DNA of 64,000 nucleotides. It comes from Chloranthus sessilifolius. Its lineage: Eukaryota > Streptophyta > Magnoliopsida > Chloranthales > Chloranthaceae. Of the stretch, positions 1 to 64,000 are shown in pieces (position 1 is the first letter of the stretch; each line of letters begins with the position of its first letter). The translations under genes were made by a program, and so were the position numbers. The notes under the pieces were generated by a model. The model worked only from the letters and a program-made list of their open reading frames with translations, was not told where the DNA came from and did no database searches. The stretch is taken from assembly GCA_021018995.1 (NCBI GenBank), contig CM037591.1:3850001-3914000 (forward strand). Reading direction: 5' to 3'.

Positions 1-686
1 CATAATTATAACTCAACGGAGAGTTATAATGTTGCAATTAATACCACAATCAATAATATAGATTGAGAAAGCGACTAGTGTGTTATGACTTGACCTAACG
101 GAGGGTTATAATGATGCAAATTTCTTCTCAATAAAAGCACATTGATTTTATTTTTGTTATATTCCTTGACATAATTTAAATCTTGCATAAAACACTATAA
201 ATATAACCTTGTGGAATAAATAGTTACTACAATTGTATGTGGACATAATAAAACTCTTAATTATTGTGCAACATTGAACTCATCTTTTATTACTAATATG
301 GTTAGTGAAATTGAATCTTAGAGTGACTCAAACTATGGCGAATGAAAAGAATGAGTTTAAATTGTTCTAGGTTGCATGAATCTTGACTAACTATACAATT
401 TGATAAATCCAATGTGCTCATTGTCGATGCTTAAATTGAAAATCTGGAAGTGAACAATACAGATTTGGAAAAGTAGGATAGATCAAATCGTATGAATTTT
501 ATGATCATAAAGAGTTTCATTACTGATGCGATCCGATGAGGTATTCCTGACTCGCACAATGCAAATGAATACATGCAAATCATTCAAGAATAATTTTATG
601 AGACTTCTAAGGCGCTTGCCAGTAGTCTTATTGTTAAAATGAGAATCATAAATGAGGGCACATTATGAGAATGAGTGGCAGGACGA
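1..686 (+). repeat. Left arm of a long inverted repeat
   Basis: This stretch matches the reverse complement of about 19548-20235 almost end to end, with scattered substitutions and small indels. For example, the first 13 bases reappear inverted at 20223-20235. It is AT-rich and has no convincing reading frame. The arm may begin before the window. It continues through the CACTA-like element that follows and resumes at 1494-1612. Confidence 0.8.
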
Positions 687-838
687 CACTTAAAAAAATA
701 AGACTATTAACGACAATTTTTTTAACCAAAAATTGCTGTTATTAGTCTTGTTGTTGCTAAAAACTGCCGTTTTAGTCCTGCCGCTACTAAAAATTGCCTT
801 AACAGCAAGTGCCGCTGAAACACCTTATTTTTATAGTG
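687..838 (+). mobile_element. CACTA-like MITE, copy 1
   Basis: It starts CACTTAAAAAAATAAG and ends TTTTTATAGTG. Between the ends are the family's AAGACTATTA, CTGCCG and CCGCTGAAACACC words. It is one of about ten copies in the window. The other copies have better ends (CACTACAAAAAATAAG to TTTTTGTAGTG) and 3-bp target duplications, which fits the CACTA (CMC) group. No coding capacity. Confidence 0.75.
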
Positions 839-1493
839 TGACTTAATTGAAAGAAATTAACATGAGCTTTTTTGAGGATTATCTTGTTTACTTCATCATG
901 ACTTTTCTTCCTGTATAATTTGATTCATTCAAGATTAATTATAATACACAGAAAGAGAAATGAAAGATGAACAAACTAATCGCTCATTATTTTCAAAAAG
1001 AAAAAAGACTTATGACTGAAAAACCTGAAAGCGCTCATTATGCCACTCTTAGATCATGAAAAGAGAATTTCGTATCATTGATATATCTAAATTTCGTATA
1101 CATGATTAATAAGGTATATACCGCATGCTTCAAGTTATGAAGATATCTTAAATTAAAAATTCACATTAGTTTTAAAATAACCCTTATATTTAATTTTGCC
1201 ATTAATTACACAGGCTACTTGATAGCATGTTGGCCAAAGGACTGAGTGATAGACTAGAGGTCCAAGGATCAAACCTTGATGTAGGCTTTAAAACTTCTAT
1301 TTTTGGGCCTTGAAATAAAAGTCTATCCACCTTGCCTTGGTGTGTCAACCCAACATCGGATAATCTCCATTAAGTTATAAAAAGATGTGTTGCGGAGAAC
1401 CTTAAGTCACAATTTAAGAATTCTTTTTGAGAATAGAACTGTGAGAAAACCCTAGCCGCCTCTTCTCTTTTTTCTTTTTCATAAGAAAACCCT
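839..1493. other. No gene seen; arm-interrupting stretch
   Basis: This is AT-rich non-coding sequence that separates two blocks of the inverted-repeat arm. It is absent from the other arm at 19.3-20.2 kb, so it is either an insertion here or a deletion there. I see no terminal repeats that would name an element. Confidence 0.4.
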
Positions 1494-1612
1494 AGCCGTC
1501 ACTACCCTTCTCTCTCAATCGTCTTTTTCTCTTCACCTAAGAACTTTTGAGTACCTCTCCACGAGAGTCATCTTGATCTTTTTCACTAGCGAGATCGAGG
1601 AGAGAGGAGGTA
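1494..1612 (+). repeat. Inverted-repeat arm, second block
   Basis: It matches the reverse complement of about 19320-19451, including the pyrimidine-rich stretch and CTCAATCGTCTTTTT and AGAACTTTTGAG. After 1612 the two arms diverge. Confidence 0.75.
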
Positions 1613-2158
1613 GAAAGAATATTGATATCGATATCAGTATAATAAGCCAACTCAGATACGTAAGCTACGTAGCTTCCGATATCAATATTGATATCGGTAT
1701 CAGTATAATAAGCCAACCTAGATACGTAACGGCGATAGGAATTGGTTTCAGCCTATACTTTACAATTCTATATATTTGTGTTACAAGGCCTTTATCCATT
1801 TGAGTTGGTATCAGGTAGTTGACCTAATCAGTCCCTCGTGTGAAAGGGTCAATGAGTCAATCTCTTCATCTTAAAAATCAAAGTCATCAATGAGGGTAAA
1901 AGTCATCAAGTAGGGCACATCCATTTTTTTAACGTAATCCCTTCTCCTGTAATATCCACTTTACCTGTATTAAAATTTATTTTTTTTGCTTCTAAAAAGA
2001 TATATATCTAGTGTAAAATGATTGTTCACTTCATCTTAAAAAGAGGGTGCAAAATCTACTTTATGGGTTGTTATTCTTTTGGCCCTAAAGTGAACAGGTT
2101 GTGTAATATTGCACATTCCATAAACTTATGACTTCACCCTAACGGCCCAACTCCTCCT
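1613..2158. other. Non-coding; short GATATC tandem duplication
   Basis: Two adjacent near-copies of a 60-base unit (about 1617-1676 and 1681-1735) contain GATATC and GTATAATAAGCCAA. A 76-residue frame across them is repeat-driven and is not a gene. The rest is AT-rich with no feature recognised. Confidence 0.5.
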
Positions 2159-2488
2159 GTCGGCATACATTGACCAACTCTGAATCGGATGACGGAGATC
2201 ATTTTTTACCTCAATAATGCACGCAGTGGTTCTTGAGATCATGGATATTCGATCAGACAGTTAATTTTCTATTCCATATGGCACACATCTCAAAAAGTGA
2301 CCCTAAAATCATGTGGCATATATCACACTCAAACATAATTATAGGGTCATTTTTTGAGATATGTGCCACATGAAATAAAAAAGTGACCGTCTGATGGTAC
2401 GCCCATGATCTAAAGATTCATTGTGTGGAAGATTGGTACGAGAAATAATCTCCATCTTCTGATTCCAAGATGATCAATGTATGTCGGC
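2159..2488. mobile_element. Foldback MITE, ACCGTCTGATGG family, copy 1
   Basis: The two halves are inverted repeats of each other: GGCATACATTGA on the left against TCAATGTATGTC on the right. Mirrored AAAAAGTGACC and GGCACACATCTC words flank a central AT segment. The same family recurs at 2.83, 20.77, 36.84, 57.13 and 58.40 kb. No coding capacity; superfamily not settled. Confidence 0.75.
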
Positions 2489-2830
2489 TAAAAGATATGG
2501 GATGAGATTACAATTTAAATGGTTGCAACAAAGGTTCTCATTTCCTTTTAGTTGTACTCCTTTGAGTCCGAATATAAAGTCACCATTGCAGCTTTTACCT
2601 ACCATAAATGAAAATTACGAGGTATAGCGTAGTGAGTCAAAAATATTATAGGCACAAAACCCAAGAAATTACATTGAACTGAACACACTCAATTGTACTT
2701 TTTACGGTAAAATGGAGTGATCACAGCCTTACAGGTAATATTAACGTATTATGGTGAACTGAACGTGCCCTTAATACTTTCACTAATTAGGGTTGTTTAA
2801 ACCTCATGAATTGTTACTTTATCTCCTTCA

Positions 2831-3150
2831 GTTGGCATGCATTGACCGTGTATTTCATCCTAATCTTTTACGTAATTGATCTTGTGATCATGGGCATACC
2901 CTCAAATGGTTAAATTTTTTATTCCATGTGGCAAACAACCCAAAAAGTGACTTTAAAATCATATGACCCACATTATGCTCAAACTTGATTTAGGGTCACT
3001 TTTTGACATGTGTGCCATGTGAAATAAAAAAATCAATTGTCTAATGATACTCTCATGGTCTCAAGATCATTGGTGTAAAAGAATATTGAGCCAACAACAA
3101 TCTCCATCGTCTAATTTATAGCGATCATTGCATTCAGATTGGAGGAGATG
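2831..3150. mobile_element. Foldback MITE, ACCGTCTGATGG family, copy 2
   Basis: It has the same mirrored arrangement as the copy at 2.16 kb: GGCATGCATTGACC near the left end and GATCATTGCATTC near the right. The paired GTGGCAAACAACCC and GACATGTGTGCCATG words are more diverged, so this is an older copy. Confidence 0.65.
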
Positions 3151-3189
3151 CGTTAGGTCACAGTTTCATGGGCTGAAAATAAATATGTC

Positions 3190-5598
3190 TCATGTAACAT
3201 ACTCAAACTCTTACTGACAAGCAATATATCATCAATATACAAAACAAAGATGATAAATTTACTCCTACTGATTTTAAGATATATGCATTAATCTACAATA
3301 TTTTCTTTAAAATTAAAGTTTTAAATGATTTCGTAAAATTTTAAGTACCATGTCGAGATGTCTACTTTAAACCATATATAGACCTTTTGAGTCTACAAAT
3401 TAAATGATTCCCCCCCCCCCCCCCCCCCTTAACCTGAAAATTTTCAGGTTGTGTCATAAAGAGATCTTCATACAAGTCACCATTCAGAAAAGTAATTTTT
3501 ACATCTATTTGATGCAATTCGAAGTCAAAATGAGCTACCAATGTCATAACTATCATGAAAGATTTCTTTTTAGAAATAAGAGAAAATATCTCTTTATAGT
3601 TTATTCTCTCCTTTTGAATGAATTCTTTAGCGACTAACCTGGCCTTATATTTTTCTATATTACCCTTGGAGTCTTACTTGATTTTATATACTCATTTATA
3701 GCCTACAAGTTTGACTCCTTCAGGTAACTCGCAAAGATCCTAGACCGAGTTGTTTTTCATTGATTTCAATTCGTCCTTCATAGCTTCGAGCAATTGAGTT
3801 GATTTGTCGCTCATCATAGTTTGGTTAAAAGAAATAGGATATGTTTTCTTTCTAAAATCATACTCACTCTCATTGATGTATACAATATAGTCATCAGAAA
3901 TGACTGACTTCTTTGCTCTCTCTGATCTACGCAATAATTGATCATTGACAATTACCATAAGAGCAGAAGCCTCTTTAGAGGCATTTCAATAGATATAGCC
4001 TAAGATGCATCAACACTTTCTTAAATAATTGGTGTTGGTGTCACATTTTCTTGGATAAAAGGGATAAAAATTATAATCCAAATCTCCTCAAAATTGATTT
4101 TCTTAAGCTCAATGCTCTCACTGTTCTCACAGTCCTAAATTTTTTTTTCATATCTAGTCTCAACAATCCGAGTACTATAAGTGGGACAAAAAAATTTGTA
4201 ACCTTTTGTCCTATCAGGGCAACCAATGAAATGATAACTTATAGTTTTAGAATCCAATTTTTCTAATTGTGGATTATACACCTTTGCTTCAGCTAAATAA
4301 CCCCAAATGTGTAAATATCCTAAAGTCGATTTGCTTCCTACCCATAGCCCATAAGTAGTTTTGAGAACAACCTTACTAAGAACTCGATTCAAGATATATA
4401 CCGTTGTTTTCAAGGTTTCTCGACACAAGAACACATGCAACTTAGAGTTACACAACATGCTTCTCACCATATCCATAAGAGTACAATTTCGTCGCTCAGC
4501 TACACCATTCTATTCAAGTGTTCCTGGCATAGTATATTGAGCAACAATGTCATGCTCTTGTAGATATAGGGCGAATGGTCTTGAATTGCGACAGGTTTTA
4601 GAGTATTTACCATAGTACTCTCCGCCTCTATCAGATTTCACAATTTTAATCTTCGAATTGAGTTATAACCCAACTTCGATTTATAGATCTTAAACATATT
4701 CAGGGTCTCAAATTTCTCATGAATGAGAAATATATAATCGAAACGAGAATAATCATTAGTGAAGGTAATAAAATACTTTTAGCCACTAATAGCAGGAGTT
4801 GGAATCGGCCCGCAAATATCAGTATGGACTATTTCTAGTAAATTTGTGCTCCTGATAGCTCCTTTCTTATTAGTCTTCGTGAGTTTTCCTTGAACGCAAT
4901 CTGCACAAGTATTGAAGTTAGAGAAATCGCTCATCGATTATATTATCTTTAATTAACCTCTCCATTCTATCTTTAGATTTATGGCCTAAACATTTATGTC
5001 ATAAAATGAAGGAGTTGTCGATTGCTCGTTTTCGTTTCTTATTAATTTTATCATCCACATGCATAGAAATTAAAGATAAGGCGTAAGATTAATCCAAGTT
5101 CAATTTATAAAGATTGCCCACTAGTGAGCCACCACTCACAATATCGGATTCAAATAATAAAGTGAAAACATTATGTCCAAATTTAAATTCAAAACCTAAT
5201 AAATCCAATTTAGAAATTGATATAAGGTTTCTAGTGATACTTGAAACATAAATAGTATCAATTAAATCCAAAATGAAATCATTATCTAAAATAAGACGGA
5301 GAGTCCCAATGGCCTCCACGTCTACCTCTACTCCATTTTCGAGTTTGATGGTCCGTTTGCCTTTATTTAACTTCCTGTTAGATCGAAATCCCTGCATTGA
5401 ATTACTTATGTGAAATAGTTGTACCAGAATCAATCCACCAAGTATTGCGTGGAGCATTAACATAAAATAATTCAAAACACACAAAGATCAGATCATTACC
5501 TTTCTTAACTAGTCAATCTCTGTATTTCTGACAATCCTTCTTGATGTGTCCCTTCTTCTTACAGAAGTGACACTTGATGCTAGAAGTAGATCCGCTAG
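3190..5598 (-). mobile_element. Ty1/Copia LTR-retrotransposon fossil, internal region
   Basis: Read on the minus strand, recognisable parts come in Ty1/Copia order: a CCHC zinc knuckle of Gag near 5510-5580, a protease/GAG-pre-integrase stretch, an integrase core with its C-terminal region, and the start of a reverse transcriptase including a YIDDI-type motif near 3.2 kb. The element is broken many times over and has neither LTR in place, so it is an old fossil. An LTR of another family begins at 5599, directly at its Gag end. Confidence 0.85.
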
Positions 5599-6985
5599 TG
5601 TAACAACCCGAAATTTTCAAATCGTAAGATATAAAAATACGGGTCGCTTGATCATAATTCACAATCTAAATACATAATTATATTATCTTTTGTATCAATA
5701 GAAATCAAATTACTGCAAACTGAATAAGTGCTTCAATGCCCCTAAATGAACTAATCCAATTATACCATTGGTGATGACCGTTCATCACACAAACAATGGT
5801 ATTTACATCAAGTACAAGTAATATAATGATAAGAGGTTCTAATGTAAATTCTCAAATTCATACCAAATTCAAATCAGCAAAGTTCTACTGAGTAGAAATC
5901 CTCTGATAGAAGATCTTCTTCGCCTTCCGATACAAAGTCCATAAGCTCAGTAGAGAGAATCCAATAACCATTCATATCATAACCATCGGATACATAGTTC
6001 TTACTGATACTAACAGGAATAATATCAATTCATATTCAAAAGTGATTATTTCTAATTGACAAGCCAAACCAGTGATATGATTTTCAATAGATTTCAGATA
6101 GCATGTTCAAGTGTCCGATGTAAGTTTCATGCACATATTTCCCATATCTTTTGTCTCTCCATTTATATGTCATTACTTATATTTATGTGTGACTTAAATA
6201 ATGTAACTTAAAAATATCTAAACGCAGATATAACGCTAGAGCCGATAGTAACCGATGGGGATCCCAACTATCGTCGTTCAAGAACAATTTTCAATATGCC
6301 CAAGCTCCTGCATTGTGAGGAATACTTATGCGGTTCGATAGGCCGTCGTCACGATTCAATATGTGCGCTAACACGGATCGATATGTGCCGAAGCACGGTT
6401 CAAATACAGATATACCGCCGTCACGATCCGATAGGTGTATTGTCGCACGAGATCCGTTCAAATGGAATCACTTTAAATCGCATGCAAGTTCTAAACATAT
6501 CATAGTGTTTATATTTCATCAATAATTTAAAATTTGATATCCGATGAAGTTCCGATATTCAATGCAAATGCAATAATCGATAAGTTACAATATTCCAATG
6601 AGAATTCACCGTTCAATGAGTTTCAATATTCAATATATGTACAATATTCAATAGGTTTTGATAGTTCAATGGAGTATGATGTTTAGTGAATTCCAATATT
6701 CAAGGTGTGCACTATAATCAATGAAGTTTGACCATTCAAATAATAACACAACAATCAATGATTCCAATATTCCAGTTCTAACTATAATGAGACCACTTTG
6801 CACTCATTAGATCATTAGATCACTAAACTCTATGAATCAGAAGTATACAATACGAGTAATCATTGAAATTTCTCTACCTCGAATCTTAGCGTTACAAGGA
6901 GGAAGTGCGATGATACCTATCAATAGCAATCGATTCTCCATTCTACATTACACACAATAGTAATATATCAGTTGTTCACTATGTG
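5599..6985 (+). mobile_element. LTR fossil, TGTRACRRCYCG family, copy i
   Basis: It begins TGTAACAACCCGAAATTTTC and contains ATCCCAACTATCGTCGTTC, a block shared with copies ii (7761-10006, inverted) and iii (40904-43545). I infer an LTR of a Ty3/Gypsy-like element, though family membership is unproven. It lies next to the zinc-knuckle end of the Copia fossil. The right end is not resolved and may run into the AACGG-word repeat that follows. Confidence 0.55.
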
Positions 6986-7300
6986 AAAATCAATAAAAAA
7001 CAATAGCCCAAAAATGTTGTAAATTTCATAAATAACGGTTTTGAGCCGTGGCGACGATTGTTGTTTATAGCGTAGTAGTTTTCATAAACCACGGAAAACT
7101 GTTGTTTATTTATCAAATAAACAACGGCCCAAGTCCGTTGCAAAATTACAACGGTTTTAAGCCGTTGTTCCTAACGGAAAATAAGTTGTTATTTTCCTAT
7201 AAAAATCACGACCTATGTCAGTGGTATATGTAAACAACGCCAATGAATCATTGTTAATTTACTCTAAAAACAACGATTATGAACCGTTATTTAAAAAATA
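6986..7300. repeat. AACGG/CCGTT word-type repeat
   Basis: About 300 bases made of drifting, mirrored words such as AACGGTTTTGAGCCGT, ACAACGGCCCAAGTCCGTTG and AACGGTTTTAAGCCGTTG. CACTATGTGAAAA lies just upstream and could be a CACTA-like end. A 61-residue frame here is an artefact of the repeat. Confidence 0.6.
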
Positions 7301-7760
7301 AAAAAATAAAAAATAAAATTGCACAGCTTCCATTTTTGTTATTATAATTAGAGTCAATCTACCTGTTACAAATATTTTATCAATCATAGATCACCCTGTG
7401 AGGGAAAAAAAACATAATTCATTCAACTGAATGAAAAAATAATAAACAAAAAAAAAATTAATTTAAGATCAGAAAATTATAGCGCCAAAATTGTTTGCAC
7501 TTGCTACAATGGGAAATGTAAATGCATAAAGGCACAGAGATTTATAGTTCCTTCAAAATTCAGACAGTTAAAGCATAACACTTTCCTAAATTATTTTATA
7601 GAATAAATGTAAATTAATTCTTTTTTACAGCTATTAAACTTGGTAAACAGCTTCGGAAACATGCAACCAATTTGAGCAAACAAACACTTTCATCTTCAAC
7701 AGCATTATGGGCACCATGCATCGGGGACTCAATATACATGGTCCAAACTGATTCACTGCT

Positions 7761-10006
7761 TGTAAAGACCCGTATTTTGAACCCGAGTTAGACTGACCCT
7801 GTGTGTGTATTCGGCTCGGCAACCGACGTCACCATTTGTTTTGGATTTTTATCTAGATGTGATTGTGCGGACAGATTTTAATTTAGAGCCCATTTGGACC
7901 CTCGTGCGAAAGTTGTGCACCGACCTCGGTGTAGCCGCTCAACACCGGACTTGAGTTTTAAAATTAGAAGTGTATAATACATAAGATGTGTGTGTGTGTT
8001 TTACTTTGTGAGCAATCCTATTATGAGAAGGAATTGCATTCCCGTATTATACTAGGTTTTGTTAAGAGAGGATAGTTACCCAACCGTGTGAAACTCCTTC
8101 TCTCTTCTTCAATCATCGTAGGAGATCGGTTTAGAAAACCTCCTTCTCTAGAACCCTCTTTGTTGAAAACACTTAAACCTTAGAAAGAACTTGAATCAAC
8201 CTTGGATTCGTAGTTGGCTATTGGGAGAGGTTGAGATCATTGGGGGCGTGTTGAAGTTGTCTCTGTGAACTCGTGGGATCGATCGCGACGCGAATTGTTG
8301 AGGAAACCCGTCGGTTTTTATCATCGCTCGAGCAAGGTATCACCGAACTCCGACATTGCCTTAGTATTTTAGTCATAACTTTTTATTCCGAACTCTGATT
8401 AAGACGATTCTTTTTGCGTTGGAAAGCTAATAGAAAAATTTACAACTTTCATGTTTTGACCAACTCATGAATCAATCGTCTTGATGGTTAAAAAAATATG
8501 AGAATGTTACGTCAAATCGCTCGAGCGAGCTATTATCATCGCTCGAGCGAGGTATCACCGAACTCCGACATTACCTTAGTAGTTTAGTCATAACTTTTTA
8601 TCTTGAACTCTGATTAAGACGATTCTTTTTGCGTTAGAACGCTAATAGAAACATCTATAACTTTCATGTTTTGACCAACTCATGAATCAATCGTCTTGAT
8701 GGTCAAAAAAATATGAGACTGTTACGTCAAATTCTAGGATTGGCGCAACTTGCCTGGTTTGACTTGTTTTTGAGGAAACTCTTAAATAGGTCTATATTAT
8801 TAGTAATTAGAGTTTATCTTAATGCATGAACGTATATTGTGATGTAGATTGAGGGTGAGAGGCCATCAATAGGACCTTGCTTGACTTCGCATAACTCCGA
8901 GTTTTAGGTAGGAGAATCTCATCTTTACAGTATTTTATTTTAATTCACATGGATATTTTGAATTAAAATCTTTGAACCTGCATATGCCATTGAAATCACA
9001 TCTGTAAATTGAAATTGATATGAATGACTAAAAATCTAAATCTACCTGAATCCTGAAACCTGAATCTGCTTAAGCTCTGAAGATCTGAAATCAAGAACCT
9101 GAACTATGTATAAGAGACTTCCATCTGATTATATTAGTATCTGCATTTGTTTTATGATTGACCTGAACGACCCCTCAAAAATTCCTGAACAACTTCCTGG
9201 CACAAGTTTCCCTCATTACGCAGGGGCTTGTTACATCCTGAAAAAGGGTTCATGAACGACGATAGTAGGTAGGGGTTCCCATCGACTATATTCCTGCTCT
9301 CGAGATATAGTTTACTCGGGAGGTATTTTAAGTTGAGGATTAAGTCATGAATTACTGAACTTTGCATATAGAAGTTAGAGAAACTAAGACACTGAAACAC
9401 TGCATCTGTTCTTGAAACTGTTTTCACACATTTAGAAATAAATCTTACATATGATTTCCGCACCTAAATTCAGTTTATTATCTGCTTATATGTTTGACAA
9501 GCTATATTCTGATATTTGTTTTGAAACCATGTTAGTTAAAGTAAAATGCCGTAGATGTCTTTCTTCTATTGAGCTTTGTTGGTTAGCTCACTCCGACCAT
9601 ACGTCACAGGTTCAGGTATTGACGTGGCTATTCAGGGCTGTGAGACTGATCCTGACTACGTGCCTGAGGAAGAGCTTGAGGTTCCTCTTGAGGAGTTTTT
9701 CCCAGTATAGAACTTACTGATTTTCTTATTTGTGGTGAGAGTTAGACTTGAATTTGTGGGCCCATTTTAGTTGGATACCATAGTTTTATATTTGACGTTG
9801 ATTTCTGTTATGAGCCATGTTTCGATGATGGTCGGCCATCATCGGTGGTTCTTTACTTTTAATTGCTTCCGCATTTATTTTAGCTATAGATATTTATTAC
9901 GCTTGACTCTGATATGTGCCCTGTTTGTCCGGCTTATCGTTTATTCGATAGGTTGGCGAACTGGCCTTTCCTATACCTGAGGGATTGGAAAAGTCGGGTC
10001 GTCACA
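7761..10006 (-). mobile_element. Solo LTR inserted in a host exon (copy ii)
   Basis: The 2246-base unit begins TGTAAAGACCCG and ends CGGGTCGTCACA, so it has TG...CA ends that are partly inverted copies of each other. It is flanked by perfect CTGCT duplications at 7756-7760 and 10007-10011. Read on the minus strand it starts TGTGACGACCCG and shares the ATCGTCGTTC block with copies i and iii. It contains a 220-base tandem duplication with CGCTCGAGCG words. No internal coding region is present, so it is a solo LTR. The exact target duplication suggests it is not very old. Frames of 89-103 residues inside it are not genes. Confidence 0.85.
8320..8740 (+). repeat. Tandem duplication of about 220 bases with CTCGAG words
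   Basis: Two near-identical units (8320-8519 and 8540-8737) each begin with CATCGCTCGAGC. Each contains GAACTCTGATTAAGACGATT, a GGAAAGCT block and ACAACTTTCATGTTTT. The same module, more diverged, occurs at about 34545-34690 in a different insert. Confidence 0.8.
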
Positions 10007-10434
10007 CTGCTACTACATTCTTCTGCAACTCCAATGAATTGGGAAACACCATCACTGTTGAAAGAGTAGAGAGATTAAAAAAAATTGAAGGAAAAAAAAG
10101 AGTTAAAATAATTTCTAAATATATATCAATGCCTCACCAATTGAAAGACCTTGTTTCTTTATTTCCGAACTCTCAAAACACAAAGCCAGCTTTCTAGCCA
10201 AAAAATATAAGAGCCCATCACACTATTAGAAAATATATACAGAGCCCACATTATTAAATTACACTAATTAAAAATATATATAAAACGCACATTATTAAAT
10301 TGTAAAGAATTAATACTCACCACCTGATAACAGATGAAACCAGAATAATCCAAATTCTTAAGTTCGAGAAAAATGGGGTAGCTGAGTGCGATTTATTTTC
10401 CACACCTGAACTTCCTAACATCATAAATTTCTGC

Positions 10435-11689
10435 CTTTGCTCATAAATAAGATATTTAATAATATCTTAAACATATGTTGATATTTTATTATTTTTTGTT
10501 TAAGAAAAAAAAGTTGCTAAAATTTACCGGTCTATACCGAAAAATACTGGCTGACATGTCTGTTATATAGCAGTACCAGTCAAGCTCGATACTGGTTACA
10601 GTAGCAGAGACAAGATTTTAAACCTTGTCAGACGTGAAGGTATGGATGCCCTACAGTTTGGTTTCGCTCATTTATTAATCCAATGATGCTTTGAACAGAG
10701 GCCGACTCTAGTAACAAAATTAGATGATTAAATCATTTCTCCTCCACCTTGTTGTGAAAACATCCTTATCCAGGGAGATTGATGATAAGCACATCAGCCA
10801 TGACAAGTGCTCAACTTATCAAAGAATAGTAGCAGAAACAGTCCAAATGAAATACACCTGTACCCCAGAATACCGTAAATATCATCTCACCTGATATGAT
10901 TATCCTTTCTTCCTATTTCTAACAAAAGTGGAACAGTCCAACTAAAATACACCTGTGGGCCAAGTGCACATTAAGTCAATGGTCCATATACCTTGAGAAG
11001 AAGTGGCCTAACTGAACTTGGGTCCAAAGCATTTGGAGGATACAGATAAGAAACCGCACAATTGTATGATATATATCATAAAATGAGATTATAGTTGGTT
11101 AGGGATCTCTCTTAAGCATGAGTTTACTTCTTTTAAGGGTTCAAGATCTATATTGTGGGCTCAAAGATCTACGATTTGAGCCATAGAAGGAGCTTTAGAA
11201 GAGGAGCAAGGAGTTCTATTTACATTGAAAGATTTGATTTTGCCAGAAGAAGAGAGTCAAGGTCAACTAGGTGAGTACCTTGGTTTTACCTATATATAGA
11301 TTATAATATATAGTACTATCATAAGTACTATATAAAGACTCGAAATTTACCTATTTAAAGAGTGGCCTAAACATTACATTATGAGCCCATAAAATTGCAA
11401 TATAAGTTCAGCCACAATGCAGAAGCAGAAAAAATCTAATCACTTCAGTCTACCAAAGCAGAGCAAGTACTATACAAAAAGGGAGCACCATGCCCATCTA
11501 GTGAGATGTCGTGAGTTGTTCCTAAATTCACTATGAATGTAGAGATTAACAAGAGCATGCTTATAGGAGTAAAAGCTCGAGAGACAAAAAGAAAATTTCC
11601 AAGAGCTCAAAATATTCAAATAGGCATTATATATCCATGCCTAATATTGAGCGATACAATAAAATATATATGAATGCACAGACTAATTC
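10435..11689. other. Probable intron sequence, no exon seen
   Basis: AT-rich sequence between exon-like blocks of the decayed gene. I find no exon, RNA gene or terminal repeats that I can support. A short duplicated ATATATAGTACTAT word lies near 11.3 kb. Confidence 0.35.
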
Positions 11690-13340
11690 TGGGCCATCTG
11701 TGACGGCCTCATTAATCTGTGCGCCAGCATGAAGGCATGACGACCTTGGAACTGGGCACTTAGCTAGCAAGAAGGCAAGCGGACCTTGTAAGCTAGCCGT
11801 GTAGCACGCGTGGGTGCAGAGGCACGTGGCCATGCGATGCGTGCATGAGTCCTTGATGCATGATGCGACGGTGACCCGAACTAAGCTACAGTCTAGTATG
11901 GTGGTTAGACGCGTGAAGGGCTTAGAATGCAGTGCTCCGCGGTGAAGCACGCGACGTGGTGTCAAGAGGGCACGCGACGTCTTGGTGCCATAAGGCACGT
12001 AATGCGGTGCTCCGAGTATTAGCACGCGACGTGGTGCCAAGAGGGCACGCGACGTCTTGGTGCCATTAGGCACGTAATGCGGTGCTCCGCGTATGAGCAC
12101 GCGACGTGGTGCCAAGAGGGCACGCGACGTCTTGGTGCCATTAGGCACGTAGTGCGGTGCTCCGGGTTGGGGCACGCGACGGGGTGCCAAGAGGGAACGC
12201 GACGTCCGAGTGCTAAGGTACATGAAGTGGTGCCATGGTGGCACGCGATGTGGTGTCAAGAGGACACGCGACTTCTAGCTTGTATGGCAAGCGATGCGGT
12301 GCCAAGAGTGCATGTGATGCGGTGTAAAGAGGGCACGCGGCATCTGGGTGCAATGACGGACGCGACATGGTCGCGACACAGTGCGATGTTGGACATGAGG
12401 CCATGAGGGCCTCGTGACGTGGTCGCGATGCGGACGCGACACGGTCGCAAGAGACGCTGATGCGTGACCTCGCAAGCCATGTGGGCTTGGAGGATGGCAC
12501 TGGGTGCCACGGTCAGAGGATCGTGTGCCATGTTTAATGGCAAGACACCACCTTTGCAGGTGTGTGCCACGGGCAGGAGATCGTGTGCCATGGGGGTATG
12601 ACAAACCAATAGGTTTGAGGGTTTTCTGCTACTTTGCCTAAGTTGGTCATTAGACCATATATAGGGGAAAGGGAGCTGTGGAGCTATTCTCCCACACATG
12701 GGGCCTTGCGTTGCGGGACGAGCGCATGTGCTTTCTAGGTTAGGGGTGGGCCTAGAACATCGCTGCAGCAATGCGGCGCTGCGGCGATGCCATGTGTCAC
12801 CTGGGGTGAGGCTACCATGTGGCCCCGTGCCGGCGTCGCGGTGCACATGGGTCGGTGGCCTCACTGGGGCTCTCAAAGGCTATGTGGGGCCGATGGCGCA
12901 CACTAGGCGATGATGCTTGGTTTGGAGAGCATGAAGACATGCATGCTACTCCTAGTGTGCTGGTCGCGTAGACCACACACGTTGGTTGGCTTGGATGGCA
13001 TGAAGAGAGGCATGCCTTTGTCTAAAGCGAGGAACTAGTGCATTGCACAGGGTGAAGCTGGACAAGCCAAGTGGCACTGAGGTGCTGGCATGTGTGTCGC
13101 GAGTAGACATGATGCGTTGAGTGGGTTCGCCTCGAGTGAAGGCAACCACGATGCGGGAGTTCCCGTCCTCTAGGCGGGTGGTATCAGAGTGATGGTTGGA
13201 TATGAGGTCTCGCTGTGCGCGGTAGCGAGATGTTGCACGAGCGTGATAACCAATGTTAGGTTATGCCTTGTGACAAACTGGTATCTGAGTTAGGCTGGCC
13301 TCGCTGTAGCGGCAGCGAGGCGCCGCACGGGTGTCGAAAA
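11690..13340. repeat. GC-rich island with 75-bp tandem repeat
   Basis: Base composition jumps to GC-rich in an AT-rich region. From 11932 to about 12370 a 75-base unit recurs: GTGCTCCG starts at 11932, 12007, 12082 and 12157, followed by about two degenerate units beginning GTGCC. Each unit carries paired GCACGCGACGT words. Because 75 is a multiple of three, long frames open on both strands (up to 210 residues); these are repeat artefacts. TGGTATCAGAG at 13179-13189 resembles the initiator-tRNA primer-binding site of LTR elements, with a variant near 13281, so the island may be the non-coding part of an old LTR element lying in the gene's intron. Confidence 0.7.
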
Positions 13341-15076
13341 AAGTTACCCCGTGACACATCTCTAAGTTAAAAAATCACATTTTGCTGAATATCTACCTTT
13401 CACATCATAAAAAGTTATCAACTGATTTGCATTACCTTACGAAAATAATCAATCTATAATAGGATTGTTCCTTCCTCTGCTGGACCATGGTCACTCTCTT
13501 TCTTTACATATTGACTTCCAGTTATTCTTTGCCTTCAAAATTTCAGAAAAACACATTCCTCAATTTATATATATATATAAATGAAAGTGCTCAGAATATA
13601 TACTTACCGGAGATTGCTCAGTTGGCAATTCATATCATTGATCTCCAGGCCAGGAAGTTTTAGTGAAGACTTCGTTCCTGGTACTTCTGAAACTGCTTTG
13701 GACAATTAATCCACTGAAACTGCTGATCTTCTAAAAGCCTGGTCATGGAGAAAAGGGGTACCAATTCAATGAAAACCTCTGTATAAAATAAAATGAACAG
13801 AAAGAGATGAAAAAGTACCCAATCGTCTTACATTTAAAGCTGGAAGAGAAATGATGGCCAATGAGATAATAGCTCCCACTTCCTGCATACTAGTCCAAGT
13901 AAGAAAATTTGACACTACTCGGGAATCCAAAGCACTTGAGATGATGAAATCAATCGTAGTAATGGACTGTTTCTCATAAATAAATCCATTAGCTGAATTG
14001 TGTGTGTGAAAATGGGGACTATAAAATTGCAAGAGTGATGCATAGAATGCAATTATATGATGCAAAAATATAACTGGAAAGTTCACATGAGATGGTATTA
14101 GGTATCAGACCCGAGCATCATCAGAGACACTCGGGTCAATCTCTTTTTGTCCAAATGGTCAAGCCCTGGGAGGTGCATTGATATTTACGAGCACACAAAT
14201 CAGTGAACTTTTGACCTTTCACTGTTCTGGCACTCAAATTTATCAGCCATTTACCAAGGCTGTCAATTTCTGGTTGACCCCATGTCAATGCTGGAACTCT
14301 GGTCAGGTATACAAAATTACAACAAACAAGATTGGTAAAGGGAAAATTTTAGATTCTCTGACAGATATGTATCAGATAAATGGAGCTAATAATATAAAAC
14401 GGAGATGAACCTCCGGTGGTTTCAAGCACGCTGGCTCGATAGACAACTCCAAACTCAAGACCTCAACCTTCGGCATGGTCCCAGTCTCGCCTTTCTGAAC
14501 TGAAGGACTCCCACTGTCTGCATAATCCACAATTTTGTCCTACCAAAAAAAGGAAGGTATCAAAGAAACAACAGAATAAATCAATTCATAAGACAATGTT
14601 CTAAATCAGGAACTAATCAAAATACCATATTGTAGCAAGGTAGCTAGTATGAACCCTAAATGTAGGAAATAGATTCTGAGGTACAACAGGCTTCTTCAGC
14701 TGATTCTTCCAAGAATCTCTGAAAACACAAGATAATCCCCATCACCATATGAAGGCATCAGTCGCAAATTATAACATGTTGAGTCATAGCTCTCAAGATT
14801 TAAGGTAGTATGGGAAGCGTAGCTTTCCATAATTTGTACCCAGCAATATAACAGCTAAAAACAGTTGAGTGTAAATAATTAATCAACAAAATTATCACTA
14901 TTGCCAGAGTGAAGGCATGCAAAAATAATAACAAAACGTGAAAATATATGTCTATGACAAGCTTTATCAGCATTCAATCTATGAGTGAATTAGGAAAAGT
15001 CTGCCCTCCACTGCAGTTCTGTTGATGCAACATATCTTAAGTAGCTATTGGTCAGTTAAAATTTTTGTTTTGTTTA

Positions 15077-15325
15077 GAGGCTGCTTAGATGTTCAAAATG
15101 AGCATATCGAAAATGGTGCCCCTGCCAAATGAGATTCAGATCATTTAAGATCTCATCAATACTTATTAAAACGCCATTTTTGGAATCAAAATACAAGTCA
15201 AAAAATTTGGCTTGTACCTCTGTGACCATCTAAACAGTATTTAGCCTCAATTCACAAATGGAATGAAAATAATTTCCTCCCATACTTGCATCCCAGTTAT
15301 AAGAGGCAGCCATTCAAACAGCCCC
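15077..15325. mobile_element. Harbinger-like MITE in an intron
   Basis: The left end GAGGCTGCTTAGATG and the inverted right end GGGGCTGTTTGAATGG match at most positions. Flanking bases are TTA and TAA, close to the TWA target of PIF/Harbinger elements. It lies between two exon-like blocks of the decayed gene. Confidence 0.45.
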
Positions 15326-15725
15326 TAAACTTTCAATTAGTTAAAACAAAGAATACAAGGCAAATTCTCATATTAAAGAGTGGTATTTCTTTGTTAGTGC
15401 TAGAATCAAGGCTTCAAACATGAAAAGGCACATGTAAATTATAGAAGATACAGGAAACAACTAGCAAGCAACTGCTAAATCCTACTAGCATTCAAAGGAA
15501 GGTACCTGTTGCAGCCATTCCTTGTACTTTGGAGTTAACACATGGCACATTACCCTTCAATTCTTTCATCCCAAAGCAACCAGCTTTGTAGGTAGATGCA
15601 CCAAGTGAATACTGCATTACTGCAGGTACACCTGCCCATACAAGCCCACCAAAACTGTACAGTGTTCAGTATCGTGGTCAATCATAAACAACAACTTTCT
15701 TAAGAAGGCTTGTCCAATGAAAAAA

Positions 15726-17000
15726 AAAAATTAAGATTAGAATTGGAAACCTTCTTTTTAAAAATTAAGATTATAGTGGAACCTTCTTTTTAAAATTCTT
15801 GAAAGCTAAACAGCTAATAGATGATTTTGTTTGCAAAAGAGGCTTAAAAATCACATGATTTAGATGGTCGGTTTTCTTCATTTCCTTTTTTTTTCATAAG
15901 TAGATCTGGCAGTTCTTTGTAGAATCTTACTTTTGGGACATCAAGATTCATGCTTATGTTTAAACAAGCAAGTAAATAAAAGATGACATGATGGATTGGA
16001 CCTAGAAACATTTACTTTCAACAGAGTATCATATAATAGCTTGAGGTTTTATGATCTAAATGATATATTGTTTCCCACCTGTCAACTATTAAAACACTAA
16101 TATGAATAGAATTTCATGTGCATATGCTAAAGTGTCACAAGCCATGTAGGATATTACTTTGGATTTAGAAATTTTTTTATAATCATTATAGATATAAATT
16201 TAATATCTATTTCACTCGTATCTTTTTCTTTCTTATTTTTTCGCAGTCAAAGTTGTAGCTTGCTAATAACAACAGATAGAAAAATATCTATACGAGAAAT
16301 AAAACAACTCAAAGATGAAAAAAGAATACATTTCTCTCATTCCAAAGATACTTGATTCGAAATTCACATAAGATCTATACTCATATGCTCCTCCCTTCTA
16401 AGGCACTGTTGGTGGGCTAAGACTAAGCACTCAAAAACTACATAGGCTCATCAATGGCTATAGGAACAGCGGGGGTATCTCTCTGAGGAGGAATGGATCG
16501 ACATATGCTTTTAACAAAACCTAAACATTATACTCAACCTCAACTCTAGTTCTAATCTAAACCTACTCATTCATGCAGAGTATTTCTAATAAAAATTAGC
16601 ATAATACAGGAATTAGAAAAATTAAAAAATCAACAAATCTAACAACAAGAAAAACATATCATATCAACACAGATCCATCAAGATGAGTTCAGATCTACAA
16701 CTAAAAATAATATTAAAATATTATCCAATTACAAATCTAAAAAGTTCTATAAATTTAAGATTAAATAACAAAAAGAAGATGGAACAATATCTTTATATCT
16801 ATCTGCTCCATGGTCAGATTGGTGCAACATGACACCTCTAACATACGTGCCTCTAAATCCATGAGGTACAAATCATTGGGACTATGCTCCTCTATTGTTG
16901 TTGTTGCTTTCTTCCTCCATTAAACAATGATGGAGCCGTGCCTTTTTGGTGCTTAAGATTTAGAGGGCTATTTAGTTGGTGTTTCCGAGTTGCGGCATCG
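15726..17000. other. AT-rich, probable intron
   Basis: No supported exon. A short frame starting MNLDVPK ends at a good GTAAGA donor near 15.93 kb, but its upstream side is closed at once by stops. Nothing else is recognisable. Confidence 0.3.
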
Positions 17001-18494
17001 ATACCGTAGATCGCCATTGTTGTATAACTTTCGTTTATTGTGAATAGAAGAGATGAAAGGAGAAAGCGAGGTTGCTTTGATGGTAATTGATGGTCGTTCG
17101 GAAGATGTGAGAGCAGATTATGGAGAGAGTGAAAGAGAGAAAAGAGAAGCAATGGACTGCCTTGCTTATGGCTGTTGCAAACCCAAAAGTTTAGGTGGGA
17201 TTGCTTTTGTTGCTCCACTTCAACCTATATCACCTTTTGTTTCATACATTCTACAAGAGAAAGCCTTGTTTCATACATTCTACAAGAGAAACCTTTTGGA
17301 GCCTTCAGTCTGATGTAGCCCTACTCATTTTAAGAACAAAAACAGTGATGAAACCTTCAATTGGTTGTGATTTGAGCAATTTTTGAGAGATTAAACAGAG
17401 CGAGAGATTGGAGAAAGTGATTGCAGAGAAAATTTTGGAAAAAAATTAGGGTTTGATTCAGGTTTTGCGATTCGCCCTTTCAGTTGGATTTCTTGTCCTT
17501 CAGGAGATCAGATAGAACGAGAGAGAGAGAGAGTTGTCCTGCGATTGAAGATTGAAGAGGTTGCCTTTACATAGGGGGTGGGATTAAGAGTTGTGGCTGT
17601 AATTAAAGATAATCTTGCAAGCCTTGACAAAAAAAAATACAACAGCTTGTTCAAACAGCAAGATCCATGAATCATGGAAGTTTCAGGAAAAAAAAACAAA
17701 AACACGAGAATAATTAAACCAAAAAAATCCGCCCTAAAGTAGAAACATAATAAACCAAAAAAATCATAATAACATGCAAAAAAGGGGGGAAAATTCAACT
17801 AATATACTCTCCAAAACTGCTGAATCTGACCATAGATGATTTCCGTAATCAATCGACGGAAAAATCAAAACTTGTATATAAAAATTTGGAGAAAGAGTGA
17901 AATAAAACTCTAAGTAATAAGATCAAGACAAAAATGATAGATGATATGGTGAAGTGAAATATACATCTCAAAAATCTCCTAAAAATTATATAAGAACACC
18001 AAAATTATAAAATAATCAGTAAACATTAAGTTCGAAACATTAAAAAAAATTGATTGTGATAAAACCCTAAAATCTCATGGAAATGATAGAATTTAGTAGC
18101 TTAATGGAGATTTTTTGTTACCTGTCGACGAGATCTGAGGATCGAGGCCGTAGAAATCTGAGGATCGGGAAACGCTGGTTGCCTTTTTAAAACCCTATAG
18201 GTAACATGAGATTTATGTGAGAGAGGAGAGAGAGGGCAATGAACATTTTGAGAGGAAGGAACTCACTTTAGACATAAGGTCGACGGTTCGAGCTCTGGTC
18301 ACTTCCAAATAAAACATTTAAGTGGCCATTGCATTGGTTTAATCACTTATATGGGCCCATCTATACTTAAATTTTTTCTAGAACGGCCAATGTGTGACAT
18401 TTTAAAAGTAAGTGGTGTTATTTTTCCTTTATTTTCACGTAGTGATTGATAGATCAAAAGATGACACATCAATCGAAAGAAATTCACCCTTTTC

Positions 18495-19095
18495 CTTGAA
18501 TTCACAACTCGCTGTCGTGAGGTGACGGCGAGCTGTGGCTATAACGAACTTTCCGTTCTTGATATTCGCAGCTCGCTATTGTGATGTGACAGCGAGATGT
18601 CGCGACACTCTCAGTATTCACAGGGAACTGTTGTCTTCTGACAGTGAGCCGTGTATAATTATTTCTCATTAGTTTATATCCACAGCAAGCTGCAGTCCCC
18701 TGACAAAGAGTAGTGACTGGGGATGTTGTCTCCTCGACGATGGGGCTATCACGTTTTCACAATGAGCTGCAGTCTTCTAACAACGAGCTGTGAATATTTT
18801 ATTTCTGTTTTATTCGTATCCACAGTGAGCTGCAATATTCCTGACAGCGAGCTGTGTATAGTTATTTTGTTTTCTGTTTATATCCACAGAGAGTTGCAGT
18901 TTCCATGGCAGCGAGTTGTGCTTGATTTTTTACTTCCCTTTGTTCTCCAATGACAGCTCATTGTCCCCTTGTAACAGCTAGTTGTGGTCTCGGTTTGAGG
19001 ACTTGGCACGAAATTTCAAATGGCTTTTTCAATGGAGTTGATTTTTCTTTAATGGCAGCGAGCTGTGGATATTATCACAGCGACCTGTCATTATC
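18495..19095 (+). repeat. CAGCGAGCTGTG word-type repeat
   Basis: About 600 bases are studded with variants of CAGCGAGCTGTG and its inverse (CAGCTCGCT, ACAGCGAGATGT, CACAGTGAGCTGC, GGCAGCGAGTTGTG). They are spaced 20-60 bases apart with AT-rich spacers. No terminal repeats were found. It may be part of an LTR, since similar word runs occur inside the LTRs at 8.3 and 42.2 kb. The 76-residue frame across it is spurious. Confidence 0.7.
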
Positions 19096-19319
19096 GTTTT
19101 CAGCCTCAGAATTTCTGTATATCCTATGATTCGAAAATAAGGTCTAATCAACAGTCTTAATGGTTTTAAGATTCATTTTAGATCTGATTTGAACATAAGG
19201 GTTTCTAATATCCTAATTAAGATTTGAAAATCATATGGAAAATAAAAGTGATGAGTATTCACCTCTCGAAGTGTGGTTGGTGATGCTACGGTGATCGACA
19301 CTTACGATGATTGATGATC

Positions 19320-20235
19320 AACTCTAGCGAATTTTCTACCTCCTCTCTCCTCAATCTCTATAGTAGAAAAGATTGAGATGACTCTAGTGGAGAGGAACTC
19401 AAAAGTTCTTGGGTGAAGATAAAAAGACGATTGAGGGAGAAGGGTGGTGACGGCAGAACTAATAACGTAGTTTTTAGTAACGACAAGACTAATAGCAGCA
19501 GCTTTTGGTTAAAAAAATTGCTGCTAATAGTCTTATTTTTTATAGTGTCGCCATGTCATTCATTCTCATAATGTGCCCCATTCATTATTCTCATTTTAAC
19601 AATAAAACTACTAGCAGGCGCCTTAGAAATCTCTCAAAATTATTCTTGAATGACTTACATGTATTCCTTTGTATTATGCGAGTCAGAAATATATCATTAG
19701 ATCGCATCAGTAATGAAACTATTTATGATCATAAGGTTCATACAATTTGATCTATCCTACTTTTCCAAATCCGTATTGCTCACTTCCAAATCCTCAGCTG
19801 AAGCATCGACAGTAAGCACATTGGGTTTATCAAATCATATAACATAGTCAAGATCTATGCAACCTAGAATAATTTAGACTTGTTCTTTTCATTTGTCATA
19901 GTTTGAATCACTCTAAGATTCAATTCCACCAATTATAGTAGTAATAAAAGATGAGTTTAATGTTACACAATAATTAAGGGCTTTATTATGTCCATATACA
20001 ACTATAGTAACTATTCATTCCACAAGGTTATATTTATAGTGTTTTATGCAAGATTTAAATTATGTCAAAGAATATAATAAAAATAAAATCAATGTGCTTT
20101 TATTGAGAAGTAATTTGTATCATTATAACTCTCCGTTGGATCGAGTTATAACACACTAGCCGCTTTCTTAATCTATATGATTAATTGTGGTATTAATTGC
20201 ATCATTATAACCCTCTGTTAAGTTATAATTATGTA
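19320..20235 (-). repeat. Right arm of the long inverted repeat
   Basis: Reverse-complement match to 1-686 (19548-20235), to the start of the first CACTA-like element (about 19452-19547, ending TTTTTTATAGTG) and to 1494-1612 (19320-19451). Just beyond, 20236-20300 repeats in direct orientation a piece found inverted at about 20052-20110, so a smaller local palindrome sits at the outer end. Confidence 0.8.
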
Positions 20236-20591
20236 AATTGCTTCTCAATATAAAATTACATTAATTTTATTTTTATTATATTTCTTGACATAATTTAATA
20301 TGAAGGATATTGACTCGATCACATTTAAGATTTGACAGGGTGGTAAGCATTCCAAATCTATACATTTAATCTCAACGGCCAAAGAGGTGCATGATTAAAT
20401 ATATATGCCTCAACCCTCTGCCAAACTGGTCAAATTGCCTCTTATATATTTAAGAGTAAGTCTACAATAAGCCTCAATCCGCACATTGTAGACTAACTAT
20501 ATATTTAATACAAGTGTTAGAAATGTCAAATCATTTGTTTTGACCGTCTTTACTTCATGTACCAATTTTATAATATAATATACCTCTATAT

Positions 20592-20754
20592 CACTAAAAA
20601 ATAAGGTATTTCAACGGCACTTGCTATTAAGGCAATATTTTGTAGCGACAAGACTAATAGATCCAGTTTCTTGTAGCGACTGGACTAATAGCAGCAATAT
20701 TTCGTTAATAGTGGCAGTTTTTTGTTACAGCTAATAATCTTATTTTTTATGGTA
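20592..20754 (-). mobile_element. CACTA-like MITE with TAT duplication
   Basis: It starts CACTAAAAAATAAGG and ends CTTATTTTTTATGGTA, with CGGCACTTGC and TAATAG words inside. TAT precedes it (20589-20591) and follows it (20755-20757), a 3-bp target duplication as expected for CACTA elements. Confidence 0.8.
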
Positions 20755-20767
20755 TATTAGCGCCCAC

Positions 20768-20955
20768 TGGCACACATTCCACAAAGTGATCGTGATCATG
20801 AGCGTTCCAATCAAATGGTCACTTTTGGAAATGTGTGCCATGTGGAATCAATATGTGACCGTCTAATAGGTGCGTCATGATCTCAAGATCTATTAGGAGG
20901 GATATTGGGATGAAAAACGATCCACATCATCCGAGTCAATGTAATCAACGATTTT
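20768..20955. mobile_element. Foldback MITE, ACCGTCTGATGG family, short copy
   Basis: It contains the family words GGCACACATTCCAC and GTGTGCCATGTGG in inverted orientation, then GTGACCGTCTAATAGGT and CTCAAGATC. It is shorter than the other copies. Confidence 0.6.
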
Positions 20956-21117
20956 TTTCGTAAGAAAGAGTGTGCTCTTCACAGTAAAATGAGTGCAAAT
21001 TAGGCCACCCATATTTTGTAAATGCAAAGTCCCAAAAAAGGTCAAGATTGTACTACCAAGAATTTGTATGCTCATAAATATTTACATTTCCCAAGATTGA
21101 CCATTATGAAGAAGGAA

Positions 21118-21512
21118 TTAGGGTTGTTCGAGCCCAGGCTTTTGATAGGCCTCATTATCTTCCATCCTAAAAATTAGGCTCAAACTGAACTACATACATA
21201 ATCGGTTTGGGTGAGGCTCAAGTGCTTTCAGGGTCTGGCTTTTTATTTAAATCAAAACCTGACCTCAACCGAGTTTGAGTCGGGCCGAATACAAACCAGC
21301 CTAGCAGTTTACTTTCATATAATTGGGCTTGTTCTAGCAGTTTAAGTTGGAATTTGGTCAGCCCAAGAATTTTTTCCCTTGAAAATTAGGACCAAAGCAA
21401 CTTGGATAAAAAATCAGGTAAGGCTCGAGTGCTCTTGGACATTTTATTTAGTCCAGAGCCGACTAAAATTGGGCCAGGATCGGGCTGAAGTTCAACCTGT
21501 TGACAACCCTAA
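21118..21512. mobile_element. GGGCT-word foldback element
   Basis: The left end TTAGGGTTGTTCGAGCCC and the inverted right end (GGGCTGAAGTTCAAC to GACAACCCTAA) match. The interior is rich in GGGCTTG, GGCTCAAG and GAGTTTGAGTCGGGCC words. Homologous sequence lies at about 31.72-31.98 kb. Confidence 0.55.
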
Positions 21513-21531
21513 GCGGGAGAGTTTTTTTTTT

Positions 21532-21712
21532 TTTTTGATAACTTAGTGTAATCCTAATCTTATGCTTGGACTAATCCCTAAGGGATGCCCTCGCTCCCAC
21601 CGTGTAACGAGTATTAACCCTAAGAGGTTGACCCATGATCCACTCACCCTTTGGTGCACAGGTCCTACATCTAAGTACCAAAAAGGCAAAGGGCACCACT
21701 GTGTTGATGTTG
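21532..21712 (-). repeat. SINE-like element
   Basis: On the minus strand the unit ends GTTATC followed by a poly(A) run (T-run near 21525-21537 on the plus strand). It carries GTGGGAGCGAGGGCATCC and GGGATTAGTCC, which look like the 3' part of plant SINE/RTE-type repeats. A second copy at 31982-33232 is interrupted by a Harbinger-like element. No internal promoter boxes were confirmed. Confidence 0.45.
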
Positions 21713-21951
21713 CTAGCATGCTCTATATGCCTTCTTCAAAACCTTGATCCGACAAACAATAATTGGCACAAAAGAAGAATCTCATTGGCCTTCAAAAAGG
21801 CAAGAGAGAGAAATTGTTGGAAACATGAACTTTCTATAAAGGACTAATGGAATTAATTCCAAGTAACATTTCTTGTGGGCACAACTTGATCCCCATTTAA
21901 CACTGAAGAATTATATATATATATACATATAGAGAAAGAGATGGATGTGAC

Positions 21952-23193
21952 TTAAGAGGGATAAGCCAATAACAAGTGAGCAGGAACACAAGATGAGTTT
22001 CTCCAAGCCTTTGAGTGCAACCTTAGTATATCTCTAGCCTTCTCCTTTGTCTTCCCCTCACAAGCTGCTTGGAGCACCAAACACAGCTTTGAAACAACCC
22101 CCACTTGCAACATCTCCTTTATAACACTCTGGGTAGCAGAGAACCTTGCAATGGAGGCCAAGATTCTAACCCCTCTCTCACTTGCTACATTTGAAACCCA
22201 AAGTATCTTCTTCGACACTACCGCCATCCCGGCACAGTGTCTCACTAGCTCAGCTCTCCCTTCTGCACACCCACATAGCTGATCCAACACCACTAGTACC
22301 ATCTCGATGATTCTCCGATCCGATGGCTCCAATAGAAGCTCGATCAAAACCCGAACGGCACCGGCATCGACAGCTTTGATACGGTTTCTCCCCAATGGAC
22401 ATAGCATGCCTAGCATCTTTAACACGGCTTTCGTCGCTTGGTGTGATATTTGATCTCGCAATAAATGAACAATCTCTACAAACAGTTCACCTCCCAAGCT
22501 AATCAGATTGACCGGATCGACCACCTCGAAGATCGAATTCAACAGCAAAGCCGCGAAAGCCCGCGATTGATAATTCTCTTGTTGCAAGACCAGTGTCAAG
22601 GATTCGATAAAATCTCTGTTTCTAGCGACAAGGTTGCGTAGGCCTTCGTCCGAAATCTGAAGATAATAGAGAATGCTAAGAGCTTCCTCACAAGCTGCTA
22701 TTGGCTCAAACCCACCATCAATTTCTTCCTCTACTGAAGTAGAATTAGTCTTTATAATAGAAACCAAGAAATCAATTGCACCTGAAGACTCTATGCATCT
22801 TTTGTTCCTTTCGCTCTCCAAAGCGATCAATTTGAGCTTTCTAAGGGATTTCATTTGCAAATGAGGGATTTTGGCGTCGTTGATGAATTTGATGATTTGG
22901 GTTTTGTCCATGGGTGGTTTCGGTGTAGGAATTCTTTCGATGCCGAAGGAAGCGTGTACGGTGCACCACGCTTGGATCAATCGACGGAGGGTGTGATTAG
23001 GAGTTAGATCAGCATCGGGTGGTAATGGTTGCTTCGTCATCGGGCATGCCTTGTTCTTGCCGGAGAACAGCCATCGCTCGATGCTATCGCGATCATATGT
23101 TATTCCGGTGCAAAGTGTGACGGGATCTCTCATGATTTGTAGAGAAATGGGGCAAATAAAGTAAGATGGGATTTCAATAGGACCATCCATCAT
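21952..23193 (-). CDS. PUB23: U-box E3 ubiquitin ligase, PUB22/23/24-like
   Basis: 413-residue intronless protein. Residues about 6-80 form a U-box: PSYFICPISLQIMRDPV, then GITYDRDSIERWL, CPMTKQ and LTPNHTLRRLIQAWC. This is the fold that binds an E2 and gives E3 ligase activity without zinc. The stretch GIERIPTPKPP right after it is typical of the PUB22/PUB23/PUB24 clade. The rest (about 100-400) is leucine-rich helical sequence of ARM-repeat type, used for substrate binding. Known clade members dampen immune signalling and drought responses by ubiquitinating partners such as exocyst or proteasome-lid subunits; that role is inferred here. Length fits the clade (about 410-450). The start has two adjacent ATGs. 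A TATA box and (GA)n tracts lie upstream. No damage is visible. The exact orthologue among the three cannot be fixed by eye. Confidence 0.96.
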   Translation of the reverse strand: MMDGPIEIPSYFICPISLQIMRDPVTLCTGITYDRDSIERWLFSGKNKACPMTKQPLPPDADLTPNHTLRRLIQAWCTVHASFGIERIPTPKPPMDKTQIIKFINDAKIPHLQMKSLRKLKLIALESERNKRCIESSGAIDFLVSIIKTNSTSVEEEIDGGFEPIAACEEALSILYYLQISDEGLRNLVARNRDFIESLTLVLQQENYQSRAFAALLLNSIFEVVDPVNLISLGGELFVEIVHLLRDQISHQATKAVLKMLGMLCPLGRNRIKAVDAGAVRVLIELLLEPSDRRIIEMVLVVLDQLCGCAEGRAELVRHCAGMAVVSKKILWVSNVASERGVRILASIARFSATQSVIKEMLQVGVVSKLCLVLQAACEGKTKEKARDILRLHSKAWRNSSCVPAHLLLAYPS

Positions 23194-23415
23194 ACAAATG
23201 AATATGATAAAAGATCAACTAGTCTTTTTTCCTTGGATAAAATTGAAGAGAACTAATTATTTCAAAACTAAAATTGAGTCCTAGTGGAAGAAAATCCAGG
23301 AAGAGCTAGAGCTGAAGATGGTTAAATTGGCCTGAAATTAGAAGCCGCTGGAATCTGATGACTGAAGAGGGAGAGCCTCTAAGTGTTTGAGGAATAAAGA
23401 AAAGAATGGTTTGGT

Positions 23416-23422
23416 TTTTATA
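23416..23422 (-). promoter_or_regulatory. TATA box of the U-box gene
   Basis: The minus strand reads CCCCCTATAAAAACC here, about 225 bases before the ATG at 23193. That allows a transcription start near 23385 and a 5' leader of about 190 bases. Confidence 0.65.
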
Positions 23423-23540
23423 GGGGGAGGCGGAGAGGAACATGTATTCAAAGGGAGATAGTCAGAGATCAAAGGTGGCAACTTTGTAGTCACTCTTTTG
23501 TGGCGGGCACATTTCGGTATGCCCTTTTGACTTCCTCTCT

Positions 23541-23628
23541 CTTTCTCTCTCTCTCTCTCCAATGCCAAGCTGTCACTGTGGCTGATTTCATGTAAATCGG
23601 TCTGGCTGTCGGTTCTATCACACACTTA

Positions 23629-23660
<32 letters not shown>
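23541..23660 (-). repeat. (GA)n tracts upstream of the U-box gene
   Basis: Two CT-rich runs on the plus strand, a loose one at 23541-23560 and a clean (TC)15 at 23631-23660, read as GA repeats in the gene's direction. GA repeats near plant promoters can bind BPC-type GAGA factors; any role here is inference. Confidence 0.6.
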
Positions 23661-23665
<5 letters not shown>

Positions 23666-23880
23666 AACAGTGGTTTCAAATATCAGACAGATCTGAATCC
23701 GTTTGGGCCCAGCAGTACAGATCCATTTGGATGGGGTAGAATTTTGGGTTGTAACCGTTAGAAGTTCCTATTTTGGTGGCCATCACTATGGTCAAACCCG
23801 TTGACCAGTGAATGGTATAAGATCAACCTTGAGATGTACAATTGCTATTCTGGTGAGTTTGAAGAGAATAGGCAACTGAT

Positions 23881-24236
23881 TGTTGAGTCTTTCAGTTAAG
23901 GTATGATTGTGATTTCTAATCACACTACAATTAGCAATTTCAGTCCTTAATGGGATAGGACTCTTTGGCTATAAATATAAGGGGTGCCTGGTCCCAACGA
24001 TAGCTCGACATAATTCAATCCTCCCTATTGGTGAGAGCATCCCCATTGTGCTAGGAGATATTGAACGCGAGAAGATCGTTGAAGATCGGCAACCATCAAT
24101 GGCTAACGCTCAAGGTGCGCATATTTATAGATTATATATTTATTATTTTTTATTAATCGTGCGCCTAGATCTTTCGGCTTAATTTTGGATGGTCGGATCG
24201 TTAGATTCATTTAGATTCCTTCAATTGGTATCAAAG
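23881..24236 (+). mobile_element. Possible LTR with primer-binding site
   Basis: GGCTATAAATATAAGG near 23970 looks like an LTR promoter. CCTTCA at 24218-24223 followed by TGGTATCAAAG at 24226-24236 resembles an LTR end plus initiator-tRNA primer site. The left end is a guess (TGTTGAGTC at 23881) and no downstream coding parts or second LTR were found, so it is a remnant at best. Confidence 0.35.
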
Positions 24237-24358
24237 TCATGATTGGCGTTATGATCGGTCAAAACTTTGAAATGAATTTTTTTTTTTTTTTTTATGGCTG
24301 TTTTATAAAAAAAAAAAAATTTAGTCCGGCACCGATCGCAAGGCTGTTTTTAATGGTT

Positions 24359-24393
<35 letters not shown>

Positions 24394-25181
24394 TTGCCGG
24401 TAGGAGATTTTCCGGCCGCCGGACCGGCACCGGCCGATGTCCGACGCCGGGGACGACGGCACACGCTTGGCGCCTGGCCATCGGGTCATGCGGTAAGCCC
24501 CTAAGGGCTGGTCGCAAATCAAAATAATAATAATAATAATAAAAATTTGGGGTTTTTTGTGGCCGACGGTCCGGCCAGGGCCTTTTTCCACCACCGGATC
24601 GGCACCGGCCGACGTCCCCGGGCCGATCGGCGGTGCACCGTATCACGACGCTGGGAATGATCGATGCACCGGACCGTCTTCAAATTATATCTACAAACTA
24701 TTCTCTATTTATTTTATGTTTTTTATGAAATACTCTATAATCTTCATCCATAAAGTCAATTGTGATCGGCCAAAGTATATATATATATATATAGCCTAGG
24801 TGTCGGAGCCTCTTAGAGAATCCACCTAATCCCAAGGGCATATGCGCACCCAAAGTTAGAACATGTTGAGTTAGCACGAGACATAAATCCCTAGGTGGCC
24901 TAAGGGGAGAGATTCCCTCTCATCCATGTCGATGATCATTAATTACACTCTCCTCTCAATAAGTGCTCTTTTGCTTCAAGAAAAGTAAGCTCGTTGGCTT
25001 GCTTGTTCGGATCTATATACACTCAGAGTTGGTAGAATAAAGAGAAGTTCATGGTAATGCCCTTTAAAATTCACTTTAAAGGTAGAAAAACACTTGTTTT
25101 TACATGTAAAAAGTATAATTTTGGTGTAAAGTGATTGTTTAGTTTTAATGTAAAATGCAAGTGTAAAAGTCACTTTATATG
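24237..25181. other. Non-coding: homopolymers, GC-rich patch, AT spacer
   Basis: It holds T- and A-runs at about 24280-24297, 24308-24320 and 24362-24391, then a GC-rich patch with CCGGACCGGCACCGGCC-type words repeated near 24413 and 24590, (AATAAT)n near 24525, and a short TA run near 24775. Overlapping frames of 77-98 residues are simple-sequence artefacts. From about 25.05 kb there is AT-rich MITE-like sequence into which the LINE seems to have inserted. Confidence 0.5.
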
Positions 25182-28100
25182 TTTTTTTTTTTTTAATTAA
25201 TAGGGGTTGATGGGTCCCCCACCCTTTATTTAAAAAAAGGAGAAGATTATAGACGAATTGAGTTACAAATCGAGTTACAAATCAAGTATTCTCGAATGTG
25301 AGAGTGAAGGGAAAAAGGAATAAAAGATGAATTTGTCCATCGAAGAACTGAGGATGAGTCTTGTCCGATCTTTGTTAACAAATCTGCACTGAAGTTCATC
25401 TCTCTCCATATGTGTTTTAATGTTATTGAGTGAAAAGAGAGAGTTAGAAGCTTGATTCTCCGAGTAGTGAAGATGTAAGGCCATAGCGTTTTGTACTATC
25501 CATTTATACAGTTGATCGCAACTAGAGAGTCTGACTCGACTTCCAGATTAGTGTAACTTTGATCAATAGCAAATTGCAACCCATATTGAAACGCCTGGAG
25601 TTCAGCATGAGTAATATCATAACATCTCTCAATGGATCCATGGAAACTGGCTTCATATTGTCCTTGAGTGTTTCTGAAGAGTCCTCCTATGAAAAAATTT
25701 CCATCTCTGCAAGATGCATCTGCATTTAATTTTAGGAAAGGGGAGGGATCCAATGACAGATTCGTGGAGTGGGAGGAGGATCCCTTGAAATTCGCCAAGT
25801 GAAGCTAATTGGGGATATGAATTGATCTTCCATTGGCTGGGGAAGCATAGTGATGTTAACATCATTAACAATATTTAGAAGAACTGTTCTTTTATGATTT
25901 GATTTATTTTCGAAAATCTTTGAATTTCTTTCCTGCCATAGACGCCAAATGGAAGTAGCAAAGACAAGCTTAATTAGAGTGGCATACTTTGAGTTACCTT
26001 TACAATTTCCAATGTAGAAGGATAGCTCTTCATCAAGGGAGCCAATAGAGTTTTTCCTTAAATCGAGTCGCCTGCATAGAAATCTTCATATCCAACTGGA
26101 ATATGAGCATCTAAAAAAGACATGATTGTGATCTTCCGAATTGGACCAACAAACTACACATCTCGAAGGAATATAGAAGCCTCTTTTAATGAGATTATCC
26201 AAAGTAAGCAGTTAATTTTGAATAGCTAACCAAGTACAAAAAAGATACTTAGGAATATACTTAGAGTGCCAGAGGAATTTGTACCAAGAGACCTTCTCAT
26301 AGGAGTGTTTGAAGCAAGACAAAGCTGATTTAGAAGCGAATTCACCTCAAGGTTCAAGTTTCCATATATAAGCATCTTCATCATAAATATTGATGGGAGT
26401 AGGATGCGAACGAATTCGTGCCCATGCCTCTTCCATTTTTCGTGTTGTGGGGTTTGGTAGGTTCCATTCTCCATTAACAATGACATCACTAACATGACTA
26501 CTCTCATCAATTCCAGATTGTATCATCATTCTGCGCCCGTAGTCTTTAATAAGAGTACCATTTTCAAGCCAATGATCATGTCAGAAATTTGTATTGGCAC
26601 CATTGCCAATGATGATCCGAATTTATGATTTTATTGTATCTCTAACCCTCATAATCGCTCTCCAAGCCCATGAGAAATTATTAGGGAGATTACAGTTCCA
26701 GATATTTGTAGGATGAACATATCTAGCAATGCACCAAGTGGACCAAAGTGATTTGTTGGAGACCAAATTTCAGAACAGTTTTGAAAGACTAGCATTATTC
26801 CAATCAGTAACACGCCTAATTCCGAGGCCCCCTTCATCCTTGGGTTTGCAAATTTTCTTCCAACTGATAGGATGCATTGATTGGCCAAGAGAAGGGCCCC
26901 TCCAAAGAAATCTTGAGAAAATTGTTTCCATTGTTACTGATGATCTTCCTTGAGAGATAGAAAGAACCAGACCAATATATTTGGAAGCTATTAAGGACTA
27001 ATTTAATAAGTTTCAATCTCCCAGCATAAGAGAGAAGATTTCCTTTCCAGCTTTCAAGCCGGCCATGGATTTTTTCAAGAAAAGGATTGCAGAGATTGTA
27101 TGTGAGTTGACCTGAGTAAAGGGGCAGCCTCAAATACTTGATCGAAAGCTTTCCTTCAGAAAATCTTAAGGCATCTTTCAGAGCAGAGTTGGTATTGCAA
27201 GCAGCACTGCATAGAATAATACTTTTGGAATCATTCACCTTCAAACTTGAAATAAGATGGAAACGGTCTAGTATATCTCTTAGTTCTTTAGCTGAATCAA
27301 CATCTTCATTCATCATGATAAATAAATTGTCAACAAAGATGAGATGGGAGACGATCGGGCAATCAGCCATTTGAAGGGGTTTGATAGAATCTTGAGAAAT
27401 TTTTTCTTCAAGTGAGCACGTGAATCCTTCCATTATGAGAGTGAAAAGCAGCAGCGATAATGGATCTCCCTGTCTTATACCACAAGAACTTGCAAAATAT
27501 TCATGAGGAGAACCATTAATAAGGATTGAAAACATAGGAGTTGTGATGCATTCACTAATCCATTGAATCCAAGTTTCATCAAACCCCAATTATTGGAGAA
27601 TAGAAAGAACATACTAGTCCCACGGCACCTTATCAAAGGCCTTTTGAAGATCAATTTTAATGCAGAAAGCCTTTGGTTCAGAATTAAGGTGGAAATTTCG
27701 AACAAGGTCATGGGCCAGAAGAACAAGGTCATGGGCCAGAATTAAGGTGAAACCAGATTGATTCCAACTAATAAGAGAAGGGGGGACATTTGCAAGGAGA
27801 TTCGATAAAATCTTTGTGATAACTATATAAAGAAAGTTACACAAAGCAATGGGTCTGAATTTATCCATCGAATTGGCGCCTCTTTCTTTAGGAATCAGCT
27901 TGAGAAAAGTGGCATTTAGAGATTTAGGCAGTTTCTTCTTACGGAAAAAATAGCGTACCATTTTAATAGTATCTTGCCCAATGATATTTCAAAAGATCTA
28001 AAAGAATTCCGCGGAGAAGCCGTCCGGGCCAGAAGCTTTATTCTTAGGTGAATTAAAGATAACACTTTTGATTTCTTCATCAGAGAATCTTGCGATAAAA

Positions 28101-28420
28101 AAGTAGCCTGAGAAGGTGGTTGCTTACGCTTAAAAGGAAGGTTCGAGATCTCTTGATTCGAAGATGGAGAAAAGATCTCCTGATAATATTGAGTAGCTAA
28201 AATGCACATAGTTGTAGGATCATCAATTCTCACTCATAGGAAGATTCAACTCAAATAAGGAATTTGAAGAGATTCTAGAGTTCACCATAGAATAAAAAAA
28301 AAATTTATTGGAATCTCCAACCTGTAACCATTGAACCCTTGCTTCTGTCTGATAAAATTTTCTTCAGTGAGAGATTCCCGACGCAGAGTAATGCTCATTA
28401 GTAGGATCATCATGATTCAT
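25182..28420 (-). mobile_element. L1-type LINE, reverse transcriptase to RNase H part
   Basis: On the minus strand, parts come in LINE order: the linker before RT (GVQWLQVGDSN-like, near 28.35 kb), RT with FRPIALCN, FCIKIDLQKAFDKVPWD and SCGIRQGDPLS, a zinc-binding C-terminal region (about 26.9-26.2 kb), and an RNase H domain (LKLNADASCRDG, HAELQAFQYGL) at 25798-25496. The A-tail shows as a T-run at 25182-25194. The RT active-site motif reads FVDN where FADD is expected, and stops and frameshifts break the frame at several points, so it is inactive. A 21-base tandem duplication (GGTCATGGGCCAGAA twice) lies near 27.70-27.74 kb. RNase H at the end is typical of plant L1 lines. Confidence 0.9.
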
Positions 28421-28422
28421 CA

Positions 28423-29062
28423 ATGAATACTCTTCTATGGAAGGTGCGTGGATTTGGAAAATCCATTAAACATAGAGAACTAAAAATATTAATTAGAAAC
28501 AATAATCTCAGTTTGATTTGTTTAACTGAGACGAGATGCATCCTTCCTAATGCCCACAAAATAAGGAGAAAATTTAAAGGATGGGAATTTCTTGATAATT
28601 ACCAATCTCATAACTTTGGTCGTATCTGGATTCTTTGGAATCCCACGGTTTTCAAGGTTCACCAATTATCGGAATCTGAACAAAGTCTTCACTGCCAGGT
28701 GACTCGTCCATCAGATAATTTTCAATTTACTTTTACTGGAATTTATGGATTAAATCTTGCATCAGAACGGAAACTTCTATGGAGAACTCTTCATAACATC
28801 GCCCCAACGATCTCAAGTCCGTGGCTGGTTTTGGGGGAGACTTCAACACTGTACAGTTTGCATCAGAAATAGTTGGAGGTCTTACCATTCCTGCTCAGAC
28901 GGATTCTTGAAGACTTCAATTCCTGCATTGACGATTGTTTACTTACCAATATGAGATCGGTTGGCTTCTCATGGTCTTAGACGAATCAGAATCTCATGCA
29001 AGCTTGATCTTGTTCTACTTAACTCTGAGTGGAAAAGTCTTTTTGAAGTCAACAAAGTTACA
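28423..29062 (+). mobile_element. Inverted 5' part of the LINE: endonuclease domain
   Basis: A plus-strand frame starts MNTLLWKVRGFG, the usual start of plant LINE ORF2. It continues with SLICLTETR and IYGLN and, after one frame change, GGDFNT-like, GFSWSN- and LVLLNSEW-like motifs of an apurinic endonuclease (EEP) domain. It is head-to-head with the RT part and its start abuts the RT linker. That is the arrangement left when twin priming inverts the 5' end during LINE insertion. About 210 of the domain's usual 230 residues are covered. Confidence 0.85.
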
Positions 29063-29531
29063 TAAAATCTATTTTATAGCATTTTACACTTTACTTAGCT
29101 TTTGTTTATCTGTATTTTTTAAGTTTTATAAGATTAAATCTCGAGTAAAAAAAATACAGGTTATGTGCGTACTAGTTTTACGTCCTCCTTTAAAGCCAAT
29201 TAAAAAATAAATAATTAAATTTTATGTAAAATCTTATAAGATTGCTTTTAATATTATCATATTACGAAGAGGTGAATGTCCACTACGTAACCAACATGTT
29301 TTTTTTTAAGTACTACGTAAGCAACACTTAAACCCACCAATAACAACACTTAAACTCTTCTTCTTCTAAAATCTGTCAAACTTTGGGCAGCTTATAACTA
29401 CTTATAAGCACAAAAATCAGTTAAAGTTGAAGTTGAAGTTTGGCCATTTAGGCATGGAGTGACATATATGATATACCACTGTTGACTTGTGCACCATGCT
29501 TGTGCATGGGTTAATCTCTGGAAAATTACAA
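29063..29531. other. AT-rich flank, nothing recognised
   Basis: Sequence with GCATTTTACACTTTAC-like words similar to the left flank of the LINE, perhaps the other half of a MITE that the LINE entered. No gene. Confidence 0.3.
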
Positions 29532-29647
29532 ATGGCGGGTAGGTTTTTTATAGGCAAAGTGCAGGCCCGACCTATATTGCTTAGGCCTACTACACTTGCG
29601 GTCAATTACGTCATGCCACATCAGTCACCTGCACAAAACCTACCTGC
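29532..29647. mobile_element. MITE, GCAGGTAGGTTTTGTGCAGG family, short copy
   Basis: It starts GGCGGGTAGGTTTT and ends CACAAAACCTACCTGC, which is its inverted copy, and contains GGCAAAGTGCAGG. A longer copy with a nested element is at 61256-61621 and a partial one is near 61.80-61.90 kb. Confidence 0.65.
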
Positions 29648-29768
29648 TATATAACATTATATTGTCCATAATCTCCCGCTCAGTAGCCAAAAATTGACTC
29701 GTTCTCAATCAAGTGCAAATGGTAAGCAGGTCAACTAATAGGATCAAATCAAAGTGCTCAAGTAATTT

Positions 29769-29931
29769 CACTACAAAAAATAAGACTATTAGCGGCAGTC
29801 ATAAACTGTCGCTATTAACAAAAAAACTGCCACTAATACTCTTGCCGCTAATAGATTTACTAGTTTTTTGGTTAATAGTGGCAGTTTTTGGCTGCAAAAA
29901 ATTGCCGCTAATAATCTTATTTTTTGTAATG
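29769..29931. mobile_element. CACTA-like MITE with TTT duplication
   Basis: It starts CACTACAAAAAATAAGAC and ends TTATTTTTTGTAATG, with mirrored GCGGCAGT and ACTGCCAC words. TTT lies on both sides, although this is weak evidence in T-rich sequence. Confidence 0.85.
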
Positions 29932-29954
29932 TTTCTTTAATTTTCACGTATTTT

Positions 29955-30107
29955 TACTACAAAAAATAAGACTATTAGCGGCAGTTTTTTTAACAAAAAA
30001 CTGCCACTATTAGTTTTGCCACTACAAAAAACTGCCGCTAGTAGTTCTGCCGCTATAAAAAACTGCCTTAACATCAAGTGTCGTTAAAACACCTTATTTT
30101 TGTAGTG
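29955..30107. mobile_element. CACTA-like MITE, tandem neighbour copy
   Basis: It begins TACTACAAAAAATAAGAC and ends CTTATTTTTGTAGTG, with CTGCCGC words and the AACACCTTATTTTTG right half found in several copies. TTT flanks both ends. It lies only 23 bases from the previous copy. Confidence 0.85.
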
Positions 30108-30779
30108 TTTTAAAATATTTTTTTATTATTTTATTTTTTAAATATATTTTTTTCATTTTATACACTCCAAAATTATTGTTTTGGGATCCAGATCAGTTTT
30201 ATGTAACCAATTGGAAAGCCGAAATTGATATTTGAAACCTTGGTCCCAACTCCCAAGTCTATTTAAAATGTCCGATGGTACCAATCCCCTAAACCGAAGG
30301 GTTCTTTTACCATTAACTAGTCCTTGTGATTGGTCAAAATCTCGAAAATCTGTAACGTATCGTCGATGAGGCTTAGACGAAATATCAGGATAATGACCGA
30401 GAAGTTGATTTTATCGCCCATACATTGAATCAATGTATCGGTGAGTATATAATCAATGTATCGGCGAGTATATATGTTGTTAAATCCCAGAAATCGGCTG
30501 AGACATTGATTGTATCAGAAAGATATATTATTAAATCTAAAAAAATTCGTAATTTTTTTGAAATGATCTTACACCATCAATGGTTAAAGATTTGGGTGAT
30601 CTGAACCGTCAAAGTGATAGATCATATATTGAAGTGCAACAGGCTAAAAAATGATGTTTTAGGTTGATTAAAATATCCAATCTGTGTACTATAATATCAA
30701 CAGTTGTTTTTAATTTTAGTGGCTGATATTAAAGTTCATCAATAGGATGGTTCACATCCACTTATCGACATATTACATT
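30108..30779. other. Non-coding; small GTATCGGCGAG duplication
   Basis: No gene. ATCAATGTATCGG followed by TGAGTATAT or CGAGTATAT is duplicated near 30430-30470. Diluted CGATAC-type words suggest a decayed member of the CGATACGTATCG repeat class. Confidence 0.35.
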
Positions 30780-30943
30780 CACTACAAAAATAAAGTGTTT
30801 CAGCGGCACTTGCTGTTAAGAAAGTTTTTGGTAGCAACATGACTAATAACGGCAATTTTTTATAGCGACAGGACTAATAGTAGCAGTTTTTTGTTAATAG
30901 CGGCAATTTTTTACTACCACTAATAGTCTTAAGTTTTGTAGTG
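30780..30943. mobile_element. CACTA-like MITE with ATT duplication
   Basis: CACTACAAAAATAAAG at the left and TTTTGTAGTG at the right, flanked by ATT on both sides (30777-30779 and 30944-30946), a clean 3-bp target duplication. Confidence 0.85.
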
Positions 30944-30951
30944 ATTGGGCC

Positions 30952-31024
30952 ATGGATCAAAATTTCGGCCAAAATGTTTCGTGTATGCTCGAAATCGAAA
31001 TTCAACCCGAAATTTTGATCTTTG
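30952..31024. mobile_element. CCGAAATTTCGG-word mini-element, 73 bases
   Basis: ATGGATCAAAATTTCGG at the left faces CCGAAATTTTGATCTTTG at the right. Flanking nine-base strings GATTGGGCC and CATTAGGCT agree at six positions, a possible worn 9-bp duplication. It abuts the CACTA-like copy. Confidence 0.6.
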
Positions 31025-31417
31025 CATTAGGCTGAGATATAGTCCAATGATAGATTGCCACTTGGGCAATTTAAATTCATCATAAATATATGCCACATGA
31101 GCTAATAATAAATCACACTTTAATTCTCTGAGATAAAAAGTCTAATTCTACCGGTGTAAGATCATTTAAATGTCCTTTGATATTTAAATGTCGTCAGTTA
31201 GCTATTATCCCAATTTTTCAAAGAAAGTTTTCTATTCATAAAAAAAGAGAATATTATAAAAATAAATAAATCGATTATTTCTCATTGAGTGGTACAAAAT
31301 GGGTGGCAACACCAACCAGTTGACTTCTATTGTCGATAGCCGCACGTGCTTAATTCTTAAACTTCAGCTTCACGTGGACGCTGTTCTTACACGGCTCTCG
31401 AGCCTTCAATAATCGAA

Positions 31418-31770
31418 CACTTACTAAAAGTTTGTACCAGGTGGTCAGCCTCTAGCACTAAAGATGGTGCTTGAGTCACGTTATTAAATATTTTTTAACC
31501 AGTGGTTGATCATATTTCAGTAACACTGGAAGATTTTTGTCATGCATACAAAGTGGATGATATGAGAGCCACCACAGTGGGACAGCAACTGCTATATATG
31601 TTACACCATATTACGTCTCAGCTTACGGTTGTTTCATGCCATACAAGAGTGCAAACGGGTTGGATCAACTGGCGGATCAAGCAGCCCGACCCAACAGTTA
31701 GAAAAACTCGGGTTGGTTTCGGATTAAGGTTTCTTTACTTGAGCCGAACGCGACTACCTTCTATTCAACC
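31418..31770 (+). repeat. Duplicated unit with a shared 90-residue frame, copy 1
   Basis: From AACACTTACTAAAAG to TTCAACCTTAG this closely matches 35091-35460. Both copies keep a plus-strand frame containing HAYKVDDMRATTVGQQL and MLHHITSQL. The two copies differ by gaps of 9 and 3 bases, which keep the frame. I do not recognise the peptide. It could be a captured gene fragment carried by a transposon. Confidence 0.6.
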
Positions 31771-31981
31771 TTAGTTTGACAACGACCTGAGTTTTTGCTA
31801 CTCGGGCTAGATCGAGTTTGGGTTGGGAATTTTAGTATATGAGTCAGGTCAGGTTCGAATTAACACCAGCTTGACCCAAACTTGACCTGAGTTTTTGCTC
31901 TTGGACATTTTATTTAGCCTAGAGCTGACTAAAACAGGATCAGGATCGGGCTGAAGTCTAACCTATTGATATCCTAAGAGG

Positions 31982-33232
31982 GCAGTTTTTTTTTTTCTTT
32001 TCGATAACTTAGGATAATCCCAAGTTTATGCTTGGACTAATCTCTAAGGCCTCGTTCAGGTGTTTTCTGATTTTTCCCAGAAAAGCTTAGATTCTTGGAC
32101 ACTCAAATTCTTAGCAGACTTAGATTCTTAACTTTTCCCATATGCTTTCTTAAGTTACTAGGATTCCTGACTTTTCTTATAAAAGATAAAAAATTCTTTG
32201 TTTTTAAGTTCCTCTTAGAAAATCCTCAGAATCGATTCAATTGGTGATTATGTTATGACCGTAGAAACGTTATCTAATCATCGGTTTATGTGTTGTACTC
32301 AAATTTCTCTCAAAATTTACGGGCAAGCAATCGAGATGAGGCTGAATATATTTGACGGAGTCTTTTCCCAAATTTGATTTAATGGTCAATACTTTTAAAA
32401 TAGGTCATTAATAACCAATCAAAAAGTTAAACAATTTATCGTCCTACAAAAAATATTAGCATAACATATCACATACGACACTTTTTATATATATAAAAAT
32501 ATATATACAAATTATCAAACAATTAAGCCAGTAAGACAAAACTAACTTAATTTAAAATATGTACAAAAAAAAATAATACTACAAACAAAACATAAACAAA
32601 TCTGCCCCTACCCGATTTTCTAATCCACCCAAGTACCCAACTATAGCTCATGTGAATCCAGGGAAATCAACAGCTTGGGGAAGATGATCTGGTAGACGGT
32701 GCAGTGAGAGGTTTCTTCAGCTATAGATTGATGAAATGCCATCTCAACCCAAACGGCGTTGGACTCTAGTGCTTCAACGACAAGGAGATAAGCAATTTGA
32801 GGAAGAAGACATACTTTTGAATTTATGACCGTTAAATGAGTTGAGATATGATGTATACAAAATTTTCAAGTATACAATGTTGCCTACAATCTAAGCTCAG
32901 ATTCTGAGTTATTCCGAACAAATTGGTCGGACGACTTGCTATCATTTTCACTCGAAAATCACTCAAAATCACACTTCCCAAGGAGTTCTCTCGAACAGCA
33001 AATTCAATTGAAAAAACTCATAATCTGCCTGTAATCTAAGTATAAACTCAAATTCTAAGTTTTTCCAAACTCTCGAACATGCCCTAAGGGATGCCCTGTC
33101 CCCCACGGTATAACGATTATTTACCCCAAGAGCTAGGGAGGTTGACCCATGACACATGCACTCCCCCTTTGGTGCACACGTCCTAAGTCTAAGTACCAAA
33201 AAAGGTGAAGGGCACCACTATGTTTATGTTTT
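31982..33232 (-). repeat. SINE-like element interrupted by a Harbinger-like MITE
   Basis: 31982-32047 plus 33088-33232 together correspond to the uninterrupted unit at 21532-21712: the T-run, GATAACTTAG, GCTTGGACTAATC, then GGGATGCCC, GAGGTTGACCCATGA and GGTGCACA. The interruption is exact at the duplicated TAA. Confidence 0.6.
32048..33084. mobile_element. PIF/Harbinger-like non-autonomous element, 1037 bases
   Basis: It begins GGCCTCGTTCAGGTGTTTTC and ends CTCTCGAACATGCCC, whose inverse GGGCATGTTCGAGAG matches the left end at most positions. TAA lies on both sides (32045-32047 and 33085-33087). The empty site at 21.57 kb reads CCCTAAGGGATG, confirming the borders. No transposase frame is visible, so it is a non-autonomous copy. 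Confidence 0.8.
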
Positions 33233-35085
33233 TTTTTTTTTTTTGATCGGCAAGCAGAGGTTGGAGGGGCCTCACCCTTATTTATTTCTTAGAAAAGATT
33301 ACAAATGAGAATAGACATTAATTACATCCTTTCTAAGAAGAGAGTGTAAACCATCAGGTAGTCCGACATCCCCAATCCATCGCATGCCAGTGCTTGAAGT
33401 GAGTCCTCGATTGGCGAGAAAATCAGCACAAGAGTTAACTTCTCTGAACACATGCTTAAAAGTAATGCTCTTGAACTTGTTGATCGATTTAGAATGTAAC
33501 CCTTGCAAGTGCACAAGATCTATTGCAGTATGGCAAGAACAGGGGTGTCGAACCCACAGGGAAACGTGAATTTTTAATTAATTCTTTTAGAGATTTTAAA
33601 AACGTCCCTAAGGAAGTACCAAAGGGCAGATTCAATTTTACCAAAAACTTAACGCACTTTTCCTAAATGCAGAAAAATAAATTAATCTAAACAATTAATT
33701 ACTGATAAATCTACGAACAATATTAAAATGAGATCAAGGAATATGCTACCCCAGATTCGTACCCCTTTTCTATCATTAAAACCCACAGTTTCATTAAATC
33801 ATCATTCACACCATCATTCATCTAGAAAAATGACTTGAAATAAAATATGATCATCAATCCGGCATACCCTATCTAAAAACAATGACTCAGCCTAACATTG
33901 CGGTATGAGTCATGTAAAAAGTATAGCGTATCTCATGATATTTAGATCACGACAATCAGCACATAATCGCTCTACAGCCTAGATCAGCCTGCAGGTCCAG
34001 ATCTAGCGATTACGGCCGTTGATACGCGCAATCAACGGTCATAACAAAGCATTTAAAATATTATCAATCACACAAACTTTGAGCAAAACGATTCCATGAT
34101 AACAAAAATAGCGTATTAATCATAAACATGGGTACTTATCTCGGGGATCGCATCTTCCCGATCTACGATTGTACCATCTTTGGTGTTTGATCTCCTTTTC
34201 TTTCAAAGTCATTCCTCTTTATTTCTTCCAAAAGATATTTGCAATTGTTTTTCCTAAATACAATCTATGAATTTCTCGGAGAAAATAATGCAAATCCTAG
34301 GTACAATCTACCTGAATAAACCCAGAAGAAGGAGAGAAGAAGACTTGAAAAGATGAAGAAAATATTCCCCAAAGTGAAGAGCCCTAAAACTAAAAAGAAA
34401 GAATGAATAATATTCTAATTGCAAAAATAATAATCCTCCTAAGAAACTCGTGGCTTCCTTTTATAATAGCCTAACCTAATACCTCTCTCGATTGACATCT
34501 AAGAGTAATTTTCGTGAATTCCCGCCTAGCTTTGCATCAGATACTGCCTCGGTATTTTGCTCATAATTTTCTGTACCGAACTCGGATTGAGGTGATTCTT
34601 GAAGCGTTGGAAAGCTGACGACGAGCTCTACAACTTTTATGTTTTAGCAATTTCCTGAATCTGACGTCTTGAAGGTCCAAATTGAGCTGCAAGTCGCACT
34701 AAGTTCTCAATGACCCAAAATAGCAGTGTTTTGACATTATTTTCGGGATTCTTGGGCTGTTTTAGAAACTTGGACTGTATTTACCTGAAACACTTCAAAT
34801 CTAGCAAATCTCATCAGATAGCCTTCATCGGACGGCTAAATATAGGTATTTAGGGGTGAAATATCATCATATTTCACTACTCATCACTTGTTACATTGAT
34901 TTTTGATCCACCTAACAGCATTACAACTCTTCCAGTCCACCTGTGAGATATCATGAATCCAGGTCACTGCATTCTTGCAATCAAATTCAATATGAATATC
35001 GTTGATATTCATATCGATAGCGATCAGAACCCCGTACAAAATAGCATATAGCTCACAAGCAACCATAGAAGAATACGAGGATGGC
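33233..35085 (-). mobile_element. 5'-truncated LINE, RNase H end
   Basis: A T-run at about 33229-33245 marks the A-tail. The minus strand then shows the C-terminal RNase H piece (KHVFREVNSCADFLANRGL, 33514-33299) and, upstream of a 1.38-kb insert, its N-terminal piece (CELYAILYGVLIAIDMNINDIHIEFDCKNAV, 35066-34884). Only the last third of ORF2 is present. The pieces are in different frames, so it is a dead copy. Confidence 0.8.
33504..34886. mobile_element. LTR-like insert inside the LINE
   Basis: Non-coding 1.38-kb insert with TG...CA ends: TGCAAGTGCACAAGATC on the plus strand to CTACTCATCA. It includes GGTGTCGAACCCACAGGGA, a segment widespread in plant LTR-type repeats as I recall it. It also carries the GGAAAGCT and ACAACTTTTATGTTTT module seen in the solo LTR at 8.4 kb. 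A short AAG or CTTG repeat at the borders is the only candidate target duplication, so the exact ends are uncertain. I infer a solo LTR or a non-autonomous relative. Confidence 0.55.
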
Positions 35086-35090
35086 CCAAC

Positions 35091-35460
35091 ACTTACTAAA
35101 AGTTTGTACCAGGTGGTCAGCCTCTAGCACTAAAGATGGTGCTTGAGTCATGTTATTAAATTTTTTTTAACCAGTGGTTGATCCTGATCATCCATATTTC
35201 AGTAACACTGATGAAGATTTTTTTCATGCATACAAAGTTGATGATATGAGAGCCACCACAGTGGGACAGCAACTGCAATATATGTTACACCATATTACAT
35301 CACAGCTTACGGTCGTTTCATGCCATATAAGAGTGCAAACGGGTTGGATCAACTGGCGGATCAAGCAACCCGATCCAACAGTTAGAAAAACTCGGGTTGG
35401 TTTCGGATTAAGGTTTCTTTACTGGAATCGAACACGACTACCTTCTATTTAACCTTAGTT
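35091..35460 (+). repeat. Duplicated unit with a shared 90-residue frame, copy 2
   Basis: It matches 31418-31770 closely, starting at the same AACACTTACTAAAAG. Its frame is slightly longer (VDPDHPYFSNTDEDFFHAYKVDD). It abuts the 5' end of the truncated LINE. Confidence 0.6.
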
Positions 35461-35578
35461 CGACTGCGACATTGGTCCAAATCGAGTTTGGGTTGAGGAT
35501 TTTAATTAGTATATGGACCAGATCAAGTAAGGCTCGAGGAGTTTAGTATATGAGAGCCGGAGATGAAATTTCGGGCCC

Positions 35579-35797
35579 TCATAGCACCGACATCCGATAC
35601 CGATACATGTCGGATGATACGTATCGGTATCAGACTTGGACAATACGGTACATTCAATGTACCGTATCGCCATTTTGTATGTAGATACCCGGACGATACA
35701 TTCAATGTATCGTCTGGTATTTTACTATTTCGATACGTATCGATTTTAAGCTCGGACAATACGTATCCGATACCCGAAATTTTGACCCATGCATAGG
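35579..35797. mobile_element. CGATACGTATCG-word element, copy R1
   Basis: It contains GATACGTATCGGTATC, ACATTCAATGTACCGTATCG, ACATTCAATGTATCGTC and CGATACGTATCG. It ends GAAATTTTGACCCATGC, the family's right end. The left end is not clean. Confidence 0.65.
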
Positions 35798-36839
35798 ACT
35801 ATTCCAGCAAGCTTCCAATTGCAATTCAAGTGGGTAATGGAATCCTAAACTTTGAGCTAAGGTTGAGAGATAGAGAGCTTGGAAGTATAGAGTTATGAAA
35901 GGGATTGGCTAGGGTTTCACCTTGGCAAAATTATATAGTGTATTAAATGAGAGGGTGGGAGTCTCTATTTATAGAGAATAGGTTATTAATAGGCTCCTAA
36001 TTGGGTTTATGATTCTAATGATGGCTAAAAATTAGGTAATGGGTTCATCTAAGGATTGGGATTTCGGGGGCTTTGGAGAAAATAAAAATGAGTTTTAATG
36101 ATGGATGATGAGGGAATCACTTAAAGGGTAAAATGGTGATTTTAATGACTTATGGGAGTCTAAAGGTAGTTGGAAACTTAACCCCAAAATTGGGGATAGT
36201 TCACAAGTCAAACCCCCAATCATGGAAAACCAGTTTTCGGATTTGTAGGTTTTAAGGCATGAGTGCATATTATGCACGCATGATTTGAAACCTCAACTAT
36301 AAGAGAGAAGCTGAGGGCTCGAGCGGGGAGTGCAATTCTGGAGAAGATGGGTTTTTGGTCTTGCATACATATTATGTACACATGAGCTAAATTTTCTCAT
36401 GTAAAAACAAAGGGCCTTAACTTGTGGGCTCAGGAAGGCTCGGGATGGGTTCTAATGGGTTCTTTGGGCTATGGGAGATGTTTTCGGAAGCTCGGAGGCT
36501 CATCCTTATTGAAGAATAGATCAATCACGCCTTGGGGCAAAGTTTGGTGTCTACAAGTATGAAGGATATTGACCCGATCACATTTAAGATTTAACCAGCA
36601 GGTAAGCATTCAAAATCTGTACCTAGTGTCACTATGGTATCGGCTGATACAATCTAATATATAGCGGCATATTGGCGTTGTCATATCGCAAACAGAGGTA
36701 CCCAAAAAACATTGAATTTTTTTTTAAAGTCGTGTGCACCAGAGCAAATCTCGTGTGCAATTATTAGCTCCCTTTAGGAAAAGTACCTCTCTTTGCGCCC
36801 ATGCATTCTCTGAAAGCGTCGACGTCACAAAACCTTTAA
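35798..36839. other. Non-coding, decayed repeats
   Basis: No gene. At 36557-36620 TATGAAGGATATTGAC and CGATCACATTTAAGATTT repeat the sequence at 20302-20360. GTATCGGCTGATAC near 36634 is a further trace of the CGATAC-word class. Confidence 0.4.
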
Positions 36840-37160
36840 AAACCATTGAATGCTTCAGATCAGATAATGAAGATCATGTTTCACCCCGATCTTTCATACA
36901 ATAGATTTTTAAATCATGGCACACCTATCAGACGATCATTTTTTTATTCCATATGCCACAGATCTCCAAAAAATGGCCCTAAAATCACATTTGAACATGA
37001 TGTGTGCCATATGATTGAAGATTCATTTTTTAGGGATCTCTGACACATGGGATAATAAACTGACTGCCAGATAGTTGCGATATGATCTCAAGATCCATTG
37101 TGTGGAAGATCTGGGTGAAAAAAGGTCTCCATCATCTAATCTGAAGCAATCAACGATTTT
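36840..37160. mobile_element. Foldback MITE, ACCGTCTGATGG family, copy 4
   Basis: GCACACCTATCAGACGATC and TTTTTATTCCATATG on the left mirror GGGATCTCTGACACATGGG and GACTGCCAGATAG on the right. It ends GTCTCCATCATCTAATC, as in other copies. Confidence 0.6.
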
Positions 37161-37310
37161 CAAGTAGTCAGGGAAGTAGCCTTAGGCTTATTTGCATTTT
37201 TTTTATAAATGTGGAAAGATAAGTGTTTTCTTATAAATATGAAACTTTTCAGGACCATTTGTTAAAAACCCTAATATTTACTTACCTTAGTGAGTTTGTG
37301 AGGCTACATT

Positions 37311-37710
37311 TGGGTTAGCTCTTTCAGGGCAAAGAGCAGCCCTTTTGCTCTTTGGCTCCGACAGAAAATTACTTTCATGTTTGGTAATACAGCTCCTCGT
37401 TCCATTTGCTTTGGCGGCACCACAAAAAATAAGACTATTAGCAGCTATTTTTGGCAATCAAAAACTGTCATTATTAACAAAAAAACTTGTTGTTTCAGTA
37501 ATGGCAAGATTAGTAGCGGCAGTTTTTTTTTTAATAGAGCCAGTTTTTGGGTGCCGCTGAAACACCTTATTTTTGTATTGCGGGGAGTTGTTTTAAGTGA
37601 TAAAACTGCTCTCTATCAGCTCTATGCCAGAACAAATTTTATCTACTCTGATAGAGAGTAGGCAGAGAGCTGCATCTGCTCCTATAAGAGCTAACCTAAG
37701 CATAGCTTGT
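37311..37710. mobile_element. hAT-like MITE, hosting a CACTA-like copy
   Basis: TTTGGGTTAGCTCTTTCAG on the left faces AAGAGCTAACCTAAGC on the right. Flanking TTGTGAGG and TTGTGGGA agree at 6 of 8 positions, compatible with an 8-bp hAT duplication. The CACTA-like element at 37418-37580 lies inside. Confidence 0.5.
37418..37580. mobile_element. CACTA-like MITE with CGG duplication
   Basis: CACCACAAAAAATAAGAC to TTATTTTTGTATTG, flanked on both sides by CGG (37415-37417 and 37581-37583). It is nested in the hAT-like element. Confidence 0.85.
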
Positions 37711-37907
37711 GGGATTCATGGGAACTACTTTTTACTTCTCGCACGCCAACTTTTTCACTATGCGTATAAACTTTTGTTATCCATAATGACTACAGTATAT
37801 CACTTCTCGCCTAAACACGCGTATCACATATAGTCCTCCAATACATTTCAGATTTTCGAGATTAAAACCATCGTAACAATGCCCTATAACACTTTTTCGG
37901 TCTCAGG

Positions 37908-38206
37908 CACTACAAAAAATAAGATTATTAGTAGCAGTTATAAACTGCCGCTATTACATTACAAAAAATAAGACTATTAGCGGCAGTTTTTTACAGCAAA
38001 AAACTGTCGCTAATAATGAAAAAACTATTAAGACTATTAGCGGTAGTTTTTTTGTTAATAGCGGCAGTTTTTGGTTGCCGCTAATGGTCTTATTTTTTAT
38101 ACTGTTAAAAAAAAAATTACTGCTAATAGTCTTAATAGTTTTTTTGTTAATAGCGGAAATTTTTTACTGTAAAAAACTGCCACTAATAGTCTTATTTTTT
38201 GTAGTG
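37908..38206. mobile_element. CACTA-like MITE invaded by its own family
   Basis: The outer copy runs from CACTACAAAAAATAAGAT to CTTATTTTTTGTAGTG. An inner copy of the same family (37957-38104, CATTACAAAAAATAAG to TTATTTTTTATACTG) is inserted within it, flanked by TTA at 37954-37956 and 38105-38107. Confidence 0.8.
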
Positions 38207-38436
38207 ATGTGGAGCAAGACTGATTTAGAAAATCTTTTAAAAATATATTTCAAAAACTCATCTCCATCATTTTTTCGCCTTGAAATCTAAATCATTGAAA
38301 TCAGTCAATCTAAACAATGGATCTAAGTTCCACATGACACCAAATCAGTGTTTTGGCTATCATGTAAAGCTCCACATAGATCATTGAAGCACGCTCACTG
38401 TATCCCATTAGGGCTATGCAACCATCTTATTATATG

Positions 38437-38467
<31 letters not shown>

Positions 38468-39331
38468 GGGGAGAGAGAGAGGATAAGGATCCCTACACTT
38501 AAATTGTAGCGTTTGAACACTATGCTAGTGTTGAGATCATATGTCATGTGGCATGTGATCTTAAAGAACTATCCATTTTGGATCATTAGTTATATGGGAT
38601 GTGATCATATTTTGAACGATGGCTAAGATATTTTTTTTTGTTATTTTCGGAGGCTATGGACCTGATTGATCTTGTCTATGTTCCTTTGACGCTTGATGTT
38701 GGAATTAAGTGTCACTTGTCATCTAAATGACCCTAAGATAGGGTTGAATTGTACAACTCTAATGTAGCGCCGCGTACCAGTGTGTGTGTATATATATATA
38801 TATATATATTAAACAATACTAGCTAGCTTACTCTCTCTGCCACGTACCTTGGAAGGTGATTATGAGGTTTCTGGGATCGTGAGCTTCTCTTGGATCAGGA
38901 GATGTGTTGAGTATCATGTTGGGGACCATAAAATATGAAGAAACCCGACAAAAATCCAATTATAACGTCACCTCTCATCAATTTTTATGTGTTCTTTCTA
39001 TTATTTATACCCTTCCTACAGCTCTCTTACGTTGAATGAGAGCCGTTGCTGGCTGTGTCACCCAAAGCACCACCTCCAGTGCGGTGCATACATGGGTAAC
39101 CATACTATCAACTCCAGCTTTCTGATGGTAAAAAGCAAAACTAGCATCTAATATGTTGTTTGGCTAACACAACTTCCCACTGCAATTTCACTTAAAAACA
39201 ACTTCCTGTAAGGTTGAAAATGGGCAATAATCTAGAAGCAGCTAAAACCAACTTCCAACGTCAGCATTTGTGGGCATCTCTTTCAAGTGGAAACTATAAG
39301 CTAGATCACCCCAAACAGGTCATGTAGCCCA
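38207..39331. other. Non-coding; GA and TA microsatellites
   Basis: A TA run followed by a GA run lies at about 38433-38481, and a (GT)(TA) run at about 38781-38809. Sequence from GGATCCCTACACTTAAATT to CTAATGTAGCG between them may be a TA-flanked MITE, but the ends do not pair well. No gene. Confidence 0.4.
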
Positions 39332-39454
39332 CACTATAAAAAATAAGACTATTAACAGTAGTTTTTTTATTAAAAAAACTGCTGCTATTAGTCACGTTGT
39401 TATAAAAGTTTACCTTAACAGCAAGTGCCGCTAAAATACCTTATATTTGTAGTG
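39332..39454. mobile_element. CACTA-like MITE, short copy
   Basis: CACTATAAAAAATAAGAC to CCTTATATTTGTAGTG, with GCAAGTGCCGCTAAAA inside. Flanking CCA and CCG differ at one base. Confidence 0.75.
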
Positions 39455-39889
39455 CCGAGACCATGGACCTTGGGATTAGGATAAAGGATGCATGTTATGA
39501 CAAGCATGGTGGCCTCGGAGATCAACAAGGATAAAAAACTCGGGTTCAGTCTCGGTTTTGGTCATGACTGAACTGAGATCAACCAATATTTTGGTGGAAC
39601 TTTAGATACATTTTCGATCAATTTTTTTTGGTCTTTTTGAAGCCTTTGAAGACTTTCGGTCAAATTTTAGTAGCCACAGCTGGCCAAAACTGATAACTTA
39701 ATGGCCAAAATTTGAAAATCCGCGATATTTTATTCCATGGAGACCAGTTGAGATGCCAGGTTCAGTTGAGATGCCAGGTTTGTGATTTGTAATCATTTGA
39801 AATCTGTATTTCCATTAGTTGTGCCAGCAATTACTGGGATTCCTTTATGTCTTTGAAGGTTTTGTCTTTGTAAAGAGATACTGTGAGAC

Positions 39890-40191
39890 ATGGATCAAAA
39901 TTTTGGATTTTCGATACGTATCTCAAAATCGATACGTACCGGATGATACATATCGGTTTCGGATTATACTTTCCAATTTTTTTTAAAAAAACAATTAGAA
40001 ATAACAAAAAAATAACAACATCGATAATTTGAAATTATCGTCCGCTACGAACGATACATTGAACAATACGGACGATAATTTGACTGTTTTTTAAGGGGGG
40101 CGATAAAAACCCAAGATATCGAATCATTCAAGTCCAAAACTGATACGTATCGTCCGATACGTATAGGTATCGGACGATATTTTGATCCATG
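39890..40191. mobile_element. CGATACGTATCG-word element R2, 9-bp duplication
   Basis: 302 bases from ATGGATCAAAATTTT to ATTTTGATCCATG, flanked by a perfect nine-base repeat CTGTGAGAC (39881-39889 and 40192-40200). The interior is made of CGATACGTATC, GATACATATCGG and GATACGTATCGTCC variants around an AT core. Inverted ends plus a 9-bp duplication fit a Mutator-type non-autonomous element. No coding capacity. Confidence 0.85.
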
Positions 40192-40903
40192 CTGTGAGAC
40201 TCTTCAGATAGGTGTCATCTCTTTTCATGATCATTATCACAACATTATCCTATCTATTTGGGGTCGATTTTACGAGTCCTATTTCTCCACTTGTTTCTAA
40301 TTAACGATAAGTTTTCTGTAAATTTGCAGTCATGTCCTTTTTACTACTTCCCTTGAGGGCCTCAGAGGTCTTCCTCCTCTACTTTCGTGTGCTTGTTAGC
40401 AAGGTATCAAATGTCGGCTGATACTAATACATATTGGCTATACGTATCGGTTTTTGGCCAAACCGATATGTATCGCCCCCCGATACATATCAGGTATTGC
40501 ACGTTACCCTGAGTTAGGAAAGGATACCTCTGCTCGGTACTTTTTTCTTTTTATGTGCTGTCATGTAACGCTACAGTCCCAACCCAGCGTCGCACGTTAC
40601 CAGCAGAGACTACTGAGTTGACAACACGTCCAGACTCGTCCACCTCTAATGCATGTTGCATGACACATCGTACATGTTTAATACAAGACACACGAATTTT
40701 AGGAGCATGGAGATATGCACCCACTTTCAGGTCTATAGGATTTACGGTTCTCTCTGACCTTTACATGTGCAATGGACACCTAATACCTACGTGGATGGAT
40801 AAGGGTATGAGCTTGACTGACCAGTTTGGAGCTGTTATTTGGTGCATAGCCTGAGCACCAGATCCGATGCTAGTGTTATCGGAATTTAACAGATGGCAGC
40901 AAT

Positions 40904-43545
40904 TGTGACAGCTCGGATTTTTGTGTCCGGAAATTCGTGCCATCAGGATAATACTCTGGGTGATTCCCAGGACAAATCACAAAGTGTCTGCTCGTATAAC
41001 GGAAACCAAGCAGACACTGTCCAACAGTGATAGGTCGAGTCATCACATAAGACATTTAAAAGGAAGGAAACAATAAATAAAACATGCATTTCTATATACC
41101 AAAAGAATATACATTCTCAAAAAGGAACCAAGAAGAACCATTGGTGATGGACATCCATCACCCAAACAATGGTTCCTGATAGTGGTTCCAATAGAATGTA
41201 TAAAAGCACATAAATATAAAATCTACAATAATATATATATATATATATATACAGACGGTGGCCACCAGGCACACAATAATCCGGAATATCAAAATACAAA
41301 ATATCGGACTCAAGTACCCAGGCTACGGGTAGAACTCGTCCGCCTGGATGTCCGTCTCCTCGTCCTCGGCCTCAGCCTTTGGGTCAGGTTGGTAATCTGG
41401 GTCTCTCTCGGTGCCAGGAACTACAGCCTCAAAACCTATAAATGATTTAAAAACTGGGTGAGCAACATCCTAACTCAATAGAAGAATTCCAGTTAAAGTT
41501 GCATCTTAATTGTAAAACATGGTTGCAGAAGATATGATCGTAACAGAACAGATGTGAACAGATGTATCAGATATGCAGAATTTATCAAAGCAGGCAGATC
41601 TTATCAGAGTTTACAGAATGTAATGCATATATCGTTCAATGACTTAGAATAATTAACTTAAATAACTCCTGTGAATATAGCACGTGGTAGCCAGATTTGG
41701 TCCGATAGATAATCCCAACCATCGTCGTTCGCATGAACAATTTCAGGAATGCAACAATGCCTCAACTATGGAGTGCAATTGTGTCGAGGATTTTCAAGCA
41801 AATGCACGAGTGTGCCAGACACAGATATACTGCCGAAACGGTGAGATTCATCAGATTGTTAAACCTCAAATCGCATACAGACATATTATACTTTAACAAA
41901 ATTCAGATGACAGATGACAGGTGTCAGATAGCAGGAGTCAAATACATAATAGAGTTGCCACACATATGCTAAACATGACTGAACAGTAAAATCAGACTAT
42001 GCAGTTTTATGTAGAACATTAGAACCATGAGATCAAAAATAAATACAATTTTAATTGAATTCCCCTACCTTAGGTCAAACCTCTTCTAAGCAAATCCAAA
42101 GCTTTTCAAGGCGTCATGGTCTGATCCTAGACCATAAACATAATATTCTACGTGTCAGGAATGTCGGAACGTGAACTGGCACGATGTCCAGTGGTGTTTA
42201 CTTTACAAAAATCAAAACAGGCAGAAACAGGGGTGATTGATCGATCACCACTCTTATTGATCGATCAATCCCTCTTGTTGATCGATCAATGACCCCCTTG
42301 ATCGATCAATCCTCTCTCAACCCTTAACTAGCAACAGAGTCAATTGATCGATCAATAGCCTCTATTGATCGATCACCACTCATCATTGATCGATCAATAC
42401 CTTTGTTGATCGATCAATAATCCCTTTTCTCCTCACTTTAGCACAGCCAAAATTGATCGATCACCAGCTTGGTTGATCGATCAATGCCTCCTGTTGATCG
42501 ATCAATGCCCTCATTGATCGATCAATAGCTTAAAATATCAATTTTCCCACCTTCTGTTCACATTTAAAATTTATACAGATTGATCGATCAATGCCTTCAT
42601 TGATCGATCACTACCAGTCATTGATCGATCACCCTCTCTGTGATCGATCAATACTCAGGATTGATCGATCAATCCACAAATTGATCGATCAACACTCTTC
42701 GAGCATTGAACTTTCAGAAATTTCAGAGTTTCTGTTCCCTTATTTGTCTTATACAGATTGATCGATCGATGGCCTTCATTGATCGATCACCCAAGTATTG
42801 ATCGATCAATCTTGTCATTAATGGAGGTCATCTACTTCCCTATTTTTAACTCATTTTCATTAATGGTTTCTTGTAATCATTAATATACACACAAATACAT
42901 ATATATGGGCATTAATCTTGTCCAACTTAAACTCAAGGGCTCACCTCTATATGGGCCCTTTCGGGATTTCGGCAAATCGATCCGAATGAAGGGTTTTGGA
43001 TCAATACTCTCAGATTCGTCGCCAATGCGACCCAGAACAGAATTCTTGTGTCTCCGCTTCAACACTCGGCGATAGCACACCTTCTCACAAATCAGGTACG
43101 ACGTATTAACATCGATTTCGTACTCCAAGGTCACACATCTACTAACCTAGGTTTCTCTCTCACTGTGTTTCTTCAAAAGAGTGGCATCTAGGTTTAATCA
43201 AGGCTCGAGACTCTTTAGAAATCAAGAAAAGAGATGAAGATAGGTTTTAGCCAACCCCTCTTCCTTCTCTTATAAGCTAATGGAACATAAATATCATAGA
43301 TATTTTTGTTTTCCTTAACTTAAGTTCCGGTGTGGAGCGTGAACACAGTCGTTACGGCGTAACGTGTCGCATCGACGTCCTACATTACTCGTACCTAAGA
43401 GAATTCACACGTGAATTCATCTAACTATAGGCTAATATTATTTCTAATAATATTAATTACAAATTTTTAAATCTGTCTAGATTTCTGTGTCGGGCATGCA
43501 TATCGAAACAATCGAATTCTTGTTCGAGATTTTAGGACTATTACA
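40904..43545 (+). mobile_element. Solo LTR, TGTRACRRCYCG family, copy iii
   Basis: It starts TGTGACAGCTCGGATTTT and ends GATTTTAGGACTATTACA, flanked by GCAAT at 40899-40903 and 43546-43550. It shares ATCCCAACCATCGTCGTTC with copies i and ii. At 42236-42813 it carries 21 copies of a TGATCGATCA palindrome. No internal coding region is seen. Its perfect 5-bp duplication suggests moderate age. Confidence 0.8.
42236..42813. repeat. 21 irregularly spaced TTGATCGATCAA palindromes
   Basis: Counting by eye, 21 copies of (T)TGATCGATCA(A) or close variants lie in about 575 bases. Spacers vary in length and sequence, so it is not an ordinary tandem array. They sit inside solo LTR copy iii. Confidence 0.9.
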
Positions 43546-44069
43546 GCAATATTCATGAAATTAAACTTATTAGAAAATGTGTAACACTCTCTAGATGTTA
43601 GATGAGCTAGTTTTATATTTCTAAAGAGACGGAAAATTAGTGCATCATATCTTATTGTTTTTCTGCAATGAACGATCTTAGATTTGAGAATACAACTAAT
43701 TTGTAATCTTGATTGCACTGCGCCTTAGATCCCTCTAATTTCAATGTAATTGGGATTGCGCTTCTTTTTCTGTGTTGTCATGTCACATTAAGAAGATGAC
43801 ATGTGACATGTGTATAGTATGTTAGGTCCATTCAAATCTTAGGTACCAATGAGCACTACTTTTGTCCACTCACTCTTTTCGACATTGAAAAAATCGAGCA
43901 CCATACGTATCGGTTACACAATGATGCAACGTCTCTTTTTTTTCTTTTATAAAAATGCCGGATACATATACGTAGCCGGATCTACCGTATCGGCTGATAC
44001 CGATACGTATCGGTCATCGGAAAACCGATACCTGATACCGATTTTCGATTTGATACCTTACTTGTTAGC

Positions 44070-45135
44070 GTCTCAATTGGTTGTATAGGAGTTGTTTCTA
44101 ACCTGTAATGGACATGTTCAAATCATCTCATATGGCATTCCGTAATTTTATTTTTTATAGGTGTCTTTTTCAAATTTCTTGCTCGTAGCTTACACATCCA
44201 TCTGATCATATGTACCTCAGTCATATGTACTTTATCTTTTTTGCTTTTTTTTTTATTTTTTGTAACTTAACATTCGGTACGTAATATAATGGAAGGTCTA
44301 TTGAAATCACCACTTTAATACAATAAAATAAAACTGTTCCACTGATTCTACCATCTCACCTATGTCTCGTCCATTGAATCATGGAGTCTTCCTTGCTATA
44401 GTTCGTTTGCTGACATGATGGGGGAACCAGGGGCAAGACTTAAAAAGGTAGCAGATGTAGTCATGTGTTAGCCTAAATAGGATTTAGGTTCGATTCAATC
44501 GATCAAAGCATATCACAGTACTTACCATTTTACGAGGTCTTTTATATTCTTCTCCTGACACCGACGATGATTTCCGTCAAAGAAGCGGAGTACATGTAAC
44601 CTTTTTATATCGCTTTTCTAATCCATCAAGGAAATAAAGAAAAATACAGTAACACATTAATACAACATCTAATTATTTAGTTTTCATAATATTAACATAT
44701 GTGTGGTCAACTCGGTCAAACCTAGCTTTTGAAGAAAACGCAAAGATGAGTTAAACTGTTAAGCACAAATATCCAACATCATGGACAAATTGTTATAATT
44801 TATTTGTTATTACATTTTTTTTTTCTTGCCATCACCCACTTACAAATTGCACTTAGTGTGCGTTGGGATGAATGCTCTACGTATTTAGCAGGATAGCAGT
44901 AGAGGAGGCACACTAGCAATGAGCCGAATAAGTAGCACAAAAGCGAGTAAAGTTAAGCAAGTAGTTAAGCAAGTTGCTGAGGGGGTAAGGGCGTTAAACT
45001 GACCTTGGCACATGGGAATAAATGAGCTACCCATTACAAGCTACTTATACACTACCATCAATTGCATTTAAATAAGCAGTTAGCCTACAATGGACTTTCA
45101 CATATCATGGGCGGTAAAACAGTCTATATATATGT
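44070..45135. other. Non-coding, nothing firm
   Basis: No gene. GGATTTAGGTTCGATTC near 44470-44487 resembles a pol III B box, but no A box or A-tail was found. Confidence 0.3.
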
Positions 45136-45300
45136 GCAAGGATTAAAATTTCAACCGAAATTTTGATCCAAATTTGTATAAAACCCAAAATTTTTACCGA
45201 AATTTCAGTCAAATTTTCAGTTTTCGGCCGAAATTTCGGTTCAAATTTTCAATTTCAGTCAAGTCCGAAACTGAAAATTTATCCAAAATTTTGATCCTTG
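45136..45300. mobile_element. CCGAAATTTCGG-word element F1
   Basis: 165 bases from GCAAGGATTAAAATTTC to AAATTTTGATCCTTG. The interior is entirely variants of CCGAAATTTCGG and CAAATTTTCAG. Flanking TATATATGT and CATCTGTGT agree at 6 of 9 positions. Confidence 0.7.
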
Positions 45301-46624
45301 CATCTGTGTGACTATATAAGGTGCACGGATTTCCATTATTAAAAGTTTGTACATATCACGCAACCATACATATGCGTGGACCGCCCTGTCCACCCATGAT
45401 GGTAGTTCATTGGTGGACACTTATTATCGACTAACTCTTAAATAAAACTCCGTTGTAACTTTATTAGTGGACCAACTTTATTAGTGGACCAGTCCAAAAA
45501 CATTGTTGATGTTTTAACATTTGAGTTGGATTTAGGTACACAACTTCAGGGGTCTAGGAGAGGTACATGGTAGGTAGCCTTACTCATAGAGACAAATCTC
45601 TCCGCAATTCACCAAAACAGGGGTCGAACAAAGCTTTTGGTAATTTCTCCAAAATTTTACTAATTTTAATTAAATTAATAAAAATTTACCGAAATTAATT
45701 GAAAATTTTACAATTTCAATCACTTTTAAATAATAATTAAAATTTTTTACAAGTATTTTATATATATATATACTTCTAAGATTTTGTGATTCTAACTTAG
45801 ATTGTTCGCTAATGGAACCTAAAAATCAGTTATCCTTTAAATCCGTGCGGCTAGATCAGCGATGTGCATTTGTACCAGGGATTCGCATTGGTTTAGCGCA
45901 CACCGATCTAGAGGTTGATACCGATATTTTAAATGTAAACAAAACGATGTCAATGTATAGTGTTAATTTATAGAGGCTCTAGGCTTGAATCATACAATCA
46001 AACTATACATATTTACCTTATTTCTCTTCTTCATCGGCGTGTCGTCAACTCCACTAGAGATTTTGAGTCCCCATTACTTTTCATCTTCTCTTAAGTATAT
46101 AATCCATATATAATCCATTAAGGAAAGAGAGTAATGACCTACCACTTTTATTAGGAAACTAGTTGTCTCCGATCGCCTCGAAATGCGTGTAGTCAAAGTT
46201 TCAACTCATTTTCAAAATAAAATCTAAAAATAGGTTAAGTTATTAAACAAAAATATGCCTTTTAAAACCAAATTACCATTATGCAACCAATTTTTTTGCA
46301 ACAAGACCAGAAGGGTGAATTCTTATGCATATAATATCGATAATGCCCCTATACTTAACAACAAAACCGGACCATCACCCATCAAATCGTAGGTTGGGAA
46401 GCTAAAACGACGACACAGTAGAGATAAGGACATTTTTGTCTCTTCTGCGAAAAAAACATTTAGTATATAGTACACCGAGATTACTTCGCAACAGTGTGGC
46501 ATTATTGTAAATTTTGTGAGAATTATTGAGTAGAGCTCCCTCCATTCTTCTTACATATAACTTTAATAACAAGCTTAAACAAAATAGTGATCATGATTAT
46601 GATCTGAATCATGGATTATTTTGT
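45301..46624. other. Non-coding region 3' of the Dof gene
   Basis: AT-rich, with GTGGACCA duplicated near 45471-45493 and a TA run near 45755. Any 3' untranslated region of the Dof gene would lie at the right end. No other gene seen. Confidence 0.35.
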
Positions 46625-47533
46625 TTAAGGCTTAGAAAATAAAACTTGGTAATTCGGTAGATCAAAGGCGTTCCAATTACCGTTTAAGAGATTACTGTGA
46701 TTGAAAGCAAAATGATCAACGGTAACCGATTCAAACTCTTGCGGTTGCGGCACAACGACCGGAGGAGCGGGCCATAAAATGTCTCGATTGATCGCTTGGC
46801 TTGGTGATCCTTGCATTCCGCTGTATGCACTTTGATCTGCACTAGTAATTTGTATAATTCTATCTTGTTCCTTCTGATTCAAGTAGAATTGGTCGATAAA
46901 TTGGGCGTCGGAGACCGGATCAAACGGTTGCTGGAACTCACCCATCTGGTGTTCATGTGAGAATTGGGTAGGAAATTGGTAACTCGGGTCCAATGCATTC
47001 GAAAAGTCGAAAGACGGATCGAATTCGCTAGGCAATTCGGCTGCAGTAAGTCCTTGATCCGAATCCGGCCGTTGTTGATTCAAGAATTTTGAGTAGAGGA
47101 GTGCTAGATCGATAGCCGGAGCGTCTGATTTCGACGGAGGCGTGGAATTCTCATCCGATCGGAATGAATTCCCAAGTGGGACTTCAGGGAAAAGGCTAGA
47201 ACGGTCCGAATCGGACGGTGTACAGCCATAACTTGAACTTCCAGAGGCAATTTGATCCGTCGAAACTCGTATCAACTTCCCCCTTCGACTTTTCCGGCAC
47301 CCGCCTCCAACCGGCACGTTGCGCAATGAGCCCCCTTTAGTCCAATACCTTCTGCACCCTTTGCAGAAATAGCGAGGCTGTGTGAGGCTGTAGTTGTTGT
47401 AGTAACAAAATTTGGTGTTGGGAGAATCACAACGAGGGCAATTTGGGGATGAATCAACGGCTCCCTTCCATCTTCTATCGATGATCAACGGTTTAGGAGG
47501 GCATGGAAGCATGTGGTTAGTAGATGAAAACAT
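46625..47533 (-). CDS. Dof-type zinc-finger transcription factor
   Basis: 302-residue intronless protein. Residues 30-84 are a complete Dof domain: CPRC (Cys32, Cys35), 21 residues, then CKGC (Cys57, Cys60), with [16 protein letters not shown] between and [21 protein letters not shown] after. Dof proteins bind AAAG cores in DNA through this single zinc finger and act in the nucleus. The basic stretch just after it (CRKSRRGK) could serve nuclear import. The remainder is serine-, proline- and glutamine-rich, as in activation regions of the family. The ATG sits in a fair context (AAGATG). A G-box lies about 300 bases upstream. Dof members control vascular growth, seed, light and carbon responses; which role applies here cannot be told. 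No fault is visible. Confidence 0.96.
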
Positions 47534-47828
47534 CTTAACGCCCTATAAAATTTGTGTCCAATCAACACACAAACAAAACCCAGTATCTAATAGTTAGTGA
47601 AACTTGCGTTTTTGATAAAATTACAGAAGAAAAAACCCTAGAAAAGTTGATACTTGAAAGTTGTAAGGAAGAAGAAGGTTAAGAGGTTTTAGAATAAAAG
47701 CAAGTTTATGTATTTTGGGGTGGTTGATACGATTAGCCGTGGGCGGCAGTTTAAGAACCGTTAGAATGGACGGGAAATTATTAAATGTTTCGCATCCGTA
47801 GGCGAGTGGGTAGTGTCGGCTAGTGTGG

Positions 47829-47834
47829 CACGTG
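47829..47834. promoter_or_regulatory. G-box upstream of the Dof gene
   Basis: CACGTG within GGCACGTGGC, about 295 bases before the ATG at 47533. G-boxes with GCC flanks bind bZIP and bHLH factors (light and abscisic-acid responses). A role here is inferred from position only. Confidence 0.5.
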
Positions 47835-47950
47835 GCAAGAAGGGATTGGATGGGCTGGGGACAGATTGCGGCCGTTGATGGAGAGAAGGTTGAAGAGGGT
47901 GGCATGGCCTCGATCGGGAAGCCTCGATTTGTTCTTCTTTTCAGGAGCAA

Positions 47951-48610
47951 AATGCTTTAAAAAAATAAATGAAATCATGATTTGAAATGACTAAATTGCC
48001 CATACAACGATATTCGTGTAATGCTGTGGAGAAGCGGCTAGGTGATTAGTGGTGCAACTAAGCTTGGTGATAGCACTGTGGTTCATTACCGTCCAATTTT
48101 ATTTGGGTAGTGGGCTGCAAATGGGGCCGGGCGGGTTGGAGTCTGGCCAGGCCAGGTTTAAAGCAATTATGGTCCCCCGCAATTGATACTAGAAAAAAAA
48201 AGGCCATTGCCCAGTGCTAGTCACTCGGACAACTAATATTTTCCACTTATTGAACAAGGTCTATGGTCAGTCTGTGACCCCTAGATGCCGAAGGCGTCAT
48301 TGAGATGATCTCGTAGTTCCTACAGGGTGGAGACGTTGGGGTCAGTCCATAAATTTTCCTTCCTTTTGTCACATTTCACTCAATAAAAGCCCGCTCTAGC
48401 AAGTCATCCACAACTTAATTCCTTATCGAAGAGGCCTACTACAAGGGCTAGCCTCGTAAGCCACAACTCTTACGCAACGTCTCTTAACCCGTTTCGAGTA
48501 AACCACATCAAACAATCGCCTCGTCCATAAAGCACCACTTAACGCGTAAGATTGAGCACTTACGTGAATTTAAATGGGCTCATGTTTGCTAAAGCCCTTA
48601 CCTGAGATAG
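47951..48610. other. Non-coding, with a GGGCCGGGC-word trace
   Basis: GGGGCCGGGCGGGTTGG and GGCCAGGCCAGG near 48123-48160 look like a worn member of the GGCCCGGGCC-word elements. No gene seen. Confidence 0.35.
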
Positions 48611-48619
48611 GCCTAGATC

Positions 48620-48913
48620 ATGGATCAAAATATCGTCTAATACCGATAGGTATCATCCAATACATATCGGTTTTGGATTTGGACGATACGGTAAATTGGA
48701 TATTTCTCGGGGCCCCTTAAAAACAATTAAATTATCGTTCAATTTATCGTTGGTATCATCTGTATCGTCCATATCGTTCGATAATTTCAAATTATCGTCC
48801 AGTGAGGCCCCCAACTTCAAGTGACAAAGGAAAAATATTGGTATATATCGTCCTGCACGCATCGGTTTTGGAGCTAGACGATACGTATCGATTTTCCGAA
48901 TTTTTGACCCATG
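48620..48913. mobile_element. CGATACGTATCG-word element R3, 9-bp duplication
   Basis: 294 bases from ATGGATCAAAATATCG to TTTTTGACCCATG. Flanks are GCCTAGATC (48611-48619) and GCCTAAATC (48914-48922), matching at 8 of 9. Interior words include GATACATATCGG, ATTATCGTCC and GATACGTATCG. Confidence 0.8.
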
Positions 48914-48922
48914 GCCTAAATC

Positions 48923-49662
48923 CCACAAATCCATGTGCAACATAAGTATATCATTGGTCCAATCAATGCACGCGTCCATCGGTGAAGACTGTTCAAGATG
49001 GACTACTTATTGAATTGATGGACATGATCGATCGATACCATTCGATAGATTGATCGCAGATTGAATCAATGGGCATCTGCCTCAATTGGACAATATAAAG
49101 AGTGTGCATTAGGCATTGTGGTGCTGACGAGCAACCACCATAGAAAACTTCTGTAGTTAAATAGTAAAAAATAGCTCTAATTAAATTGGAAAGTTTATGC
49201 AATTTTGGCTAATTAAGTGAATAAGAAGGGGCATTTTAGTAAAATGCAAGAGGCAATTTAGTAAAATGTAGGTCAAAACTGAAAATACATAGAGATTTAG
49301 TTATGCAGCGAATACAATGAACTTGGGGATTCGAAGTTCTTTAAATAATACTTAGTTACGATAAATGACGTCATCTGCACATGTCCATACACGTGTACAT
49401 GTGGTACGTGGCATTGGGAGAGGGATATGGACGATATGGTCCACCCCTCACGTGCGCCCTCAGCCAGTGGATGTTGTAGTGACAAGTGTCTCTTTAACAG
49501 TCAACGGCCCTGTTATAATTATTTATAAATGTTGTTTTATATATATATATATATATATCCTCCCGGAGAATGCGGATATCTCTGCACCTATTAATAAGGG
49601 CATGATATGCATACCCTTTTTGTGAAGTATTGGGTGGCATGAGATTCATTTTATTAATGAGG
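48923..49662. other. Non-coding; TA microsatellite near 49540
   Basis: GATCGATCGATACCATTCGATAGATTGATCG near 49024-49060 is another small cluster of palindromic words. A (TA) run lies at about 49539-49557. No gene. Confidence 0.35.
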
Positions 49663-50533
49663 ATTAAAATTTTAAAATATTTTAAAAATTATATTTCCTT
49701 TCGGTGATTATTCTTGAGTTTTTAAGAAATATTTTTTCTTTTTTTTTTTTCTTTTTTCTTAAGAAAGTGTCAGACTTACTTTTTCAAATATATTTTATTA
49801 AAAAAAATATGGGCATCCGATAACGAAACGCTAATACTTTGGTAGCGAAGCGCCGATATTTCGAGAGAAAAGTGCTGGCACTTTTGGGACTCCGACGCCT
49901 TGATATCGAGGTGTCGGCGCTTCGCTATTAAGGTATAAAAAAATAAATAAATTTTATCAAGATAGCGAAACACCAGCACCTCGATATTGAGACACCGACA
50001 CCTTGATTTTATTTTTATTTTTTATTTTATTACACCTTGGTAGCGAAGCATCGGCACCTCGATATAGAAGCATTGGCGCCCTGACGATGCCAGTGCTTCT
50101 CTCTCTGGGGTGTTGGCGCTTCGCTACTGAAGTGCTAATACTTCGCTACCAGACGCTCACAGTTTTTGAGTGGAATATATTTAAAAAAATAACTCTGACA
50201 CTTTATTGGAAAAAGAAAGAAGAAAAAAAAGAAATAGACTTCTAAAAAAGTCAAGAATGACGGTTGAAAGGGACGAGCGCTGACACTTTGAAATCGAGAC
50301 ATTGGTCTCCGATGGAGTCAGCGCTTCTTTCCGCGAGGCGTCAGTGCTTCTCTACTGGGGTGTCGGAGTTTTCCTACAGGACGCTCACATTTTTTGAATG
50401 AAATATGCTTTAAAAAGTAAGTCTGATACTTTCTTAAAAAAAAAAAGAAGATAAAAAAGAAAGAGACTCTTAAAAAAGTCAAGAATGACGACCAAAAGAT
50501 AATAAAACTTTTAAAATATTTTAAAAGTTTAAC
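49663..50533. mobile_element. Foldback element with TAGCGAAGCG words
   Basis: Arms of about 130 bases are inverted copies (TTTTAAAATATTTTAAAA; AAGAAAGTGTCAGACTTAC facing GTAAGTCTGATACTTTCTT). An extra partial arm lies near 50170-50265. Between them are variants of GGTAGCGAAGCG, CGCTTCGCTA, CGATATCGAGGTGTCGGCG and CACCTCGATAT. Target duplication not clear; superfamily unknown. Confidence 0.65.
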
Positions 50534-50670
50534 ACTAGTTAGTAAAGTGGGCCCCATGTCACCCATCATTTTATAAAAAGGTGCTACATGTCACGCTCAT
50601 ATCAATAGGCATATAAATATATTTACGCCTAAGCACATTCTCCCCATATATCAATAGGTACAGAAATATT

Positions 50671-50673
50671 TCT

Positions 50674-50743
<70 letters not shown>

Positions 50744-50993
50744 TTTAACCGGTATTTTTTTGTGGTAGAATTAGGAACAGCAAGGCCAATGATCTGGTAA
50801 ATTAAAAGGTGGTGCAATGACTTATTCTACGTTGTGGTGTATTGTATAATGGATTTGAGTTTTAGAATTAATTGCTTTTTTTTTATAGGGCATTGGTGAG
50901 GTCCAATTGGTTCAACATTAAATGTGGTTCAATCAATTTTGAGACCATTGGATGTATGGGAATCTTGATTATGATATCAAGTATTTACCGGTA

Positions 50994-51045
<52 letters not shown>
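50671..51045. repeat. TC/TA microsatellites
   Basis: (TC)n at 50671-50696 runs straight into (TA)n at 50697-50738, and a second (TA)n lies at about 50999-51045. Between them is non-coding sequence. TATCGGCATCGGCC-like words follow near 51088. Confidence 0.9.
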
Positions 51046-51047
<2 letters not shown>

Positions 51048-51666
51048 CCAATTGATACCTACCAACCGATACCTGTATTAAGGTGGGGTATCGGCATCGG
51101 CCAATACTGCACAGCATCGTTCGACTGGCTGGATGTGGCTCGAGTATCAACCAATACCTACCATTTTTGGGAAAAAAATAACAATAATTTAAAAATATTT
51201 TCTTTAAAAAAAAAAAAAAAACATCTAATAATATAAGTTGTAAGTCTAAACTATAATTTTAACATTATAAGTCTATAACATTTATCACATTGTGTTTTGA
51301 TAAAAAAAGTTATCGGCGTATCGGGGCTCCATAGATTGAGTCCCAATTTGCTGCCTGAATCTTGATAGCATCAACGATTTTAGATTTCGTTGAACCATAT
51401 TTAGAGTTCAACCAGTTGGACCTGATGCAAAGCCCATATTTATAATATTGAATGCTATAAAACGTATACTGGGCTGTCAACGGGTTGGCTTGACCCGACC
51501 CACCCAAAGAGTTCGGTTAAAGAGATATATTCGTCCTATAGATCAAACGAGCCAATGATGTCAAAAGTTTGGAAAACCCAATTTTGGGTCCTCCAAAAAG
51601 GACCTCATCAATGATCTTTTTGTTGCCATTAATTTGTTGGGCTTAATCCTCTAAGCTCCTCCAACC

Positions 51667-51978
51667 ATAGTGACAAATTTCGCTTTCGGTAATTTTTCGG
51701 TGGGGGTCCTTTCGGTACATTTCGAATCAATTTCGATACCTTTCGAAAAAAATTCGAGAACGTTTCGGAGATTAAAAAAATATATATAATATATTTAATT
51801 TTTTTTTTTTAATTACTACAATATATACTAAATTACGAACATGTTAAAAAAAATTAAACATTAAAAAAAAAAAAAAAAAAACTGAAATTTCCAAAAATTT
51901 CGTTGAAACATAGCAAAATTTTCGTTTGACCCCTTTTCGGCGAATTTCGCCAAAATTTCGGTGAAATTTGTCACTATG
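51667..51978. mobile_element. TTTCGG-word element F3
   Basis: 312 bases from ATAGTGACAAATTTCG to GTGAAATTTGTCACTATG. The interior has repeated TTTCGGT, CATTTCGAATC, CCTTTCG and GCGAATTTCGCC words around an AT core. Flanking CCTCCAACC and CATCCAACT agree at 7 of 9. Confidence 0.75.
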
Positions 51979-51987
51979 CATCCAACT

Positions 51988-52424
51988 CTCATATATGATC
52001 TAAATATTGGTTTTGTCGGCCATATCTTTTAAAAAAAAAACCTATCAAAAATCTAAATTTTCTATATATTTTAAGAGTTAGTCTACAATGAGTGTCCACC
52101 CATCATAGGTGAACACAACAGTCCACACATTTGTGTGATTGCATAATATAAGAGGATTTCTAATGCATGAAAGTTCATGCACATCATACACTCACATAGA
52201 TGTGTGGAATGTGGATTGCTTTAATGCAGATGATGGGTGGACACCCATTATAAACTACCTCTATAGTTTTAACTCTCACTTTTTTGGGAAATAGATAATT
52301 TACTTTTTAACTAGGTATTTTGTAAAATAGCATAATATACACATTTTTCTACTTTATGAATATAGAGTAAATTTTGTAAATTTATAATAGATTACAAATA
52401 AATGGGCAATGCCTAACTAGGGTT
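51988..52424. other. Non-coding; small inverted CACCCATCAT pair
   Basis: ACAATGAGTGTCCACCCATC near 52085 mirrors GATGGGTGGACACCCATTAT near 52230, with CACACATTTGTGTGA and CACATAGATGTGTGG inside. This is probably a 170-base MITE. No gene. Confidence 0.45.
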
Positions 52425-53550
52425 GGGCTGTTAAACTTTGTTGTGAGTTGGGTTTGGCTTGGAATCATGGGTCTTACACAAGCTTGGGTCAGGATTGGGC
52501 CAAGTCCAAATCCTTCAGGGCAAGTTTGGGCTTATCCTAGCCTGGCCCAAGCTTGGCCATTGGCACCGCTAACTGTGCCACATGTATAGACCCAGTCACA
52601 GACCTTAGTGATCGAGTCAATCGCTTCTACATATCACATATGATCATGTATAATCTTCTTTTTTAATGAACGGGCCAGGTCCCAAGAACCTCAAGCATAC
52701 TTATCGGAAAAAGATGAATAACCCATCAAATCACCATTTGAATACAGTGAATCGAATTCGGCATAAGTATAACAAGCAAATTGACAAATTAATCCCTGCC
52801 AATTGGATTCCTTTTACGTTTTAAAAGCATAAAGATGTTATGTGAACTTAAGATTTTTATATAATTAATAAATAATTTTAAAACTCATCCTTCATAGTGA
52901 ATTGGATTTATTTAAAATAGTGAATTGTGAATCCAAATTTTAAAAAAATGAATTAGCAAATTAAATAACTATGCTCCATACAGGCTATTTTTATTTAATA
53001 TAGATATTGCATACAATCATATGAAATAATGTTGTCAAAAACTACCAAAGATTATATATACTAATAGAATGCACATGTGATGCACGTGAGCATTTTATGT
53101 AGGTTAGGAAGAGAGCTGCCATGTGTCATTCTATTGGAGAAGACATTTAACTGTTTGTGAGAGAAATTTTGGTCTTTTAGTAAAGAGTAAAGACACTTGC
53201 TTAGAATAGAGACACTTGTTTAAACCAAAGAAGGCATGTTGTAGTAAATAGTAAGGTACACATGGGGCTATGACTACCTAGATGAGATGCTATGAAGAAT
53301 AGTTGTTTAAAGCATATTTAAGGCCTTAAAGGAAACTTCTAGACCATTTTGCCCATTCAAAACTTTGAGGTTGAGGAGCGAGAGTTGGGCCGGGTGTTGG
53401 AACATACTACCCAAGCCCGGCCTGGATTGATTCTGGTTATGACATGTTTAGCCCGGCCTAAGTATTGGGCCAGATTAGCTTCATAAAAAATATATATATT
53501 TTTTTTTTTAGGTCGGGTGCGGGTCAAAATATAGCCCAATTACATTCCTA
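52425..53550. repeat. Two GGGCTTGG/GGCCCGGGCC-word repeats
   Basis: 52425-52562 holds GGGTTGGGCTG, CAAGCTTGGGTC, GGGCCAAG and CCTGGCCCAAGCTTGG. 53385-53550 holds GGGCCGGGTG, CAAGCCCGGCC, AGCCCGGCC and GGTCGGGTGCGGG. Sequence between them is AT-rich with no gene. Confidence 0.5.
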
Positions 53551-54066
53551 TTAACATGAATACTTTTTACATTTTTCTTCACCATAATGTCTAAGGGTGT
53601 GTTTTCATTCATAATATAACTATATGAAGTAAAGAAGAAATATATATTTTTATGAAATGGTCTTTACTTCATATAACCATATATTTTCCTAATACCAGAT
53701 GATGAATGATGTATACATCCTTAGAAGAAAAAATATATTTCTTCATTGTGCAATCAACCCTTGACCAATTAGCACGTGATCTTCAGTTACACCATTCCTC
53801 TAAGAGTTTACTCAACTCCATTGAGTTTTGGCAAAAAAAAATATATATATATTTCAATGGTGGATAAATATATTTTAAAAATATTTTTTAATGGACCTGA
53901 TCAAACTTGGCCTTATTTTATTAATCGTTAAAATTATGGGACATTTAAAAAAATTAAAAATTAAAGGGAAGAAATACCCATTAGAGTTTGTGAAAAAAAT
54001 TGACTTATTTTATGAATGAAATAATGTATCAAAGCACAATCTAGGTGTACGGGTGATTCACCCTCA

Positions 54067-54127
<61 letters not shown>

Positions 54128-54312
54128 TAAACTTCTTCATACTCATCTACTCCAACTCCATGGACAAGTTATGTCATTAAATTCATTTAAAAGGTTATTT
54201 CGGCTTTCTTACAAAGAGATTATTCTCTGTGTAGTTTCTATTATTATCGGTGCCAATCCTTTACTACTATCTTTCTTGATCCATGTCATTTTCACCTATC
54301 TTTTATGTCAGG
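53551..54312. other. Non-coding; TC/TA microsatellite
   Basis: (TC)n at about 54067-54093 continues into (TA)n to 54125. GTATATGAAGT/ACTTCATATA-like words pair near 53615 and 53672. No gene. Confidence 0.5.
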
Positions 54313-54655
54313 TAGGGATGCAGATTTGGTTAATTGAATCGAAATTGAAATTTTTTATTTTTGATTTGGTTCAATATGAATTAAAATCGAACAAAAACGA
54401 ATCGATTCGATATTTTTTCAAATCCCGAAAGTGAAATCAAACCAAAATTGCGATCAGTTCAGTTTGTTTTCGTTTTTATTTGTATTCATTTCTTTTGGTT
54501 TTTCGGTTTTCTAATCCTATCTAATCAATTTTTTATTTTGGCCACCCAAAATTGAAACCAAACATTGATTTTTTTGGTTTTGAATTCGTTTCTGCCCAAT
54601 TCAGTTTCGCAGATTTTCTTTCGGTTTTGATTTTCAGTTTTAAATTTGCATCCTA
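54313..54655. mobile_element. TTCGGTTT/ATCGATTCGAT-word element F7
   Basis: TAGGGATGCAGATTTGG at the left faces AAATTTGCATCCTAA at the right. Inside are AATCGATTCGATAT, GGTTTTTCGGTTTT and GAAATTGAAATTTT variants. The target duplication is not convincing. Confidence 0.55.
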
Positions 54656-54714
54656 ATTCCATGACATTAAAAGAAAGATAACTTTATGTTATTATAAGTT
54701 TACCCCACAGGTTG

Positions 54715-54895
54715 CTCGAGCGGGAACCAAATCCGCTCGAGCTAGGTGAGCACTTAACAAGTCAATTTTCACGGATAGAAGTCGCTTGAGCGACTTTGGT
54801 TCTCGCTCGAGCGACCGGTGTACAGATCAAAGAAGCAAACTTTCGGGTGTAAGTTACTCGTAAGACTTTGTTTTTCGCTCGAGCGACCCGTGACA
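54715..54895 (+). repeat. CGCTCGAGCG word cluster
   Basis: It contains GCTCGAGCGGGAACC, CCGCTCGAGCTAGG, GTCGCTTGAGCGAC, CTCGCTCGAGCGACC and CGCTCGAGCGACCC in about 180 bases. AAGAGAAAAACTTGGGTG follows near 55017, as often seen before a primer site in plant LTRs, so this may be part of an LTR; its ends were not found. Confidence 0.75.
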
Positions 54896-55358
54896 TCGAG
54901 TTATGTGCAAAGTCTGATTTTTTGGAGCAATTTCTCTTGGGTTAGAAGTAGGACTCGGTACTTCTATATAATGAAAAGCTCATGGAAGAATTAATGCTTT
55001 GAGAGAGAGTTTTTCAAGAGAAAAACTTGGGTGAATACCTTGGGAAAGGCAAGGTATTGAAAAATCACTTGGGGATTGAAGATTCGATTGAAGGAGTTCT
55101 TGTGTTGGGATCGTTACTATATTTTAGCAGATCTTTTCTCTGTTCTTTAAATGACCGCGTCTTTGATTTAATAACGAGTTTATAGTTGAAGAGAGTGCAC
55201 TAGAGGAGTGAATTGAATTCCTAACACTTTATACCAACAAAATTACATGGTTCAACTCTTTTATGTTTATTTTTTCCCTCATAAAAACTTTGCTAAAGAC
55301 TCCTCTATCAAGCTATAGTTCTTCATGTCACCTCTACTACTTTTTTTTACTCTCTGTC

Positions 55359-55575
55359 ATAATTCAAAATTTTGGCCAATAATTCAAATTATCAGTTAAA
55401 ATATTTCGGTTTCAATCCCCACCAAAACAAAACTTTGAACTGAAATTTCGATAAAAAAAGTATGAAGGGAAAATTTTCTGCCAAAATTTAAAATTTTGGT
55501 CAAAATTTTAATTCAATTTTTTTATTTCGGTCATATCCAAAACAAAAAACAAAATTGCTATTTTGATCCTTTGGT
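55359..55575. repeat. CAAAATTTTGG/TTTCGG-word element F4
   Basis: ATTCAAAATTTTGGCC on the left and GCTATTTTGATCC on the right enclose GAAATTTCG, TATTTCGG and CAAAATTT words. It is worn, with no clear duplication. Confidence 0.5.
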
Positions 55576-55931
55576 CTCTATTGTCTTTCAGCGTATGTCT
55601 GATACTTTGGCATAGCCAAGTTCCTTTCCAAGTATTTCATGTAATAGGCTCTTCAAATAAGCCTTCAACATCGGAAACAACCAACCAATGTAAATACTAA
55701 TATAAAAAAAAGCTTTGGTTGCGAACATTTCCTATCAGTAATCCCCGATTGAGTCTTTTTCTTATCCCATTTTTCACTTCCTCATCGTATGGTTTCATAC
55801 GATGGCTGTTTTTCATCAACATCTTGAAACTATATATATATTATTTTTTATTTTATTTATTATGTTTGACATACTAAAATCACCTAGGTTTTTTAATCAT
55901 TACCTATCGGCCCTATCAGCAAGTAGTTAGG

Positions 55932-55933
<2 letters not shown>
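55576..55933. other. Non-coding, nothing recognised
   Basis: AT-rich; no gene, repeat or RNA that I can support. Confidence 0.3.

Positions 55934-56007
<74 letters not shown>
55934..56007. repeat. (TA)n microsatellite
   Basis: About 74 bases of uninterrupted TA, directly joined to the next element. Confidence 0.95.
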
Positions 56008-56010
<3 letters not shown>

Positions 56011-56340
56011 AGCCGGTTAGGTCTTCTAATGGAGGGCGGTGACCATTCTCCAAGATCCACGTGGAGCACAGGTGAACAATTTAGATCAATATTCAAAAAA
56101 AAAATTGGAAAAAAAAATTTTAAACCCACAAGTCAAAGTTAAACGATTTTCATTGGTCCACATTTCATGGTTCAAAAAATATACGATGGAGATGAGTATT
56201 TAATTTTATTTTTTTTCAAAGATGATCTAACACCCAAGGCCCACGTGGCATCGAAACAATATTTTGGATGCCATATAGAGTTCCATGTGGAAGGGTGGAG
56301 GACGGTGACCGTCCTCCCATAGAGGACGGATCCCTTTTCC
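56008..56340. mobile_element. TA-flanked MITE in a (TA)n tract
   Basis: GGGAGCCGGTTAGGTCTTC then GGAGGGCGGTGACC on the left faces, inverted, GGAAAAGGGATCCGTCCTC then GGGAGGACGGTCACC. It is followed by ATATATATA, so the element sits inside a TA tract on both sides. Superfamily uncertain. Confidence 0.65.
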
Positions 56341-56435
56341 ATATATATAAGCCAATAGCAATATGGTCCCTCTGCTTGGCAGATATATATTAAAATTATT
56401 TTTTAAAAAAGTTCATTTAGTTGGAAAAAAAATAA

Positions 56436-59098
56436 GGGTTTTTTGGCATATACCCCCCCCCCCCTCCGATATGCCGATATTGTATCAAACCCCCTGAGTT
56501 ATTGGTATTTATTCTGCAACCCTTACTTTTGTATTTATGTTTCATATACCCCCCTTGCCTAGCTATGAGTTTATGGACGGAAGGATATTTTGCCCTTAAT
56601 AAAATCAATATTTTAAAAATATCACCATTTTAAAAGGCTCTTCATTTATTTATATTTACAAGTCATGCAATTAAAGTTTACTATGGTTCTAAAAGGCCCT
56701 TCATTCACCTTTATTTAAAAGTCATATCATTACAGTTTACCACCATTTTAAAAGGAGTACCTTTAAATCCACCCACAAAATTTTTGAGTTCAACCACGTT
56801 GATACACATCGACTACAAAAGGCCCTTCATTCACTTTTATTTACAAATCATGTCATTATAAAAGGCCCTTCATTTATTTATATTTACAAGTCATGCCATT
56901 AAAGTTTACTACGGTTCTAAAAGGCCCTTCGTTCACCTTTATTTACAAGTCATGTCATTATAGTTTACCACCATTTTAAAAGGAGTACCTTTAAATCCAC
57001 CCACAAAATTTTTGAGTTCACCTACGCTGATACACATCGACTGCAAAAGGCCCTTCATTCACCTTTATTTACAAGTCATGTCATTATAGTTAACCACCAT
57101 TTTAAAAGGAGTACCTTTAAATCCACCCACAAAATTTTTGAGTTCACCCACGCTGATACACATCGACTGCATTGAATCAGACGACGGTGATTGTTTATCG
57201 TTCCAATTTTTAGATCATAGGTGTACCATCAAACGGTTTATTTTTTATTTGTTGTGGTACACACCCATAAAAGTGACCTTAAAATCAATTTTAAGCGTAC
57301 ACCTGATGTTAAGGTCACTTTTCTAAGATGTGTGCCACGTGAAATAAAACATTGACCGTCTGATGGTACACTGATAATCTCAAGATCCATCGTGTGAAAT
57401 ATTGGGAGGATAAATGATTTCCATCGTTCGATTCAATTCAATCAGCGTGTTTCAAAGTGGGTGAACTCAAAGATTCGATGGGTGGATTTAAAGGTACTCC
57501 TCTAAAAGGCCCTTCATTCACCCATCAGATTCAAGATATATCAAATGAGTGATTCCCCCATTAAAGCATGCCAACGTTTGAACGAATACTTAACCAATGA
57601 AGGATTTGTGGTACACGATGTAATTATTCTTATAAAGAAAACTTTCAATCTATCCACTCAAAATACCAGACCCTCCAATTTGCTATATGATTCAAGATCC
57701 ATCAGATGAAAGATCGATTGGTATTGGCCAATACTTACCGATATAATTTTTTTTCTACATGTTTTTAAAAAAAGATCGATTTGGTATTAGTAGTACCGTA
57801 TCCATATCGGCCGATATGTATCGGCGCAAGATGGACCAATACCTGATACCGATACTAATACTCCAAGTGCAGGTCGGATTAGCCAAACCTTGGTGCTTCT
57901 TGTGTCTGGTCTTGTATTGCGTACAAGACTGGTTCCCAACTTTCAGGATTAACCAAACTTTGATGCTTCTTGTATTTGGTTTGGTTAATACTACCTACAC
58001 TCAGGGTATCAATATCGGTATTAGGTATTGGTCTATCTTACACTGATACATATCTGTTGATATGGATACAGTACCACTAATACAAAATCGGTCTTTTTTT
58101 TAAACATGTAGAAAAAAATTTATATCGGTAACTATCAGCCAATATCAATCAGTCTTTCATCTGATATGTCTTGAATCCTATAGCAAATTGGAGGATCGGG
58201 TATTTTGAGTGGATAGGTTGAAGGTTTTCTTTACAAGAATAATTGCATCATTTGCCACAAATTATCCATTTGTTGAGTATTCGTTCAAACGTTGACTTGC
58301 TTTAATGGGGGAATCACCCATCTGATGGGTCTTGAATATGATAGGTGAATGAAAGGCCTTTTAGAAGAGTACTCTTAAATCCACCCACCGAATCTTTGAG
58401 TTCACCCACACTGAAACACGTTGATTGAATTGAATTGAATCGAATGATAGAAAACATTTATCCTCCCAATATTTCACATGATGGATCTTGAGATTATCGG
58501 CATATCATCAGACGGTCAGTGCTTTATTTCACATGACACAAATCTCAGAACAATGACCTTAACATCACGTGCACGCTTAAAATTGATTTTAAGGTCACTT
58601 TTATGGGTGTGTATTACATGAAATAAAAAATCGACCGTCTGATGGTACACTCATGATCTAAAGATCGATCTCATGAAAGATTGGGACGATAAACAATCTC
58701 CATCGTCTGATTCAATGTAGTTGATGTGTTTCAGCGTAGGTGAACTCAAAAATTTTGTGGATGGATTTAAAGGTACTCCTTTTAGAATGGTGGTAAACTA
58801 TAATGACATGACTTGTAAATAAAGGTAAATGAAGAGCCTTTTAGAATGATAGTAAACTTTAATGGCATGACTTGTAAATATAGATGAATGAATGGCCTTT
58901 TAGAATGGTGGTATTTTTAGAATATTGATTTTATTAAGGGCAAAATAGGCCTTCCGTCCATAAACTCATCACTAGTTAATGGCAAGGGGGATATATGAAA
59001 CGGAAATACAAAAGTAAGGGGTTGCACAATAAAAACCCATAACTCAGGGGTTTGATGCAATATCGGCTTATCTCTTAGGGGGTATATGCCAAAAACCC
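56436..59098. mobile_element. 2.66-kb palindromic foldback element
   Basis: It begins GGGTTTTTTGGCATATACC and ends GGTATATGCCAAAAACCC. The flanks AAAAAATAA and AAAAAACAA match at 8 of 9. The two arms mirror each other through most of their length, including a copy of the ACCGTCTGATGG MITE family in each arm (about 57135-57465 and 58395-58735). The left arm carries an extra 330 bases or so from tandem copies of a unit with AAAGGAGTACCTTTAAATCC. The centre lies near 57.92 kb (GTCTTGTA...TACAAGAC) and has TATCGG words. The long inverted arms and 9-bp flanks suggest a Mutator-like or FoldBack element. No gene inside. Confidence 0.8.
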
Positions 59099-59315
59099 AA
59101 AAAACAATATTAATCGAGGATATTTTCAGTATTAATCTTATATATATTGGCTGATGTGGGCCTATATAGTATAAATATCAACCGATGGTATATACCGTAC
59201 TATATTTGCCCTTGATATTGACTCGGGTCAGGCCAAAACCGATACATATCGGCTAATATGTATCAGCCTCAGCTAATATTTAGAACCATAAAACCACATG
59301 ATTTGATGGATTCGA
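59099..59315. other. Decayed CGATAC-word sequence
   Basis: ACCGATACATATCGGC and TAATATGTATCAGCC near 59238-59270 show a trace of the same word class. No gene. Confidence 0.35.
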
Positions 59316-59480
59316 ATCGAACCTATCAAAATTTCAGCCGAAATGTTTCGGGTTCGATGTTTCGATTAGATAACTCAAATTATCGGTTTTTTTGTATTGT
59401 GTTGAAGTTTTGGGCCAAAATTTCAATTCAAAATTTCAGTTTCTCTCCCCCACCTAAACGAAACCGAAATTTTGATCGTT
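59316..59480. repeat. CCGAAATTTCGG-word element F5
   Basis: ATCAAAATTTCAGCCG on the left faces CGAAATTTTGATCG on the right, with GTTTCGGGTTCG and CAAAATTTCAG inside. Confidence 0.55.
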
Positions 59481-60612
59481 GGGTTCGATGATAAGATAAA
59501 TGAACCTTGCAAAGTCATTTTCAATTAGTTTTGCGTCACACTCAAGAAGATGTGATGGAAATTTCGTAGGCATCAAGTCTTTTCTACATTTGGTATTGCC
59601 ATATAACAAACTCACCCCATTTGTGGCACAAAACTTCATATTTGAATCAATCATGGCCCTCTAATCTTAATTGTTGATGTCTACATGTTGCAATAAAAGT
59701 TGGTAGTAGCTGGTCGGGCTTGCATATGCCATCAATATAATGAAGGGCTGCTATGGGCACACCACTTTGTTTTTCTCTCCCCATATTCTAAAGGGAAATA
59801 GAGTAATGTGAGGACAGCAAAAGTTGGTGTGCACATAAAACAACTTATTTTAATTGACTGAAAGAAACACAAAATTAGGAAAAGGTTGTGTGCATCCAAA
59901 AGCTGCTCTGAACAGACATTTTGATGAGTGATTCAAGTTTTAGCAAAATTTATTATCATTATTTTCTTCATTAATTTGTGTGTTGATAGCAAAAGCTGGG
60001 GGCGTATGAATAGAAATAGCGTGGGGCAACATAATTACCAAGTCAGAATCCGGGGAAAAATCGGGGAGGCAAAAAACAAAAAAAAAACGTTAAAAAAAAT
60101 CGATAAAATTCAGAAAAAATTGAGAAAAAGTAATGGAAATATTTATAAATGTTTGAAAAAATGACAAGAATGAGGAAACTTTCGGAAATAATTCGTAAAA
60201 TATGTGTTTAAGATATAAAAATTGTGATTTTTTTAAAACATCAAGCTCATTAGAGTATTCAAACCATTCAATTGCAGCACTTTTGTTCAATTAATCTAGA
60301 CCCTTATCGTCCATGCACACTCAAACCATATATTTGCATGTTCTTGTCCGATCTGATCAGATGGCTGAGATCATGCATTGATGTAGGTTTTGGGTGCGAG
60401 TGGCGGACCTGATCTTATGGGGCACGACGGGCTTGATCCATCAGCTCTGAGAGACTCATCGGGGCATTCGATGTGATCGTGAGGTTTAACTATCTTTCAT
60501 TCAAGATTTTGATGAAAAGTAGAGATTATATGATTAAATATATTTATGATGTTGAAGAAGTTGAAATTTATGGAATAATAGGTGAGGATTTTGTTGATAG
60601 AAGGAAGAGGGG
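59481..60612. other. Non-coding, nothing recognised
   Basis: AT- and A-rich sequence with frames of 60-78 residues that look like chance. No exon signals or repeats I can support. Confidence 0.35.
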
Positions 60613-60620
60613 CATAATAG

Positions 60621-61144
60621 CAGGGGTCTTGTGGGCCGGGCCTCAAATGGGCCAAATTTTAAATGGACGAAAATGCTCAATTCATACCCGGCACGTTTAT
60701 ATTCAGTCAGGGCAGGGCTGGGCCAACTAGAAAATAACATAGCTCATACCTGGCCCACATAATCGGGCCTCAAATATTAATCTTTTCTAGGTCGAGTTCA
60801 GGCCCAAGATGAGCCCATCCAGCCCTTCGTAACAAATGTAGTTGAAATAACTCATCAACCAATTTATTAAAACTACGATAATGTATAACTTCACTAATAT
60901 TGACCAATATATATATAAAACATGAGAAAAATACATACATGTGTATTTTTATTGAGTCGGGCAGGGCCAAAATAGCTCTATAATATAACGAGCCAACAAG
61001 CTTGAGTCTATATGACCAAGTCCAGCCCATTCATATAAGCAGGCTAGCCCAGCCCAGCCCATTTATTAAATGGGTAAAAAGATGAAGCCCATATCTGACA
61101 CATTGAGGGCCGGGCTGACCAAAGCCCAGCCCATTGAGACCCGA
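60621..61144. mobile_element. GGCCCGGGCC-word element with 8-bp duplication
   Basis: 524 bases from CAGGGGTCTTGTGGGCCGGG to CCCAGCCCATTGAGACCCGA, which are inverted copies. The element is flanked on both sides by CATAATAG (60613-60620 and 61145-61152). The interior is full of GGGCCGGGCC, AGGGCAGGGC and AGCCCAGCCC words and an AT core. The 85-residue and similar frames are artefacts. Confidence 0.8.
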
Positions 61145-61255
61145 CATAATAGGGAAGGAAGGCAAAAAGGATGTCGTGGGAGAGGGTTTTGGAAGCTGTG
61201 GGGATAATCAAAACTTAACCTTCCACATGTGGAGAATTTGATAGAGCATATAAAT

Positions 61256-61621
61256 GGCAGGCAGGTTATGTGCAGGCAAAGTGTAAGAGAATGACATGGC
61301 GCCATGGATCAAAATTTTGTCCGATACCGATACGTATCGGTATCGGAGGTCACCGATACAGGACATTGAATGTACCGTATCGGTCTTTTATATGTGTTTA
61401 CTGGACGATACATTGAATGTATCGTCCAGTACTATCCGATACCGATACGTATCGTCCGATACATATCGGTTTTGGGCTCGGACAATATATATCGGTTTTC
61501 CGGCATTTTGATTCATGCGTGGCACAACACAATTGGCTGCAAGTGTAGTGGGGCGCAAGCAATACAGGGGCACCCAATCACATCAGCCGCCTGCACTTTG
61601 CCTGCACAAAACCTACCTGCC
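61256..61621. mobile_element. MITE, GCAGGTAGGTTTTGTGCAGG family, with nested element
   Basis: GGCAGGCAGGTTATGTGCAGG at the left end faces CCTGCACAAAACCTACCTGCC at the right. The CGATACGTATCG-word element at 61304-61517 is nested inside. Related short copies lie at 29532-29647 and about 61803-61897. Confidence 0.7.
61304..61517. mobile_element. CGATACGTATCG-word element R4
   Basis: ATGGATCAAAATTTTG to CATTTTGATTCATG. Flanking CATGGCGCC and CGTGGCACA agree at 6 of 9. Interior words are GATACGTATCGGTATCGG, ACATTGAATGTACCG and ACATTGAATGTATCGTCC, very close to R1. Confidence 0.8.
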
Positions 61622-61897
61622 CTTTGCAATTTTCCAATTTTTTTTATAATAATGTTTATGTAAGATGCAATTCTATCTTATTAAAAGTCAATTAATTATA
61701 TTTATGGTTTTGGCAGAGGTTGAAATTTTGGAATATGAGGTGAGAATTGTATTCATCCAAGAAAAGAAGGGAGAAGGGGTGGAAGTATGGACAGTGTTAT
61801 TTGGAGGACAGATTTTATGCCGATAAAGTGCAGGCATCTGATGTGGCACGACGCAATTGGCTGAAAGTGAAGTGAGACTCAATTAATGCAGGTTGAT

Positions 61898-63300
61898 ATA
61901 GCCAGTCACATCGCACTAGGTCAGCATTGCAGAACTGATCTGGTGGAGCACCTTCTCCAACTTACTCCAAGATGAGCAAAAGCAACAATGATAGACTTCA
62001 CAGATAGACAGTAAACGTCACCAACACAACCAACATATTTAGGTGACATCAACCATCAATAAATGAGAACTGTGGCTGAATTAAATTTAACCAATCAGAC
62101 GTTCCTCATTCAAAGGAGCATGTCTAATTCTTAAGATAGTATCCTGCTTTTTAGGAAATGAAGAGAGTGATTAGTAGATTTAGCCCAAAAAATTTTGCCA
62201 TTCAACGATTTCTAGCATCTGATCAAGAACTTAAAAAATAAAAACCTTCTAGTCGGCTATGCAGTATATGGGCAATGGTTCATGAAAATAAAAAAATTTC
62301 ACCTAAATATTAACTCCTTATTGATGCAAAGAAAATTTATTAATCCATCTAATTAATATTCCCTAAGTCCCCATTTGGATCATGAGTTTTGACTTTCTAA
62401 TCTAGAAAAATATTTGTCTGGAGACTAATATTAGTGTAGACTATTCTATTTATTGTTTGGGTGATTTCTCCCACTTTTTTTTTTTTTAAGGGATATCAGA
62501 CGGCATAGACAGCCCAGATGAAGTGCTTGCGCAAACTTACATGTAGAAAGAATCCGTTTTTGGCCCAACACACCGTCAGGAGACCCGCATATTGGGCAGG
62601 AGTAGGGGTGGGGATTAGAACCTATAACCTATTGCTTCTACAGTGAAAGAGGATTCCAATTAAGATATTGCTCAACCGTAGATATCTCGGACTTCCTAAT
62701 GGCCCATAAGTTTCATGTTTTGATACATGAAACTTCCTAGTGGCCATGGTCGGAGTTTTGATGACATTTGTGGTGTGGTGGAGGTGATGGTGGTGCTCGT
62801 GTTAGTGGTCATGGTGCGTGTGGCAGTCAGGGTGGTGGTGGTGGTGCGTATTATGGTGTGGTAGTGGTGGTCCCACAAAGATCAAGGTCTTAGAAAATTA
62901 TGAATCCCCTCATCTTAAGGAATCCCTTTGAAAGGTAGGTCAAATGACTTCAAAATAAAAATTCTCAGTTTTGATCGATGGTATGATCCCAAATCTGAAG
63001 AGCTTTCGGAAATCCAAGGTCAAAAGTTTGACCATGATAATGGTAGCAAAAGGTTTTGATTTCAATGACTTGCTTTGATACCAAGTTGATTTTCGTACTC
63101 GATTAGAGTCAAGGTAAAAACAAATAAAGAGAAGAATTGAGAGGAAAATAGGGTTGTGGAAGTTCACCTCACACCATAATAGTATTAGCTTATTTCTAAT
63201 CACAATATCCCGCGACTATCCGGACCATGGGAAAAAGAGAAAATAGTGAATTAGCCTACTTACCTACTCTTCACCAAGTCAATCTAGCTCTCCTTGGTAA
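61898..63300. other. Non-coding; GGT-rich minisatellite at 62756-62875
   Basis: The stretch at 62756-62875 is dominated by GGTGGTGGT and GTGGTG words (G-rich on the plus strand), and the 60-residue minus-strand frame across it is a repeat artefact. The rest has no gene I can support. Confidence 0.45.
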
Positions 63301-63570
63301 ATGGTTGTGATAGGTTGGTTCCCACCCCGAAAGAGAAAAATATTGGGTGTTGATCCTCCTTCAGAAGTATGGGAGTATGTCGGGTCCTGGGGGATTAATG
63401 TCATGTCGTCCAACCACGTTTCAACTTGGTGGATCTATTTTTGGGACGATCCATGGAAAGACTTCTTTCCTCTTAAAGATATGTTTCCCTCGATATACAA
63501 CTTGTCGCCATAGCCTCATGGTCTCATCGGTGAACTATTTTCAGAGAATGGGGGAATCGCCGCCTAAGAC
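63301..63570 (+). mobile_element. LINE fragment, region after the reverse transcriptase
   Basis: A plus-strand frame reads GSWGINVMSSNHVSTWW then IYFWDDPWKDFFPLKDMFPSIYNLS. This resembles the (F)W.D.W....PL...FP.LY.LS signature of the zinc-binding region downstream of RT in plant LINEs. It is a short, broken piece of about 250 bases. Confidence 0.6.
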
Positions 63571-64000
63571 CTAATCACTAGGAGAGCTTTAAAGGATAAC
63601 GAAATGAACCAGGTCCAATTGCTATTTGGCCTCTCTTTATCATGCCCCCATGAATCAGCAACATCGTGATTTGAGGTTATAAGTGACGAGCAAGAATAGT
63701 GATTTCTTGATTAAATCCTTTTATGACGCGGGACAAACGCTAAAACCCCAAAATATGCGAATTTGGGATTAATCTTAGATTTAATTGATTAATGAAAATT
63801 TTCGATTTCACCCAACACATGAAGTAATCTAATGAAATCAATGAAACAACTAGGTTAATTCAATTTAGCGTTCATATGCGTTTATATTTCCCGATCTAGA
63901 AAAACGGATCAGATGAAGGATTTGATTTTCGATCTAGTTTAGGGCATCAAACGACAATTATGGTGTCGTCTCTTAACTCCTCAAAGATTGGGAAAATGAA
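63571..64000. other. Non-coding window end
   Basis: AT-rich; nothing recognised. AACACATGAAGTAATC and ATCAATGAAACAAC words resemble LTR sequence only loosely. Confidence 0.25.

Follow-up and report, generated by a model that had tools for sequence, protein, structure and literature searches.

The palindrome at positions 56427-59107 of the analysed DNA carries the same MITE-like module at mirrored places in its two arms, which raises the question of what kind of sequence it represents and how both arms came to contain the module. The window, the whole stretch of 64,000 nucleotides that was analysed, corresponds to G000:C8:3850001-3914000 of an assembly of 2.17 Gb in 32 contigs. Pfam searches of the window identified two minus-strand genes that mark the DNA as that of a plant, one for a U-box/ARM repeat protein (21955-23211) and one for a Dof zinc-finger protein (46628-47542); the palindrome is located ~9 kb upstream of the reading frame of the latter. 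The minus strand also contains a reverse transcriptase fragment (Pfam RVT_1, 26837-27589), probably derived from a LINE, and a G+C-rich tandem array with 3.7 copies of a 75-bp unit is found at 11926-12206, the rest of the window being A+T-rich.

The 2.7-kb palindrome reported in the first-pass annotation is real, and its limits are exact. The element proper encompasses 2663 bp (56436-59098) and, together with a 9-bp duplication on each side, fills the interval 56427-59107; the annotated limits took in both flanking duplications (56427-56435 and 59099-59107), which had been passed over. A repeat search of the window revealed inverted arms nested around 57890-57977, with lengths of 346, 232 and 237 nt and a complementarity of 87-91%, and a global alignment of the left and right arms of the window copy gave 990 identical bases among 1119 aligned (88.5%). 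Proceeding inward, each arm consists of a terminal inverted repeat (TIR) of ~190 bp, 59-bp units, a MITE-like module of ~410-420 bp, an inner arm of 255 bp and a 126-bp hairpin stem, after which an 88-bp loop joins the two arms; this per-arm order is common to the copies of the family. As in foldback elements, most of the sequence is inverted repeat, the loop accounting for 88 of the 2663 bp. The features are as follows.

56427-56435, no strand: left 9-bp target-site duplication, AAAAAATAA, identical to the right one at 8 of 9 positions
56436-56626, plus strand: left TIR, starting with GGGTTTTTTGGCATATACC; aligns with the right TIR (BLAST part 56440-56626)
56641-57100, plus strand: left-arm 59-bp units, enlarged by 228-bp and 126-bp tandem duplications that are absent from the other 29 core copies
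57101-57507, plus strand: left MITE-like module, which is an imperfect inverted repeat in its own right
57508-57762, plus strand: left inner arm, delimited from locus L039
57764-57889, plus strand: left arm of the central hairpin
57890-57977, plus strand: 88-bp loop, which sets the orientation of the element; 71 genome matches to its consensus 24-mer
57978-58103, minus strand: right arm of the central hairpin
58104-58358, minus strand: right inner arm
58359-58778, minus strand: right MITE-like module
58778-58895, minus strand: right-arm 59-bp units, in the two copies that are usual for the family
58907-59098, minus strand: right TIR, terminating at GGGTTTTTGGCATATACC on the minus strand
59099-59107, no strand: right 9-bp target-site duplication, AAAAAACAA, identical to the left one at 8 of 9 positions

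The gain of tandem units in the left arm, also noticed in the first-pass annotation, corresponds to extra 228- and 126-bp copies that occur in this arm only. The duplications take in the start of the MITE-like module as well as the units, and the window copy is the only one of the 30 core copies that displays the expansion.

A search of the 2.17-Gb genome with the loop consensus 24-mer, allowing up to 3 mismatches, returned 71 matches, and the control returned none. Two pairs of these matches lie 70 bp apart, with one loop per pair, so that the count corresponds to ~69 places, or about 70 genome copies of the type found in the window (type A). The common 18-nt terminus, GGGTTTTTTGCATATACC, has 580 exact matches in the genome and none for the reversed control; the left end of the window copy is a variant form that has an additional G. 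The 12-mer GGCATATACCCC, proposed earlier as the end word of the family, turned out to be weak and unspecific (111 genome matches versus 62 for its reversed control). The outer 206-bp piece of the element gave 2373 first-look candidates, of which 40 were scored, and the inner 860 bp gave 2517, with most of the 40 scored ones matching on both strands, as expected for a palindrome. The order of parts is the same in the 30 core copies (window copy included), truncations aside, and their common state is two 59-bp units per arm.

Loci fetched with the outer piece include elements of other types that keep the TIR, the units and the module, and differ in the interior; types A, B and C therefore have the TIR and outer arms in common and are distinguished by their centres. 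Type B is represented among the loci read by 11 distinct elements (after merging L012 with L037 and L013 with L036), whose arms stop at module position ~310 and enclose a 450-bp centre of their own. The 5 distinct type C elements among the loci read contain a centre of ~800 bp that is 90-91% alike across copies; one of their two modules is complete, and the other breaks off at position 147. Shorter deletions are represented by L018 and L032. Part of the type C centre (approximately positions 211-344) matches the window at 55440-55571, 45211-45300 and 30976-31024 with 76-78% identity, which implies that this centre contains another dispersed repeat. MITEs fall below about 600-800 bp, and the type A elements with both ends called, at 2207-2663 bp, are too large as whole elements to be assigned to that class.

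The 74 exact termini listed on C1 lie mainly towards its ends (44 in the first 64 Mb and 25 from 160 to 199 Mb, compared with 5 between 64 and 160 Mb), which indicates that the family clusters in chromosome arms. Locus L004 (G000:C1:32536536-32539547) is a compound insertion with two family elements back to back and several stacked MITE-like modules. Two exact termini face each other 0.33 kb apart at G000:C2:96249249-96249579, possibly delimiting a MITE-sized member of the family.

Flanking sequences were compared after scanning 60 loci, many of them overlapping, which yielded 14 distinct elements with both ends called. Agreement between left and right flanks in these 14 elements peaks at 9 bp (0.833 for own flanks versus 0.467 for cross-paired ones), a length within the 9-11 bp of Mutator-like elements (MULEs). 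The 9-bp flanks are at least 8/9 alike in 10 of the 14 elements, 5 of them perfectly, versus 4 of 182 cross pairs; one of these good matches, that of L048, carries little information because it falls within a TA repeat. The other 4 elements remain below 8/9 in the fixed frame, and inspection by eye showed that two of them, L040 and L059, carry identical 8-bp words one base out of register.

The combination of 9-bp duplications, long TIRs and common ends with varied centres fits non-autonomous Mutator-like elements, and the long TIR is family-wide, being shared with the outer arms by types A, B and C. No long reading frame was found in the centres of type B (longest stop-to-stop stretches of 47-70 aa in five centres) or type C (70-92 aa in five centres). 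The genome contains many MULE domains, and 150 of 5285 first-look candidates were scored. A weak comparison by eye between 100 listed termini, out of the 580, and the 18 scored MULE domains that fall on C1 or in the first 136 Mb of C2 found no pair separated by 10 kb or less. Taken together, the palindrome is very probably an old, inactive, non-coding copy of a non-autonomous, long-TIR foldback Mutator-like transposon, copied whole from a founder that was already mirrored.

The first-pass annotation had further proposed that a transcript of the palindrome would fold into a long hairpin and could seed small RNAs. The predicted fold agrees with the first part, since 1015 of its 1105 base pairs join one arm to the other, and its minimum free energy is -1558 kcal/mol; two other stretches of equal length from the window gave -671 and -642 kcal/mol. 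An extension of the second part, in which this hairpin locus would be under selection for producing small RNAs with a silencing effect on the family, analogous to Mu killer in maize, appears improbable, although a transcript is predicted to form the hairpin and the mutation spectrum has some features in its favour. The inner arms deviate from the majority sequence at 7.6% of positions, and transitions make up 75% of the differences; per site, C-to-T (0.116) and G-to-A (0.111) changes dominate over A-to-G (0.015) and T-to-C (0.009). This raised C-to-T change would reflect the decay of methylated cytosine. Decay at C/G sites is high in every context, CHH included, the transition rates across all parts being 0.114-0.182 in CG, 0.105-0.221 in CHG and 0.054-0.106 in CHH (repeat copies only, with L036, L037, L014, L019 and L028 dropped because overlapping loci had presented them twice).

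If hairpin RNA had driven the decay, the arms would be expected to exceed the unpaired centres. In type A, the CHH rates of the TIR (0.106), the inner arm (0.100) and the hairpin (0.094) are somewhat above that of the loop (0.063, over only 88 bp), and the MITE-like module is hardly higher (0.066). By contrast, the type B arms (0.054 and 0.057) and their non-palindromic centre (0.055) are alike. The C-to-T signal is thus mixed and weak, and speaks neither for nor against hairpin small RNAs. Selection of this particular locus is further disfavoured because the window copy is one of ~70 and is set apart by its tandem units alone, and Rfam detected no family at threshold anywhere in the window.

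The likeness of the arms could also be maintained by gene conversion within each copy, which the first-pass annotation had offered as one of two explanations for the mirrored modules. We compared the arms of the core copies after orienting them by the loop. Left and right arms are 0.868 identical within copies and 0.865 between copies, with values of 0.871 for left-left and 0.877 for right-right comparisons, and the left and right consensus sequences are 98.7% identical. The identity of own partners is slightly above that of re-paired arms (0.8678 against a mean of 0.8649), an excess of only 0.003 that was reached in 297 of 5000 shuffles. In 51 of 60 cases an arm is closest to a same-side arm from another copy, in 9 to an opposite-side arm from another copy and in none to its own partner; when sides were swapped within copies in 5000 trials, the same-side count averaged 30 and never exceeded 46. 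In a maximum-likelihood tree a single branch divides the left arms from the right ones, and none of 500 shuffles scored as low; the branch is short, with moderate support (86/87). Two close pairs, L054/L067 and L059/L062, recur among the left and among the right arms, as expected if whole palindromes were copied.

The distinction between left and right weakens outward. Without the part next to the loop, the nearest neighbour is the same side, the opposite side or the own partner in 41, 18 and 1 cases; the corresponding numbers are 33, 19 and 3 for the MITE-like module and 17, 21 and 2 for the TIR. The fixed left/right differences near the loop comprise 4 columns. The absence of a left/right distinction in the outer TIRs could reflect old exchange, and this and the small excess in own-partner identity are the points in favour of conversion. 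Nevertheless, own partners are nearest in 0/60 cases near the loop, 3/55 in the module and 2/40 in the TIR, and the tree sets left arms apart from right ones. Conversion within copies is unsupported by the identities, the re-pairing shuffles, the nearest neighbours and the tree, and we consider it very unlikely as the cause of arm likeness. No exchange between the arms is detectable after the spread of the copies; the arm identities, the tree and the few differences beside the loop indicate that the founder arms were nearly identical and that their later decay was independent.

Although the arms resemble one segment mirrored about a small loop, as they would after a local inverted duplication of a MITE-bearing segment without transposition, such a locus-specific origin is refuted by ~70 genome copies of the same palindrome type with the same loop, and with the common termini and 9-bp duplications it retains hardly any probability.

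The same MITE-like module does lie mirrored in both arms of the window copy (57101-57507 and 58359-58778), as first reported, and it is at least partly present in both arms in 28 of the 30 core copies (window copy included). L053 retains only ~100 bp of the module on one side. In L060 and L068 one arm lacks the module, and because the units and TIR of that arm are also gone, these are truncations and not empty arms. When modules are divided into nested and scattered ones at 80% identity to the right-arm module of the window copy, a division that makes the comparison partly circular, nested modules are 0.886 alike within a locus (41 pairs) and 0.882 between loci (4230 pairs), whereas nested and scattered modules are 0.718 alike (1297 pairs) and scattered ones 0.693 among themselves (89 pairs). 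The 14 scattered rows include two decayed nested modules (L044 and L066) and two rows that represent one duplicated flank (L011 and L027), all of which were kept in the averages. In the window copy, the two nested modules are 0.882 alike and 0.635-0.759 alike to three scattered relatives. Scattered relatives of ~64-76% likeness occur in the window at 2161-2486, 2849-3116, 20817-20950 and 36859-37135. The loci L011 (C17:306940-310142) and L027 (C4:24639189-24642391) have the same scattered MITE relative equally far outside the element, pointing to either a segmental duplication or a wrongly placed contig.

These identities imply that the module was already in the arms before the family spread. 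The first-pass alternative between a module present early and arms kept alike by conversion is consequently supported in its first part, given the 28 of 30 copies and the far greater likeness among nested modules, and its second part is unsupported by the identities within and between copies (0.868 and 0.865). A divergence between the arms larger than that between independent MITE copies, as separate insertions would leave, is not observed (0.886 and 0.882 nested, 0.718 to scattered). Two independent insertions at mirrored places, for which only the abundance of scattered relatives near the copies could be cited, are excluded by the contrast between nested and scattered identities and by the same placement in both arms of 28 of 30 core copies, and their probability is negligible.

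The locus thus belongs to a multi-copy family with common ends, 9-bp duplications, a common anatomy and independently decaying arms. We envisage a founder whose mirrored arms were nearly identical and already included the MITE-like module on both sides. It would have been copied whole to ~70 places as type A, leaving 9-bp target duplications, and its mobilisation was presumably provided by a Mutator-like transposase from another element. Both arms of each copy would then have decayed independently, chiefly by C-to-T change, for which methylation is the putative cause. The left arm of the window copy may later have acquired its 228- and 126-bp tandem units, probably through slippage or unequal exchange.

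The three types might, tentatively, preserve earlier stages of this history. Mirrored arm lengths are roughly 0.46, 0.62 and 1.1 kb in types C, B and A, and progressively longer arms on common outer arms would mean, in a stepwise reading, that the inverted repeats grew inward. Types C, B and A could then be frozen steps of foldback growth, in which sequence captured by one arm, the MITE-like module among it, was repeatedly copied to the other during transposition and each longer form subsequently spread as a unit; we regard this as a possible but rather doubtful scenario. The palindrome itself is largely ordinary, and its family illustrates how mirror-image elements age. Some 70 near-full palindromes and sister types of differing arm length provide material for testing foldback origin and arm exchange. 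For annotation, they serve as a warning that mirrored MITEs in a palindrome are not necessarily separate insertions.

No published report of the family was found, and it may still carry a name in repeat libraries; a literature search for its terminal words likewise found no paper, such sequences being rarely printed in text. In the accessible parts of PMC4486113, MuTAnT of Medicago truncatula is presented as a foldback Mutator-like family, 90% of which measures 200-300 bp, and FARE of Arabidopsis is a foldback form described through the same paper and PMC3169594. As far as these accounts extend, both resemble the present family in being non-autonomous, almost wholly inverted repeat and modular, with G-rich ends and 9-bp duplications. 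The elements described here are larger than MuTAnT (2.2-2.7 kb, with arms of ~1.1-1.5 kb), and the MuTAnT mask GGGGTTTGCTAGAACA in PMC4486113 differs from our terminus. Compared with the available descriptions of MuTAnT and FARE, the targets here are AT-rich but not strictly (TA)n, each arm contains a MITE-like module, and no autonomous member was found in the comparison of MULE domains and termini on C1 and part of C2.

Mu killer of maize, as portrayed in the available portion of PMC3440606, is likewise a Mutator-related inverted repeat, and a hairpin RNA is possible in both cases. Mu killer includes sequence of the transposase gene and has demonstrated silencing activity, whereas the element described here is non-coding.

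Tm1, a Mutator/Foldback family of root-knot nematodes (PMC3169594, in the sections available), shares composite TIRs, tandem units unequal in number between the ends, 9-bp duplications and several centres within common TIRs. It differs in its units of 13-15 bp (59 bp here), its asymmetric terminal motifs and its known transposase-bearing member. According to the excerpts available of Ferguson and Jiang (PMC3310237), MULEs have 9-11-bp duplications and TIRs of typically 100-500 bp, a range that the arms here exceed. Plant MULEs with duplicated or extended TIRs in that source resemble the window copy in the tandem gain inside one TIR, but they duplicate whole TIRs, whereas the gain here consists of internal units and the start of the MITE-like module. 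A proposal cited in the accessible text of PMC3169594 holds that foldback families arise through gradual TIR expansion, and acquired sequence can enter the extended TIRs of plant MULEs, as stated in the same excerpts of PMC3310237; as these sources present them, both processes fit the presence of a MITE-like module in mirrored arms.
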